Of a stretch of DNA of 47,294 nt, positions 1 through 47,294 are shown piece after piece. This DNA is from a virus, in the IMG/VR virus record IMGVR_UViG_3300000545_000001, positions 1-47,294 of that record; one strand, written 5' to 3'. How positions within the stretch are numbered: the first letter of the stretch is position 1; every line of letters begins with the position of its first letter. A program made the translations under genes and the position numbers. The notes under the pieces were generated by a model. That model saw nothing but the letters and a program-made list of their open reading frames with translations, was not told where the DNA came from and did no database searches.

Positions 1-33
1 GGGCGAAGGTGCTGTCGCCGTCATGCGTAACAT
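1..33. repeat. Terminal direct repeat (circularisation overlap), left copy
   Basis: These 33 bases recur exactly as the last 33 bases of the window. If the two copies are merged, the large terminase gene continues across the junction without a frameshift: 1408 + 206 = 1614 nt, or 538 codons. The repeat is therefore an assembly overlap of a circular or circularly permuted molecule, not two biological copies of a gene segment. Confidence 0.95.
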
Positions 34-1408
34 CCCCGCCCGCCACTGCCGCAACGAAGAACCCCACGGCGTCGCCGAGGCGTCGGCTGCGGAGGTTCGT
101 CACGAAGTCGGCCACCCGGTCTTTGCCGTAGCGGCCCTCCCACCGGTCGGTGAGGTGCTCGATCTTCTGCGGGTCGGAGTAGATGAGTCCGACGTTGAAC
201 TTGTCGAACGCCTCCATGACCGCGGCGTCGGCCAGCTCGAAGTCGTGCTCGTAGTCGTCCCCCACGCCGGCCGGGCGCTCCAGGATGGCGAGGGGCCACT
301 GGTGGAACCCGTCGACCGTGCTGGCGATGATGGCCAGCGCGTCCTGGTAGCGGGCGCCGTCCACGCCGATCGAGATGAGCGTCCCGTCGGGCACGACCGT
401 CTCCGGGTGGGCTCCGTTGCGCCAGGCTTCGAGGTCGAAGGCGACGTCTTCGCCGGCATGGACGCGATTCAAGAAGAACCGTTCGGCCTGGGCCGGGTCC
501 CGCTTGAGCAACGCCTCGATCTCCACGTCGATGCGGTCGAGGTCGACCCAGCCTTTCCACGTCTTGCCGTTGCGGACGGAGTCGCCGTAGGCGTGGCGCA
601 TGGCCTTGCGCCGCTCCGCCCGGTTGCGCACCGAACCACCGATCGGGGCCGGGTAGTCGACGTACACGCCGACGGGGTTCTCGTAGGTGTCCTGCGCCAC
701 CGAGTCATCGACCAGTGCCCACGCGTTGGTCGTGTCCATGAACCGACCGCCCATGCCGGAGAGGTTCCTGCGCTGGTTGTCGGCCAGGCGCTTGCCGCCG
801 TTGCGCTCCACCCACCCGTGGCCTTCGTCGCCCAGCACGAAGGTGACACGCTGGCCGAGCCGTGAGAGGGCCGAAGCGGTCACCGGTTCGATCAGGCCAC
901 CGCCCGGCAGGTTGATGCGCGTGAGGCCCGTGTCGGGCAACTCAGCGTCCAATGGGCCGAAGCGGATCATGGGGAGCAGGGCGCGGTAGACGTTGGCCGT
1001 CTGGTCCTCGCTGATCGCCGTGATCTGCACGTGCGGCGTCGGCCACGGCCGCCCGACGGGACGTCCATCAGCGTCCCAACCATCGGGCAGGGCCGGGCCG
1101 CAGGACTCGAAGAGGATGATGGCGGCGCTGAAGGGCCCCTTGCCCCACTTCTGAGGCCGCACCAACAAGGACCCCCGCTCGTGGTGGAAGCGTGGCCCGG
1201 ACCACTTCATCGACCGGCCCGTGGGCTGGAGTCGGTAGTGGTGGACCAGGAACTTGACCATCTCGTCGGTCAAGCGGAACGGCTCGCCGAGCTGGTCGCC
1301 GTCAGGGATCACGCACATCTCTTCGATCCATTGCCAGGCGACGATGCCCAGGGTGGGGAAGTCGAGGCCCGTCTCTGCCAGCTCGGCGTCCGCTCCCCGC
1401 CAGGCCAT
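1..1408 (-). CDS. terL: Terminase large subunit, N-terminal and central part (continues at the right end of the window)
   Basis: ATP-driven packaging motor and nuclease that loads phage DNA into the prohead through the portal. The gene starts with MAWRGADAELAE at an ATG that directly follows the TerS stop (TGA ATG), so the two genes are translationally coupled. A Walker A-like segment RPQKWGKGP lies near residue 80 and a Walker B segment FVLGDE near residue 190. The RNase H-like nuclease domain begins near residue 340 with SIGVDGARYQDALAII, followed by an acidic YSDPQKIEHL segment. The reading frame leaves the window at base 1 and finishes at 47056 after circular joining, giving 537 aa, a normal length for this family. 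Family assignment rests on motifs, gene order and length and is secure. Confidence 0.93.
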   Translation of the reverse strand, partial: MAWRGADAELAETGLDFPTLGIVAWQWIEEMCVIPDGDQLGEPFRLTDEMVKFLVHHYRLQPTGRSMKWSGPRFHHERGSLLVRPQKWGKGPFSAAIILFESCGPALPDGWDADGRPVGRPWPTPHVQITAISEDQTANVYRALLPMIRFGPLDAELPDTGLTRINLPGGGLIEPVTASALSRLGQRVTFVLGDEGHGWVERNGGKRLADNQRRNLSGMGGRFMDTTNAWALVDDSVAQDTYENPVGVYVDYPAPIGGSVRNRAERRKAMRHAYGDSVRNGKTWKGWVDLDRIDVEIEALLKRDPAQAERFFLNRVHAGEDVAFDLEAWRNGAHPETVVPDGTLISIGVDGARYQDALAIIASTVDGFHQWPLAILERPAGVGDDYEHDFELADAAVMEAFDKFNVGLIYSDPQKIEHLTDRWEGRYGKDRVADFVTNLRSRRLGDAVGFFVAAVAGGDVTHDGDSTFA

Positions 1409-1876
1409 TCAGTCCCGCATGCCCTTCAACCGGTTGCGGATGTCGGTCACGTTCGTGTTGCTGGCCGCATCGGCCGGCACGGGCTCATCCGCTACGAAGG
1501 CGTAGTGGAGCTTGGCGGCGGCGGCCGGCGTCAGCCCGAAGGCATCATCCATGCGCAGGATGAGCGGCAACAGGCGCACCGCGGTATCGGTCGCCCGCTG
1601 GTCGCCATCGGCGTCGCCCTCCAGGGCGGTAACCCACTGGTCTTCGAGCTGCGCCCGCTTGGCGAGGGGCTCCATGAAGCTGGCGTTCCACGTGGTGGCC
1701 TGAGGGGTCGACCAGGCCCATTTCCACCAACGCCTACCCGCGGCCCCCAAGCGCACCGGACACTTCGGCGGCGTACCCTGCCGGCCGGTGATCGGCAGTC
1801 GGTGCGCGGCCTGAGACGCGGAAACGTCTCGCCTGCGACGACGTGCGTCCGATGGCTTGGGGGCCGGAGAACCCAT
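1409..1876 (-). CDS. terS: Terminase small subunit, P27-like
   Basis: Likely DNA-recognition subunit of the packaging terminase. The 155-aa protein has a basic N-terminus (a run of arginines near residues 12-16), then a conserved-looking aromatic stretch WWKWAWSTPQA at about residues 50-60, and a helical C-terminal half rich in Ala, Leu and acidic residues. This layout resembles P27-family small terminases of actinophages. It lies immediately before TerL with no gap, and its start overlaps the stop of the preceding gene (ATGA). Position and aromatic motif together make the call good. The exact DNA-binding residues cannot be read from the sequence. Confidence 0.8.
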   Translation of the reverse strand: MGSPAPKPSDARRRRRDVSASQAAHRLPITGRQGTPPKCPVRLGAAGRRWWKWAWSTPQATTWNASFMEPLAKRAQLEDQWVTALEGDADGDQRATDTAVRLLPLILRMDDAFGLTPAAAAKLHYAFVADEPVPADAASNTNVTDIRNRLKGMRD

Positions 1877-2178
1877 CAGCTCTTGGTGGTCCTGCCGGTG
1901 GACTTGCTGGCGCCCTTGGCCTTGGTGGGCGTGTCGCCGGAGCCGTAGTCGTCGCCCTCCAGGGAAGTGGCGCCACCCTCGACCGGGGGCGGTTCGGGCT
2001 CGGGGCGGTCCTTGCCGGAGTACTTCTCCGTGGCCTCGACGTTCAGCTCGGCCTGCGTCTTGCGCTCTTCGATCTGACGGGTGCGTTCGGCCTCGATCTG
2101 CTCGTCCCGGAAGCCCTCGGCCTCCGGTTCGGGCAACGGTCCGGTGCCCGGCGTACCAGGCAGAGTCGGGTCACTCAT
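1876..2178 (-). CDS. Small acidic hydrophilic protein upstream of terS, function unknown
   Basis: A 100-aa protein with no recognisable domain. The N-terminus is rich in Pro and Gly, the middle is a charged helix (FRDEQIEAERTRQIEERKTQ), and the C-terminus is a Lys/Ser/Thr tail. It overlaps terS by the ATGA stop-start arrangement and the HNH gene by 4 nt, so it belongs to the same transcript. Proteins of this look often sit just before small terminases in actinophages. A packaging accessory role is only an inference from position. Confidence 0.7.
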   Translation of the reverse strand: MSDPTLPGTPGTGPLPEPEAEGFRDEQIEAERTRQIEERKTQAELNVEATEKYSGKDRPEPEPPPVEGGATSLEGDDYGSGDTPTKAKGASKSTGRTTKS

Positions 2179-2498
2179 TGGCGGTATCTCCCTTGGGTGG
2201 TGCCGCCCTCGTGGCCCGACTTGGCTCTATCGCAGTCGAGGCAGATGGGCGCCAGGTTGGATGGGCGGTGGTCGTCGCCGGCTATCACGTGGTCGACCCG
2301 GGGGCCGTAACGGCCGCAGATGTGGCACGTGTAGTTGTCCCGGCGGAGCACCTGGCGGCGCAGGGTGTTCCAATTGGCCGGGAGCCGCTGGCGCCGGGTG
2401 GATGAGGCGTAGGGGGCGGGAGCGTGGGTGTCGCAATAGGTGGTGGACACCAGGACCGGACACCGGGGTTCAGCGCATGGTCCCCACTTGCGAGGCAC
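2175..2498 (-). CDS. HNH endonuclease near terminase
   Basis: Zinc-dependent HNH nuclease. From the chosen GTG (VPRKWGPCAEPRCP) the 107-aa protein has a first zinc knuckle (C8, C13, C22, H25). The HNH core follows: C58-C61, the D69-H70 pair, N81, C86-C89 and H96. HNH proteins beside terminase are needed for cos cleavage and packaging in several siphoviruses, so the role here is probably packaging. The GTG was chosen because GAGAGG lies about 10 nt upstream and the family often begins just before the first CxxxxC. The frame stays open to 2564, so a longer N-terminus is possible. It is the first gene of the late operon. Confidence 0.85.
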   Translation of the reverse strand: MPRKWGPCAEPRCPVLVSTTYCDTHAPAPYASSTRRQRLPANWNTLRRQVLRRDNYTCHICGRYGPRVDHVIAGDDHRPSNLAPICLDCDRAKSGHEGGTTQGRYRQ

Positions 2499-2672
2499 GT
2501 CAGGGACACCTCTCACCACTAGCCGTATACGACGGGTTATAGACGCTGAGCGCCTGCATAGCAAGAGCCCTTAGATAAGTCGATGGAGTGAGGCAACAAG
2601 GAGGGCGCTAGCGGTAAAGCCCTGGTCAGAGACTTGAGTTGCTTGTCTCAACATGCTTAGTGGGGTAGGTAG

Positions 2673-2719
2673 CTGTATTTGGTAATGTTCCATAATACAG
2701 GGGTCGACAAGGCTGTATT
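2673..2719. promoter_or_regulatory. Triple CTGTATT box, operator-like
   Basis: CTGTATT occurs at 2673-2679 and 2713-2719, and its inverse AATACAG at 2694-2700. The first two boxes form an inverted pair with a 14-nt gap, and the third repeats the first. The clustering in an AT-richer divergent intergenic region suggests binding of a dimeric regulator. This is inference from pattern only. Confidence 0.4.
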
Positions 2720-2824
2720 TCAGTCCCTCCATTCAGCGGAGGCCTGGCCTCAACGGTCGTCAGCGATAGGCCATACGGCCTACCCCCCACGGGTGTAAAC
2801 GCGCGGTAATAGGGCCAGCGACCC

Positions 2825-2843
2825 ATTGACTTCCGAGGTCAAT
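2825..2843. promoter_or_regulatory. Inverted repeat ATTGAC-N7-GTCAAT
   Basis: Perfect 6-bp arms separated by 7 nt, upstream of the plus-strand cassette. TTGAC reads as a -35-like element on both strands, but no well-spaced -10 is evident. It could be an operator or a promoter part. Confidence 0.3.
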
Positions 2844-2999
2844 AGGCTCGATGGCCCATTCTCATCTCACCCAAACAGATGAGACCGCGGGCCGAGCACG
2901 AGCACGACGAGCACGAGCCGACGAGCACGAGCCCGATAGAACGGCCGCTAGCTGCAGCGTTAGCCTTAAGCCCGCGCACCCAACGCCCGAAGGGGAGAC

Positions 3000-3122
3000 A
3001 TGCCCAACACGCCCTTCACCTCCACCGCCCGTATCCGCTTCGCTCTTGACGCCCTGCACACGAGCCGTTCCATCCGCTTCGCCGTGGCTCGTATCGCAAC
3101 ACGCACCCCGCCCTGCAGGTGA
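3000..3122 (+). CDS. Small basic protein, first ORF of the plus-strand cassette, unknown
   Basis: A 40-aa ORF beginning MPNTPFTSTARIRFALDALH, preceded by an AGGGGAGA ribosome-binding site 2 nt before the ATG. It is rich in Arg, Thr and Ala and has no known domain. It ends inside a CCCTGCAGG word, one of the repeated words of this region. Coding status is uncertain because of its short length, but its RBS and its position ahead of similar small genes favour it. Confidence 0.4.
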   Translation: MPNTPFTSTARIRFALDALHTSRSIRFAVARIATRTPPCR

Positions 3123-3213
3123 CCGAGGCCGAGACCACCTATCACCGGGCTTACGTCGCGCCCTGCAGGCCTCGACCCGATAGCCCGTTCCCTTCCCTTC
3201 CCCACACTTCCCC

Positions 3214-3233
3214 TTCAAGGAGACTTCCCGATG
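3214..3233 (+). promoter_or_regulatory. Shared translation leader TCAAGGAGACTTCCC, copy 1
   Basis: The string TCAAGGAGACTTCCC lies immediately before a start codon here, again at about 3484-3498 and at about 4553-4567. A shortened form, TCAAGGAGAC, occurs at about 5744. AGGAG is the Shine-Dalgarno core. Identical leaders before different genes imply duplication of a regulatory cassette or common translational control. Confidence 0.75.
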
Positions 3234-3398
3234 AGCACCTACTTTCTGGCCACGACCGACGGCAACCGCTTCACCTTCCCCGCGGCCGACGAGCACGAAG
3301 CCCGTTTGCTGGCACGACGAGCCCTTAAGGCGACCGGTAAAGCCCTGCAGTACCTTCGGGCTTACGACGGCATCACGAGCCGCACCCTTCCGTTCTAG
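3231..3398 (+). CDS. Small protein of the plus-strand cassette, unknown
   Basis: A 55-aa protein starting MSTYFLATTDGNRFTF directly after the shared leader TCAAGGAGACTTCCCG. It has a helical middle, EARLLARRALKATGKALQ, and ends in SRTLPF. The ALQ-type helix, encoded by GCCCTGCAG, recurs in the 100-aa protein at the end of the cassette (AARALQALG), so these products may be related. No known domain was recognised. The strong RBS and the hairpin after its stop support it as a real gene. Confidence 0.65.
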   Translation: MSTYFLATTDGNRFTFPAADEHEARLLARRALKATGKALQYLRAYDGITSRTLPF

Positions 3399-3423
3399 CC
3401 CCACCTAGCCCGAGCCCTTCCCG

Positions 3424-3473
3424 AGCCCTGCAGCATCAGCTGCAGGGCTTTCGGGGTGCCAGACACGGCACCC
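3424..3473 (+). promoter_or_regulatory. Intergenic double hairpin, copy 1
   Basis: The first hairpin has an 11-bp perfect stem AGCCCTGCAGC/GCTGCAGGGCT with an ATCA loop (3424-3449), followed by TTTCGGGG. The second is GGGTGCC/GGCACCC with a 6-nt loop (3454-3473). Both lie between a stop codon and the next shared RBS leader. The T tract is short, so the first hairpin could be a weak terminator, an attenuator or an RNA-processing site. Confidence 0.65.
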
Positions 3474-3499
3474 TTCCCAACAGTCAAGGAGACTTCCCG

Positions 3500-4471
3500 A
3501 TGTCCGAAACCATGAATGACCCAGAAGCCGGTACCGAACTTCACCCGTTCAACGTGCTCGACCTTCCCAACGTGCTCGACCGGGTGGAGACTCCGATCCA
3601 GCTGCAGTTCGGTTCCGATGTACTCGACATCGTCAAGGGTTGGTTCCGCTGGAGTGGCTCGTCGGTCGACGTGCTGTTGACCGACGATCAGACGATGTCC
3701 CTTGACGGCTCGGTCATGGTCGAGCTTCTCGGCCCGGTCGAGGTGCTCGACGCCGATCGAGAGGTGCTCTGCTATCACACGCGGGACGGTGAGGTGCTCT
3801 GCGCCGACCATGGTGCCCGGTGGGACATCGGGGTGACCGACGGGGATGTCTACCCGATACTCAAGGACAACGGCGACGGTATCGAGGCCGTCGGGTACTG
3901 CTCTCATGTCTGGGCGGCGAACGACCGTGGCCATAGCTTCTGTGGTTCGTGCGGCACTCCGGTCGAGCCGAAGGGGCACCCCGATAGCGGCTTCGTCGGT
4001 GAGATGTTTGAGTGCTGGAACTGCAGGGCACACGCGGTCTACGTGGACGGCGCGGGGTGGCAGCACGTGGACGGCTTCGATTACGTCACCGAGGGGCACA
4101 ACGTCACGATCAAGGGCTCGGCGGTTCACCGTGAACTGAGCGATACGCCCTTGACGATTACGGCCATGGTCGATGCCACGCCCTACCGCTTCACCTCCAC
4201 CCGCGGGTATGTCTGCTACCTCGACGTCGCGCCGTACGAAGGGCGTGTGCTCGTGCTCGACTCATCCTGGGACGGCGCGAACGATGAGGCCGAGAGCCAC
4301 TTCGATGAGGTGCGCGAACGGTGGGTCGCCGAAGTCATCGAGGCCGAGAGCATCGACACGAGCACGGCCGAAGGGCTCGAAGCGGTTGAGGCCGTTGAAG
4401 CGGACTTCCGTGCCGCCCTGCAGGTTGTCCGTGTCGACCTCGACGCGGTGGAGTTCACCTCGAAGCGGTAG
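3500..4471 (+). CDS. Zinc-ribbon protein of unknown function, plus-strand cassette
   Basis: A 323-aa acidic protein starting MSETMNDPEAGTELHPF after the shared leader. The central part holds a possible zinc ribbon, C148-x2-C151 and C172-x2-C175, with C134/H136 nearby. The rest is Asp/Glu/Val-rich without membrane segments or a signal peptide, so it should be cytoplasmic. The C-terminal part is a charged helix (EAESIDTSTAEGLEAVEAVE). Its codon use includes many GAGCAC, ACGAGC and CTGCAG words and fewer G/C third positions than the structural genes, which hints at separate acquisition. I do not recognise the family; a DNA- or host-protein-binding accessory protein is only a guess from the zinc ribbon. 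Confidence 0.75.
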   Translation: MSETMNDPEAGTELHPFNVLDLPNVLDRVETPIQLQFGSDVLDIVKGWFRWSGSSVDVLLTDDQTMSLDGSVMVELLGPVEVLDADREVLCYHTRDGEVLCADHGARWDIGVTDGDVYPILKDNGDGIEAVGYCSHVWAANDRGHSFCGSCGTPVEPKGHPDSGFVGEMFECWNCRAHAVYVDGAGWQHVDGFDYVTEGHNVTIKGSAVHRELSDTPLTITAMVDATPYRFTSTRGYVCYLDVAPYEGRVLVLDSSWDGANDEAESHFDEVRERWVAEVIEAESIDTSTAEGLEAVEAVEADFRAALQVVRVDLDAVEFTSKR

Positions 4472-4500
4472 CCCGTTCCCCGAGCCCTAGTGTCCCTTCG

Positions 4501-4541
4501 AGCCCTGCAGCTACCGCTGCAGGGCTTTCGGGGTGAAAGCC
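4501..4541 (+). promoter_or_regulatory. Intergenic switch-like hairpin, copy 2
   Basis: Hairpin A pairs AGCCCTGCAGC with GCTGCAGGGCT around a TACC loop (4501-4526). Hairpin B pairs GGGCTTTC with GAAAGCCC (4522-4529 with 4534-4541). The 5' arm of B lies within and just after the 3' arm of A, so the two folds exclude each other. The layout resembles an attenuator or anti-terminator pair placed just before the RBS of the next gene. Confidence 0.6.
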
Positions 4542-4567
4542 CTTCCCATCAGTCAAGGAGACTTCCC

Positions 4568-5419
4568 ATGATCAACGCCCTGGGTGACGACATCAGATTT
4601 ACCGACCGGTACCGCACGAAGTACGACTCCGCCATGGCGGAGTGGCTCGACTCCGGTCCCGAGCCCGACGAGAGCACGGGCTCGGTTGAGTGGCACGGTC
4701 ACGTCTCGCGTTTCGGTAAGAGACTCCTGCACGAAGATGACCGCGGCTTCGTTTCGGTCGAGCGTTTCGATACCGAGGCCGAAGCCATCGACCGTTTCGA
4801 GACCATCGACGCGGAGTATGGCGCGTGGCTCGATGACGACGAGCCCGAAGACGACGAGCCGATGACCGACGACGAGCCCGAGCCCGACGACGAGCCCGAA
4901 GGTTGGGTGCACGCGCCGGCGCGGGACGGCGCGGGGTGTTCGTGGTGCGGCACCTGGGCCATGGTGAACGGCGACGGTATGTGCCGTGAATGCTTCGAGG
5001 CCGATGACGAGCCCGCGCCGGTCGAGCACTCCGGGATCATCTGCCACGACGGCACGGCCGTTAATCTCTCGCTCGGGGTGCCTGGGTGCCTGCAGGCGAC
5101 TCCGATCCCTGGGAGCCGCTTCAACGACTGGGTCACGAGCCACAACCGCGCCCTTGACGACTACCGCCACAATCGCGCCCGTCGGAACGAAACGGCCGTG
5201 CTCAGTCTGGCCGCGGGCATCCTGCAGTACTGCGCTTCGCACGACTCGATGGGCACGGGCGATGATGTCGACTGGTACGGCGCGGAGCACGTGCTCGTGC
5301 CGCTTCTCGATGGCTTCGAGAACGCCCTAAATTTCGACCTCGGTCGGCTCGACGGTGGGACGTTGTCGGGCTTCGGTCACGCGGTGCGGAACTCCTACGC
5401 TGGAGGGCTCGGGGCATGA
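4568..5419 (+). CDS. Acidic zinc-ribbon protein of unknown function, plus-strand cassette
   Basis: A 283-aa protein starting MINALGDDIRFTDRYRTKYD. The ATG was chosen because it follows the shared leader exactly, although the frame is open further upstream. Residues 89-111 are an almost purely acidic, Pro-containing linker (DDDEPEDDEP and similar). A possible zinc knuckle follows with C124-x2-C127 and C139-x2-C142, and then a C-terminal globular part of about 130 residues. The acidic stretch could mimic DNA, as some anti-restriction proteins do, but this is conjecture. It overlaps the next gene by ATGA, so the two are translationally coupled. Confidence 0.75.
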   Translation: MINALGDDIRFTDRYRTKYDSAMAEWLDSGPEPDESTGSVEWHGHVSRFGKRLLHEDDRGFVSVERFDTEAEAIDRFETIDAEYGAWLDDDEPEDDEPMTDDEPEPDDEPEGWVHAPARDGAGCSWCGTWAMVNGDGMCRECFEADDEPAPVEHSGIICHDGTAVNLSLGVPGCLQATPIPGSRFNDWVTSHNRALDDYRHNRARRNETAVLSLAAGILQYCASHDSMGTGDDVDWYGAEHVLVPLLDGFENALNFDLGRLDGGTLSGFGHAVRNSYAGGLGA

Positions 5420-5718
5420 GTCGCTTCTCAGTCCAGCGGTACACGACGAAGAACGACACGAACGGCAACCCGCGCCGCGTGTGGGTCATCCGGGACGAGC
5501 ACGGCACGATCGTGGCCACGGCCGACGAAGGGTACGAAGGGCGTATCCCTGCTGCTCGTGCCCTGCAGGCTCTTGGCGCCGCGATGCAGGAGAACTACCT
5601 ACAGCACGGCTGGCCACTGTGTTGGCATCACGACGATGTCACCGATCTAGGAGACGTCGACGTCTCACCCGGTGTCTACCGTCGGATGATCCGCTACCGG
5701 ATCGGCGACGCTACCTAG
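5416..5718 (+). CDS. Small protein of the plus-strand cassette, unknown
   Basis: A 100-aa protein starting MSRFSVQRYTTKNDTNGN, coupled to the preceding gene by an ATGA overlap. The N-terminal half reads like a small beta-sheet unit (RRVWVIRDEHGTIVATADEG) followed by a helix AARALQALGAAMQENYLQHG, and a C-terminal part with several His and Asp residues. No known family was recognised. It is the last well-supported gene before a strong terminator hairpin at 5749-5796. Confidence 0.7.
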   Translation: MSRFSVQRYTTKNDTNGNPRRVWVIRDEHGTIVATADEGYEGRIPAARALQALGAAMQENYLQHGWPLCWHHDDVTDLGDVDVSPGVYRRMIRYRIGDAT

Positions 5719-5748
5719 CACGAGCCCTACAACTTCAGAATGGTCAAG

Positions 5749-5796
5749 GAGACCACGGCACCCCGAAGGGGACGGCCGTGGTCTCTTTGCTTTTTC
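5749..5796 (+). terminator. Rho-independent terminator after the plus-strand cassette
   Basis: A perfect 11-bp stem GAGACCACGGC/GCCGTGGTCTC (5749-5759 with 5775-5785) encloses a loop with its own CCCCGAAGGGG mini-hairpin, followed by TTTGCTTTTT. It overlaps a decayed copy of the shared leader (TCAAGGAGAC). Confidence 0.85.
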
Positions 5797-5838
5797 GCCC
5801 TGCAGCTACCGCTTGCAGGGCTTTCGGGGTGAAAGCCC
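5797..5838 (+). promoter_or_regulatory. Intergenic switch-like hairpin, copy 3
   Basis: Same design as the copy at 4501-4541. GCCCTGCA pairs with TGCAGGGC (5797-5804 with 5814-5821), and GGGCTTTC competes to pair with GAAAGCCC (5818-5825 with 5831-5838). It precedes a GGAG Shine-Dalgarno and the GTG at 5862. Confidence 0.55.
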
Positions 5839-5861
5839 TTCCCCTGCCTACCGGAGTCGAC

Positions 5862-6310
5862 GTGCACGAGCCAGAACGGAACCCAGCTAGGGCTCGTGCC
5901 CTGCAGGCTCGTCGGCTCGTGCGCGGGACGGCACGGCCTGCAGGCTCGTCGGCGCGGCTTTCGCTGCAAGCTCGTGCTCTCCTACGAGCCCGTATCGACC
6001 TACGAGCCCTTGATCTGGTCGATGGCTCGTCGGTACGGCCTGCAAGCTCGTGCTCGGGCTCGTCGGCCGGCCGGCTCGGCCTGCAGGCTTCGAGCCCTAC
6101 GAAGCCCTACGAGCCGTGCTCTCGACCGTCGGCACCCTTCCATGCCACCCGGTCGGTTGAAGGGCTTAGAACGGCACCTAGCGGCTCGTCGTGCTCGTCA
6201 CCGTGCCCTGGGAGCCGCTGGGCGGCTCGTGCGGCTCGACGGTCGGCCGCTGGGCGGCTCGTGCTCGTGCCCTGCAGGCTCGTGCTCGTGCTCGACGGCT
6301 CCAGAATGAG
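5862..6310. repeat. Field of GCTCGT/ACGAGC and CCTGCAGG words
   Basis: About 450 bases in which GCTCGT or ACGAGC occurs some twenty times and CCTGCAGG or CCTGCAAG several times, for example near 5891-5920, 6040-6085 and 6250-6300. The spacing is irregular, so it is not a tandem repeat. The same words are also enriched in the genes to its left but are sparse in the structural genes. Confidence 0.6.
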
Positions 6311-6500
6311 CCATCGGGCCTACCCCGTCCGGGCTAGGTCTTTCGGCCCGGGTCATTCGACCTACCCCGCTTGGGGGATGGACAAGCACCCCGGCGGGAG
6401 GGCCAGGCAGGGGCATAGCACAGCACTAGCACGGGGTTTTTTCGGGGTTTTTTCGGACCGATTCCGAACCCGATCGACCAGGATTTCCTGGCGAATCTGA
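5862..6500 (+). CDS. Doubtful low-complexity ORF with dense repeated words
   Basis: The GTG has a good RBS (GGAG, 5-nt spacing) and lies after the third switch-like hairpin, as the other cassette genes do. The predicted product begins MHEPERNPARARALQARRLV and is almost entirely Arg, Ala, Leu and Ser, made by iteration of GCTCGT and CTGCAG words. The frame also runs over two tandem CGGGGTTTTTT tracts near 6432-6453. It could be a young or decayed gene, or a non-coding repeat field that happens to be open. I favour no more than a short real N-terminus. Confidence 0.25.
   Translation: MHEPERNPARARALQARRLVRGTARPAGSSARLSLQARALLRARIDLRALDLVDGSSVRPASSCSGSSAGRLGLQASSPTKPYEPCSRPSAPFHATRSVEGLRTAPSGSSCSSPCPGSRWAARAARRSAAGRLVLVPCRLVLVLDGSRMSHRAYPVRARSFGPGHSTYPAWGMDKHPGGRARQGHSTALARGFFGVFSDRFRTRSTRISWRI
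6432..6453 (+). repeat. Tandem CGGGGTTTTTT tracts, possible terminator
   Basis: Two perfect copies of the 11-mer CGGGGTTTTTT sit head to tail, followed by a short inverted repeat TTCGG/CCGAA. The T tracts would stop transcription coming from the left, but no strong stem precedes them. Confidence 0.4.
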
Positions 6501-6549
6501 CCCTGTCGCCGGCCGGCGGTTCGGAGTGCCACTCCACTCTCCGCCTGTC

Positions 6550-6580
6550 TTGACAGCCACCGACCGACACGGACTAGCTT
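6550..6580 (+). promoter_or_regulatory. Possible promoter TTGACA-N19-TAGCTT
   Basis: A consensus -35 (TTGACA, 6550-6555) is followed after 19 nt by TAGCTT (6575-6580), which fits the actinobacterial TAnnnT -10. It would drive the possible small gene at 6617. The spacing is slightly long, so confidence is low. Confidence 0.3.
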
Positions 6581-6616
6581 GCGCCGCCAGACGACGGGGC
6601 ATCCACCGTTGTCAGG

Positions 6617-6884
6617 GTGGGCGCCGGGATCAAGCGGGCGTTGTCATCTGCTGTCGGGACCGGTGCGCCACTGGTTGCGGCCCTCCACATGGGCCGCTCC
6701 ACCGATCGCTGGGCGGCGTACCCCGGCGCCCGCCTGCTGGCCATGGCGGCCAGCATCGCCCCGTACATGGCGAAGGTCCGGCGGACGGAGCCGAATACCC
6801 GCCCACCGGACCCTCAGTGCCGTCGACATGGGCATGGGATGCCACGTCGCCAGCGTCCTGCTCTTCAACCGCTGGCGATCCTAG
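6617..6884 (+). pseudogene. Possible small frameshifted gene
   Basis: From GTG 6617 the frame begins VGAGIKRALSSAVGTGAPLV and has very high G/C at third positions up to about 6795. After that the coding signal moves to another plus-strand frame ending SAVDMGMGCHVASVLLFNRW before TAG at 6882-6884. A +1 shift near 6795, or a sequencing error, would join them into about 89 residues. The stop overlaps the stop of a convergent minus ORF in the four bases CTAG. No known family was recognised. Confidence 0.3.
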
Positions 6885-7000
6885 GTGCCCACGGTGGCCT
6901 CGTGGGGGATGGCGCCGGCCACCAGCACCTCCAACTCCCGGCGACACCGGTCGGGCTCTACGGCATCCACGGCCTCGCGCACCACCCCCGGGAGGTGCAC
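6881..7000 (-). CDS. Small possible protein, convergent with the plus unit
   Basis: A 39-aa reading frame with high G/C third positions ending AVDAVEPDRCRRELEVLVAG-AIPHEATVGT. GTG starts at 7000 or a few codons downstream are possible, and none has a clear RBS. It overlaps an inverted repeat at 6983-7010. It might be the remnant or last small gene of the leftward operon. Confidence 0.3.
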   Translation of the reverse strand: MHLPGVVREAVDAVEPDRCRRELEVLVAGAIPHEATVGT

Positions 7001-7010
7001 CCCGGGGGTG
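6983..7010. terminator. Inverted repeat CACCCCCGGG/CCCGGGGGTG
   Basis: Perfect 10-bp arms around an 8-nt loop. It lies in the zone where leftward and rightward transcription meet, so a bidirectional terminator is likely, although no T tract follows on either strand. Confidence 0.4.
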
Positions 7011-7018
7011 ATGCATGA

Positions 7019-7065
7019 GGGGACCTCCCCCAGGGGACTTCCCCCACCTAGTGGGGATCTCCCCC
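7019..7065. repeat. Three GGGGAnnTCCCCC near-palindromes
   Basis: Units GGGGACCTCCCCC (7019-7031), GGGGACTTCCCCC (7033-7045) and GGGGATCTCCCCC (7053-7065) are close variants of one near-palindrome. The spacing is 1 nt and then 7 nt. They may be protein-binding boxes or part of a structured termination zone. Confidence 0.5.
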
Positions 7066-7080
7066 ACCCCTGAGACGCCA

Positions 7081-7110
7081 AGACGCCCCCCGGGAAGGTG
7101 GGGGGCGTCT
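7081..7110 (-). terminator. Hairpin after the lysin gene
   Basis: Perfect 11-bp stem AGACGCCCCCC/GGGGGGCGTCT with an 8-nt loop, about 50 nt beyond the stop of the leftward operon. There is no U tract, so it may end transcripts with the other G-rich repeats or protect the 3' end. Confidence 0.55.
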
Positions 7111-7159
7111 CGGATGTTCCGACTTGGGTTCTGCACCCGGCGCTGATGCTACCGCCCTC

Positions 7160-7900
7160 TCACACCCACGGGTAGGCGTCGAGGACGTGGCGCTCGTCGG
7201 CCGTGAGGGTGTTGACGTCGATGGCGTGCAGCGATGCGTTGGGCGGGTTCTCCGGCTTCTGCACGGCGATGAGCCCGACCCGCTGCAACAGCGTCACCTC
7301 CGGCGGCGAGCCCATGCCCAGCTTGTGGGGTTTGCCGTCCTTGAGCACGAGCGTGAACTGCCCGCCGGGGTCGGTGAACAACACGGTGGGCGTGCTATGC
7401 GTCGCCAGCTTGGAGACGATGGCGTTGCTCAACATGGAGCGCATCTGATTCCAATCGGCCTCGGTCATCTCATCCTCGTTTCCGGGCGCATGCCCTAGCA
7501 GTGGTGCCCGATCGAAGTAGCCCGTCGGGTCGATGTTGACGCCCCCGTCCCATAGCTCCAGGTGGGCGTGACTGCCGGTGCTGGAGCCGGTCGAGTCGAT
7601 GGTGGCGATGGCGGTGCCGGCGGTGACCCAGCCCGACCAGACCTGGGTGGAGCCGTGGTGGAACGACTTGAACATGTGCGGCCCGTCGACCACCCACGAC
7701 CAGTTCCCGGCTCCCCCGGGTTCCGTGCCGGTCGTGACCATGCCGTCCCACGGGGCGATGACGGGGACCCCGCTGGGTGCGCCGTAGTCGACGCCGCGAT
7801 GGAACGAGCCGACCGCCCCGGTGATGGGGTCGACCCTGGACCCGTAGCCCGACGTCTTGGGAAAGCTCTCCAACAGCGGGAAGTAGGTCAGCTCCCGCAT
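7160..7900 (-). CDS. M23 family peptidoglycan endopeptidase (endolysin)
   Basis: A 246-aa lysin that cuts cell-wall peptide cross-links. Residues 1-135 are an M23/LytM zinc peptidase with H34-x3-D38 in SFHRGVDYG and H111-x-H113 in SHAHLEL, the usual zinc ligands and catalytic histidine. There is no signal peptide, so release needs a holin or similar. Residues 141-246 form a second domain (EDEMTEADWNQM ... VNTLTADE) that is clearly shared with the lysin at 8122-9099, so it is probably a wall-targeting or partner-binding module. The ATG overlaps the stop of the preceding small gene (TGACATG). It is the last well-supported gene of the leftward operon. Confidence 0.88.
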   Translation of the reverse strand: MRELTYFPLLESFPKTSGYGSRVDPITGAVGSFHRGVDYGAPSGVPVIAPWDGMVTTGTEPGGAGNWSWVVDGPHMFKSFHHGSTQVWSGWVTAGTAIATIDSTGSSTGSHAHLELWDGGVNIDPTGYFDRAPLLGHAPGNEDEMTEADWNQMRSMLSNAIVSKLATHSTPTVLFTDPGGQFTLVLKDGKPHKLGMGSPPEVTLLQRVGLIAVQKPENPPNASLHAIDVNTLTADERHVLDAYPWV

Positions 7901-7901
7901 G

Positions 7902-8132
7902 TCAGTCGCCGCCCTCCTGCTGGATGGGGATGTGGACGGTCGTGCCCTCGTACCGGTCCCGTAACCGCTGGGCGATTTCGGTGGCCTCGTCATAGGCCAG
8001 TAGCAGGGTGACCAACAGGGCCGGCCGGGCGATCTTGCGCAACCGCTCTTCGGCCTTGCGCTTGTGGTGGTGGCCCTGCGCGTCCTCCCACTCCTGGAGG
8101 GCCATGCGCAGGGCGTTGAGTTCAAGAGGCAT
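7902..8132 (-). CDS. Small protein between the two lysins, unknown
   Basis: A 76-aa protein beginning MPLELNALRMALQEWEDAQG, with a basic helix HHHKRKAEERLRKIARP followed by a short hydrophobic run ALLVTLLLAYD, too short and too close to charges to be a sure membrane span. It overlaps the lysin upstream and abuts the lysin downstream, so a role in lysis timing or lysin partnering is plausible but unproven. Confidence 0.7.
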   Translation of the reverse strand: MPLELNALRMALQEWEDAQGHHHKRKAEERLRKIARPALLVTLLLAYDEATEIAQRLRDRYEGTTVHIPIQQEGGD

Positions 8133-9099
8133 CGGCGTTCCCCTCGGGGATGGCGTAGAGCGCCGCCTGTTCGTCGGCCGTGAGGGTGGAGACGTCGAAC
8201 GCGGAGGGGCACGGCTCGGGCGGGTACTCCGGCTTCTGCGGGGCGACGAGCCCGAGCTGCTGCGCCATGGTCACCTCGGCCGGCGAGCGGAACGTGTAGC
8301 GGTGCAGGCCGTTGCCGTCGAGCGAGACAGTGAACTGGCTGTCTTTGTCGGCGCAAAGCACCTGCGGGCTGGAGTGGATGGCCAGCTTCCCCACGATGAA
8401 GTTGTTGAGCATCGTGCGCATCTGGTTCCAGTCTTCGTCGGTCATCTCGTCTTCTCCATCCGCTCCACTGCCGACACCCCACAGCCAGTAGGGGTCGTTC
8501 ACGAGCTGGTTGTTGTGATCGCATGAGTCACCGAGCACGAACCCGATGGCCTGGTAACTGCTGGCGTAGGGCGACAGCACGAGGTCGTAGCCGCCGTCGT
8601 GGATGGGGGTACCGGGGGCGGTGCCCGGATAGGACCAGGCCCCGCACTGCCAGGAGTCGGGGAAGAACGCGCACTCCCCGCACAGGTGCTGCATGACCGA
8701 CGCGCAGCCGTACGCCCGCACGGGTCGGCCACCCACCGACAGCACGCCGGAGAAGTAGGCGGCGATCGGTCCGGTCAGTTGGCTCGACGTCGGCTGGAAG
8801 TCGACGGCGTAGAAGATGGGACAGTTGCTCGGCGCCCCGATGGCGTCGGCCTCCCGGTTGGCGGAGTGGGCATCGTTGACCCCGGCGTTCCACCCGTCGA
8901 GCGGCCGGGAGGCGGTGGTCTCCCAGATCAACCCGATGCCCAAGCCAGCACCTTGGAGGCTGTTGCGCTCGGTGACGGTGATGCACCGGGAGTCGGTGCC
9001 CAAGTAGCGCATGACGCCGTTGGCCCCGTAGTCGGTGATGGACGCCATCGAGGGGCGGGCGTAGGAGTAGTCGAGGCTGGCGGGAAAGGTCATCGCCAT
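8122..9099 (-). CDS. DUF1906-like glycoside hydrolase lysin
   Basis: A 325-aa likely wall hydrolase. The N-terminal about 210 residues resemble the Rv2525c/DUF1906 TIM-barrel group related to GH25. D10 lies in SLDYSYARP, GLGIGLIWE is near residues 52-60, and the acidic strand end PIFYAVDFQP contains D100. The C-terminal domain from about residue 216 (EDEMTDEDWNQM) is homologous to the C-terminal domain of the M23 lysin at 7160-7900. The ATG at 9097-9099 was chosen for its GGAG 6 nt upstream, although a TTG 12 nt earlier is in frame. Together the two genes offer glycan and peptide cleavage. Confidence 0.82.
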   Translation of the reverse strand: MAMTFPASLDYSYARPSMASITDYGANGVMRYLGTDSRCITVTERNSLQGAGLGIGLIWETTASRPLDGWNAGVNDAHSANREADAIGAPSNCPIFYAVDFQPTSSQLTGPIAAYFSGVLSVGGRPVRAYGCASVMQHLCGECAFFPDSWQCGAWSYPGTAPGTPIHDGGYDLVLSPYASSYQAIGFVLGDSCDHNNQLVNDPYWLWGVGSGADGEDEMTDEDWNQMRTMLNNFIVGKLAIHSSPQVLCADKDSQFTVSLDGNGLHRYTFRSPAEVTMAQQLGLVAPQKPEYPPEPCPSAFDVSTLTADEQAALYAIPEGNADAS

Positions 9100-9115
9100 T
9101 GGCGGCTCCAAACAT

Positions 9116-9502
9116 CTATGTCGGCCGGCACGTCCAATGTAGGTCGGTCAGACCGCAGAGCAGGGGCTGGCCACAGGCCCGGCACTTCGGCGCCTTGGCC
9201 GCTCGCTGTTGGGCTTGACGGTCGGCGGCCTGGATCTCTTTCCACGGCCAGTCGGCGACGGGTTTCTCCCCGATGAGCTGACGGCCTTCCCACGCTTCGC
9301 TCGGCGTGTCCCGTCGGGTCGGCGGGCTAGGCGGGGGCCGGTCGTGCTCGGCCATTACGAACCCGCAGCACGAGCTGCAGTAGGGCTTGCCCCAGTGGGA
9401 GAGCACGAGGGGCCGGAAGGGCGTGTAGGGGATGTCGCAGCGGGCGCAACGGGCCACGGGGCCGTGCATGGCCCGACGGTATGTCCCCAGGCTTATGCCC
9501 AT
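9116..9502 (-). CDS. Double zinc-ribbon small protein, unknown
   Basis: A 128-aa protein from the ATG MGISLGTYRRAMHGPVARCA. Two cysteine clusters are visible: CARCDIPYTPF with a later CSSCC, and CRACGQPLLCG with a terminal HWTC. The middle is Pro/Arg-rich. The frame is open upstream to 9583, but that part would overlap the start of the plus-strand gene, and the chosen ATG has AAAGAG upstream. Such small multi-zinc-ribbon proteins are common in actinophages, with unknown roles. Confidence 0.65.
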   Translation of the reverse strand: MGISLGTYRRAMHGPVARCARCDIPYTPFRPLVLSHWGKPYCSSCCGFVMAEHDRPPPSPPTRRDTPSEAWEGRQLIGEKPVADWPWKEIQAADRQAQQRAAKAPKCRACGQPLLCGLTDLHWTCRPT

Positions 9503-9546
9503 CTGAAGCTCTTTAAGGGGCCGGTCGTGGTGCCGATAGACGGGCC

Positions 9547-10029
9547 ATGACCGAACACCCATTGCCCCCACCCCCTGCCCCACGGCCCCGCTCGATCTGG
9601 CGTCACCCCGTCACCATCGCCGCCTACGTCGGCCTGGCCCTGTCCTGGTCCGCTCTCCTGCTGGCGGTCGGCTCGGCCAGCGCCACCTCCACCCCGCCCA
9701 CCACGCTGGCCACCACGGCCAGCCCGCCCACCACCGCCGCGGCCACGCCCGTCGCCCCGACCACCTCGACGGCCCCGCCGACGACGGCCCCGGCCCCCAA
9801 GGGACTGCGGGACGGCACCTTCGTGGTCGGCACCGACATTGAGCCCGGCACCTACCGGTCGACCTCAACGGCGAACTGCTATTGGGCTCGCCTGCGCAAC
9901 TTCAGCGGCACCGGCAACGACGTGATCGCCAACTGGTTCATGACCTCCGGCTCGGTCATCGTCACCATCGAGGCGACCGACGTCGGCTTCAAGTCCGAGC
10001 GGTGCGGCCCCTGGGTTCGCATCGGCTGA
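9547..10029 (+). CDS. Membrane-anchored extracellular protein, lone plus-strand gene (possible moron)
   Basis: A 160-aa protein with a Pro-rich cytoplasmic N-terminus and a membrane span at about residues 25-46 (TIAAYVGLALSWSALLLAVG). A Thr/Pro/Ala linker to about residue 84 is likely surface-exposed and perhaps glycosylated. A C-terminal domain with FVVGTDIEPGTYRS and two cysteines (in NCYWARL and SERCGPW) follows. That domain type is common in actinobacterial surface proteins and lipoproteins. It is the only rightward gene between 7 and 21 kb, has its own terminator hairpin, and sits between minus-strand genes. These features fit a lysogeny-expressed moron that changes the host surface, possibly for superinfection exclusion. 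Confidence 0.8.
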   Translation: MTEHPLPPPPAPRPRSIWRHPVTIAAYVGLALSWSALLLAVGSASATSTPPTTLATTASPPTTAAATPVAPTTSTAPPTTAPAPKGLRDGTFVVGTDIEPGTYRSTSTANCYWARLRNFSGTGNDVIANWFMTSGSVIVTIEATDVGFKSERCGPWVRIG

Positions 10030-10052
10030 GACCATGGGCAATGGCTGAAGAG

Positions 10053-10081
10053 CCGGACCGGGGAGGTGCATCCCGGTCCGG
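10053..10081 (+). terminator. Terminator hairpin between convergent genes
   Basis: Perfect 10-bp stem CCGGACCGGG/CCCGGTCCGG with a 9-nt loop, between the stop of the plus-strand gene and the stop of the minus-strand gene at 10094. It probably acts in both directions. Confidence 0.75.
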
Positions 10082-10093
10082 TCTTCGGCGCGT

Positions 10094-10423
10094 CTAGGTG
10101 AAGAACCACACCCGCTCCGCCATCTGGCTCTCGGGCTGGAAGGCGGCCAGTACCTGCGGGGGCACCGGCCCCCGGTAGCGGCGCCGGACGGCGACCACCT
10201 CGATGTGGTGGTCGTCCTGGGCGTAGAACGCCGGACGCCGGCACCGGCCGAACACGTACAGGTCGATGACGCCCTCATCGACCAAGACGCCGTAGAGGGC
10301 GCGGTAGTCCGTGCCGTTGATCCCGTCGCCGGAGGCCCGGTCGAGCCACGCTTCGGCCTCGGGGTCGGAGCGCAGCCCGTGCATCCACCAGGCTTCGGCA
10401 CTCAGCACCCACCGCTCAGCCAT
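10094..10423 (-). CDS. Hypothetical protein
   Basis: A 109-aa protein starting MAERWVLSAEAWWMHGLRSD. It looks like a compact alpha/beta protein with many Trp, Tyr and Arg residues (VIDLYVFGRCRRPAFYAQDD). No known domain was recognised. It overlaps the preceding membrane-protein gene by 8 nt and is within the same leftward transcript as the lysis genes. Confidence 0.7.
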   Translation of the reverse strand: MAERWVLSAEAWWMHGLRSDPEAEAWLDRASGDGINGTDYRALYGVLVDEGVIDLYVFGRCRRPAFYAQDDHHIEVVAVRRRYRGPVPPQVLAAFQPESQMAERVWFFT

Positions 10424-10640
10424 CGCCGTTGCGCCGCCGTCGGGCCACGATGCGCAACAGCACGATGGCCTCGTGGATGTCATCGACCCGGCCGAAGACC
10501 AAGGCCACGCCCAGCGCCCCCACGACGTACCAGCCGTCGTAGAGCACGGCCACGGCCATGAGCAGGCACGCCAGGCCGACGGCCTGCATGACCACGGCAG
10601 GGATGGGGTGGTCGAACAGGTTCCGTTCCTCGTCGGTCAT
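10416..10640 (-). CDS. Small membrane protein, candidate holin
   Basis: A 74-aa protein with an N-terminal charged segment MTDEERNLFDHP and one long or two closely spaced hydrophobic segments (AVVMQAVGLACLLMAVAVLY and VVGALGVALVFG). The C-terminus is strongly basic (LLRIVARRRRNGDG). Size, topology and location upstream of two lysins in the same operon fit a holin. Several other tiny membrane proteins are encoded elsewhere in the genome, so the assignment is not certain. Confidence 0.7.
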   Translation of the reverse strand: MTDEERNLFDHPIPAVVMQAVGLACLLMAVAVLYDGWYVVGALGVALVFGRVDDIHEAIVLLRIVARRRRNGDG

Positions 10641-11647
10641 GAGCGCCCGCCCTGCAGCGCCAGGCGCGGGTCGTCCGCCGACCCGTTGCTGGCGATCGCC
10701 CCGACCCCGTACGCCCCGCCCCGGCCCTTGGCCACGGTGAGCACGTCGGGGAACGGGTAGACCTCGCCGTCGGCCGTCAGCATCTGCGGGAACTGCTCGC
10801 GGCGGTCCTGGCGCCGCCATGACAGGAACCGGGACTCCCGGCTCATGATCCACAGGTTCCACGCCTTGACCATGACGGCCAGCTCGATGATCCGATCCGA
10901 CACCGCCCCGGGCCGGCCGGCCGATGTCATCACCCGGTCCCGCACCCGCTTGATGGGATCGTTGGTGTCCAGGTTGGCACCCGACTCGATGGCCTGGCCC
11001 CACGCTCGGGCGGCCACCGGGTCGATGACATTCATCCGGTAGATGAAGGCGAAGAACACGCCGGGCTTGCCGGCCTTGAGGGCACGCTTCCAGCGCATGG
11101 CCTCAAAGCCGTGTTCCTCGCAGAAGGCGTGAGAGTCGAACCAGGCGTTGAGCTGCGCCACGGTCGGCGACAGGCCGGCACCCGGCCCGTTCAGGTCCTG
11201 GTCCCATTTCCAGGCCAGGGTCACGCCAGCCTGGACGGCCACGGTGTTGCGCACACCCCGGGCCTTGAGCTGGTCGCTCCAGGATCGTTTGGAGCCCGTG
11301 TCGGTGGCGCTCACGGCCGCTTCGGTGGCGCCGAGCACGACGTTGGCCACGATGGAGATGCCGGTCTGCACGACGGCGGTCAGGCGGTGCTGGCCGTCAC
11401 GCAGCCAGCCGTAGCGGTCGAAGAGGATCGAGCCGGTCTCCATCGACCAATTGCCTCCGAGCAGGTCGGCCTTGCGTTGGGCCAGGGCGGCCTGGCGGAT
11501 GGACCGGGGATTGCGCATGCGTTCCAGGACGGCGGCGGCCAGGCCCGGGGTGATCGTGTAGAAGCCCACGACCGGGGTCGGGTACTGCACGGTCTGGCGC
11601 TCGGCGTCCATCTTGATCTGGAGCGGCGGGTACAGGGTGTCGGGCAT
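10637..11647 (-). CDS. ParB/Srx-superfamily-like protein
   Basis: A 336-aa protein. Residues about 25-110 carry a ParB-like fold signature ending in the motif DGQHRL (84-89, within YGWLRDGQHRLTAVVQTG), in which Arg-His form the active centre of ParB/Srx-type nucleotide-binding domains. The remainder is helical and includes a Trp-rich region (WNLWIMSRESRFLSWRRQDR). Actinophages often encode similar proteins near replication genes; partition, DNA binding or CTPase activity is possible. The start follows AAGGAG 7-8 nt upstream. It overlaps the candidate holin gene by 4 nt. Confidence 0.72.
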   Translation of the reverse strand: MPDTLYPPLQIKMDAERQTVQYPTPVVGFYTITPGLAAAVLERMRNPRSIRQAALAQRKADLLGGNWSMETGSILFDRYGWLRDGQHRLTAVVQTGISIVANVVLGATEAAVSATDTGSKRSWSDQLKARGVRNTVAVQAGVTLAWKWDQDLNGPGAGLSPTVAQLNAWFDSHAFCEEHGFEAMRWKRALKAGKPGVFFAFIYRMNVIDPVAARAWGQAIESGANLDTNDPIKRVRDRVMTSAGRPGAVSDRIIELAVMVKAWNLWIMSRESRFLSWRRQDRREQFPQMLTADGEVYPFPDVLTVAKGRGGAYGVGAIASNGSADDPRLALQGGRS

Positions 11648-11658
11648 CGGGGTTCTCC

Positions 11659-12006
11659 TTAGTTGCCGGGTAGCGGGGGTTCGTTGAAGGCGGCGACCCA
11701 CGGGGGCACGCCGGGGTCGTCTCCGTCGTGACGGCCGGTGCCGAGACGGGCGCCCATCTGGTGACGGACCTGGCGCCAGTCGGCCCCCACCGCCGCGGCG
11801 TAGTGGTCGCACAGGATGGCCAGGGCGTCCTCGCTGGGCTCGCGGGCATTGCGCACCTGCTGCACGGCTTTGAGCAGGTCGTCGGGGAATGGCTTGGCCT
11901 TGATGAGCTGGTCGGCCAGCAGTTGCATGGCCTTGCCTTGCTCACCGAGCGTGCGGGCCGTCGTCTTGAACAGGCGGGCCATTTCTTCAGGTTCGAGTGG
12001 TTTCAC
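11659..12006 (-). CDS. Helical hypothetical protein
   Basis: A 115-aa protein with GTG start (VKPLEPEEMARLFKTTARTL), preceded by GGAGA 8 nt upstream. The first 90 residues are predicted helical with an amphipathic pattern; the C-terminus is Gly/Asp/Pro-rich. It lies directly after the 54-bp inverted repeat in the intergenic gap, so it may be the first gene of a separately controlled sub-operon. No known family was recognised. Confidence 0.7.
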   Translation of the reverse strand: MKPLEPEEMARLFKTTARTLGEQGKAMQLLADQLIKAKPFPDDLLKAVQQVRNAREPSEDALAILCDHYAAAVGADWRQVRHQMGARLGTGRHDGDDPGVPPWVAAFNEPPLPGN

Positions 12007-12047
12007 CGGTGGTTTCTCCTGTCGTCGCAGGAATCACTAAGCACAAA

Positions 12048-12101
12048 GGTACGTAACCAACAAATCCCGAACCCTTGTTCACGTTCTGTTGGTTACGTAC
12101 C
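12048..12101. promoter_or_regulatory. Large perfect inverted repeat, operator or recombination site
   Basis: Arms GGTACGTAACCAACA (12048-12062) and TGTTGGTTACGTACC (12087-12101) are perfect 15-bp inverses. They extend to 22-nt arms with two mismatches (GCACA at the outside, 12041-12108). The 24-nt centre holds GAACCCTTGTTC. It is the only gap of this size inside the leftward operon. It may be a regulator-binding site, a terminator-like fold, an origin element or an alternative attachment site. Confidence 0.8.
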
Positions 12102-12118
12102 AATGTGCTATACGATTC

Positions 12119-13639
12119 TCAGAGGGCGGAAAGGGGGTTGATCTGGTACTTCGGGCCGGGTGGACGGCCACCTCTGGAACTCGGCTCCGGCTCGGGCAAC
12201 CGGCGGATATGGCCTGTCCCTTCAAGCATGTCTAAGGCCGGCTTCAGGTCTTCGACTTTGGGCATGCGATATCGACACGCTTGGTGAGCTTGTCGGCGGG
12301 AGAACATCGCGATGTCGGCGTCCTTCGCCCACCGCATGATCGCCCTGGCGTTGTCCTGCACCGGGCCTTCGCTCATCGTCTGGAAGGCGTGCAAGGCGTG
12401 GATGCACAGGTAGTCGCCGATCTTGATGGCGTCGTCCACGAGGCTGGCGCCGACCGGCCCCCGCAGGTCTCCCCGCACGTTGGTGGCGAGGTACAGCAGG
12501 CCAGCGATGCGGGCTACGTGGCCGACGATCTTGCCGGCCCAGTCGGCGATGTGGGCCAGGTCTCCGCCGGGGTCACGCAGGCGCGGCTCGATGCTGTCCT
12601 GGTAGCGCATGAGCGCCGCGGTGGCCTCCGGTGTGAACGCCAGGGGCAACGGGTCGGTCCATTCGGCCAGGGTGGCGACCAACGCCCGCATGTTGGTGGC
12701 GAACAGCGCCTCCACCTCGGCCGGCACCGGCTCGGGATCGGAGCGCCGGTAGCCGACGTTCGATGGCGGCACCGACCACAGAAACCGACCGAGCAGGCCC
12801 CGGCCCCGGGCGCCCTCGATGGCCAGCAGTTGGGACAACACCACGGGCTGGACGGTCAGACCCAACGTGAGGGCCGGCTTCTTGACCAGTTCGGGCTCGC
12901 GGCCCTTGCGGTCGACCCTGATGCGAGAGCCAACGTGGGCCTTCAGGTAGACGGCAAGGTTCGGCCCCTTACTGGAGTACCGGCCCGCCATCATCGAGAA
13001 CACCTCCCCCTCATCGGAGAACATGGCGATGCGCCCGCCCTGCTCGGCCATCAGCGACGTGAGGGCTTCGGGGGTGGCGTCATCGACCAGCAGGCGGGGC
13101 ATGGTCGGCACGGTGATTGCCTCCGCCATCAACGCCTGTCTGGCAGCGAAGTGGGCGGCCCCATCCTGGGCGCTGATGCTGGCCTTCTCGGCCTCGATCT
13201 GCGCCTTGGCGGCGGCGGCCTTGGCGATCGCCAGGCGGATCTTGGCTTCGGCCACCTCCGGGCCGGCCGCTTCGATCGCCGCCTGCTCGTGGTCCATGAG
13301 CGGCGCGGTGACCCGCATGAAGACCGGCGTCTTGCGGGCACCGGGGGCCATGGCAGTGGCGGTGTAGAGGTTGAGCTGTTCCTCGTAGCCCGGCTTGACC
13401 TCCACGTACGCCCTGGCCCCTGCTGCGGTGGCCAACGCCGAGAGGACCAGCATGGCGGGCAGGTCGACGGGGACCTGCACGGCCTCACCCATGGCCACCA
13501 CGTAGGCGTTGATCCACGGCGGGAACCGGTGGGCGGGGAACACCGGGGGCTTGCCGGTCTGGCCGAGGGGCACGGGCGGCTCCCAGCCGTCCCCGTTGCT
13601 GCGGGCCTGGCGGGCGATGTCCTCGGCGTAGCGGCTCAT
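12119..13639 (-). CDS. DUF3987-family replication-type ATPase
   Basis: A 506-aa protein of the DUF3987 group, usually found in phage and plasmid replication modules with primase or helicase parts. The visible ATPase marks are a P-loop-like APGARKTP at about residues 98-105 and an acidic SDEGEVFSMM segment near residue 208, the usual pairing in this family. An Ala-rich helical insertion lies between them (about 115-170). A small winged-helix-like C-terminus (KVEDLKPALDMLEGTGHIRR) follows. It overlaps the DnaB-N-like gene by 4 nt, so the two proteins probably act together. No separate primase domain is visible. Confidence 0.8.
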   Translation of the reverse strand: MSRYAEDIARQARSNGDGWEPPVPLGQTGKPPVFPAHRFPPWINAYVVAMGEAVQVPVDLPAMLVLSALATAAGARAYVEVKPGYEEQLNLYTATAMAPGARKTPVFMRVTAPLMDHEQAAIEAAGPEVAEAKIRLAIAKAAAAKAQIEAEKASISAQDGAAHFAARQALMAEAITVPTMPRLLVDDATPEALTSLMAEQGGRIAMFSDEGEVFSMMAGRYSSKGPNLAVYLKAHVGSRIRVDRKGREPELVKKPALTLGLTVQPVVLSQLLAIEGARGRGLLGRFLWSVPPSNVGYRRSDPEPVPAEVEALFATNMRALVATLAEWTDPLPLAFTPEATAALMRYQDSIEPRLRDPGGDLAHIADWAGKIVGHVARIAGLLYLATNVRGDLRGPVGASLVDDAIKIGDYLCIHALHAFQTMSEGPVQDNARAIMRWAKDADIAMFSRRQAHQACRYRMPKVEDLKPALDMLEGTGHIRRLPEPEPSSRGGRPPGPKYQINPLSAL

Positions 13640-14286
13640 GCGTGGTCGTCCTCCCGTGTGGCGTGGGCGATCGTCTCGCCCACCTGTCCGGCATCCAGGC
13701 CGGCGTGGTCGCCGAGTTCGATGAGCGCATCAACCACGGCGGCATCGGTGCCGTGCTCGCCCAGGAGACGCCCGAAGGCGGCGGCGGCGGCGATCACGGC
13801 TTCGGCGACCGCCACGCGGCGGGCGTCGGCTTCAACCAGGGCGGTGACATCCACGTCGAGCCCGTCGAGGCGGTCGACCAGTTGGGCGATGCAACGCCGG
13901 GCGTCAGCCACCTCGATCACCCGTCGTAGCAGGCTCTCGACGGGCGTGCCCGACTGGGCGGTGACAAGTTGAACGAGCCAGCTCAACTCGACATCAGCCA
14001 TCTCGGCGATGACTTCGGCCCGGCCGATGCAGCCGTGCACGGCCAGTCGGGTGTCCTCTTCGAGCCAGTCGAGCTTCAGGTCGGCGTCGCGGATGGGCGG
14101 CACCCGGGTGGCGGCCTCGATCACGTCGAGGATGCGATGGTCGTAGATGTCGTCGGGACCGACCACGTCCCAGATCCACAGGGCCACCTGCCGGTCCACG
14201 ATGGCGGCACCGGCCAGGGCGCTCTCTGCAGCGGAGTCGAGCGGAACAAGATGGGCCTGGTCGTGGTACGACCAGCGGATGCTCAT
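13636..14286 (-). CDS. Stand-alone DnaB N-terminal-domain-like protein
   Basis: A 216-aa protein starting MSIRWSYHDQAHLVPLDSAA. The pattern VPLDSAAESALAGAAIVDRQ followed by DDIYDHRILDVIEAATRVPP matches the N-terminal helical domain of DnaB helicase (the usual form is VPxxxxAExxxLGAxL then DFYxxxHxxIxxAI). There is no RecA-like motor domain or Walker motif in the rest, which is Ala/Val/Glu-rich helix. It may bind the host DnaB or primase, or serve as a loader with the adjacent DUF3987 protein. The family match is by motif pattern only. Confidence 0.65.
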   Translation of the reverse strand: MSIRWSYHDQAHLVPLDSAAESALAGAAIVDRQVALWIWDVVGPDDIYDHRILDVIEAATRVPPIRDADLKLDWLEEDTRLAVHGCIGRAEVIAEMADVELSWLVQLVTAQSGTPVESLLRRVIEVADARRCIAQLVDRLDGLDVDVTALVEADARRVAVAEAVIAAAAAFGRLLGEHGTDAAVVDALIELGDHAGLDAGQVGETIAHATREDDHA

Positions 14287-14738
14287 GGCCGATCCATCAT
14301 CTGGTGCCAGCGGCGATGGCACGACCGGCACAGGAGGGCCACCGGCCACTTCTCCGCTTCGGACCAGCCAAACACTGCCTTGGGTGCCCAGTGGTGTTCT
14401 TCCACGCCATCGGTTGCGCCGCACCGTTCGCACGCTTCGCCGGTCACCCTGTCCTTGGCCAACGGGAACCGCTTGGCTTCAGCCTCGGTGTAGGGCAGTG
14501 AGTAGCTCATCACCCGGCCGCATGTCAGGCACCGGTGCCTTGCTTGGATCGACCCCGTTCTGAGCCGGTACGACACGATGTCCCAGCCGTCGGTCGCCGG
14601 GCATTCCTGGCGACCGGCATAAGGACCGAGGCTGCTGTCGGCGTGCCAGTGTCCGTATGACCCCTGCCAGAAGCCCGGCACCCACGACCGGGGATGACGC
14701 CCCGGTGGCGGCTCGCCGGCTACCAGACCGAACAGCAT
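14283..14738 (-). CDS. HNH-type zinc nuclease-like protein
   Basis: A 151-aa protein starting MLFGLVAGEPPPGRHPRSWV, with GGAG 5 nt upstream of its ATG. It has three cysteine pairs (C70-C73, C103-C106, C137-C140). The H115-H116 pair in VEEHHWAPK and H145 in HRRWHQMM give the order expected for an HNH/McrA-like fold. The role could be nicking, recombination or a free-standing homing-type nuclease. It overlaps the DnaB-N-like gene by 4 nt. Confidence 0.72.
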   Translation of the reverse strand: MLFGLVAGEPPPGRHPRSWVPGFWQGSYGHWHADSSLGPYAGRQECPATDGWDIVSYRLRTGSIQARHRCLTCGRVMSYSLPYTEAEAKRFPLAKDRVTGEACERCGATDGVEEHHWAPKAVFGWSEAEKWPVALLCRSCHRRWHQMMDRP

Positions 14739-15328
14739 CACGGGCTCCTTACGTCGGAGGGCCACGGCACCCGGCCGGTGCGGTGGTACAGCTCGATCTC
14801 TTCGATCGTCGGCAGGCGGCCCCAGCGGCGCACGCACTCGTAGCACCAGCGACAGAGCAGGGCCGGCACCGGCAGGCGGTCCCCGACGGTCGTGGCGTGA
14901 CGCCGGGCAGGGTGGGGGGCGACCCACCGCTTGCCCCCGGCCGGCCCCACCGTGCGGGCGCAGGACTCGCAGCCGGGGTCTTCCACCAGGCCCAGGTCGC
15001 GGCGGTGGCGTTGGCTGACCCGACTCGGCACGGGGTAGCGGTTCAAGATGACGCTGGCCTTGGTCAACGCGACGGCCGCCGCCTTGAGTGCTTGGTCGAG
15101 GTCGCGCTCATCGGCCACCGCCTGGTCGGGTTTCATCCCGGCGAAGACGGTGTCGTGGCGCATGGTGGACCCCGGCCCTTCGTAGGACCGGGCTCGCAGG
15201 TTGCCCTGCAGTTCCCGCATGCGGCCCATGACGGTGGTCCCGTGCTCGACGGTGTCGAGGATCTTGGCGACCAGGTCGGCCCGGGAGGTGAGGGCCTGGG
15301 CCAGTCGGATGCGCTGGCGGTCGTTCAC
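14738..15328 (-). CDS. Hypothetical zinc-binding protein
   Basis: A 196-aa protein with GTG start (VNDRQRIRLAQALTSRADLV). The N-terminal half is helical; the C-terminal half carries CESCARTVG and LLCRWCYECVRRWGRLPTIE, suggesting a zinc site. The last part, EEIELYHRTGRVPWP, looks like a short recognition or binding helix. No family was recognised. It overlaps the methyltransferase stop (GTGA) and the HNH start, so it is tightly coupled in the DNA-metabolism block. Confidence 0.68.
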   Translation of the reverse strand: MNDRQRIRLAQALTSRADLVAKILDTVEHGTTVMGRMRELQGNLRARSYEGPGSTMRHDTVFAGMKPDQAVADERDLDQALKAAAVALTKASVILNRYPVPSRVSQRHRRDLGLVEDPGCESCARTVGPAGGKRWVAPHPARRHATTVGDRLPVPALLCRWCYECVRRWGRLPTIEEIELYHRTGRVPWPSDVRSP

Positions 15329-16458
15329 CAGAGGTGACCTTGCCTCTCTCGATTGGTGCGGTTGATCGTCTTCGCCCCGTGACGGCTTTCACTGATCCGC
15401 CAGCGGGCCAAGCGCAGGTAGTCGCGGGACAGGTCGAGCCCGATGCCGTAGCGCCCGAGCGCGCGGGCGACCATCGGGACGGTCCCCGTGCCCACGAACG
15501 GGTCGAGCACGACAGCGGGGCGGGTGGGGGCGAGAGTGACGTCGCAAGCACAGGCGTAGCCGGTGATGGTGGCCTCGGTGGAACCTTGAAACTCGGTGCC
15601 GGCGCAGTAGTCGCCGGGGGTCTGACCGTCGGGGTCTTCGGCGTATCGCCGCGGCGCCACGTTCCGGTTGCGAACGGCCAGCCCCTTCTCCACCACCGGC
15701 CGCCGCCCTTCCCGGCACGCCGTGCAGATCCCGTTCGGTGTCCACCCCAAGATCAGCCGGCGGGGCCACTCTTGGGGGAAGGCGGCGAAGTGGTCGACGC
15801 CGATGTGGTCGGGGACGGTGAGCGGTTCGGAGGGGATCGTCCAGACGGACCCGGGGAGCTTGCCGAGAGGGTTGTTCGTGCGGACGTCGTAGCGGTGGTG
15901 ACCTTCGCCGGCATCTACCGCTCGAGCATGGTGCTCCGTGCCGTCCTGCCGGGCCGTGAACACGATCTCGGACTTCTCCCTGATCTCATCCACCGCCGCG
16001 TAGTACCGCGGCCCTTTCGTGAAGTGGAACCAGGTCTCATGCGAGCGGCGCACCCGGTCGGTCACGGACTCGGGGAGCCCGTTGGGTTTGCTCCAGACGA
16101 TCTCTGCCCGCAGCGTCCATTGGGGGCCGGGGTCGGGGCGGTACGTGTCGGGGCAGGAGAGCCCGAGGGCGAACCTCCACGGCAACCCCTGCAAGCTCTT
16201 ATCCCGGTAGGAGTCACCAAGGTCGACGAAGGCCGATCCCGTGGGCTTGAGCACCCGCCAGCACTCGTCGCTGACGGCCCACAGTGCGGCGAGGAAGTCG
16301 GCGGGGGTGGGCTCCGATCCGATCTGCCCGTCGTAGTGTTCGCCGTCGTCCTGGTAGCTGCGCAGGGCGAAGTACGGCGGGCTCGTGATGATGGCGTCGA
16401 CCGATGCGTCGCGGAGCGGGATGCGTAGGGCGTCACCACGGATCAGGGCGTAGCTCAA
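15325..16458 (-). CDS. DNA methyltransferase (beta-class, N6-adenine or N4-cytosine)
   Basis: A 377-aa amino-methyltransferase acting on exocyclic amino groups in DNA. Catalytic motif IV TSPPY is at residues 25-29 and the AdoMet-binding motif I DPFVGTGT at about 319-326, so the order IV before I indicates the beta class. TSPPY does not separate adenine from cytosine N4 targets. A Cys-rich insertion (CTAC near 245, CACAC-type near 302) may bind zinc. The start is TTG, overlapping the preceding stop (TTGA). No cognate restriction enzyme was recognised nearby, so it is an orphan enzyme, probably protecting phage DNA. Confidence 0.88.
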   Translation of the reverse strand: MSYALIRGDALRIPLRDASVDAIITSPPYFALRSYQDDGEHYDGQIGSEPTPADFLAALWAVSDECWRVLKPTGSAFVDLGDSYRDKSLQGLPWRFALGLSCPDTYRPDPGPQWTLRAEIVWSKPNGLPESVTDRVRRSHETWFHFTKGPRYYAAVDEIREKSEIVFTARQDGTEHHARAVDAGEGHHRYDVRTNNPLGKLPGSVWTIPSEPLTVPDHIGVDHFAAFPQEWPRRLILGWTPNGICTACREGRRPVVEKGLAVRNRNVAPRRYAEDPDGQTPGDYCAGTEFQGSTEATITGYACACDVTLAPTRPAVVLDPFVGTGTVPMVARALGRYGIGLDLSRDYLRLARWRISESRHGAKTINRTNRERQGHLW

Positions 16459-16622
16459 GGTCCGTTTCCCGTCACCTGCGCCAACAGATCCCGGTACCGG
16501 CCTGGCATCGCCTCGGCCTCGACCCCGGCGGCCATCAACAGCACGAGCCCTTCGAGCCGTTCCGCTTGGGCCTCGACGGACTTGAGGCGGCGGCGCAGCT
16601 CAGTGGTGCCGTCGTTGGGCAT
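16455..16622 (-). CDS. Tiny helical protein upstream of the methyltransferase
   Basis: A 55-aa ORF starting MPNDGTTELRRRLKSVEAQA and ending DLLAQVTGNGP. It has high G/C third positions, a regular amphipathic helix, and overlaps the methyltransferase start by four bases. It is probably a real coupled gene of unknown role; a coiled-coil partner is possible. Confidence 0.65.
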   Translation of the reverse strand: MPNDGTTELRRRLKSVEAQAERLEGLVLLMAAGVEAEAMPGRYRDLLAQVTGNGP

Positions 16623-16627
16623 GGCGA

Positions 16628-16885
16628 TCATGCCGACGCCCTGCGCTCGCGGTTGACCATGTCGATGACCGTGCCCACGGTGCGGCCGGGGGCATTGGCC
16701 ATGCGGGTGCGCAGGCGGGCGATGGCGATCCCGAACTCGTCGGCCTCGCGCTGCGCCGCCAGGGCGTCCTCATCGAGGCGGTGCTGCGCCGTCTTCAGGT
16801 CGTCCCAGTTGGCGTCGATCGTCTTCTTGAAGCCGCGGCCGGGCATGGGCAACACGGCGGGGAGGTTGAGCATGTCGAAGGTCAC
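16628..16885 (-). CDS. Small helical hypothetical protein
   Basis: An 85-aa protein beginning MTFDMLNLPAVLPMPGRGFK, followed by charged helices (DDLKTAQHRLDEDALAAQRE and later RLRTRMANAPGR). No known domain was recognised. It is close to both neighbours and shares their orientation, so it belongs to the same transcript. A DNA- or protein-binding accessory role is possible. Confidence 0.7.
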   Translation of the reverse strand: MTFDMLNLPAVLPMPGRGFKKTIDANWDDLKTAQHRLDEDALAAQREADEFGIAIARLRTRMANAPGRTVGTVIDMVNRERRASA

Positions 16886-16894
16886 GATGGTCTC

Positions 16895-17197
16895 CTAACG
16901 TCGGTGAGGGAGGCACCCGATCCATCGGGGCCGGGGATCACGTTCGTGGCGCTCGGGACTGACTAGCGCCAGCCAGCCGGCACCCACGCCGGCCTGCAGA
17001 GCGGAGCGGGCCTTGCGGGCGGAGATGCTCAAGGCGTCGGCCATGGCGGGGGCGGACACCGGGACCCGGCTATGGCCGTAGGCGTGGACCATCTCCCACG
17101 TCCGCACGTCGATGTCGGCGGGCACGTAGGTCAGGTCGCAGCACGACACCTTGGGGTCCTTGGGCTCTTCGGGCGGGTACTCGACGAACAGGCTCAT
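16895..17197 (-). CDS. Winged-helix-like small DNA-binding protein
   Basis: A 100-aa protein starting MSLFVEYPPEEPKDPKVSCC. The part after residue 40 reads as a helix-turn-helix: VPVSAPAMADALSISARKAR, then SALQAGVGAGWLALVSP, which could be a wing. A middle region, PADIDVRTWEMVHAYGHSR, precedes it. The start overlaps the resolvase stop (ATGA). A replication- or transcription-control role is inferred from the HTH pattern and its position among recombination genes. Confidence 0.65.
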   Translation of the reverse strand: MSLFVEYPPEEPKDPKVSCCDLTYVPADIDVRTWEMVHAYGHSRVPVSAPAMADALSISARKARSALQAGVGAGWLALVSPERHERDPRPRWIGCLPHRR

Positions 17198-17739
17198 CGT
17201 CGCCTCTTGGGCACGAGCCCGACCGCGGGCGTCCTCATCCACGGCAACAGGGCGTTGCGCTGGGAGATGGGCAGGTCCACGATCGGCACCTCCAGCAACG
17301 CCCACCCGACGGCCCGCAACCAGAGGGCGTCGGCTTCGTTGTCGTTGTGGCCGAGGTAGCCGAGACGCTTCTCAGCGGCCTGCACCATCTCCGTCTTGTT
17401 GGCGTGACCGTTGCCGGTGGCGAACTTCTTGAGCGTGTTGGGCGGGATGGCGTAGAAGCCCCAGCCCCGGTCGTAGAGCGCGGCCCGGATCATGCCGGTG
17501 AGTTGCGCCTGTTCCCGGTTGCGGTCGTGGCCGTCGAAGGCCAGGGCCTCGATGATGACCAGCTCGATGTCGGGCGGCACGCAAGACAGCACGTGATCCC
17601 GGATCTCCACCATGCGGTCGAGCCCCAGGTTGGTGCCGCCCACGGCCTTGGGCTTGTACGTGCTCACGAGCCCTTCGGGGATGGCCACGCCCGTAGCGGT
17701 GAGCGACAGGTCGAGACCCAACACGACAGGGTCACTCAT
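17194..17739 (-). CDS. RuvC-like Holliday junction resolvase
   Basis: A 181-aa RNase H-fold nuclease. Acidic active-site positions fit RuvC: D10 in LGLDLSLTATGVA, E64 in VIIEALAFDG, and the acidic pair D133/D137 in HNDNEADALWL. Actinophages commonly carry such resolvases to clear branched DNA before packaging. It overlaps both neighbours by four bases (17736-17739 and 17194-17197). Length and motif order match the family well. Confidence 0.87.
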   Translation of the reverse strand: MSDPVVLGLDLSLTATGVAIPEGLVSTYKPKAVGGTNLGLDRMVEIRDHVLSCVPPDIELVIIEALAFDGHDRNREQAQLTGMIRAALYDRGWGFYAIPPNTLKKFATGNGHANKTEMVQAAEKRLGYLGHNDNEADALWLRAVGWALLEVPIVDLPISQRNALLPWMRTPAVGLVPKRRR

Positions 17740-17966
17740 CGCCGGACCACCGAGCGGTGCAGTCGGGCCAGCAGGGACGGGGACCGGCCCAACGCCTGGC
17801 CGATGTCATCCCATGAGAACCCTTCCTCTCGGGCATAGCCGACAAGGTGGGCCTCCTGCTCCCGCAGGAACCCGTTGAGGTCGCCTAGGGCCGTGAGGGC
17901 CACGATGGTGGACACCTGCGGGTCAAGGGTGGTGCGCAGCATGTCGGTGAGCGAGCGTCGGATCAT
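17736..17966 (-). CDS. Small HTH protein
   Basis: A 76-aa protein starting MIRRSLTDMLRTTLDPQVST. The C-terminal half carries an HTH-like pattern, EEGFSWDDIGQALGRSPSLL, similar to sigma-70 region 4-like or generic HTH domains (WDDIGxALG). It may bind DNA or modulate host transcription. It overlaps the RDF and resolvase genes by four bases each. Confidence 0.68.
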   Translation of the reverse strand: MIRRSLTDMLRTTLDPQVSTIVALTALGDLNGFLREQEAHLVGYAREEGFSWDDIGQALGRSPSLLARLHRSVVRR

Positions 17967-19327
17967 GACTCCCCCTTGGCGAACCCGATGGCTTCGCCCG
18001 TCTCGGTGTGACTGAGCACCCCGGTGTCGGGGTCGAAGGTGATGTCGCCGGCCGCCATGGCTTCGAGCGTGTCGATCAGGACCATGCCGGTGTCCCGGTC
18101 GATGTCGCCCCGGGACACGAGCCCGGGGGAGCCGAGGGCGGCGCAGATGTCGAGCGTGACCTGGCGGCGGTAGTCGTCTCCATCGGTCGGGGTGCGCTCG
18201 CCGATGCCGAACTGCTCGGCGATCATGGCGTGCACCTTGGAGCGCATCTTCGGGGTCATCGGGTCACCTGGTCGGCCGGAGGGAGCAGGTGCTGCAGGTG
18301 CTGCAGGTGCCCCACTCCCCCCGGTCTCCGCCGGTTGGTCGGGGTGGGAGCGGTGCACGAAGCGCGACGCCCCCGGGGACTGGTCGGGGTTCTTGATGAG
18401 CGCCTCGGAGCCGTACTCCTTGCCGCAGACCGAACAGATCTGCGGGCCGACCTCAGACGCCTTGCGGGGGGCTCGACCGGTGGCCGGCAACGGGGCGGCG
18501 GCGTTGGCCCGCTTCTTGGCCGGAGCCTTGGCCTGCTCGTGCTCCCGCACCTGCGCCTCGACGGTGAGGGCCAGCGGCGCCTCGACGGGAGCGATCGGCT
18601 TCCACCCGGTCGACGGAGCATCGAGGGCCGACAGGTCGTCCACCGAACCGACCGCCCCGAAGCTGTTGGCCGCCAACTGGCGCACGCCCTGGATGCTCAC
18701 GTCCAAGTCGATGACGGGCACGGCGAACTTGAAGACCTCGGCCTTGCCGTTGACGAGCTTGCGCTTCTCGCGCTGGTCGAGGCGGAGACGGGCGGGGACG
18801 ATGGAGCGGACGCCGGCCAACTGCTCGATGAGGTCGATGGTCCCGGCCAGCTCCACCGCGGCGTTGTAGCCGTGGGACTCCAAGCGCCACGTGCCGAGCC
18901 CGGCCAGGTCGGGCAACAGCACGGTGAGCCTCGTGGTGGCCTTGCACGCCCGGTCTTCGGGGTCGCAGTCGCAGGGGGCTTCACGGATCGAGTCCCGCTC
19001 CCCGTCGCATCGACGGGTACAGAAGCCCTTGGCCCACTGCTCGTAGAACTGGCTGTAGCCCATGTCGGTCGGGTTGGGGGGCAGGGCGATGCGCAGTTCG
19101 GAGGCCGTGGAGATGGCCTCAAACTCGGGCTTGCCGTCGTTGTCCCACGCCTTGGCCGTCCCGCCGTAGACCTGGGCGGCGGCCTCGATGACCGCACGGT
19201 CAGGGGACGTGAAGCGGAAGCTGTCGATCTTGCGGGGGGCACGCTTGCCCGAGCGGGTCATGACCTGCACCCCGATGCGGATGCGGCCGACCTCCCGGAA
19301 GCGGCGCTGCAGGCCGATGATGGCCAT
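17963..19327 (-). CDS. phiC31 gp3-like recombination directionality factor, extended
   Basis: A 454-aa protein. Residues about 1-220 resemble the Gp3-like family that contains the phiC31 recombination directionality factor, the partner that turns a large serine integrase from integration to excision. The visible signature is GRIRIGVQVMTRSGKRAPRK, the FRFTSPDRAVIE segment, and a Cys cluster C103, C107, C119, C121, C128, then LPDLAGLGTWRLESHGY. Unlike the roughly 240-aa prototype (from memory), it continues with an Ala/Pro linker, a zinc-ribbon-like CSVC (298-301) with H325/H328, and a C-terminal helical domain (about 358-454). Context with a serine integrase fits. The extra domains may add a DNA-metabolism role. 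Confidence 0.75.
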   Translation of the reverse strand: MAIIGLQRRFREVGRIRIGVQVMTRSGKRAPRKIDSFRFTSPDRAVIEAAAQVYGGTAKAWDNDGKPEFEAISTASELRIALPPNPTDMGYSQFYEQWAKGFCTRRCDGERDSIREAPCDCDPEDRACKATTRLTVLLPDLAGLGTWRLESHGYNAAVELAGTIDLIEQLAGVRSIVPARLRLDQREKRKLVNGKAEVFKFAVPVIDLDVSIQGVRQLAANSFGAVGSVDDLSALDAPSTGWKPIAPVEAPLALTVEAQVREHEQAKAPAKKRANAAAPLPATGRAPRKASEVGPQICSVCGKEYGSEALIKNPDQSPGASRFVHRSHPDQPAETGGSGAPAAPAAPAPSGRPGDPMTPKMRSKVHAMIAEQFGIGERTPTDGDDYRRQVTLDICAALGSPGLVSRGDIDRDTGMVLIDTLEAMAAGDITFDPDTGVLSHTETGEAIGFAKGES

Positions 19328-19669
19328 CTAGTCCTCCTGCTCGTCCCTCGGCCAGTTGACCTCGAAGGCCATGGCGTGGACCTGGTAGACGATCTGCGCT
19401 ACGGCCTTCAGGTGGTCATCGAAGGCGGGTAGCTCGATGCGGACGGAGTAGTCGGCGATGCCGCCCAACCCCTCCACGCTCAGGGTCAGGGTCACGACTT
19501 CTCCGGCGGCCACGGTCAGATCACGGTCGGGGATGTAGGGCGCCGTCTTGTCCTTGTCGAAGTCGGCGGCGGTGACGGACTCAATCGGGGCCATAGCGGC
19601 CTCCTTGGGCAAAGTGGGTTGCTCGGCCGGCGGGGGCGGCAACTTGGTGGCGGTCGATGTGCGGGTCAT
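19328..19669 (-). CDS. Hypothetical protein next to the RDF
   Basis: A 113-aa protein. The N-terminus is Pro-rich and low in structure, and then a beta-rich domain appears (DLTVAAGEVVTLTLSVEGLG, SVRIELPAFDDHLKAVAQIV). It overlaps the nuclease gene by 4 nt and ends one base before the RDF start, so it is coupled to recombination genes. No known family was recognised. An in-frame ATG at MAPIESVTAADFDKDK is a possible alternative start. Confidence 0.68.
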   Translation of the reverse strand: MTRTSTATKLPPPPAEQPTLPKEAAMAPIESVTAADFDKDKTAPYIPDRDLTVAAGEVVTLTLSVEGLGGIADYSVRIELPAFDDHLKAVAQIVYQVHAMAFEVNWPRDEQED

Positions 19670-20580
19670 GACGGCAACCCGGCGAACGGATCAGTTGCGT
19701 CATGAAACGCAGCGGGTGGGAGCAACGGGTTCCCGATGATGCTCTTGCCGATGTCGAGCACGAAGCGGGCGGCGTCGATGGTGTGCAGGAAGTGCTCGAA
19801 GATGGATTCGTCGCAGCGCACCGGGTACACGCCGTACCGCTCGGGCGTCAGGTAGATCACCAGGCCATGCGCCACCTCGGGCACGGCCACACCCAGCTCC
19901 CGCTCGCTCTCCGACAGCAGGTAGTACCGCCGCTTGAACTGCTCGACCTGGCGGGAGCGCCACACGGCGGCCAGGTCCCCGTAGCGGTAGGCGGCGAGCT
20001 GCAGGGCCACCTCGGGGTACGGCCCCTTCACCTGGCCCCGACCGTCGAGAGAGTCCCGGCTCGTCTTGTAGTCGATGATGTAATCAACCCCATCAACACG
20101 CAGGAACCCGTCGCAGGTGCCGGCGTAGCCGAAGGTCGGGCTGAAGATGGTGACCTCCGCGGCGATGTACTCGGGTTGGAACTCATCGAGGAACCGATCG
20201 AACTGCACGAGGAACGGGCGCAGCTCCTTGTCGTTGGCGTCCTGGGGCTCGTAGCGGCCGTGGATCGCCTTATGCTCCGCCGCCTTGTGCACGGCCTTGC
20301 CCAACTCGCTGGCGGACCGCAGGCCCTTGCCCACCCGGAAGCGGGCGTTCTTGAGGTATTGGATGGCCTCATCCCTGCCGTCGCTGGCCAGGATCGACTG
20401 CACGGTGTCGAGCTTGTCGACGGCGGCCTCGGCCGTCTTGATGGCCGCCCACGGCACCAAGGCGGGCTTGTCCAGGCATCCGATGATCGTCGTGACCGAC
20501 CAATACCGCTCGTCGGCGACGTCGGGGGCGACGAGCCGGGGCTCTTCACCTATGAGGGGCAACGCAGGCGCGTCGGGCAT
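19666..20580 (-). CDS. PD-(D/E)XK exonuclease, RecB/Cas4-like
   Basis: A 304-aa nuclease of the RecB-like group. Motifs are in order: GKAVH (H98), an acidic AAEVTIF (E142), GTCDGF (D157), and IIDYKTSR (D170, K172), the last being the PD-(D/E)XK core. A C-terminal QLAAYRYG-type motif follows (VALQLAAYRYGDLAAV). There are no cysteines arranged for an iron-sulphur cluster as in many Cas4 proteins. It likely resects DNA ends for recombination with the nearby RuvC-like and RDF proteins. The ATG MPDAPAL was chosen over an upstream in-frame start because AAGAAGG lies about 8 nt before it. Confidence 0.87.
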   Translation of the reverse strand: MPDAPALPLIGEEPRLVAPDVADERYWSVTTIIGCLDKPALVPWAAIKTAEAAVDKLDTVQSILASDGRDEAIQYLKNARFRVGKGLRSASELGKAVHKAAEHKAIHGRYEPQDANDKELRPFLVQFDRFLDEFQPEYIAAEVTIFSPTFGYAGTCDGFLRVDGVDYIIDYKTSRDSLDGRGQVKGPYPEVALQLAAYRYGDLAAVWRSRQVEQFKRRYYLLSESERELGVAVPEVAHGLVIYLTPERYGVYPVRCDESIFEHFLHTIDAARFVLDIGKSIIGNPLLPPAAFHDATDPFAGLPS

Positions 20581-20692
20581 GCGGGTCACCTTCTTTGTCG
20601 AGTGGTCCCTGCGCCCGACGCAGCCCATCGCGGGCGGCGGAAGTTGCCGGCGAAGGCTCCGTCCGGGGGGGAAAGGGGAGGGGCGGAGCGGA

Positions 20693-20956
20693 CTACGTCG
20701 AGCGCAGGGGTGGGGCCGTCAGGGGGGATGTGCCGTCAACGCCGACGAGCGCATCGAGGTCGACGGACCGGGCGAACCAGCGCCGGCCGACCCTGACGAG
20801 AGGCAAAGGGAACTCATCACGGGCGATGAGCCGATACGCCGTGTCCCGGGAAATGGGAAGGCGCTCGACGGCTTCGCCCAATGAAATGAGGCGGGGAGTA
20901 AATTCCACGGAGGGTGAAGTTGCCGTGCAGTTCCCCGCGGCGATGCGGTCCTTCAC
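20693..20956 (-). CDS. Excisionase-like HTH protein (MerR/HTH_17 type)
   Basis: An 87-aa DNA-binding protein. The HTH_17/excisionase pattern is ISLGEAVERLPISRDTAYRL, then DEFPLPLVRVGRRWFARSVD. It starts at GTG with AAGGGGG 6 nt upstream and is the first gene of the leftward early operon, just after a candidate promoter. In serine-integrase phages, excision depends on an RDF rather than a classic Xis. This protein may therefore be a transcription regulator of the early operon instead. Confidence 0.78.
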   Translation of the reverse strand: MKDRIAAGNCTATSPSVEFTPRLISLGEAVERLPISRDTAYRLIARDEFPLPLVRVGRRWFARSVDLDALVGVDGTSPLTAPPLRST

Positions 20957-21036
20957 GGCAGGCCCCCTTGTGGGTGTAAGCGGACGCCTGCGGGACGCTC
21001 CGTGTCGCTTGGACCGTCCCCAGCAGGCTGTATCCG

Positions 21037-21065
21037 ACTAAAGCCGCTTGTTTCCCCTAGTGCAA
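21037..21065 (-). promoter_or_regulatory. Candidate leftward early promoter
   Basis: On the minus strand TTGCAC (21060-21065) and TTTAGT (21037-21042) are separated by 17 nt, about 80 nt upstream of the excisionase-like gene. The -10 is only a moderate match. TTGCAC overlaps the TGCAA/TTGCA inverted repeat, so a bound regulator could block it. Confidence 0.4.
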
Positions 21066-21105
21066 CCCCAAGATTGCATTCAGACTTGTAGATAGCATGA
21101 AGTCT
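21061..21105. promoter_or_regulatory. Two inverted repeats overlapping the early promoter
   Basis: TGCAA-N8-TTGCA (21061-21078) and AGACTT-N12-AAGTCT (21082-21105) are perfect inverted repeats in tandem. They touch or precede the candidate -35 box and look like operators. Confidence 0.45.
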
Positions 21106-21196
21106 CTACCCCAAAGTAAGACATGACTCAGAAGTCACCGACTTATTGACGTATTTGTCCGGTCTTTGCCGTTGACATGGGCGATAGAGCGGAAGC

Positions 21197-21412
21197 ATGG
21201 ACACCCCCAACCCACCACTCTCCGCACATGTACCCGACGACATGCCACGCGAAGAGGGGGCCTTCGTTCTCGAAGACCCCCTCGTGCGTGAACAGGTTGC
21301 AACGATCCTCCGCCGGGGAATCGCCCGTGCCGATGCCAAGCGAGCCCTCAGGGCAGATGGCGCCACCGGGGGTCAACCCGGCTCACGTCGAAGCGGTTCC
21401 CGCCCCGAGTAG
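21197..21412 (+). CDS. Small protein antiparallel to the integrase 3' end, unknown
   Basis: A 71-aa protein starting MDTPNPPLSAHVPDDMPREE, with a helical middle (DPLVREQVATILRRGIARAD) and a Gly/Ser/Arg tail. A GCGGAA-like RBS is weak. Its last 65 bases run antisense over the end of the integrase gene, so it is convergent with it. A regulatory role near the integrase is possible. Coding status is moderate. Confidence 0.45.
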   Translation: MDTPNPPLSAHVPDDMPREEGAFVLEDPLVREQVATILRRGIARADAKRALRADGATGGQPGSRRSGSRPE

Positions 21413-22862
21413 CAGGGTGGATGACGACCTGATGCAGCACGGCCCGCAGGATGGTGCGCTGTTCGGCCAGCGTCAGCTCGTGCCAGCCCTCCAGCACGTG
21501 GTCGGGGTCGATCTGCCCGGTGGGGGGCGGCAACTGGTCGAGCGCCCGGGTGGCCTTGGCCTCCCGCTCATCGAGTGAAGCGGCGTCCTTCATCCACGTC
21601 TTGCGGCTGATGTCCCCGCTGTCCTTGGCGGCCTGGTTGAGGTCCCGCTCGACCTCGATGTCCTCCAGCTCCCGCTTGAGCCGCACCCGGTCGGCGCCGT
21701 GGGCGTCCTTGCGGGCCAGCCACTTGCGGAACTTGGGCTCGGTGAGCTTCACCATGAGCTGGGCGACGACATCATCGTCCACGCCCTTGACGCTCACGCT
21801 GGTCCGGTCGCACCCGCCCCTCGACGTGGGGCACAGGTACATAGGGGAGCGGCCGGCCCGCACGGAGCCCGACAGGGTCGTGCCGCAGTGGGGGCAGGCG
21901 GCGATGCCGCTGTTGAGGTAGCGGACGGGGTTGGTGGTGTAGCCCCGCTTGACCCGTCGCCCGTCCCGCGTCTTCACGGTGCCGGCCGTCTTCAAGAACA
22001 CCTGCATCCGGTCCCACGTCTCGCGGTCCACGACGGGGTCCCAGTTACCCTCGCCGACGATCTCCGCCTTGTAGACGCGCAGGGCAGTGACGGTAGGGGC
22101 ACGGAGCAGGGCACGCACGGTCGTGGGTCGCCAGACGGCCCGGCCCCGCACGGTCGGGATCTCCCGGGCGGTCAGGTCAGCGGCGATGGCGTTGATGGGC
22201 TCGCCGGCCAGCACCCGCTCGAAGATCTCCTGAGGGACGCCGGCCACCTCTTCATCGGGCACCAGGGTGGCGCCGCCCCTGGTCGGCCGGGGGCCACGGA
22301 CGTAGCCGAAGCACACTCCCCCGTTGGCCTTGCCCTGGCGGGCCAGGCTCTCCTGCGCTCGTCGCACGTTCACGCTCACGGTCTCCCCGTAGTCGGAGTC
22401 GATGGCCAAGTCGATCTTGGACTTGATGGCCTTGCCCCGACCGATGTCGACCACGCCGCCCTTGCCCCAGCAATGCCACTGGTCGATGCCGGCGGCCAGG
22501 CAGTCCTGACGGAGCTTGGCCCACTCCATCTCGTTGCGCAGGAACCGGGCCTGAGATTTGCCGACGACAGCCCCGACCTTGCCGGCCCGGATGTCGGCCC
22601 GCATCTGGTTGAACGCCGGGCGTTCGGTCTCCGCGTGCGACGCCGAGATGCCGTCGTCGGCGTAGATCCGGTAGGCCCGACCCGGCCATAGCCCGGTCAC
22701 GTAGTGGACCCCGCCCTCGTTCTGGTTCCCGACGGAATCGATGGTTCCGTTGGGGTTGGCGGAGTAGCGGGAGTAGATGGCGCTCGGCAGCTCATCGAGC
22801 ACTGTCTGCGGGTCTGGATGGAGGTTGGGGAGCTGAGAATGGTTCGGCATGCCTTGTACCAT
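21348..22862 (-). CDS. int: Large serine integrase
   Basis: A 504-aa site-specific recombinase. The N-terminal resolvase domain starts AIYSRYSANPNGTIDSVGNQ; S34 within YSRYS is the likely nucleophile, with R32 nearby, and YADDGISAS (67-75) is the next conserved block. A recombinase domain follows at about 185-290 (CFGYVRGPRP, VRALLRAPTV). A zinc-ribbon has C323, C326, C344 and C351, and a coiled coil follows at about 385-450, as in phiC31/Bxb1-type enzymes. The start is uncertain: ATG 22862, ATG 22850 and TTG 22907 are in frame, and none has a good RBS. It integrates the phage at attP x attB, and the Gp3-like protein is its probable partner. Confidence 0.92.
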   Translation of the reverse strand: MVQGMPNHSQLPNLHPDPQTVLDELPSAIYSRYSANPNGTIDSVGNQNEGGVHYVTGLWPGRAYRIYADDGISASHAETERPAFNQMRADIRAGKVGAVVGKSQARFLRNEMEWAKLRQDCLAAGIDQWHCWGKGGVVDIGRGKAIKSKIDLAIDSDYGETVSVNVRRAQESLARQGKANGGVCFGYVRGPRPTRGGATLVPDEEVAGVPQEIFERVLAGEPINAIAADLTAREIPTVRGRAVWRPTTVRALLRAPTVTALRVYKAEIVGEGNWDPVVDRETWDRMQVFLKTAGTVKTRDGRRVKRGYTTNPVRYLNSGIAACPHCGTTLSGSVRAGRSPMYLCPTSRGGCDRTSVSVKGVDDDVVAQLMVKLTEPKFRKWLARKDAHGADRVRLKRELEDIEVERDLNQAAKDSGDISRKTWMKDAASLDEREAKATRALDQLPPPTGQIDPDHVLEGWHELTLAEQRTILRAVLHQVVIHPATRGGNRFDVSRVDPRWRHLP

Positions 22863-22910
22863 ACCGGGAACGTACACACGAGTGCAAATGTCAGCCCTAG
22901 GTGACAAGGC
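22851..22910. other. attP: Candidate attP at the integrase 5' end
   Basis: A 60-bp segment bounded by GCCTTGT (22851-22857) and its inverse ACAAGGC (22904-22910), with imperfect symmetry further in. Serine integrases use attP sites of about 50-60 bp with imperfect inverted symmetry, very often just upstream of int. The crossover dinucleotide cannot be fixed from this sequence alone. Confidence 0.35.
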
Positions 22911-22918
22911 CGAACGGC

Positions 22919-23173
22919 CTACCAGCCGGTGTCCGGCATGGCCACCACGCCCTCGATGGCCAGATCCTTGCCGGTCTCCGCCGACACCGTCTCCCGCACC
23001 CGGGTCCTCAGGTCGGAGCTGTCCCAGGGCGCCTCGACGTCCACGAGGGACCCGTCGGACAGCAGGTACCGGTAGGTCCGGCGGCGGAAGTGGGCGACGT
23101 AGTGCCGGTCGGCCACGGCCTCCAGCTCGATCGGCACCGGTCGGGGCACAGGGGGTTGCTTCGCCGGGGTCAT
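22919..23173 (-). CDS. Small hypothetical protein upstream of the integrase
   Basis: An 84-aa protein from the ATG MTPAKQPPVPRPVPIELEAV. It reads as a small beta-rich fold (YVAHFRRRTYRYLLSDGSLV) followed by a helix (DLRTRVRETVSAETGKDLAI). It ends about 10 nt before the candidate attP and is divergent from the plus-strand unit at 23268. No known family was recognised. A later ATG start was preferred because the in-frame upstream part lacks an RBS. Confidence 0.6.
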   Translation of the reverse strand: MTPAKQPPVPRPVPIELEAVADRHYVAHFRRRTYRYLLSDGSLVDVEAPWDSSDLRTRVRETVSAETGKDLAIEGVVAMPDTGW

Positions 23174-23267
23174 GTCCCGGGACCTTACCCCGTGGCAGTC
23201 ATCTCCGTCTCCACCCACAAGGGTCGGCTAGCGTTGCCCGATACCCCCAACGTCGCCGGAGGACATC

Positions 23268-23480
23268 GTGACCGAACGTCAAGCTCTGCACGCCTACCTG
23301 ACCACGGCCTCCCATCAGGGGTGGCTCGACTTCGCCGAGGAACATGGCATCTCGGCCACCTCGATCTGCGAGGTATTGGGCGAGGATCTGGCCGACGCCA
23401 AGCTGACCGGTGACGACCGCTTCCTGGACCTGGTCAAGCGAGCCCGCAAGGTCGACGCCTCCCGGAGGCGCAGGGCGTGA
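23268..23480 (+). CDS. Small HTH-like protein
   Basis: A 70-aa protein with GTG start and a strong GGAGGA site 5-6 nt upstream. An HTH-like segment EEHGISATSICEVLGEDLAD lies in the middle, and the C-terminus is basic (LVKRARKVDASRRRRA). It may be a repressor or regulator expressed from the integration region. It is coupled to the next tiny gene by a GTGA overlap. Confidence 0.7.
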   Translation: MTERQALHAYLTTASHQGWLDFAEEHGISATSICEVLGEDLADAKLTGDDRFLDLVKRARKVDASRRRRA

Positions 23481-23566
23481 ACGACGCCCTGACGGTTCTC
23501 TCGCTCGTGGTGCTGGTGGCGGCGGCGGTGATCATCCTGCGCTGGATGGACTCCACTCGCCGGTGA
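23477..23566 (+). CDS. 29-aa single-span membrane protein
   Basis: A tiny ORF starting VNDALTVLSLVVLVAAAVII and ending LRWMDSTRR. It has one clear membrane span and a basic tail, overlapping the previous stop by GTGA and followed directly by a strong terminator. The translational coupling and hydrophobic profile support it as real. Role unknown. Confidence 0.6.
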   Translation: MNDALTVLSLVVLVAAAVIILRWMDSTRR

Positions 23567-23573
23567 GGAAGTA

Positions 23574-23603
23574 GCGGCCCCCGGGCGCGGACCCGGGGGC
23601 CGC
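23574..23603. terminator. Strong bidirectional terminator hairpin
   Basis: Perfect 12-bp stem GCGGCCCCCGGG/CCCGGGGGCCGC with a 6-nt loop. It lies between the end of the plus-strand unit (23566) and the end of the leftward late operon (23653), so it can stop both. Confidence 0.8.
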
Positions 23604-23652
23604 CGTCGCTCGCTCAGAACCCGACCGTTCGCTGCGGACGGGGAGCGGCGCT

Positions 23653-24072
23653 CTAATGCGTATCGCCCCGCTCGCCCAAGAGGGTCCGCAGGGCCGTCAC
23701 CCGACGTTCGGCCGTCTCGGCCCGCATGTGGTTCATGGACGCTTCCCGCCGGGCGTTGTCCCGTTCGGTCAGGGCGTACACCAAGGCGTCGGCCGGGCTC
23801 TCCGCTTCGATGGCGGCCTTGAGGCGATCGTTCTCGGCCCGGATGATCTTGAGGTTGGCCTCGGCCACCGCGGTCTGCTGGTCGGCGATCTTGGCCGATG
23901 CGGCCACCGCCTTGAGTTGCTGGCGCAGCGCATCGAGCCGGTTCCGCAGTTCGGCGATCTTGTCGTCGGCGATGTCCAGCTCGGCCTCGGCCGTGTGCCG
24001 GCCGTCCCGCTCTTTGGCCAGGTCAGCCCGGAGCTTGGCTATCAGGTCGTAGGCGTTCTCGGTGTCGCTCAA
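23653..24072 (-). CDS. Coiled-coil protein, last gene of the late operon
   Basis: A 139-aa, almost fully helical protein with heptad-like repeats (AKLRADLAKERDGRHTAEAE, DDKIAELRNRLDALRQQLKA). The start is TTG, with GGAGGGG 8 nt upstream, and overlaps the preceding stop (TTGA). Function unknown; such coiled coils often act as scaffolds or in lysis control. Confidence 0.7.
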   Translation of the reverse strand: MSDTENAYDLIAKLRADLAKERDGRHTAEAELDIADDKIAELRNRLDALRQQLKAVAASAKIADQQTAVAEANLKIIRAENDRLKAAIEAESPADALVYALTERDNARREASMNHMRAETAERRVTALRTLLGERGDTH

Positions 24073-24482
24073 TCGAACATCCCCTCCAGATGTGCGGGCA
24101 AAGAGATGGCGCCCCTGGTCGGCCAGCGGGACACTTCGTCCAACAGCTCGTTCACGTCCTTGGCGCCCATGTAGCCGGCGACCCGGGAGCCGAGCAGGCC
24201 GTTCTCGTTGATGACGCCGACCTCCACCGAGGTGGGCTCTTCGTTGATGCGCTCGCCCCACGTGTCGTAGTTGGTGCCGTAGTTGCCGGAGCCCCACACG
24301 ATGCTGACGCCCCAGCCGGACTCGAACCACACCCGGGCTCGGCGGATGTGGAACCAGCGGTGTTGGCTGAGTTCGCCCAGGATGGTCCCGTGGTCGATGG
24401 TTTCGCTGTCGATCTCTGCGGGCCATGTCCGGTCGCCGACGGCCAGGAGTTTGTCGCCCACGGCGTGGATGATGACGCTCAT
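24069..24482 (-). CDS. Hypothetical protein
   Basis: A 137-aa protein starting MSVIIHAVGDKLLAVGDRTW. It looks like a compact beta-rich fold with many Trp residues (HRWFHIRRARVWFESGWGVS). It overlaps the macro-domain gene by four bases, so it may work with it. No known family was recognised. Confidence 0.7.
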   Translation of the reverse strand: MSVIIHAVGDKLLAVGDRTWPAEIDSETIDHGTILGELSQHRWFHIRRARVWFESGWGVSIVWGSGNYGTNYDTWGERINEEPTSVEVGVINENGLLGSRVAGYMGAKDVNELLDEVSRWPTRGAISLPAHLEGMFD

Positions 24483-24988
24483 CCCGGCACCACCGCCATG
24501 TCCTCGTCGTCGTACACGTGCACGTCCTTGGCGTAGAGGACCGACTCGACCAGCGGGCCGACTTCATCCCACGTGCCCCCGGCCAACCCGCAGCCAATGC
24601 GGGGCATGACGATCATCCGCTCGTCGTCGTCGGCGAGCACCCTCAGGCATGCGGCCAGAGCGTTGATGTCGAGGGGGTGACGGTTGACGGCCGTGCGCAG
24701 CCCGCGCTGGGCGACCATGTTCGCGACCCATCGGCCGTGCCACGGTCCCCGGTTGACCTCCCGGCCGACGCCGACCCATTGGACGGCCCCGAGGCGGAAC
24801 TTGAGCGACCCGTGCACGCCCTGTCGTGCCCACCGCTGGTACTGCTCTTTGGCCCGGGGGTAGCGCGTGGCGATCTGGCGGGCGAAGCCAGCCCCGAACG
24901 CTCCGGTGTCGGAGACGATGTGGGCGATGACCAACCGGCCGGACAGGTCGGGGTCGGTGGCGTCACCTACGTGATAGGTGACCGTCAT
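24479..24988 (-). CDS. Macro domain protein (ADP-ribose binding or hydrolysis)
   Basis: A 169-aa single macro domain. The hallmarks are AHIVSDTGAFGAGFARQIAT (the variant of the N-x-x-G loop seen in Poa1/TARG-like proteins), RYPRAKEQYQRW, LGAVQWV near the centre, and the phosphate loop MPRIGCGLAGGTWDEV. Macro domains bind ADP-ribose and some remove ADP-ribose from proteins or nucleic acids or process ADP-ribose phosphate. In phages this can counter NAD-based or ADP-ribosylating host defences, or act in NAD recycling. Which applies here is not visible. The gene is coupled to both neighbours by ATGA-type overlaps. Confidence 0.85.
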   Translation of the reverse strand: MTVTYHVGDATDPDLSGRLVIAHIVSDTGAFGAGFARQIATRYPRAKEQYQRWARQGVHGSLKFRLGAVQWVGVGREVNRGPWHGRWVANMVAQRGLRTAVNRHPLDINALAACLRVLADDDERMIVMPRIGCGLAGGTWDEVGPLVESVLYAKDVHVYDDEDMAVVPG

Positions 24989-25257
24989 CAGGTGGCTCCG
25001 CAGTTGGTGATTCGTCCGTCCCGCAGCTCGTGGCCGTTGACGGGCTGGCCGCACTGCGGGCAGGGGCCGCTGTTGCACTTGGGACAGATGGCGGCCAACG
25101 CCGTGCCGTCCTCGATGAGCCCACCGTGGTAGCCCTCCGATCGGGCGACCCGGTGTAGGTCCCGCAGGGTCTGGTCGGGGAACTCCATGCGGTCGCCGCA
25201 GATGATGCAGGCGAAGGCGGCGGGCAGGTCGGAGCTGGGCATCGGTCGCTGGCTCAC
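24988..25257 (-). CDS. Zinc-ribbon small protein
   Basis: An 89-aa protein starting MSQRPMPSSDLPAAFACIIC. Cysteine pairs CIICGDRMEF and CPKCNSGPCPQCG indicate one or two zinc knuckles. It overlaps the macro-domain gene by one to three bases (ATGA), which suggests joint expression. Role unknown; possibly a partner or adaptor. Confidence 0.7.
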   Translation of the reverse strand: MSQRPMPSSDLPAAFACIICGDRMEFPDQTLRDLHRVARSEGYHGGLIEDGTALAAICPKCNSGPCPQCGQPVNGHELRDGRITNCGAT

Positions 25258-25661
25258 TTCAGTCTCGGTAGGTTGCGCCGGTCGGTGGCCACCATCATCT
25301 CTTTCGCACGGGCTCGCATCTCATCGAAGATGTTCACGCCCCGGCCTTGGGTGTTGCCATACAGACAGGAGTTCATGAGCTTGTCGAACTGGTCCTGCAC
25401 GTGGTCATGCGCCTGCTTCGTGGCCTGTTGGATGGTGTCGGCGTAGCCGGCGAGTCCTTCGGCGATGGCTTCGCCGATCAGGTCATCGACCCGCTTCTTG
25501 CTGGCGGCCTGTACCTCGGCCAGCACCCGCCGGGCGTCCTTCTCCGCTTGGCGCCACGCCTGCGTCGCCTCGTGCGCTTCCCGGGTGGCCGCACGGGCGT
25601 CGGCAGTGGCCTGCTCTAGGCGGGCGATGACCGCTTCGAGGTTGGCGATGCCCTCAGCCAT
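25254..25661 (-). CDS. Coiled-coil hypothetical protein
   Basis: A 135-aa Ala/Glu/Arg-rich helical protein starting MAEGIANLEAVIARLEQATA. The C-terminal third is less regular and includes SCLYGNTQGRGVNIFDEMRA. It overlaps the next gene by four bases. No known domain was recognised; a structural or chaperone-like role is possible. Confidence 0.7.
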   Translation of the reverse strand: MAEGIANLEAVIARLEQATADARAATREAHEATQAWRQAEKDARRVLAEVQAASKKRVDDLIGEAIAEGLAGYADTIQQATKQAHDHVQDQFDKLMNSCLYGNTQGRGVNIFDEMRARAKEMMVATDRRNLPRLK

Positions 25662-26082
25662 CGCTCGCCTCGCTGCACTTCCGGCCCCGGTCGGGGTCGT
25701 CCTCGGTCCACCCGCCGCACGCGCAGCACGACTCGTAGCCGCCCGTCGCGATGTGGTCGGGGCAGGTGTAGAAGTCATCGAGCCGTTCCCACGGCTCACC
25801 GCCGGCCTGGTCGGGGTCATACCTCGGCGAAGTGGGATCTATATCACGAGACTCAGCATCCACGACATCCCGGCCAGCGCCACCAGCACGCCAAGCCAAA
25901 CCAGGATGAACCAGCGCTGACGGTTCGTCACGATCGTCCTCCCGTTTGTCGCCGGATGGGGCGCCGGAGGTTCGCGCTCCGGCGCCCCGGTGATCGGCGG
26001 GTTCGACGGCAACCGTCAAATCGTCGTCGCCCACCGAGTCCGATCGGCCCATACTCGGTGTTTCGTCGTTGCTGAGACTCAC
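25654..26082 (-). CDS. Cys-containing hypothetical protein (start uncertain)
   Basis: The frame is open from GTG 26082 (142 aa), and that start overlaps the HTH gene stop by GTGA. The last 69 residues, from GTG 25863, have clear coding character and a Cys cluster (DFYTCPDHIATGGYESCCAC). Between about 25840 and 25930, third-position G/C is poor in this frame but excellent in the frame of a tiny membrane protein. The real layout may therefore be two genes: a C-terminal product of about 69 aa and a tiny membrane protein. No known family was recognised. Confidence 0.5.
   Translation of the reverse strand: MSLSNDETPSMGRSDSVGDDDLTVAVEPADHRGAGARTSGAPSGDKREDDRDEPSALVHPGLAWRAGGAGRDVVDAESRDIDPTSPRYDPDQAGGEPWERLDDFYTCPDHIATGGYESCCACGGWTEDDPDRGRKCSEASDG
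25839..25931 (-). CDS. 30-aa membrane protein nested in another frame
   Basis: GTG start with a perfect GGGAGG site 6 nt upstream. The product reads VTNRQRWFILVWLGVLVALA then GMSWMLSLVI, a single membrane span, with about 25 of 30 third positions G or C. It lies inside the longer open frame on the same strand but in a different frame. The RBS, codon pattern and hydrophobicity make it the better-supported reading of this stretch. Confidence 0.6.
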   Translation of the reverse strand: MTNRQRWFILVWLGVLVALAGMSWMLSLVI

Positions 26083-26327
26083 GGATGATCCCTCACCTTC
26101 TCCAGCGAGACGCGCCACCGGTAGCCCAGTCGACGCGCCCAACGGTCGAGCGTGCGATGGTCGGCGCCGGCCCGGCAACCCATCACCTGATTCAAGTGCT
26201 TCGGGCTAACACGCAACAGGTGCGCCATCTGCACTTGCGTGAGCCCGCACTCAAACTGTGCGCGGCGAAGCTCACGGGCCATCGTCTCGCCCAGCGACGT
26301 GGGCGGGGTTGGTGAGTCAGACACCAT
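26079..26327 (-). CDS. XRE-type helix-turn-helix protein
   Basis: An 82-aa DNA-binding protein. The HTH is ECGLTQVQMAHLLRVSPKHL, followed by NQVMGCRAGADHRTLDRWAR, typical of Cro/C1-like folds. The ATG (MVSDSPTPPTSLGETM) is chosen; an ATG at MARELRRAQ is a shorter option. It lies inside the late operon rather than beside the integrase, so it may be a late regulator. It could also be the immunity repressor if it has its own promoter. No other clear repressor candidate was found. Confidence 0.78.
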   Translation of the reverse strand: MVSDSPTPPTSLGETMARELRRAQFECGLTQVQMAHLLRVSPKHLNQVMGCRAGADHRTLDRWARRLGYRWRVSLEKVRDHP

Positions 26328-26721
26328 CGCCGCCCATAGTCGGGCTTCCGTCAAGCTGGTCAAGCAAATCCGACATAGCGTCCAGGGCGTCGGACGTGGC
26401 GACGGTGGCACCGGCAAGGCGCTGCGACATGGCCTTCACCTCGGCCTCGTCATTCCAGTTTGCGGGCTCGTCCACCTCCCTCGCCGCCTCACGCAGACGA
26501 CACACTTCGCGCACCGCATCCACGACCGCCCGTAGCCGGTCCCGTTCGATCTTCGTGTCGGCCAACTCGGCGTTGACGTCATCGGCGATATTGCGCCAGT
26601 CGTCGCGGTCTTCCTGCAGCCGGTCCCGTTCGGCGAGCAGATCGGCGTAACGCTGGGTGGCCTGGTCGACCTCATAGCGCAGGTCCCAGAAGTGCACCAC
26701 CTCGGGCTGATCGTCGCTCAC
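26317..26721 (-). CDS. Coiled-coil protein
   Basis: A 134-aa protein with GTG start (VSDDQPEVVHFWDLRYEVDQ). Residues about 15-75 form a charged coiled coil (YADLLAERDRLQEDRDDWRN). The C-terminal part is helical with LDAMSDLLDQLDG. It overlaps both neighbours. No family was recognised. Confidence 0.7.
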   Translation of the reverse strand: MSDDQPEVVHFWDLRYEVDQATQRYADLLAERDRLQEDRDDWRNIADDVNAELADTKIERDRLRAVVDAVREVCRLREAAREVDEPANWNDEAEVKAMSQRLAGATVATSDALDAMSDLLDQLDGSPTMGGDGV

Positions 26722-26966
26722 GTGTCCTCCCCGGTCGGCAACCTCCGATGCTCCACCAGCCGCTCCAGCTTGTTCTCGGCGTCGATGAGGCGCCGGCCGT
26801 GGGCGAACAGGGCGGCGTCATCGGTGCCCGGGGCGGTCTCCTGCAGCTCGTAGAAGACCACGACGGCATCGACCAGAGCGGTGGCAGCCGCCAGACAGTC
26901 CTCGATCTCGGGCTCAACGCCCAACACGGCGGCGAGCTGGGCGACGACCGGGTCGGGGATGTTCAC
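26718..26966 (-). CDS. Small helical hypothetical protein
   Basis: An 82-aa protein with GTG start (VNIPDPVVAQLAAVLGVEPE). All-helical by eye, with acidic surface and a central hydrophobic helix (CLAAATALVDAVVVFYELQE). It is coupled by GTGA overlaps on both sides. Confidence 0.68.
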   Translation of the reverse strand: MNIPDPVVAQLAAVLGVEPEIEDCLAAATALVDAVVVFYELQETAPGTDDAALFAHGRRLIDAENKLERLVEHRRLPTGEDT

Positions 26967-27457
26967 TCGTCGTCGCCCTCGTCGTCGTCGTCGTATCCAC
27001 GCAGCGGGTGGACGTCGGAGGTGCGCAACACGTCGCGCAACCGGTCGGGGAGGGTCACCTCGACCGCTTCGAGGGTGCGCTCACCTTCGGGCACCTTGGC
27101 GATGTGGCGCAGCAGATCGGCGACGTCAGCCGGGTCGCCGCTCACGCCACCATCGAACAGCACGTAGGACAGGCTCCAGGCCAGACCGAGCGATACCTGT
27201 CCGGCCATCTCCCAGGAGAGGCCGGTCAGCTTCTCCCACTGCGGGTTCAGGACCACGCCCCAGCCGGCCATGCACGCTCTCGTGCCACAGGCCGGGGGGC
27301 GGCCGGCGACATGGCCGGGACCCCGACTGTCGTCGTTGTTCTCGACGTCGTCCACGAAGTAGTACACGCCCTGGTCCCAGCTCTGAGGCGTGAACTCGAC
27401 GACGTCGGCGACAGCCAGCAGCCGGTCGGTGGTGTTGTTGGGTAGGTCAACCATCAT
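26963..27457 (-). CDS. Hypothetical protein with acidic tail
   Basis: A 164-aa protein starting MMVDLPNNTTDRLLAVADVV. It contains two central cysteines (PACGTRACMAGWGVVLN) and ends in an acidic tail (GYDDDDEGDDE). The CGTxxCMAGW pattern recurs in many phage proteins of unknown function. A GGAGACC site lies just upstream of the ATG. It follows a 28-nt gap, one of the few breaks in this part of the operon. Confidence 0.72.
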   Translation of the reverse strand: MMVDLPNNTTDRLLAVADVVEFTPQSWDQGVYYFVDDVENNDDSRGPGHVAGRPPACGTRACMAGWGVVLNPQWEKLTGLSWEMAGQVSLGLAWSLSYVLFDGGVSGDPADVADLLRHIAKVPEGERTLEAVEVTLPDRLRDVLRTSDVHPLRGYDDDDEGDDE

Positions 27458-27485
27458 GGTCTCCTAGCTTGTTGAGACAAACAGG

Positions 27486-27686
27486 TCAGGCTTCTTCATC
27501 GAGGGGGATGCGCTTGGTGAGCACCACCGCCGTGTAAGCCATCACCGCGGTGAACCCGATCAGCCACCACCGCTCCCCCCGGGTGAGCCCGAACAGGAAC
27601 ACCACGAACCAGATGGTGGCGACCCACGACCAAACGGCGATCCACGCTCTGCGATGCGTAACTGGCCAGTCGATCGGGCTACCCAT
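27486..27686 (-). CDS. Small two-span membrane protein
   Basis: A 66-aa protein beginning MGSPIDWPVTHRRAWIAVWS. Two hydrophobic segments (VWSWVATIWFVVFLFGL and WWLIGFTAVMAYTAVVLT) with a short charged loop GTRGER-like between them, and an acidic C-terminus. It may be a holin or inner-membrane effector. It is coupled to the next upstream membrane-protein gene. Confidence 0.7.
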   Translation of the reverse strand: MGSPIDWPVTHRRAWIAVWSWVATIWFVVFLFGLTRGERWWLIGFTAVMAYTAVVLTKRIPLDEEA

Positions 27687-27918
27687 CGGCCGACCCCGGT
27701 TTCTCCACCAGCTCCGGGTAGGTGTCGGCCAGCATGCGGGCGCAGGCCCCGTGGCCCCACAGGGCGGCGCTGATGAGCCCGGCCCACCAGGTGATGGCCA
27801 ACAGCCACCAGATGTCACTGGTGGCCGACCAGCCGGCGGCCACGCTCGACACCAGCACAATGACGGCCAGGCCGATCTGGAAGAACCGGCCCGGCACCAG
27901 CACGATCCTGGCGGTCAT
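27679..27918 (-). CDS. Small membrane protein with two spans
   Basis: A 79-aa protein. The segments RFFQIGLAVIVLVSSVAAGW and IWWLLAITWWAGLISAALWG are likely membrane spans, followed by a soluble tail. The start is tightly coupled (ATGA-type) to the gene before it. Together with the adjacent 66-aa membrane protein it could form a two-component holin or antiholin pair. Confidence 0.7.
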   Translation of the reverse strand: MTARIVLVPGRFFQIGLAVIVLVSSVAAGWSATSDIWWLLAITWWAGLISAALWGHGACARMLADTYPELVEKPGSADG

Positions 27919-28883
27919 CGCACCGCGGGCTTGGCCTGCATGAACTTCTCGGTGGCCCGCAGGTTGTTGAGCTGGCGCTCCCGGTTGGGCGCGTCGGCGC
28001 TGGCCTTCTGGATGGCGGACAGGTTGGACTGCGCCACCATCAGCGCCTTGCGCATCGCCTCGATCTCCTTGGCCTTGGCCATGGCCGTCTCGGTGAGGTC
28101 GTTGACCTTGCGGCGCAGGCGCTGGTTCTCTTCGAGGGTGGTCGCCAGCCGGTTCTTCTCGGCGTCCCGGTCGGCCGCTTCCTGCGGGTCGACGCCTTGG
28201 CCGATCTGTTGCGCCAGGCCCAACACGGCCTGCATGGCCAGGCTCTGGATCTCCAGCAGGGCGTTGAGCGGGTCCGTGCTGGACACGACGGCCAGCGGGG
28301 GCAGGACCGGCTCGATGGATGCCACGGGCGGCTCTACGGGCACCACGGACAGCTCTGGCTTGACGTTGGGATCATCAGGCCGGGGCTCACCGCTGGGGCC
28401 GGGGTGGGGCTTGGGTTCGGGCTCCGGCTCGACCGGTCGCGGTCCGGTGCCACCGGCCTTGGTCAGTTGCTGCTCGATCCACTCGTCGTCGTTGCTCGTC
28501 GTCGCCACCACGGTCGACTCCACCTTCACCCGGGCCGGGGCGGGCTTGGGGGGCATCTGCTCGTCGGTGAGGTTGAGCGTGATCCGGTAGGTGCGCTTCT
28601 CACCCTTGACCCGCTCGATGGCCCCGGCGTAGGCGCCCCGCTCTAGCTCCCGGATCATCGCTGAGGGGTGGGAGCGGGGGTGGAGGGGCGTTCCCATCTC
28701 TTCGGCGTGGGCGATGACCTTGGCCATCGCCCGGCCCCCTTGCTTGTCCTCGGCGACTCCGCCCATGTCCTTGAGCGCCCACAGGAACGCCGGGATTGAC
28801 TGGCGGGTCTCGGACCGGGTGTAGAGCGCCCACTTCCACGGGCCGCGCTCCACCTGGATGTTCAGCTTCTCCGCTATGGCCAT
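27915..28883 (-). CDS. Hypothetical protein with Pro-rich linker and coiled coil
   Basis: A 322-aa protein in three parts. Residues 1-110 are a globular domain (MAIAEKLNIQVERGPWKWAL, GGRAMAKVIAHAEEMGTPLH). Residues about 135-200 are a Pro/Glu-rich linker, and about 210-310 a coiled coil (EKNRLATTLEENQRLRRKVN). The ATG was chosen because GGAGG lies 5 nt upstream; a GTG one codon earlier is possible. The globular N-terminus looks like a small regulatory or HTH domain. I do not recognise the family. Confidence 0.72.
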   Translation of the reverse strand: MAIAEKLNIQVERGPWKWALYTRSETRQSIPAFLWALKDMGGVAEDKQGGRAMAKVIAHAEEMGTPLHPRSHPSAMIRELERGAYAGAIERVKGEKRTYRITLNLTDEQMPPKPAPARVKVESTVVATTSNDDEWIEQQLTKAGGTGPRPVEPEPEPKPHPGPSGEPRPDDPNVKPELSVVPVEPPVASIEPVLPPLAVVSSTDPLNALLEIQSLAMQAVLGLAQQIGQGVDPQEAADRDAEKNRLATTLEENQRLRRKVNDLTETAMAKAKEIEAMRKALMVAQSNLSAIQKASADAPNRERQLNNLRATEKFMQAKPAVR

Positions 28884-28906
28884 CACTGCCTCCTTGGGTT
28901 GGTGAT

Positions 28907-29572
28907 CTAGTTCCTAACAGCGCAGCAGTCGCCGGTAGCTCGGTTCGATCCACACGGACAGCCCAGCGAGAGAGCAAAGAGCAGGCCCAACTCGCCGTGC
29001 GGGCCGGGCGCTTCACCCAACAGTTCCACCTTGTTGCCCGGTCGTATCAACGCCGGAGGCAAGGGACTGTGCCGGCGTTGCTCGAAGGCGTAGCTGGCGG
29101 AGCGCGCATAGGGACCGCGACCGGCCATCTCGATGCGGTCGTCCCACACGACGACGCGACCCTCGTAGTGGTAGGTGCGAAAGATCGAGAGGGGCGGGCC
29201 GTGCTCAGGCACGCACGTGATGTGGATCGCCTCACAAACCGCAGGGTCGCCTGCAGCGAAGCGTCGTCCTAGATCACCGGGCAGGGGGTGCGCATCCGGG
29301 TCCAGCTCGTAGTACACGTCGAAGCCGAAGAACACCCGGTCGGCGTCGGAGAGCAGGATGGCGCAGGCCATGAGACCGGCGGCGGCCGTGGTCTCTCCGG
29401 CGAGCAGATGGGTGTCGATGAGCTGGTGGCCCCGGGTGGTGAGCATGACGTTGGGGATGTCGGTCCCGATCCCCTCGTCGGCCACGAGCTTCGTCTTGAG
29501 GCCGGCGATGGATCGCTCGGCCATATGGTTCGGCTCCATGGCGAACCACCCTAGACCGTTGGCGCTCCCCAT
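28907..29572 (-). CDS. Hypothetical protein with C-terminal SEC-C-like zinc motif
   Basis: A 221-aa protein starting MGSANGLGWFAMEPNHMAER. The body has mixed alpha/beta segments (AGLMACAILLSDADRVFFGF). The last residues, GCPCGSNRATGDCCAVRN, match the SEC-C pattern CxCxSx(n)CC that binds zinc and is found at the ends of SecA and many phage or toxin-related proteins. It is the first gene of the unknown late block after the tail fibres. An in-frame TTG 15 nt upstream is an alternative start. Confidence 0.72.
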   Translation of the reverse strand: MGSANGLGWFAMEPNHMAERSIAGLKTKLVADEGIGTDIPNVMLTTRGHQLIDTHLLAGETTAAAGLMACAILLSDADRVFFGFDVYYELDPDAHPLPGDLGRRFAAGDPAVCEAIHITCVPEHGPPLSIFRTYHYEGRVVVWDDRIEMAGRGPYARSASYAFEQRRHSPLPPALIRPGNKVELLGEAPGPHGELGLLFALSLGCPCGSNRATGDCCAVRN

Positions 29573-29781
29573 GTCGTGGATCGCCAAGTATTCAGCTCAA
29601 GCTCAGATCTGGCGAGCTGCAGCCGCCCGTCGACCGCCCGGCGGGACGCAGAGACGATATCGACCAGCGTCGAGTCCGTCGACAGGCTCTCCAGTTCGGC
29701 CACGTGGCGCTCCAGGGCCTTGACGCGCAACAGCCGGCCCGAAGGCCGGCTGTCGTAGGTCCCTTCCCGGAGACCTCTCAC
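29551..29781 (-). CDS. Small coiled-coil protein after the tail fibres
   Basis: A 76-aa protein with GTG start (VRGLREGTYDSRPSGRLLRV), then a helical region (ALERHVAELESLSTDSTLVD and RAVDGRLQLARSELELNTW). It overlaps the start of the SEC-C gene and is coupled to the tiny gene upstream by GTGA. It could be a fibre chaperone by position. Confidence 0.6.
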   Translation of the reverse strand: MRGLREGTYDSRPSGRLLRVKALERHVAELESLSTDSTLVDIVSASRRAVDGRLQLARSELELNTWRSTTWGAPTV

Positions 29782-29873
29782 GCCGCGGGAGACTTCCCGG
29801 TCGACCGCTGCGGGGTTGATGGTAGCCGGTCCAACTCCTTGGGACTTGGGCCATCCGGCTCATCCGGGGTCAT
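29778..29873 (-). CDS. Tiny hydrophilic protein
   Basis: A 31-aa ORF (MTPDEPDGPSPKELDRLPST ... SPAA) between the tail protein and the coiled-coil gene, ending in a GTGA overlap. It has no visible RBS and no known family. It is listed because it bridges an otherwise empty coupled gap. Confidence 0.4.
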   Translation of the reverse strand: MTPDEPDGPSPKELDRLPSTPQRSTGKSPAA

Positions 29874-29890
29874 GACATGGGGGTGGTGAC

Positions 29891-30544
29891 CTAGAAGTCG
29901 AGCGCCGTCGGGATCACTCGGATGCTGCCCGAGATGCTGGTGAGCTTTACCGCCGTCCCGGTCGTGTCGAGCTGCATGACGAGACTGACCGCTGAGCCTT
30001 TGACGGCGGGGCCGAACTTCCATGAGAACGGCGCACCGCAGTAGAAGAAGTCGCCCGGCGCCCGAGTGCTGACGTATTGGATGGGATTTGTGGCGGATGG
30101 CGTTGAGGGCGCCGGCAAGATGGTCACGATCGCGGGCGTTGCGGGCGATCCGATGTTGGGGTCGCACCGCACGATGCCTTCCAAGATGATGCTTCCGTTG
30201 AACGGCATCGTGAACGAGGTCTGCGGCAGGTTCTGGGGAGAGGCGGCGCCGATCGTGCCGCTGTAGGTATTGAGGAACCACCGCTGCATCGGCTGGTCCG
30301 GCGGGGCCGGCACGACAGTGGCGGCAACCCATCCGGTGTTCCCGGTGCCGGTGCCTTTGCGCCAGACGCACGTGACGGTGGTGCCGTCGAGTTGGCTGTA
30401 GAGCGACCCCACGTTGGCGGTGACGACGCCTTCGGGTGAGCCGTTCCCGGAGAGCCACGACGTACCAGGTGGCGCTGAGCCGCCCGAGCCCGCACCGTTG
30501 ACTGCTTGCCACGTGGTGCCGTCCCACACCTTCATCGAACCCAT
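29891..30544 (-). CDS. Minor tail / receptor-binding-type protein
   Basis: A 217-aa protein starting MGSMKVWDGTTWQAVNGAGS, an opening typical of phage fibre or baseplate tip proteins. A Gly/Ser linker and GTSWLSGNGSPEGVVTANVG-type segment follow, and then a beta-rich C-terminal domain ending SISGSIRVIPTALDF. The last strand resembles the end of the collagen-like protein upstream (AGSVRIQPS), so both may share the same C-terminal fold. Probably part of the adhesion tip. Confidence 0.75.
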   Translation of the reverse strand: MGSMKVWDGTTWQAVNGAGSGGSAPPGTSWLSGNGSPEGVVTANVGSLYSQLDGTTVTCVWRKGTGTGNTGWVAATVVPAPPDQPMQRWFLNTYSGTIGAASPQNLPQTSFTMPFNGSIILEGIVRCDPNIGSPATPAIVTILPAPSTPSATNPIQYVSTRAPGDFFYCGAPFSWKFGPAVKGSAVSLVMQLDTTGTAVKLTSISGSIRVIPTALDF

Positions 30545-30554
30545 GGCGCTCCGA

Positions 30555-32627
30555 TCATGACGGCTGGATTCGGACCGAGCCGGCGATCGTGTAGAACACG
30601 ATTTGAGCCGACGCGTAGTTGGTGAGTGTCACGCCGATGTTGCACAGGCCGGCCGGTTGCAACCCGTAGGACCCGGTAATCGACACCTCCATCCAGCCGT
30701 TGCTGATCGCTTGCACCTCTTGGATCGAGTTGTATGACTGCGTCGGAGCGGGACCCCCTGCCGCTTGACTGAAGAGGCTATAGACCGCGCCGTTCGCGGT
30801 ACCGGAGAACCGATACATGACCAGGACGGCATTCACGATGAGCGTGCCCGGAATGGGAAGTACTGGCTGGACGACGCCGTTGTATGCAGTGCCGCCGCCA
30901 TTGATGGGGACGGCCGGGCCAGCGCTGAAGTACACCTCTCGTCCGCAGCTCGGTTTCCACGTACCGGGTGTGCCAGCAGTCCAACAGAGCCATTCGATGT
31001 TCGATGAGTCCAACCACCGGTCGCCCCTCGCCCACGTGCCCGTCGTCGGTGGCCCGCCCACGGTCGTACTGCTTCCGATGCCGGGCACGGCGAGCCCGGA
31101 GCGAGCGGCAGGAGCGGTAGTCGCCCCGGTGCCGCCACTGGCGATGCTGAGCGGGAGCGTGAGCGGGTTGGGGTCGTCGCTGTCGTACCAGAGGTCACCG
31201 ACCTTGGGCGTGCCCGTCGGTGCGTTGATCCCGACGTAGGCGTTCTCCGCCCACGCCGGGTTCCACTGCGTGTCGTAGTCGGTGGCGGACTTCTTGACGA
31301 GCTTCTGCGAGGTGGTGCCGCCGGGGACAAGCCCGGGTCCTGCGGGACCGGTCGAGCCTGCAGGTCCGGTGGCGCCGGCCGTGCCCGTGTCGCCCTTGAC
31401 GCCTTGCGGGCCGGTGGCACCTGTCGGCCCGGTGGAACCAGCGGGGCCGGTCAATCCCGTGTCGCCCTTGTCGCCCTTGGGTCCCTGCGATCCAGTGGTG
31501 CCCGCCGGACCCGTTGCGCCGGTCGCTCCGGTGGGGCCGGTCGGTCCCGGCACGGTCGAGGCGGCGCCGGTCGCGCCCGTATCACCCTTGGGTCCCTGCG
31601 CTCCAGTCGCGCCCGTCGGCCCGGTGGGTCCCGTGGGTCCCGGCACAGTCGAGGCGGGACCCGTCGCACCGGTCGCTCCCGGGTCGCCCTTATCGCCCTT
31701 CGCACCAGTAGGTCCGGTCGCGCCGTCGGCCCCGGCCGGTCCGGTCGAGCCCGTGTCACCTTTCGGTCCTTGCGCTCCGGCGATGCCGGGGGGTCCGGTG
31801 GCACCGGTCGTGCCGGGGACGCCTTGGGGGCCTTGGGGGCCGACGTCGCCCGTGTCGCCCTTCGCACCGGTCGCACCGGTCGCTCCCGGGGTACCGGGGT
31901 CACCCTTGGGTCCGGGGTCGCCTTGCGGGCCGGGGGCACCGTCGAGCCCGTCGATGCCGTCGGCACCGGCCGGGCCAGCTGCCCCGTCGACACCGGGTTC
32001 ACCTTGAGGTCCGGGGGCTCCATCAGCCCCGGGGGGTCCGGCGGGTCCGGCGGGTCCGGGCACCGTCGAGTCGGCCCCGGGGGGACCTGGTGCCCCGTCT
32101 ACGCCGTCGATGCCGTCTTCGCCGGGGGGACCGGCAGGGCCGTCGGCTCCGGGTGGTCCAGCCGCGCCGGCAGGTCCCGTTGCCCCATCGGCACCGTCAG
32201 CACCCGGGGGTCCAGGTGCCCCGTCGATCCCATCTGCGCCGTCTGCACCGGGGGGGCCGGGCACGCCTTGGATGCCTTCCACGCCCGGCGGGCCGGCGGG
32301 TCCGGGCGGACCTTCCGGTCCGGGTTCGCCGCCTTCGCTGATGATCAGTTCGATCACATCGGCCGGCGTGACGTTGAGTGCGACCGTCTCGTCGGTGAGC
32401 GACAGCGAGACGTCGTCGGTGATGGCGTTGAGGTGCACCTCATCGGCATCGGTCGAATAGTCCAGCACGATCGCCGGGTTGGCCGTGGTGGCGTCGAGCG
32501 CCACCACTGCGTCGGCCAGGTCGAGCGCGACGGTCTCGTGATGGAAGTCGAGAGCGACCCCTTCGGGGGCGGGCTCGTTCAGCTCGACCGGCTCCGTAGA
32601 GATGAGGTCGAGCGTGATCTCAGGCAC
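30555..32627 (-). CDS. Collagen-like tail fibre protein
   Basis: A 690-aa fibre. Residues 1-98 form a beta-rich N-terminal part with repeated VALDL/VALN strands, probably the tail-attachment domain. Residues about 99-435 are a collagen-like domain of roughly 110 Gly-X-Y triplets with many GPPGADG and GPKGDTG units. Three similar interruptions containing STVPGP fall within it. Residues about 436-690 are a C-terminal head with [20 protein letters not shown] (a linker seen in tail-fibre proteins) and a beta-rich tip. It should form an extended trimeric fibre for host binding. The repeats could allow rapid length change by recombination. Confidence 0.9.
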
Positions 32628-33069
32628 TGTTCGCCTTCATCAGCGCCGCCCGCTTGGCGGCGTTCGGGTTGACCGGGGCGGCCACGGCCTTGACGATCGG
32701 TCCCGGGTCGTCGCGGGACACGTCGGGCTGCATCTTCAGCCCGGTGCAGATCCACCACGTGCGGATCGTGTCGCCGGTGGTCTGGTCCAACTCTTCGAGG
32801 TCGAACACCATCTTGTCTTTGAGCAGTGCCGTCTCGTCGCCGGTCAACGACATGAGCACCTGGGAGGGGACGGTGCCCCCGCCGGGCGTCACGACCGTGC
32901 ACGTGAACGACACGACCAGGGCGGCGTCGTAGGTGGTGCGCACCTGTGCCCGCCAGTCAGAGCCCGAGACGTCGAGGGGGACACCGTCAACCGAGATGTT
33001 GACCGGGATGGTCAGCGGGTCGCCTCGCACGATGGCCCCGTTGTTGGGATAGGGCGAGGTGGCGGCCAT
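32620..33069 (-). CDS. Minor tail protein, beta-rich
   Basis: A 149-aa protein starting [20 protein letters not shown]. Alternating beta strands ([36 protein letters not shown]) resemble small baseplate or Ig-like tail proteins. The C-terminus is a basic helix. It is preceded by AGGAGG 6-7 nt upstream and overlaps the tiny membrane protein stop (ATGA). Position between hub-like and fibre genes supports a tail role. Confidence 0.7.
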
Positions 33070-33203
33070 CAGATCCTCCTACAGAGGTTGGCGCTGTTGA
33101 TTTGGTCAGCAGCGTTGAGCAGCACGAGGCAACCGCAGGCGAGGATCGCCCCAGCGGCCAGGTAGGCGACGGCGAGCGCTATCACCATCCAACGGTCGTT
33201 CAT
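33069..33203 (-). CDS. 44-aa single-span membrane protein in the tail module
   Basis: MNDRWMVIALAVAYLAAGAI followed by LACGCLVLLNAADQINSANL and CRRI. One strong membrane span with two cysteines (CGC). It overlaps its neighbours at both ends (ATGA), giving translational coupling. A membrane protein among tail genes is unusual and might be a holin, a superinfection factor or a tail-tip component. Confidence 0.6.
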   Translation of the reverse strand: MNDRWMVIALAVAYLAAGAILACGCLVLLNAADQINSANLCRRI

Positions 33204-33721
33204 CCGCCACCACCTGCCGGGGGCATCGGCGCCCCGCCGTAGGTGCGCTGGGACTGCTGGACGTCAGCCACGGGCGTCGCGACCGGGGACTCACCTTCGA
33301 GTGTCCCGTCGGCCATCTTCTTGATGGCCTGCTCGTGGCGTTCCTGGTCTTCGAGGATGAGGTCCCCGAGTTCGGGGCTGTAGGTGATCTCCCCGTTGTC
33401 GTCCTCTGAGCCGGTCAACGCCCGCACCCGTTCGGCGATGGTGCCGCCCCCGTAGGCGGGCACGATGATGGTGTCGGCCACGTTGAACGCCCGGTAGGGG
33501 CGGTCGGCGACGCCCATGGGTTCAAGGTCGGCGGCGATGGCGGTGCGTTGGTCGGCGAAGATGGTGAGCTGTTCGCCGGCCACCCGGTCCACCTCCTGGG
33601 GGGACTGGAGCGCACCCAGGCCCATGAGGGCCTCACGACGCCCGTAGGTGGTGATGGACGCCTCGTTGCGTACTTCCCGCCAGCCACCGATCCAGCGGCA
33701 CAGGAGGACGTTGACGGGCAT
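33200..33721 (-). CDS. Minor tail protein, hub-associated
   Basis: A 173-aa protein starting MPVNVLLCRWIGGWREVRNE. It resembles the short proteins encoded after siphovirus hub proteins, which repeat part of the hub fold (VADTIIVPAYGGGTIAERVR, ALTGSEDDNGEITYSPELGD). The C-terminus is Pro/Gly-rich. It follows the large minor tail protein by one base, so the two genes are one unit. Confidence 0.68.
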   Translation of the reverse strand: MPVNVLLCRWIGGWREVRNEASITTYGRREALMGLGALQSPQEVDRVAGEQLTIFADQRTAIAADLEPMGVADRPYRAFNVADTIIVPAYGGGTIAERVRALTGSEDDNGEITYSPELGDLILEDQERHEQAIKKMADGTLEGESPVATPVADVQQSQRTYGGAPMPPAGGGG

Positions 33722-33722
33722 C

Positions 33723-35195
33723 TCAGTCGACCCTCGTGTACGTCAGGCCGGCCAAGTTGCCGGAGTAGGGGTCGTTCGGGTCGGTGACGCCGTGGAGGAC
33801 GACGTCGTCGCGGTGCACGCCCCGTTGGCCCTTCACCCAGGCGTGAAGGATGAACCGGCCCGGCTCCATCCAGATGTCGACGTAGGTCTCGCACATCTCC
33901 TTGAAGAACGTCAGGTAGTCGGCGCCGACCTTCGTGGCGATGTCGGTGACGGTCGGCCACGGAGTCCCGTCGGAGTCGACCTCGTGGGTGAACCCGATGC
34001 CGAGGAACGAAATCGTCTTACGGGACCAGCCCGATTCAACGAGGCACCGGTCGATGACCTCACCGGGCGTCCACCCCGGGGGACCGGGCGGGTAGTCGAC
34101 GATCTTCGTGCTGGTGTCGGACTGGAAGATGGGGTCACCGACGAACACGCCCGTGTTGTCGTCGAACCGCCACCCGGCGAACATGACACTGAACGGATTG
34201 ATCCACCGGCCGAACATGTCGGACCACATGGGACCGATCTCGGAGTTGTGCACGGCCACGGACAGGATGTGCCAGCCGGGGGCGACGTCGACCTGGAAGT
34301 TGATGAGGTCGCTGTTCGTGTTCGTCCACTCGAACGTGTCCCACTGCAACATGCCGTCGAACCACCACCGGGACTCGTCGTCGGCGACGCCGTAGATCTC
34401 CAGGATGCGGGTCGGGTCGTCGTCACCGATCCAGAACAGGTGCCGGAAGTAGCACCAGCCTCCAGGGGCCAGCCAGTAGTCGCCCTGGTTGGAGGTGAGC
34501 GCCCAGCAGCCCGGTAGCGGCCACTCGGTGACGCCCTGGAACATGCCGGAGCCGTCGGGTTCGCCCGGGGGGTTGCCGTTGGTGCCCGGCCAGTACTGGG
34601 CGTACAGCTTGGCTGTCGTCCACGCCGTGTCGTCATAGGCGTTGGACTGCCAGGAGAAGTAGCGGTCGATTTCGATGGGGTGCATGCTCATGCCTTCGGG
34701 TCCCCGGGGCATGGCGTCGAGACTATTGGCCGGGTACACAAGCGCTTCGGACAGGATGTCGAGCAGGCCCTTGCCACTGAAGCGGGTCACCTGTTCGATC
34801 TCTTCGCCCCGGGCGATCTGGACTCGTTCGATCTGTTGCACGATCCAGGCGAAGCAGGCGTAGCCCTCGTCCTCGAAGCGGATGATGTCGCCGGGTTGCA
34901 CGAGCGTGGACTGGGGGTCCTCGTTCGGGATCGTCATGCTGGCCGAGCCGGTCTCGTTGAGTTCGTCCTGCCACTTACGGGCCATGGCCCCGGTGAGTTC
35001 GGCGACCACGGGGCCGATGTTGGGGCGGTGGTGCAACGTGGCCCGCAGGCGGGGCGGTACGACCCCTTCGATGCCGACCATCGGTGAGCCGGCCATCGCT
35101 CCGGACACGGCGCCGACCATGGCGAAGAACTGGTCGGGTGGTGGCGGCGGTGGCGCCTCTTCGAGGTAGTAGTGCAGGTCGCCCCGTCGGGTCAC
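33723..35195 (-). CDS. Large minor tail protein (hub / Tal-like)
   Basis: A 490-aa protein with GTG start (VTRRGDLHYYLEEAPPPPPP). A segment TGAMARKWQDELNETGSASM with IIRFEDEGYACFAWIVQQIE is typical of actinophage minor tail proteins at the tail tip (gp27/hub-like fold). The middle is a Trp-rich carbohydrate-binding-like region (WPLPGCWALTSNQGDYWLAP, DESRWWFDGMLQWDTFEWTN). This suggests a lectin-like insertion that may bind host glycans. The C-terminus returns to a hub-like fold. GTGA couples it to the gene before it. Confidence 0.78.
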   Translation of the reverse strand: MTRRGDLHYYLEEAPPPPPPDQFFAMVGAVSGAMAGSPMVGIEGVVPPRLRATLHHRPNIGPVVAELTGAMARKWQDELNETGSASMTIPNEDPQSTLVQPGDIIRFEDEGYACFAWIVQQIERVQIARGEEIEQVTRFSGKGLLDILSEALVYPANSLDAMPRGPEGMSMHPIEIDRYFSWQSNAYDDTAWTTAKLYAQYWPGTNGNPPGEPDGSGMFQGVTEWPLPGCWALTSNQGDYWLAPGGWCYFRHLFWIGDDDPTRILEIYGVADDESRWWFDGMLQWDTFEWTNTNSDLINFQVDVAPGWHILSVAVHNSEIGPMWSDMFGRWINPFSVMFAGWRFDDNTGVFVGDPIFQSDTSTKIVDYPPGPPGWTPGEVIDRCLVESGWSRKTISFLGIGFTHEVDSDGTPWPTVTDIATKVGADYLTFFKEMCETYVDIWMEPGRFILHAWVKGQRGVHRDDVVLHGVTDPNDPYSGNLAGLTYTRVD

Positions 35196-35545
35196 AGCTT
35201 GATGACTTTCACCAGGAACGAGGCGTCGGTGGCATCGGAGTGTTTGGCCCTGATGATCGCCGACCACGACCCGTCGACCAATGGGACCGGCATCGACTGG
35301 TAGCCGGCCCACGCACTGCCCGAGAGGAGATCGAAGTCGGCGAGAGGGGTGGCGACGTGTTCGACCACGGCGAACTGTCCGAGTCCTTCGGGGGCGGCCA
35401 GCACCTGCGTGGTGAGCGTGTCGGTGGGGTCCATCGCCGAGACGACGACGAACACGAACGTTCCCGGCCCGGTCATGGGGGCGCCGATCGTGCGCCACAC
35501 GTCAGCGGCGGCCGGTCCCAACGTCTCGGTGTAGACCAGTTCCAT
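35192..35545 (-). CDS. Minor tail protein, small beta-rich
   Basis: A 117-aa protein starting MELVYTETLGPAAADVWRTI, mostly beta (TFVFVVVSAMDPTDTLTTQV and SWSAIIRAKHSDATDASFLV). Position directly before the hub protein and after other tail-tip genes supports a baseplate role. No specific family was recognised. Confidence 0.65.
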   Translation of the reverse strand: MELVYTETLGPAAADVWRTIGAPMTGPGTFVFVVVSAMDPTDTLTTQVLAAPEGLGQFAVVEHVATPLADFDLLSGSAWAGYQSMPVPLVDGSWSAIIRAKHSDATDASFLVKVIKL

Positions 35546-35554
35546 GCGATGCCC

Positions 35555-35941
35555 CTAGATCTTCATCAGGTAGTCGAAGCTGAATGTCACGTCGGCGCCG
35601 TTGGGTACGACGCTGATGGGGACCGTGTCGGCCCGCTGGTCGCAGTAGGACAAGAGCACCCCGGGATCGGGCGTGTTGTCCTGGTAGAACACGATCCCGG
35701 TCACCTCAGCCCCGGTGAGGTCCACGTACACGAGGTCGGCGCACAGGGCTACCCCGTCGGTCACGTCGGTGACGGACACGATCAAGGCGGCACCGACGGT
35801 GCCGGTGAGGTCGTCGGTGGTGTCGTGTGCCGCGTTGTACGTGTAGCCGGCCCCGACCAACTGAGCCTTGACCGTGTCGGCCAGCAGGTCGATCTGGCCC
35901 CGCAGCAGTGCCGTCTTCGCCGACGGGTAGATGACCCTCAT
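35555..35941 (-). CDS. Minor tail protein, beta-rich
   Basis: A 128-aa protein starting MRVIYPSAKTALLRGQIDLL. It has strands and Thr/Asp turns (GTVGAALIVSVTDVTDGVAL, LVYVDLTGAEVTGIVFYQDN). Similar short proteins are found after distal tail proteins in actinophages. It overlaps the distal-tail-like gene by four bases. Confidence 0.65.
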   Translation of the reverse strand: MRVIYPSAKTALLRGQIDLLADTVKAQLVGAGYTYNAAHDTTDDLTGTVGAALIVSVTDVTDGVALCADLVYVDLTGAEVTGIVFYQDNTPDPGVLLSYCDQRADTVPISVVPNGADVTFSFDYLMKI

Positions 35942-36402
35942 GCGAACGCTCCTGACATGAGGGCGATGTCCATCGAGGCCGACACGGCGCTCGGTCCGTA
36001 GTCATCGACCACCTCGAAGCCCCGCACTTGGATCGTGGCGGTCAGGTCGGGAGCGCCCAGGCGTTTGATGACGGCGGTGCGAGTGCTGCCGGCGTTCCCC
36101 GGGTTGTTGACGATGAAGGTCTGCAGGTGGGCGATGTTGGCCCACAGGCCAGCGACGGCGTCGGCGTTGACCGTTCCGTCCCAGGAGACGTCGCCGAAGA
36201 TGGCGAGCTGCAGTGTGCGCATCGTCAGATCGGGTCGCCACGGCAGGGCTCGCTGGCCCCGGGCGCCGGGCATGACCCGGTTGTCGCCCCGCACCGCCGG
36301 CGCTCCGTAGAGCAGGTGGATGTCGAGGTGCTCCCAGGCGGGCGTCGACAACGGCACCCCGTCGATCTCTAAGTGGTGCGAGAACCGGATCTCATAGGCC
36401 AT
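35938..36402 (-). CDS. Distal tail-like protein
   Basis: A 154-aa protein directly after the tape measure. It has beta-rich segments such as RFSHHLEIDGVPLSTPAWEH, RTLQLAIFGDVSWDGTVNAD and LTATIQVRGFEVVDDYGPSA. Size and position match the Dit/minor tail protein that closes the tube and links it to the tip. Short length compared with classical Dit suggests only the core domain. Confidence 0.65.
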   Translation of the reverse strand: MAYEIRFSHHLEIDGVPLSTPAWEHLDIHLLYGAPAVRGDNRVMPGARGQRALPWRPDLTMRTLQLAIFGDVSWDGTVNADAVAGLWANIAHLQTFIVNNPGNAGSTRTAVIKRLGAPDLTATIQVRGFEVVDDYGPSAVSASMDIALMSGAFA

Positions 36403-39400
36403 CAGATGCGGCCCTTCGTGCGGGTCTTCACCCTGAGCTGACGGCGGACCTCGTACGCGGTCTGGACGGGCTGTTCAGCGCCGTAGATGTTGATGTCGCC
36501 GACGCTGATGCCGTCGCCGCCCTTGACGGCCCCGGCGTCGAGGGGGATGACCTTGCCGCCCGTGAGGGGCAACAGGAACTGCTTGCCGCCTTGCTGCCAC
36601 AGTTCGGGGACGCCGGCCTCGTTCACGGTGGAGAGCTGGCCGGCGGCGAGGGGACCGCCGGAGCGTCGGCGCGGCACCTTCTGTAGCCCCATGCCGGGGA
36701 CGACCACGTACTGCTCCCCGTCGATCTCAACGACCTCGCCTTGAGGTAGACCGGGGCTGGCTGGCGGGGGGGCCGCCGGTGGCGGCTTGGACGCATCGTT
36801 CAGCGCCTTCACCTGGTCGATGATCGGTTGGATGGCGCCGGCCACCTGCGGGTACTTCGTCTTCAGCATCTCCAGGTAGGCGATGAACGGGTCGAGCTGC
36901 GTGTTCGAGTTGTGGATGAGCGTCTCGAACTCGCCCTGCTTCTGGTTCAAGTCCGACGCCGCCCTCACGGTGGCGTCGGTGGCTTCGGTGACCTTGTCGT
37001 GGGCGTCCTTCACGGCCTGATCGGCGACCACGACCTTGTCGTTGGCGTCCACGACAGCCAGGCGGGCGTCGGCGACCCGGCGGGCCGAGTCCTCAGCTTC
37101 CTTCTGCGCTCCGACGACGTCCCTTTCGGCGCTGGCCACGTCGGCCCGCGCCTTCGCCAGGTTCTTATCGTGGGCGCCCCGCGCCTCATCGAGGGCCACC
37201 CTGGCCCGCCGTACGTCGAGCTGGCCCTGCTGGCGATCCAGCGGGTCACCGGACGGTTTGCGTAGCGCCGCCTGCGCCCGACGGAGCCCGAGCTGGGCCT
37301 GCTTGAGGTCGAGCTGTTCATCCTGGGTCGGACCCTTCAGCAGTTCCTGGTAGGTCGCCCTGGCCTCGGTGAGCGCCCTCTGAGCGTCGGCCACCTTGAG
37401 CAGTGAGTCCCGTTGGGCGTCTTGAGCATCGCCGACCTTGCGCACGGCATCAGCGGCGTCCCGGCGGGCTCCGGTGGCGGCCTTCTCTGCGTCGGTGACG
37501 CCCTTCTGCGCGTCGGACACCTTCTTGAGAGAGTCCTCGAATGCCTTGGTGGCGTCCTGCACCCCGAAGAACCCGGCGGCCAGATCTTTGGCCTTGTCGG
37601 CCAGGTTGCCGGTAGCGGTCGCCGCCTGAGAGAGGACGCCGCCGTGCTTGGCAACCTCGGCGTTGTAGCCGGCCAGTGCGGCCTCGGTGTCCTTGTAGAC
37701 GACGCCAGCGTTGCGCTGATTCGAGAGCCACTGGAAGATCACATCCGCGTTCTCGTGCGTCTTGTCGGCCAGCTCCTGGGAGACCTTGATGTCGGCCCGG
37801 GTGGCGACGATGTGTTCGCCGAGGGCGACCGCGGCGTCGGCGTACGCCTGCTTATCAATCGGGTTCCACGTGCTGTCGGCCGACGCCTTCAAGTCGTTGA
37901 TCTGCGTGATCGTCTTGTCGATCTCGTCCTGGGCGTTCTTGATGCCCCCGCCCGCTACGTTGTTGGCGAACACGTCGCCGAGGCCCTGGGCCGCCGCCCG
38001 GTTCTCGTCCAGCTTGTTCTTCCACACGAGGAACGTGGCGCCGATGGACACGGCGATGGCGGCGATGGGCAACAGGACGGTCATCAACGCCGACCCCGCG
38101 ACCGTCGCCTCCGTCTCCGCGGCGGCCAACCCTTCGGTGGCAACCGTGGCCCCTTCGGTGCCGGCCACCATCGAGGTCATGGTCGCTTCGGAGAACAGGC
38201 CGAGCTGGATCACCTCTGCGCTGGCGGTGGAGAAGGCGAACTCCAACTGCTCGACGGCGACGACCTCGGTTTCGGTCGCCACGACGGCCGCTTCGGTGGC
38301 CGTGGTCTCTCCCAACAGTGCGGCGGTGTTGGCTTCGAGCGCCGCCGTCTGCGCCGCCTGGGCACCGGCCGCAGCGGACGCCGCCCCGGTGAAGATGCCC
38401 AAGACGTCGGCGATGGCACCGATCGAGTAGGCCGCCGGGCCGAGCACGGCCAGGCCGGCCCCGACGATAACCAGGATGTTCTTGAGGGGGCCGAGGGAGT
38501 TGAAGATCTCCAGGGCGGCCCCGGCGGTCTGAGCGAACAGCGTCTTGATCGGCGTGACGCTCTGGCCCAGCTTGACCATCTCGGAGGACAGTTCGGCGCT
38601 GGCCTGCTTCGCCTTGAACCCTTCGGTGTTGGCCGTGACCAGGAACGCCGCGTTGAGCTTGTTGGCCGAGTCGGTGGTGTTGGCGAAGACCCGGTCGATC
38701 TTGCCGCCCTCGTTGTTCAACAGCCCGAAGACGCCCGTGAGGGCTCGCACGTTGCCGAAGATCTGGGCGAGCTGTTCGTCGGCTTCTCCGCCGTTGGCGA
38801 CGATGCCGTCACGGATCTGGCGGATGCCGGCCACGATGCCCTTCTGGCGCATCGTGTCTTGGATCTGCTGGACCGACAGGCCGATCTTGCTGAGAGCCTG
38901 GGCGGCCTGCTCGGAGGGGTCGAGCATGCCGTTGAAGATGCCGCGGAGCTGCGTGGCCGCCATGGCGGCGTTGGTGCCCTGCAGTGACAGGCCGGCCATG
39001 GCGCCGACGATCTGATCGAAGCTGATCCCCAACTGCGAACCGAACGGCAACAGCTGGCTGATCGAGCCGGCCAGCTGATCGGCCGGCACCTTCGACTCCT
39101 GCACGGCACCCGTGAGGATGTCGGCCGCCTTCGCCGCCGACAGGTTCGCCGTGCCGTAGGCGTTCATGGCGGAGGTCAACAGGCCGGCAATGGTCGCCAT
39201 GTCGCCCAGGCCGACCGCGGCCGACTTGCCGACGACGTCGAGGGTCCTCATCGCCTCGGCACCCTTGATGCCCGACGACGTGATCAGGTACAGCGCGGCG
39301 GCGGCGTCCTCGCCGGTCTGGCCGTAGCTGGCCGCCAGATTCAGCACCTCATCTGACCACTCGTTGGTCTGGGCGATCCCGGTGCCGGTGAGGGCGGCGA

Positions 39401-39665
39401 CCTTCGTCATCGACGTGTCGAACGTCGAGAACGCCTGATCGGCGGCGTGACCCAACGCCAGCAACGGGGCGGAGATGCCGAAGCTCAACTGCCGACCGAC
39501 GCGGGTCGCCTGCGTGCCGAACTGCAGCATCCGGCTCGACAGGGTCGCGTTGACGGCGTCGCCCGCCTGGCCGGCCGCGGTCGTCAAGGACCGGCTGAGC
39601 TGTTGGCCGGCAGCGGCGGTGTCGAAGCTGACACCGACGTAGACCTGGCCCACGTATTGAGGCAT
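36402..39665 (-). CDS. Tape measure protein
   Basis: A 1087-aa protein that sets tail length and is probably ejected with DNA. The N-terminal part is a TP901-type core (VGQVYVGVSFDTAAAGQQLS ... SFDTSMTKVAALTGTGIAQT). Two hydrophobic membrane-active segments lie in the middle (ILVIVGAGLAVLGPAAYSIG and LMTVLLPIAAIAVSIGATFL). A long coiled coil is at roughly 650-960 (KDLAAGFFGVQDATKAFEDS, then repeated Asp/Ala/Lys helices). The C-terminus has RRRSGGPLAAGQLSTVNEAG, common in tape measures. Using the usual 1.5 A per residue, the tail would be about 160 nm long. Confidence 0.93.
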   Translation of the reverse strand: MPQYVGQVYVGVSFDTAAAGQQLSRSLTTAAGQAGDAVNATLSSRMLQFGTQATRVGRQLSFGISAPLLALGHAADQAFSTFDTSMTKVAALTGTGIAQTNEWSDEVLNLAASYGQTGEDAAAALYLITSSGIKGAEAMRTLDVVGKSAAVGLGDMATIAGLLTSAMNAYGTANLSAAKAADILTGAVQESKVPADQLAGSISQLLPFGSQLGISFDQIVGAMAGLSLQGTNAAMAATQLRGIFNGMLDPSEQAAQALSKIGLSVQQIQDTMRQKGIVAGIRQIRDGIVANGGEADEQLAQIFGNVRALTGVFGLLNNEGGKIDRVFANTTDSANKLNAAFLVTANTEGFKAKQASAELSSEMVKLGQSVTPIKTLFAQTAGAALEIFNSLGPLKNILVIVGAGLAVLGPAAYSIGAIADVLGIFTGAASAAAGAQAAQTAALEANTAALLGETTATEAAVVATETEVVAVEQLEFAFSTASAEVIQLGLFSEATMTSMVAGTEGATVATEGLAAAETEATVAGSALMTVLLPIAAIAVSIGATFLVWKNKLDENRAAAQGLGDVFANNVAGGGIKNAQDEIDKTITQINDLKASADSTWNPIDKQAYADAAVALGEHIVATRADIKVSQELADKTHENADVIFQWLSNQRNAGVVYKDTEAALAGYNAEVAKHGGVLSQAATATGNLADKAKDLAAGFFGVQDATKAFEDSLKKVSDAQKGVTDAEKAATGARRDAADAVRKVGDAQDAQRDSLLKVADAQRALTEARATYQELLKGPTQDEQLDLKQAQLGLRRAQAALRKPSGDPLDRQQGQLDVRRARVALDEARGAHDKNLAKARADVASAERDVVGAQKEAEDSARRVADARLAVVDANDKVVVADQAVKDAHDKVTEATDATVRAASDLNQKQGEFETLIHNSNTQLDPFIAYLEMLKTKYPQVAGAIQPIIDQVKALNDASKPPPAAPPPASPGLPQGEVVEIDGEQYVVVPGMGLQKVPRRRSGGPLAAGQLSTVNEAGVPELWQQGGKQFLLPLTGGKVIPLDAGAVKGGDGISVGDINIYGAEQPVQTAYEVRRQLRVKTRTKGRI

Positions 39666-40060
39666 CAGCTCACCTGCATCATCAGCGAGAACTCACGGGG
39701 CGTCATGACCGGAGTGGTGTCGACCGGCTCGACACGGCCGGGACGGGGAACGTGGACCATCTCGGGGAGGTTGCCCTTGATGCGTCCGATGAGAGCTTCG
39801 GACCGGATGATCGAGAGCATCTCCAAGATCTGAGCGAGCAACTCTTCGGTGATGGTGAACCGCTCGGAGATGGCGTCCTGCCGGTCGTGTAGTGCGGCCA
39901 GCAGCGACGTCACCATCGCCGGGTCGAGGTCCATCAGGTCATCGGGGGGCATGCCCGTCTCGATGGCCAGCTGACAGATCAGCCGGCCCCACGTCCCCGC
40001 TTCGTAGGGGGGACGACCTCCACCTCCACGACCTCCAGCGTCAGCACGGAGTCGAGCCAC
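39665..40060 (-). CDS. Tail assembly chaperone, second (frameshift) part
   Basis: The 131-aa open frame that is joined to the first chaperone by -1 frameshifting, so its first about 19 codons overlap the first ORF and are not used as a separate start. The expressed part begins after the slip with YEAGTWGRLICQLAIETGMP and continues PDDLMDLDPAMVTSLLAALH. This is the hallmark of actinophage TAC2 regions just before the tape measure. It is a chaperone for the tape measure during tail assembly. Confidence 0.85.
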   Translation of the reverse strand: MARLRADAGGRGGGGRPPYEAGTWGRLICQLAIETGMPPDDLMDLDPAMVTSLLAALHDRQDAISERFTITEELLAQILEMLSIIRSEALIGRIKGNLPEMVHVPRPGRVEPVDTTPVMTPREFSLMMQVS

Positions 40061-40320
40061 TTCTCGAAGTCACCGATGGGGCGGCCCATGCTGATCCAGA
40101 CCATGTAGTGCACGCCCTCATTGGGCGGGTACCGGTCGGAGCCGTCGAGGGCGTGGCCGGGCCAGCGACGCTCGCACTCCACCACCGCCCGGCTGGTGCA
40201 ACGCACCTCCACCGGCTCAGCCAGCAGCTCGTCCACGTAGTGCACCCGGAACAGGCCCAGGCCCGTCTGCGCGGCGCTGGTGTTGTTGGAGTAGCCCTTG
40301 GGCGTGGCCGCGGGGCTCAC
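39665..40320 (-). CDS. Tail assembly chaperone fusion made by -1 frameshifting
   Basis: Programmed fusion of the 113-aa chaperone with the downstream frame. Translation reads MSPAATPKGYSNNTSAAQTG through EVVEVEVVPP, slips back one base on C CCC CCT (40006-40012) and continues YEAGTWGRLICQLAIETG to the end. The product has about 218 residues. In siphoviruses both short and long forms coat the tape measure, in a set ratio. Confidence 0.82.
39979..40320 (-). CDS. Tail assembly chaperone, first part
   Basis: A 113-aa protein with GTG start (VSPAATPKGYSNNTSAAQTG), containing FRVHYVDELLAEPVEVRCTS and NEGVHYMVWISMGRPIGDFE, and ending EVEVVPPTKRGRGAG. It lies between the major tail protein and the tape measure, the universal location of the G-type chaperone. 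Its stop falls after the slip site, so a minority of ribosomes extend into the second frame. Confidence 0.82.
   Translation of the reverse strand: MSPAATPKGYSNNTSAAQTGLGLFRVHYVDELLAEPVEVRCTSRAVVECERRWPGHALDGSDRYPPNEGVHYMVWISMGRPIGDFEKWLDSVLTLEVVEVEVVPPTKRGRGAG
40006..40012 (-). other. Programmed -1 ribosomal slippery heptamer
   Basis: On the coding strand the heptamer is C CCC CCT in the frame of the first chaperone, a canonical X XXY YYZ site. The -1 frame is open into the second chaperone, and the zero frame stops within about 30 bases. Confidence 0.85.
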
Positions 40321-41027
40321 TTGGCGCCGACCTTGGCCCGGCGGGTGGTCTCTTCGGACGGCGCCACGTCGGTCTCGCCCTCGTAGGCGTTGTCCTCAAC
40401 CACGTCGCCGTTCTCGTCGGTGCGGGTCGTGCCGTTGCCGTTGGCCGACAGCAGCGTGCCGTCCGCCATGGCCGGGTCGTTGGTGGAGATGGTGAACGGC
40501 TCGGAGCCGTCGGGAGCGGCGAGGATCGTCATGGTGACGGGCATGGTGGCGGCGTCGTCCCGGACGTACTTGAAGGTCACGCCCTCCTTGTTCTGGCACT
40601 TCTTGATCTCCCACCGGTAGACGATCGTGCCGTCGATCATCTCGACCAGCGCGGCTCGCTCGACCACCTCGGAGATGCTCGGCGGCGTGTAGGTGAAGAT
40701 GCCCGTGGCCGTCCCTTCCTCGGCCCACGTGCCTCCACCGAGGGCGATGGCGAACTGCTCTTGACCGGACTGCATGAGACCGAACTTGAAGCTCTTGGGG
40801 AGCTTGGTCGTCATGATGCGGATGGGGTCGAGCGACTGCATCGCTTCGATCTCCGTGGTCTCCCGGGCGAACTCCCATTCCACGCCGTCGGTCGACACGT
40901 AGCCGGTGTCGATCCACGCGGGGATGGTGGAGATGGCGGTGCCGATCGGCGGGAACGCCGTCCCGACGGGGGCCATGTAGATCTGGGTGGCGCCGCCTAC
41001 GCGGACGGCACTGGCGTCATTGGCCAT
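40317..41027 (-). CDS. Major tail protein
   Basis: A 236-aa tail tube protein starting MANDASAVRVGGATQIYMAP. The opening with IYMAPVGTAFPPIGTAISTI and GYVSTDGVEWEFARETTEIE is the typical beginning of actinophage tail tube subunits. A central segment LPKSFKFGLMQSGQEQFAIA and strand WEIKKCQNKEGVTFKYVRDD follow. The last 25 residues are a charged, flexible tail. It precedes the tail chaperones, as expected. Confidence 0.88.
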   Translation of the reverse strand: MANDASAVRVGGATQIYMAPVGTAFPPIGTAISTIPAWIDTGYVSTDGVEWEFARETTEIEAMQSLDPIRIMTTKLPKSFKFGLMQSGQEQFAIALGGGTWAEEGTATGIFTYTPPSISEVVERAALVEMIDGTIVYRWEIKKCQNKEGVTFKYVRDDAATMPVTMTILAAPDGSEPFTISTNDPAMADGTLLSANGNGTTRTDENGDVVEDNAYEGETDVAPSEETTRRAKVGAK

Positions 41028-41043
41028 GGGGGCCTCCTGGCTC

Positions 41044-41439
41044 TTAGGGGTGGGAGTAGATGAAGGCGGAACCGACGTACCGGGGCTGCGGTGGGTCGTA
41101 TCCGTCGTCGGGGAGGTACCGGAGACCTCCGAAGGTCACGCCGGTGATGACACCGAGGGGATGAGTGCCGACCAGCTCGGTGTCGAGGGCTGAGCGGGCG
41201 GTGTCCATGATCTGGCGGGCCATGACTTTGGGTCCGCCGTAGGCGTCGAACTGGATGTAGCTCTCATCGAGGTAGAGCGGTCGGGACGTGACCGGTGTGC
41301 CGCCGATGAGCGTGATGCGGAAGAGCGGGAACTTGGCCCGGTTGGGTAGCTCGGTGACCACCCGGTCTTCGACCAGGGCGACCATGTCGGGGCGGGCTCG
41401 CAGGAACGTCGAGACGAGCCGCTCGACGTCGACCGTCAT
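41044..41439 (-). CDS. Tail terminator-like protein
   Basis: A 131-aa protein starting MTVDVERLVSTFLRARPDMV, with PLFRITLIGGTPVTSRPLYL and YGGPKVMARQIMDTARSALD. Length and sequence pattern fit the tail completion/terminator family that caps the tube where it meets the head. It directly precedes the major tail protein gene. The in-frame upstream extension has no RBS. Confidence 0.75.
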   Translation of the reverse strand: MTVDVERLVSTFLRARPDMVALVEDRVVTELPNRAKFPLFRITLIGGTPVTSRPLYLDESYIQFDAYGGPKVMARQIMDTARSALDTELVGTHPLGVITGVTFGGLRYLPDDGYDPPQPRYVGSAFIYSHP

Positions 41440-41801
41440 TCGGAGCCCGGCTCCGGCTTGGCCTTGGGCTTGAGCTTGAGGCCGAGCGAGCTGATAGCCG
41501 AACGGATAGGGGCGTACGTCGGGTTCTTGACGGAGCCCCACTCCACGAGGTGGGCGAAGGGGTCTTCGTTCCACACTTGGAACCCACCGGCCACCTTGCG
41601 GATGGCGAACGCCGCCTTGTACCGGCCGTGCTTCATGGGGCGACGATGCGGCCACGACAGGGACTTGCCGTACGGGGCGACGCGCACGGCCGACTCTTCG
41701 ATCATGACGGCGACCTTCTCCAGCGCCTGCTGCATGGTCGGGTCGTTGCGCAGGAACTGGTTGAGCGTCCCGTCGTTGATGACGACCTTGGCCCGTGCCA
41801 T
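41436..41801 (-). CDS. HK97 gp10-like head-tail connector
   Basis: A 121-aa protein. HK97 gp10-like patterns are visible: ALEKVAVMIEESAVRVAPYG, MKHGRYKAAFAIRKVAGGFQ, DPFAHLVEWGSVKNP. The last of these is the well-known YAxxVEfG/LVEWG-type motif. Located between the head closure and tail terminator genes. The C-terminus is Lys/Pro-rich. Confidence 0.85.
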   Translation of the reverse strand: MARAKVVINDGTLNQFLRNDPTMQQALEKVAVMIEESAVRVAPYGKSLSWPHRRPMKHGRYKAAFAIRKVAGGFQVWNEDPFAHLVEWGSVKNPTYAPIRSAISSLGLKLKPKAKPEPGSE

Positions 41802-42136
41802 CAGATGCGCCGCTGCATGGTGGCCTCGATGTGGCTCTCGTAGCCGGTGACGGGGTCAACCACGATCCACGGGTTGCCGAGCACCTGCAGGTCGAGCCCT
41901 TGCACGCTCACCGCGTCGTTGGCGTCGATGAGGGCGGACGGCAGGAAGTAGATCGTCCACCGCTCGTGCTCGATCTCATCGGTCTCGCCTCGGGTCGACT
42001 GAGCGAGGTAGCACCGCTCCGTCGTGTCGGTCACCACGGCGATGGGTTGGTCGCCGTACTCGTCGGTGACGCCCGGGTCGGAGTGGTGGATCACGCAGGG
42101 CGTGCGGATCAGTTGGTGGATGGCGTGGTCCCTCAT
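41801..42136 (-). CDS. Head closure (stopper) protein
   Basis: A 111-aa protein starting MRDHAIHQLIRTPCVIHHSD. It has beta segments with GYGDQPIAVVTDTTERCYLA-like content and ends VVDPVTGYESHIEATMQRRI; the motif near the end (PVTGYESHIEA) is common in stopper proteins of the SPP1 gp16/HK97 type. Order in the cluster supports the call. Confidence 0.75.
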   Translation of the reverse strand: MRDHAIHQLIRTPCVIHHSDPGVTDEYGDQPIAVVTDTTERCYLAQSTRGETDEIEHERWTIYFLPSALIDANDAVSVQGLDLQVLGNPWIVVDPVTGYESHIEATMQRRI

Positions 42137-42606
42137 GTGCCTAGGGGGAACCAGTCGGCGTCGGGTGTGGAGAGTCCTTCGGCGTTGTCGACGGGCACGT
42201 AGCCGACGGTGGTGCCGTCCCAGCCGAAGCCGGGCTTGAGCATCACCTGCTGCAGGGTCCCCGAGCCGGGGCCACCGCCGATGAGTTGGCCCAACAGGTC
42301 GCGCTCGGCTTGGGAGAGCCAGGCGCCGCCGTAGCGGACCGACACGGCCCCGAGCTGGGCCGCTTCGATGCCGGCGGGGTTGTACCAGCCCCGCAGGGCG
42401 GCGCTGGCCGTGATGGTCACGCAGATGTCGGGGACGGCGCCGAGGGTGACGCCGTCGTCGTCCATGAAGTCGTCATGGGCCGCCATCCGCACGAGGGCCG
42501 AAGCGTCGTTGAGCAACGCTCCGGCCCGCGCTTGCTCGTCAGCATCAGCGATGACGTGCCCGATGCGGGCTTCGAGGTCGGCGATGGTGGCGAGCGGCGG
42601 CAACAT
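42133..42606 (-). CDS. Head-tail adaptor protein
   Basis: A 157-aa protein starting MLPPLATIADLEARIGHVIA, with an N-terminal helical head-tail connector pattern (ADEQARAGALLNDASALVRM) and CVTITASAALRGWYNPAGIE. Such proteins bind below the portal. Coupled to neighbours by ATGA-type overlaps. Gene order portal-capsid-adaptor-stopper-gp10-terminator is standard. Confidence 0.82.
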   Translation of the reverse strand: MLPPLATIADLEARIGHVIADADEQARAGALLNDASALVRMAAHDDFMDDDGVTLGAVPDICVTITASAALRGWYNPAGIEAAQLGAVSVRYGGAWLSQAERDLLGQLIGGGPGSGTLQQVMLKPGFGWDGTTVGYVPVDNAEGLSTPDADWFPLGT

Positions 42607-43508
42607 CAGGGGCCTGCCACCACGCGGATGGCCCGTGCGGCGTCGAGCACCTGGGCTCCGGCGAAGGTGTTGACCACGCCCCTGTCCTGCATGAAGGCGC
42701 TGTCGTAGTCGCGGATGAAGCGCAGGGCGATGCCCTGATAGGCGACCGACGAGCCGAAGGAAACGCCGGCCGGTACCTCGGGGGCACGGAGCACGAACAC
42801 GAAGGCGTCCCGGCTCATGATGATGAATGAGTTGGCCGCCAGCTCGGTGGAGCCGATGACGGGCATGCCGTAGAGCCGGCCGATCTGTGCTTCCCGGAGG
42901 GCTTCGGTCGAGCCGGAGTCCTGGTAGCGCACGAGCCGGTTGGCCTCGTCGATGAGCAGAAGCATCTCGACCTCAGGCGACACGACGAGCACCCGGCCCT
43001 GCTTGGGCACGAAGCGCTTGTCGAGCGTCATCCTCGCTTCGAGGATGGCGGCGTGGATGGCCGCGGCGTCGAGCGTGGGCGTGATCGTGGCCGAGGCCGG
43101 GAAGGCGTTGATGACCGCGGCCAGCACGCCCTCAGCGGCGATGCCCACGGGCTGGGCCAGCGGCTCGATGACCTGGCGGGTGAAGTCGACCAGCTCGAAG
43201 GTCAGGTCTTCGTCGGTGATCGGCGCGCCCTTGTAGAGCATCGGGCCGATGGTGACGGGGACGGTTGCTTCGTTGATGCGGTCCAGCACGATCGGCGTGG
43301 CGGCGTCACGCAAGGTCTGCGTGTACGTGCGAGCCCCGCCACCAGTCACGGTCGGGGGGGTGCGGACGTTGACGACCGTGCCCGACCCGCCGGTGAAGTC
43401 AGCCGAGACGTCGGTGTTGACGAGACGGGGCAGGATGAGGTCCTGCACCAGCGCCCCGATCATCAGTCGGGAGACGACCTCGGGCGTGTAGAAGACGTTT
43501 GCAGCCAC
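42606..43508 (-). CDS. Major capsid protein
   Basis: A 300-aa capsid subunit starting MAANVFYTPEVVSRLMIGAL. It has the P22-coat-like actinophage pattern: SADFTGGSGTVVNVRTPPTV, PMLYKGAPITDEDLTFELVD, KQGRVLVVSPEVEMLLLIDE, and a final region with GIALRFIRDYDSAFMQDRGV. The length and location after the scaffold agree. HK97-fold assignment is by family knowledge, not structure. Confidence 0.9.
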   Translation of the reverse strand: MAANVFYTPEVVSRLMIGALVQDLILPRLVNTDVSADFTGGSGTVVNVRTPPTVTGGGARTYTQTLRDAATPIVLDRINEATVPVTIGPMLYKGAPITDEDLTFELVDFTRQVIEPLAQPVGIAAEGVLAAVINAFPASATITPTLDAAAIHAAILEARMTLDKRFVPKQGRVLVVSPEVEMLLLIDEANRLVRYQDSGSTEALREAQIGRLYGMPVIGSTELAANSFIIMSRDAFVFVLRAPEVPAGVSFGSSVAYQGIALRFIRDYDSAFMQDRGVVNTFAGAQVLDAARAIRVVAGP

Positions 43509-43558
43509 GGCGTACCTCCGGGGTTAGACCGTCGTGCGCCATGGCGGGCTCGACGGGG

Positions 43559-44110
43559 TTACTTGATCTGCTCGCCCCGGCCCATACGGATGAGGGTCAC
43601 GGGGTCGAGACCGTCGAGCTGGTTGCCTGACGGTTTGCCGTTGACCATCCGCTCAGTGGGTCGGCCGGGCATGGTTGGCTTGTTGTCGCCCATGGCCTTG
43701 AGCAGCTCATCGGCGTTGGTCTCGACCTCGGCCTTGGTTGACCCGGTCAAGAACTTGATGAGCTGAGCGGACAGGCCCTTCTCGACGCCCACGGTCTGGA
43801 CCATCAGCGCCTGCTCGGCGAGCTTGCGGGCCTCGGTCTCTTTGGCCAGCTTCTCCGTGGCCTTCTGGACCTCGGACTTGTTGGCCTCTTCGGCGTCCTT
43901 CGCCGCCTTGGCCAGTGGCTCGAGCTCCTTGAGCTTGCGCTCCAGCTCTCGGCGGGCAGTGCGTTCGGCATCGAGCGCCTTCTTGCCGGGCTCGCCGAGC
44001 GCCTCTTCGCCGGGGACTGCCGGCTCGGGTGCAGGATCGAGGCCCGGGATGGGCGTCGGTGCAGGGGGCGGTGCACCCGGAGCGGGTGCGGGGGCGGGGG
44101 TGTCACCCAT
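43559..44110 (-). CDS. Scaffolding protein
   Basis: A 183-aa protein with a Pro/Ala-rich disordered N-terminus (to about residue 40) and a long helical, Lys/Glu/Ala-rich middle (ERTARRELERKLKELEPLAK, VQKATEKLAKETEARKLAEQ). A C-terminal tail contains LDGLDPVTLIRMGRGEQIK, which likely binds the coat protein. This composition and the place just before the major capsid gene are typical of scaffolds. Confidence 0.85.
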   Translation of the reverse strand: MGDTPAPAPAPGAPPPAPTPIPGLDPAPEPAVPGEEALGEPGKKALDAERTARRELERKLKELEPLAKAAKDAEEANKSEVQKATEKLAKETEARKLAEQALMVQTVGVEKGLSAQLIKFLTGSTKAEVETNADELLKAMGDNKPTMPGRPTERMVNGKPSGNQLDGLDPVTLIRMGRGEQIK

Positions 44111-44158
44111 CGCGGGCGTCCTCCTGTTGTTGGTCGGGTGCGTCGCGCACCCGGCGGA

Positions 44159-44860
44159 TTAGATGAGGCGGGCCTGGCGTTCCCGCTCACGGCTGCGTTC
44201 GCGGGCCACCGAGACCCGTTCGACCGCACCAGATGCCTTCAGCTCCCGCAGGCGGGCCTGGTTGATGGCCTTGCCGGGGTCGAGTTCGTGCATGGCCGGC
44301 ACGGTCGTGCAGTGGCAGTTGAGATGACCGAAGGTGGCCGACGCCTGCGTCTTGTAGAGCTGCGTGGCCACCACCCGGCACCATTCACACGCCGTCGGGT
44401 TGATGACCCGACGCCAGCCTTGGGTCTTCGTCGCCGACTGGTTCAGGCGGGCCACGGCCCCGTCGTTGGTGGCGCTGTAGCCGGTCATCTCGGCGACGCT
44501 GGCGCCTGACTCCTTGGCCTGGTCATACGGCATGCCTTCGGACAGGTTGTGCCAGGTGCGGGTGAACGGACCTTCCCAGGCGATCTCCGGGGCGAGCAGG
44601 TCGGATGGCGTGATCGCCGTGCCGGTCATCTCGGAGATGTAGGCGGCGGCCAGGTCTCCCGCTTCGGCGATCCCGGCGCTGGTGTAGGGCGACGCTTCGG
44701 CGATGAACGCCTCAATGTCGCCCCGGTCGGTGTGCGCCAGGTTGGCGAAGATGTCCCGCAGGGCCACGCCGACCAGTTCGGCCAGTGCGTCCAGCTCGGA
44801 GATGTAGGCCAGGGTCAGCTCGACCGCTTCGGCTTCGGTGATGGTGAGCGTGTCGGCCAT
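44159..44860 (-). CDS. MuF-like head morphogenesis protein
   Basis: A 233-aa protein starting MADTLTITEAEAVELTLAYI. The C-terminal half has CEWC (158-161) and GHLNCHCTTVPAM (H179, C182, C184), the zinc-like signature of MuF/capsid maturation proteins. It ends in a basic helix (ARERSRERERQARLI). It lies immediately after the portal gene, and its start overlaps the portal stop. It probably sits inside the capsid on the portal. Confidence 0.85.
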   Translation of the reverse strand: MADTLTITEAEAVELTLAYISELDALAELVGVALRDIFANLAHTDRGDIEAFIAEASPYTSAGIAEAGDLAAAYISEMTGTAITPSDLLAPEIAWEGPFTRTWHNLSEGMPYDQAKESGASVAEMTGYSATNDGAVARLNQSATKTQGWRRVINPTACEWCRVVATQLYKTQASATFGHLNCHCTTVPAMHELDPGKAINQARLRELKASGAVERVSVARERSRERERQARLI

Positions 44861-46293
44861 CAGTTACCCGTGGCCAGCTTCTGCTCGATGTTGGAGCCGG
44901 GCGTGCCCTTCGTGGGCTTCTCTCCGCCCGGGGGCACCTCGGCGACACCAAGGGCCTTCTGTCGAGCCAGGTCACGGGCCGCCTGCAACTTGGCCTTGGC
45001 CGCTTCGGCCCGCCACAACTGCAGGTCGGCGCCGGTCGTGTCGGGCACCTTCTCCCACAGGGCGCTGGGCGGGATCTCCAGCATCGTCGCCATCTTCCCC
45101 AAGGCGTCGACCTGTTGGGCGATGGAACGAGGATCGGTGTCCCGCCACCAGATCTGCGCTTCGGTGTCATTGGCGGCGGCCTGGTCTCCGGCGGCCACCC
45201 CACCGATGCGGAACACCTGCTCCCACGCCTCACCGAAGAGCACCTGATGGTCGGCGACCTTCTTTGCCAAGGTCGTGTCCGCGGCCAGCAACGCCTCGGC
45301 GGAGAGGTTGACCAGGTCCCCCAACAGGTAGTGCGGGGGCGTCTGGGACAACAGCCCGTAGACCCGCAGGGACTGCTCGATGGCCTCCACGATGTTCTTC
45401 AAGTTGGCCTCGGGGAGCGAGCCGAACTTGGCGTTCTCGTCCCCCGTGATCCACAACGACTTGGCGAACGCGGCCAGGTCGACCAGCGGCTCACCGTTGG
45501 CGTCGGTCTGCATGTAGAGCCCGGTGGCCCACTTCTGGGGAGCCGCGGCGTAGGTCTGCGCCACCAGCAGATCGAAGACCGTCTGATTCAGCCGGTCCTG
45601 AATCGGGATGCAGGGACCCACCTCGCCGTCGGGGTAGCGGGTCAGGTTCCACTGGTTGCGGAACGGCACGATCGGGCACTCGCCCAGGTTGTGGACCGTC
45701 GTCTCCAGGATCTCCACCTGGCGGCCGTTCGTCTTCACCACGTAGCGGGCGTACTCATCGAGCACGTGCCAAACCTGCAGGTCCTCCGCGCTGGTCACCT
45801 CTTGGCGGGCGCCCTGCTTGAGGGCTAGGAACGGCCAGTCGTCGCTGAAGTCCTCGAAGCCCAGCCACCACTCCCGGGGCGACACAGGCCGCATGACCGG
45901 GACCTGCTCGCCGTCCTTCACGCCGGGCAGGACCATGCAGCCGGCGTAACCGTTCTTGGCTGCCTCGTCATACAGCGCCTTCTGGCGGGCATCGAGCCCA
46001 TTGGCCTGCCACCACTCCCACTGCGGGGCGTTCTCCACGCTGACACGGGACGGTCGGAACCCGTCCACGATGAGGCGTTGAGTCAGTGTGTTGACCACGA
46101 GCCGGGTCAGGTTGGTGGTGGCCCGCTCGACCAGTTCCTTGAACTCCCTCGTGGCCGTCTTCGGCTCATACGGCTTGCGCTGGATGCCGCAGTAGTACAG
46201 CTCAAACCAGTCGAGGCGAGCCCACTCCTGCTGAGCCACCGGCCCCCAGTTCTTGATGGCCTCGGCGATCTCGATCGGTCCGTTGAGACGCAT
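44860..46293 (-). CDS. Portal protein
   Basis: A 477-aa SPP1 gp6-type portal that forms the dodecameric DNA gate and terminase docking site. The visible marks are ELVERATTNLTRLVVNTLTQ near residue 53-72, AKNGYAGCMVLPGVKDGEQV, HNLGECPIVPFRNQWNLTRY, and the long helix region DRLNQTVFDLLVAQTYAAAP. The C-terminal segment with AKLQAARDLARQKALGVAEV is helical, like the crown. It is separated from TerL by two small genes. Confidence 0.9.
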   Translation of the reverse strand: MRLNGPIEIAEAIKNWGPVAQQEWARLDWFELYYCGIQRKPYEPKTATREFKELVERATTNLTRLVVNTLTQRLIVDGFRPSRVSVENAPQWEWWQANGLDARQKALYDEAAKNGYAGCMVLPGVKDGEQVPVMRPVSPREWWLGFEDFSDDWPFLALKQGARQEVTSAEDLQVWHVLDEYARYVVKTNGRQVEILETTVHNLGECPIVPFRNQWNLTRYPDGEVGPCIPIQDRLNQTVFDLLVAQTYAAAPQKWATGLYMQTDANGEPLVDLAAFAKSLWITGDENAKFGSLPEANLKNIVEAIEQSLRVYGLLSQTPPHYLLGDLVNLSAEALLAADTTLAKKVADHQVLFGEAWEQVFRIGGVAAGDQAAANDTEAQIWWRDTDPRSIAQQVDALGKMATMLEIPPSALWEKVPDTTGADLQLWRAEAAKAKLQAARDLARQKALGVAEVPPGGEKPTKGTPGSNIEQKLATGN

Positions 46294-46502
46294 CAGGGTT
46301 CCTGTTCGATCTGCTCGCGTGCGTCCGACGTGGCCAGCACATCAACCGAGGTCACCGTGATGGCGTAGAAGCTGATGAACAGCAGCACCCGGCCGAACCA
46401 CGGTTCGGGCACGGTCGGCAGCCACCACGACAACGGCCAGCCGATCACCACCGACGCGATCAGGTGCGCCATGGCGATCTGTCGCCGAGTCGATGGGCGC
46501 AT
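46293..46502 (-). CDS. Small two-span membrane protein between the methyltransferase and portal
   Basis: A 69-aa protein beginning MRPSTRRQIAMAHLIASVVI. Hydrophobic segments AMAHLIASVVIGWPLSWWL and FGRVLLFISFYAITVTSVDV are likely spans, with a basic N-terminus and an acidic C-terminus. It is coupled to both neighbours. Its role in the head module is unknown; it might be a holin or a host membrane effector. Confidence 0.7.
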   Translation of the reverse strand: MRPSTRRQIAMAHLIASVVIGWPLSWWLPTVPEPWFGRVLLFISFYAITVTSVDVLATSDAREQIEQEP

Positions 46503-47056
46503 CAGATCGCCCACTCGATCGGGTCGTCGGCCTCATCGCCCCACCCGTCCCAACCGGGGCGGGTGCCACGAGAGAACAGCTCCAGGCGTGGCCCGGGGCT
46601 GACCGTCTCGACCATCGTGAAGAAGTCGTTGGGCTTGCGCGAGTGCGGTCGATGCTGGCGGCGCCAGTTGAACCACGTGCGGGGCACCTTCGATGTCGCC
46701 GGCAGTACGCCCCGGCGAGCGAACAGGCAGAACTCGGTGGTGATGCCGTAGCACCCACCGAGCCCGCCACCCATGGGCGTCTTCGCCCACACGAGCGTCG
46801 TGGAGTACCGGAACCCCCAGGCCCGCAGCACCGTGAAGGCGTCGGCCAGGAACCCGTTGGTGGTCCACAGGTAGAGGTGGGCGGCATCATCGGCCAGCCC
46901 ACCCACAGGCATGGCGGCGATGGCGTCGATCGACATCGTCGGGAACGGCATCGGCTTGGACGGCCCGGGGATGGTGTCAGTCCAGACGTTGCCGCCGCGC
47001 GCCGGTCCTGACCCCTTCTGCGGCCAGGGCGGGTCGGCGACGATCGTCCGGTACAT
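46502..47056 (-). CDS. MT-A70-type N6-adenine DNA methyltransferase
   Basis: A 184-aa MT-A70 enzyme. The catalytic motif DPPW is at residues 8-11 (VADPPWPQKG), a mid-domain segment LYLWTTNGFLADAFTVLRAW fits the family, and ETVSPGPRLELFSRGTRPGW is the typical end. It transfers a methyl group to adenine N6. It is inserted between TerL and the portal, overlapping both neighbours, so it is a late gene. It probably modifies phage DNA before packaging to evade restriction. Length is normal for phage members. Confidence 0.9.
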   Translation of the reverse strand: MYRTIVADPPWPQKGSGPARGGNVWTDTIPGPSKPMPFPTMSIDAIAAMPVGGLADDAAHLYLWTTNGFLADAFTVLRAWGFRYSTTLVWAKTPMGGGLGGCYGITTEFCLFARRGVLPATSKVPRTWFNWRRQHRPHSRKPNDFFTMVETVSPGPRLELFSRGTRPGWDGWGDEADDPIEWAI

Positions 47057-47294
47057 CAGATCCCCACGAACCAGGACGGCCGGCGGGCGTTGAGCATGCC
47101 CTTGGAGATGCAGTCCCGCCGGGCCTCCGACGAGATGACCGCGGCCATGGCGGCGTCGATCTTGTTCGGGGAGTGCGGGCGGTCCTTGGTGAGCGTGTAG
47201 AGGTTGCGGCCGTCATCGTCGGTCGCCGGCAACAGCTTGCGCCGAGCGTTGGCGATGTGGCGGGCGAAGGTGCTGTCGCCGTCATGCGTAACAT
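47056..47294 (-). CDS. terL: Terminase large subunit, C-terminal part (continues from base 1)
   Basis: C-terminal end of the TerL nuclease domain, read from the right end of the window and joined to the part at 1-1408 across the circle. The frame contains DGRNLYTLTKDRPHSPNKID, then AAMAAVISSEARRDCI and ends ARRPSWFVGI. The stop overlaps the start of the MT-A70 gene (TGATG). The last 33 bases duplicate bases 1-33. The DRPHSPNKIDAAMA-type ending is usual for actinophage TerL. Confidence 0.92.
   Translation of the reverse strand, partial: VTHDGDSTFARHIANARRKLLPATDDDGRNLYTLTKDRPHSPNKIDAAMAAVISSEARRDCISKGMLNARRPSWFVGI
47262..47294. repeat. Terminal direct repeat, right copy
   Basis: Exact copy of bases 1-33. 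It supports circular closure of the assembly. Confidence 0.95.

Follow-up and report, generated by a model that had tools for sequence, protein, structure and literature searches.

The rightward cassette and its position

The window analysed here, a 47.3-kb stretch of phage DNA from soil (IMGVR_UViG_3300000545_000001), is the circularised genome of a temperate actinophage that reads leftward outside a rightward block of about 3.4 kb. The sequence-only reading of this DNA had described the block as an exception in an almost wholly leftward genome, with ORFs for proteins of 55, 323, 283 and 100 aa and an identical leader ahead of three start codons. All of this was confirmed, and about 86% of the remaining genome is leftward by predicted coding (Table 1). 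A consensus scan of positions 2000-7500 found no sigma-70-like promoter.

The contigs of five relatives stop just left of the position equivalent to a probable cos site, those of L188 and L189 at window-equivalent 2745, and the right-arm contigs of G1, G2 and G11 start with GTC just right of it. The ends of independent relatives' contigs converge on one site, and GGCCTCAACGGTC is conserved in L191. With cos at 2746-2755, the cassette lies at the very tip of the linear DNA in the virion and reads inward; terminal early anti-defence loci likewise lie at the end of a linear genome.

Table 1. Features of the cassette and its flanks in window coordinates.
Feature	Position	Strand	Evidence or remarks
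cos, probable 10-nt virion DNA overhang GGCCTCAACG	2746-2755		Contig ends of relatives
Inverted pair, left member GATGGCCCATTCT	2850-2862		Imperfect; 12/13 complementary with 6303-6315
Left word array (CGAGCACGAGCCGA, 14-bp period)	2893-2936	+	Tandem Repeats Finder: 2.9 copies, 96%; 89% conserved in G1
Leader copy 1, TCAAGGAGACTTCCC	3215-3229	+	Exact; 15/15 conserved in G1
Gene 1, 55 aa	3231-3398	+	93% identity in G1/G2, coding-type substitutions
Intergenic hairpin 1, AGCCCTGCAGC-N4-GCTGCAGGGCT, then TTTCGGGG	3424-3449	+	Fold z -5.25; covarying pairs
Leader copy 2, TCAAGGAGACTTCCC	3484-3498	+	Exact; 15/15 conserved in G1
Gene 2, 323 aa, zinc-ribbon-like (CGSC...CWNC)	3500-4471	+	ORF and GC3
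Intergenic hairpin 2	4501-4526	+	Fold z -4.01
Leader copy 3, TCAAGGAGACTTCCC	4553-4567	+	Exact
Gene 3, 283 aa, N-domain phrog_1587 (E 1.4e-7), D/E/P linker, CSWC...CREC	4568-5419	+	ORF, profile match
Gene 4, 100 aa	5416-5718	+	ORF; weak matches phrog_20597, phrog_34112
Strong intrinsic terminator closing the cassette genes	5746-5795	+	Fold z -5.63; pattern scan
Third hairpin copy, no leader or gene behind	5797-5821	+	Folding and copy comparison
Right word array with the highest density (GGCTCGT and CCTGCAGG), lacking a credible ORF	5860-6301	-	15 GCTCGT in the cassette's last sixth
Inverted pair, right member AGAATGAGCCATC	6303-6315		Partner of 2850-2862
Conserved right boundary ATGGACAAGCACC	6361-6390		G11 has the same sequence directly past its own cassette

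The substitutions that separate genes 1 and 2 from a relative are of the coding type (1/4/9 and 11/8/21 by codon position, respectively). Two zinc ribbons had been proposed, and paired CxxC motifs are indeed present in the products of gene 2 (residues 148/172) and gene 3 (residues 124/139); the Pfam double zinc ribbon matches gene 2 weakly (E 2.4e-4, below cut-off) and gives no score for gene 3. None of the four proteins matches a known anti-defence family in Pfam, NCBIfam or PADLOC, and an Ocr-like domain is absent from all four. AlphaFold single-sequence models were poor (mean pLDDT 42 and 50), and Foldseek returned nothing significant. Phage records were searched for homologues of genes 1-4, plasmids for those of gene 2 and IMG/VR for those of genes 1-3; the only matches were G1/G2 (gene 1) and weak phrog_1587-type ones for gene 3. 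A scan of genome contigs with the peptidase as query gave distant peptidases only.

Leaders, hairpins and private DNA words

The three exact leader copies lie 0-1 nt 5' of ATG codons, and the whole record holds no further exact copy. Five leader matches at ≤3 mismatches were reached in 0 of 100 window shuffles, and a 12-mer abutting three ATG/GTG codons arose in 0 of 2000 Markov resamples of the cassette. The leader combines a Shine-Dalgarno AAGGAG at normal spacing with a conserved spacer, ACTTCCC. These seven bases 3' of the Shine-Dalgarno sequence are conserved too, both in orthologous leaders with diverged neighbours and between copies that otherwise share little. The view that the control elements are copies holds for the three leaders. 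Gene 4, in contrast, lacks one, and its start overlaps the end of gene 3 at the stop codon. A hairpin that precedes leaders 2 and 3 is a further repeated element.

That the leader is a common ribosome-binding site is contradicted by a relaxed pattern scan of IMG/VR, which found multiple leader copies, besides those of the window, only in G1/G2, two contigs of one phage. Exact-leader matches in other viral contigs (L004-L040) were dismissed as chance except for G1/G2, as was a 25-bp match in L017, the context of which is unrelated. In an unbiased screen for shared 11-mers ahead of starts, a type of screen that recovered the known SAS of Anaya as a positive control, the window and L191 stood out with SD-like leaders. 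The 'leader' that this screen returned for L073 is a word and not the leader of that phage; read by eye, the leaders of L073 prove looser than in the window or L191. L214 has a similar arrangement, with GAAAGGACGCA ahead of three starts.

The hairpins, with arms of 11-12 bp, precede leaders 2 and 3 but not leader 1. The fold stability of copies 1 and 2 lies beyond that of every shuffle, and comparison with G11, a single divergent sequence, reveals compensatory changes in three pairs. There is no TANNNT between hairpin and start, and an Rfam search gave no match. Matches to the hairpin tail in L055 and L056 were discarded, as they are embedded in unrelated sequence. The upper arm of the terminator opens as a truncated leader (TCAAGGAGAC).

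In the window, G4 and G11 alike, no other segment of the genome comes near the cassette in word deviation. These phage-private words are mostly densest in noncoding DNA, yet saturate coding sequence too, where they write stretches of protein such as Leu-Gln from CTGCAG. The almost pure Asp/Glu/Pro linker noticed earlier is present in gene 3, with the correction that it is the translation of a repeated word of the cassette, GACGAGCCC. At the two sides of the window cassette the words stand in inverted orientation, unlike a one-way signal, and end-protecting chi-like sites were dropped for this reason. We suggest, tentatively and with considerable doubt, that this is a novel type of locus whose DNA vocabulary itself is the conserved trait, lineage-private words being imposed on the entire cassette, coding and noncoding. 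A lineage-specific factor might recognise the words; alternatively, they could be left behind by copying and recombination that load and match cargo genes and even create them. Of all features of the locus, these private words are the most novel, and they present a clear anomaly that calls for a mechanism.

Turnover of genes between related phages

The window shares synteny with the complete sister genomes G4 and G11 across about 50 proteins, but neither of them contains an ortholog of a window cassette gene. Instead, a rightward cassette of unrelated genes occupies the same place in each, and its repeated leader, hairpins and iterated DNA words differ from those of the window as well. The locus thus does not hold a fixed, conserved gene set. 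The closest relative, G1, has kept gene 1 and part of gene 2 (the first 85 aa are 84% identical, with truncation beyond), whereas genes 3-4 are missing, as is the right array. An additional gene of 54 aa, preceded by a leader copy of its own, TCAAGGAGACCTTCCCA, is inserted between genes 1 and 2 of G1. Together, these comparisons support the idea that new cargo is loaded behind a reusable leader, and the anatomy of the cassette and the turnover of its cargo between sister phages are well supported.

Gene 5 of G4 matches phrog_4239 (E 1.2e-38) and also Streptomyces phage proteins annotated as 'OCR-like antirestriction protein', which are encoded near the right ends of their genomes. Its Ocr assignment was transferred from these annotations, and phrog_2568 (ocr-like) is linked to it weakly (E 0.006). 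An anti-defence role, raised as a possibility before, is supported indirectly by this Ocr-like domain of a sister phage, but not by the window proteins themselves.

A proposed terminal cargo locus and its alternatives

The explanation we favour, to which we give about an even chance, is that a group of temperate actinophages keeps a fixed locus for cargo genes at the cos end of the genome, with start-associated leaders and functions in early counter-defence or host takeover. The terminal position, the inward orientation, the phage-specific set of leader, hairpin and words and the gene turnover between sisters are apparent from the sequences; an early, anti-defence role is what we infer. Upon infection, the cassette would be transcribed from near the DNA end as a single unit that runs to the terminator, head-on towards the leftward lysis genes. 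The same Shine-Dalgarno leader copy on each cargo gene could give strong and even translation, perhaps read by a factor encoded by phage or host. The intergenic hairpins may shield each gene from the next, either through partial termination or through processing of the transcript and protection of its 3' ends; a gene that arrives together with its leader would then work, and its neighbours would need no re-tuning. The cargo (small acidic and zinc-ribbon proteins in the window, an Ocr-like anti-restriction domain in a sister) would act early on host defences or machinery and be exchanged by recombination. Against this explanation speak the third hairpin copy, which has no gene behind it, the negative promoter scan, and the four window proteins, none of which matched a known anti-defence family.

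Alternatively, the cassette could be a right-end module of the ordinary kind, made of small early genes that evolve fast. Its leader would then be an efficient ribosome-binding site multiplied by recent duplication, and its hairpins would be ordinary intrinsic terminators. The AAGGAG at normal spacing and the terminator-like look of the hairpins fit this reading, as do the R4-like Streptomyces phages (Arquatrovirinae), which have right-end inward operons of small orphan genes, including an Ocr-like domain homologous to that of G4. However, those operons are long and run on into replication genes, and no gene-spanning repeated leader or word deviation was found at the right ends of R4, Zemlya and Urza. 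Moreover, the seven post-SD bases are conserved despite diverged neighbours, and a terminator between every gene would demand a promoter per gene, of which none was seen. We consider an ordinary module rather unlikely.

Still less probable is that cassette and word arrays form a replication origin, packaging or DNA-end-protection element built on phage-specific iterons near cos, with the genes secondary. Private iterated words that are mostly densest in noncoding DNA, inverted at the two sides and adjoining cos would suit such an element, but not their saturation of coding sequence; inspection by eye revealed no helical phasing in the arrays, and G1, with left words but neither genes 3-4 nor the right array, still resembles a phage genome. 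An inserted transposon-like mobile element with terminal inverted repeats is very improbable. Imperfect inverted pairs flank the block (2850-2862/6303-6315 and 2893-2918/6263-6288), and its composition is foreign to the genome. However, three phages have unrelated sequence at the same cos-adjacent position with a conserved right boundary, and the reading, which calls for a recombinase and a target-site duplication, was dropped, as there is no transposase or recombinase among the cassette ORFs.

The favoured terminal cargo locus has partial precedents, and the claim of an undescribed system has to be narrowed accordingly. Repeated start-associated leaders with inverted repeats upstream are known as SAS and ESAS from Cluster K mycobacteriophages (Pope et al. 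2011, PMC3203893; Adephagia, PMC11373665). Like the window leader, the SAS is a short asymmetric repeat with an SD core that abuts the starts of different non-structural genes in one orientation and is conserved beyond rRNA pairing; in both systems an inverted repeat lies upstream of a subset, and its sequence varies between phage lineages. However, the SAS consensus GGGATAGGAGCCC is unrelated to the window leader, occurs in the window at chance level (3 matches with 2 mismatches where 1.9 are expected, the cassette having none) and is spread over the right arm, whereas the window leader is limited to one 3.4-kb end cassette. The ESAS has arms of 17 bp and a SigA-like promoter inside the element, in contrast to the shorter, covariation-supported window hairpin, and Anaya (Cluster K) lacks the word iteration. 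The best reading is that the window leaders probably work like SAS/ESAS, yet are not SAS/ESAS.

In archaeal viruses, diverse early anti-defence genes near linear genome ends are likewise unified by one regulatory sequence (PMC11065993). There the shared element is a promoter, whereas in this tailed bacteriophage it is a start-codon leader plus hairpin, and early expression is presumed. Streptomyces phage BillNye has inward-reading genes gp1-gp5 at its left end, gp5 with a phrog_1587-type domain as in gene 3 (weak tblastn, E 0.04), but it is far larger (127 kb) and a repeated leader was not found.

If our explanation is correct, start-associated leaders with upstream inverted repeats would have arisen outside the Cluster K mycobacteriophages, and their function would be comparable across lineages. 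Gene content that differs fully between sisters, each with its own repeated start tag, hairpins and short DNA words, would make this locus a promising site to search for new anti-defence genes. A position rule (cos-adjacent, inward-reading, own repeated leader, deviant words) would then find counter-defence or host-takeover genes in uncultured actinophages where homology fails.

Position of the cassette at the inferred DNA end

The first and last 33 bases of the virus record are identical, which marks it as a circular assembly. Its leftward genes encode terminase, portal, capsid protease, scaffold, major capsid, tail, tape measure and fibre proteins, as well as a serine integrase, helicase, exonuclease, RuvC-like resolvase, methyltransferase and lysis proteins, and the nearest terminases are those of actinophages (Streptomyces phage Kromp, 44%). 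The phage is a temperate actinophage. Where its small terminase subunit would be expected, there is an ORF whose sole PHROG match is phrog_226, annotated as 'minor tail protein' (E 1e-7).

Two contigs of terminase relatives (L188 and L189) both end at window-equivalent 2745 (...AGCCT), and three others (L187, L190, L192) have termini at similar sequence. The right-arm contigs G1 and G2, two assemblies of one phage, and G11 each start with GTC directly past the decamer GGCCTCAACG, which is unbroken in the window and in L191, the locus of G4. Linear molecules with single-stranded overhangs, when assembled, would give exactly such contig ends. Because the relatives' contigs stop or start around this one decamer, we infer that cos lies here, with an overhang of 10 nt. 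Gene 1 would therefore start about 480 bp from this terminus, reading inward. All other window genes read inward from the opposite end, and the two transcription units meet at about 5.8-7.1 kb. Both in this phage and in that of L019, the leftward unit has similar GGGGGAGATCCCC/GTGGGGGA hairpins at its 3' end, which are probably its terminator. Left of the putative cos lies an AT-richer, operator-like pocket with direct and inverted CTGTATT repeats.

Features of the window and of two loci of other viruses
Feature	Locus	Position
ORF between HNH/ORF100 and TerL	window	1409-1876 (-)
AT-richer pocket	window	2640-2745
Inferred cos	window	2746-2755
Leaders 1, 2, 3	window	3215-3229, 3484-3498, 4553-4567
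Hairpins 1, 2	window	3424-3449, 4501-4526
Strong terminator closing the cassette unit	window	5746-5795
Tandem CGGGGTTTTTT (11 bp, 2.3 copies), directly right of the cassette boundary	window	6432-6456
GGGGGAGATCCCC/GTGGGGGA hairpins	window	7020-7100
GGGGGAGATCCCC/GTGGGGGA hairpins	L019	1640-1700
Small rightward genes adjoining the terminase end	L214	3508-4505 (reverse complement)

Leaders and hairpins

The three leaders, four ORFs and strand switch described in the sequence-only reading were all confirmed. That reading had missed the terminator, the absence of a leader from gene 4, which overlaps gene 3, the hairpin AGCCCTGCAGC-N4-GCTGCAGGGCTTTCGGGG upstream of leaders 2 and 3 and again past the terminator, and the noncoding short-word array that forms the final 450 bp of the cassette.

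The leader and hairpin are, by sequence comparison, under constraint. In both leaders with orthologs in G1 the 15-mer is unchanged, whereas the flanks carry indels and substitutions. Upon folding, hairpins 1 and 2 beat 200 of 200 shuffles (z -5.3 and -4.0). The G11 hairpin has a tail, GGGCTTTGGGGATGCCAGAGAC, homologous to that of the window, and three of its stem pairs are altered on both sides, a result reached by 3 of 500 shuffles; this covariation supports constraint moderately, since only one divergent sequence was compared. G11 and G4 have further strong hairpins of their own 3' of genes.

A screen of about 120 sequences for 11-mers common to at least three starts found SD-like leaders in the window and L191; the remaining matches, L214 excepted, were GC-rich words. 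The same type of screen finds the known start-associated repeats (SAS) in the Cluster K mycobacteriophage Anaya, our positive control, but no word common across the genes of the Streptomyces phages R4 and Urza, and in Zemlya a single word on the strand opposite to the genes. In L214, GAAAGGACGCA precedes three starts, and gene 1 shares 50% identity with G11 gene 5. Downstream of the peptidase, at the cassette end of their genomes, more distant relatives (L071, L072, L075, L080, L081) carry short repeats in tandem or near-tandem, among them GAGGTGCCCCAGCA, GGGGGGTTCCCCAGCA and GTCTCGTAGTGG.

Cargo turnover and private words

The sister genomes G4 (46.5 kb, 69-bp overlap of ends) and G11 (46.6 kb, apparently cos to cos) share synteny with the window across about 50 proteins (22-89% identity), but neither holds an ortholog of any window cassette protein. 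G4 instead has five rightward cassette genes, of which four follow CCTAGCCCAAC(C/A)GAA-type leaders, and G11 has seven, most of which follow looser CGAAC...GGAG-type leaders. In the closest relative, G1/G2, gene 1 (93%) is followed by an extra 54-aa gene with its own leader TCAAGGAGACCTTCCCA and a GTG start, then by the hairpin, the leader and the start of gene 2, of which the first 85 aa are retained and the sequence beyond diverges. The extra gene provides direct sequence evidence that a cargo gene and its leader copy were gained or lost jointly. The G1 contig (L049-L051; IMGVR_UViG_3300005364_000010) looks chimeric: about 1-20 kb represent the window's close relative, and the remainder probably comes from a G11-like phage, because its identities to window proteins equal those of G11.

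Searches of Pfam, NCBIfam and PADLOC linked no cassette protein of the window to an established anti-defence family. The N-terminal domain of gene 3 is phrog_1587, with weak similarity to a Rhodococcus RER2 protein and to gp5 of BillNye. In G4 gene 5, an Ocr-like anti-restriction domain is joined to a CxxC motif. Over 32 aa this motif shares 78% identity with one in G11 gene 4, within otherwise different proteins, a case of domain shuffling. The C-terminal end of G4 gene 4 belongs to phrog_1915, a family without known function present in 424 phage records.

In each of the three complete genomes the cassette is the segment most divergent in 6-mer spectrum (window, 0.749 versus at most 0.405 in 75 control segments; G4, 0.717 versus 0.274; G11, 0.826 versus 0.330). 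Outside the cassettes 5-mer usage is near-identical (Hellinger distance 0.09-0.10), whereas the distances between cassettes are 0.38-0.39. The window cassette favours ACGAGC (42 versus 4 expected) and CTGCAG (19 versus 1.8), that of G4 CGTGTG, GCCCGT and GACGAC, and that of G11 CAGCCC, CGTGCT and ACCAGC. Word density mostly peaks in noncoding stretches (up to 23 per kb), with coding DNA also enriched, and the private words extend into the cassette proteins. Leu-Gln occurs 7 times in their 761 residues, 6 times encoded by CTGCAG (elsewhere 19 in 9688), and the acidic linker of gene 3 is a repeated GAC-GAG-CCC. Over the shorter stretches compared, no word-deviant segment was found in Anaya, R4, Zemlya or Urza, nor in 21 terminase relatives that are more distant.

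Likely workings of the cassette

These data agree best with a terminal locus that is fixed in place, takes exchangeable cargo and has uniform start leaders and insulating hairpins. The terminal position, cargo turnover and repeats are established by the comparisons, and the SD in the leader makes strong translation of the cassette genes likely. The hairpins between genes would act as insulators. The cassette works like the SAS/ESAS of Cluster K (PMC3203893, PMC11373665), but matches them by neither the sequence nor the promoter criterion. In its workings the cassette also resembles the anti-defence genes that archaeal viruses carry at their genome termini (PMC11065993); it would be transcribed early, and its cargo would function in counter-defence.
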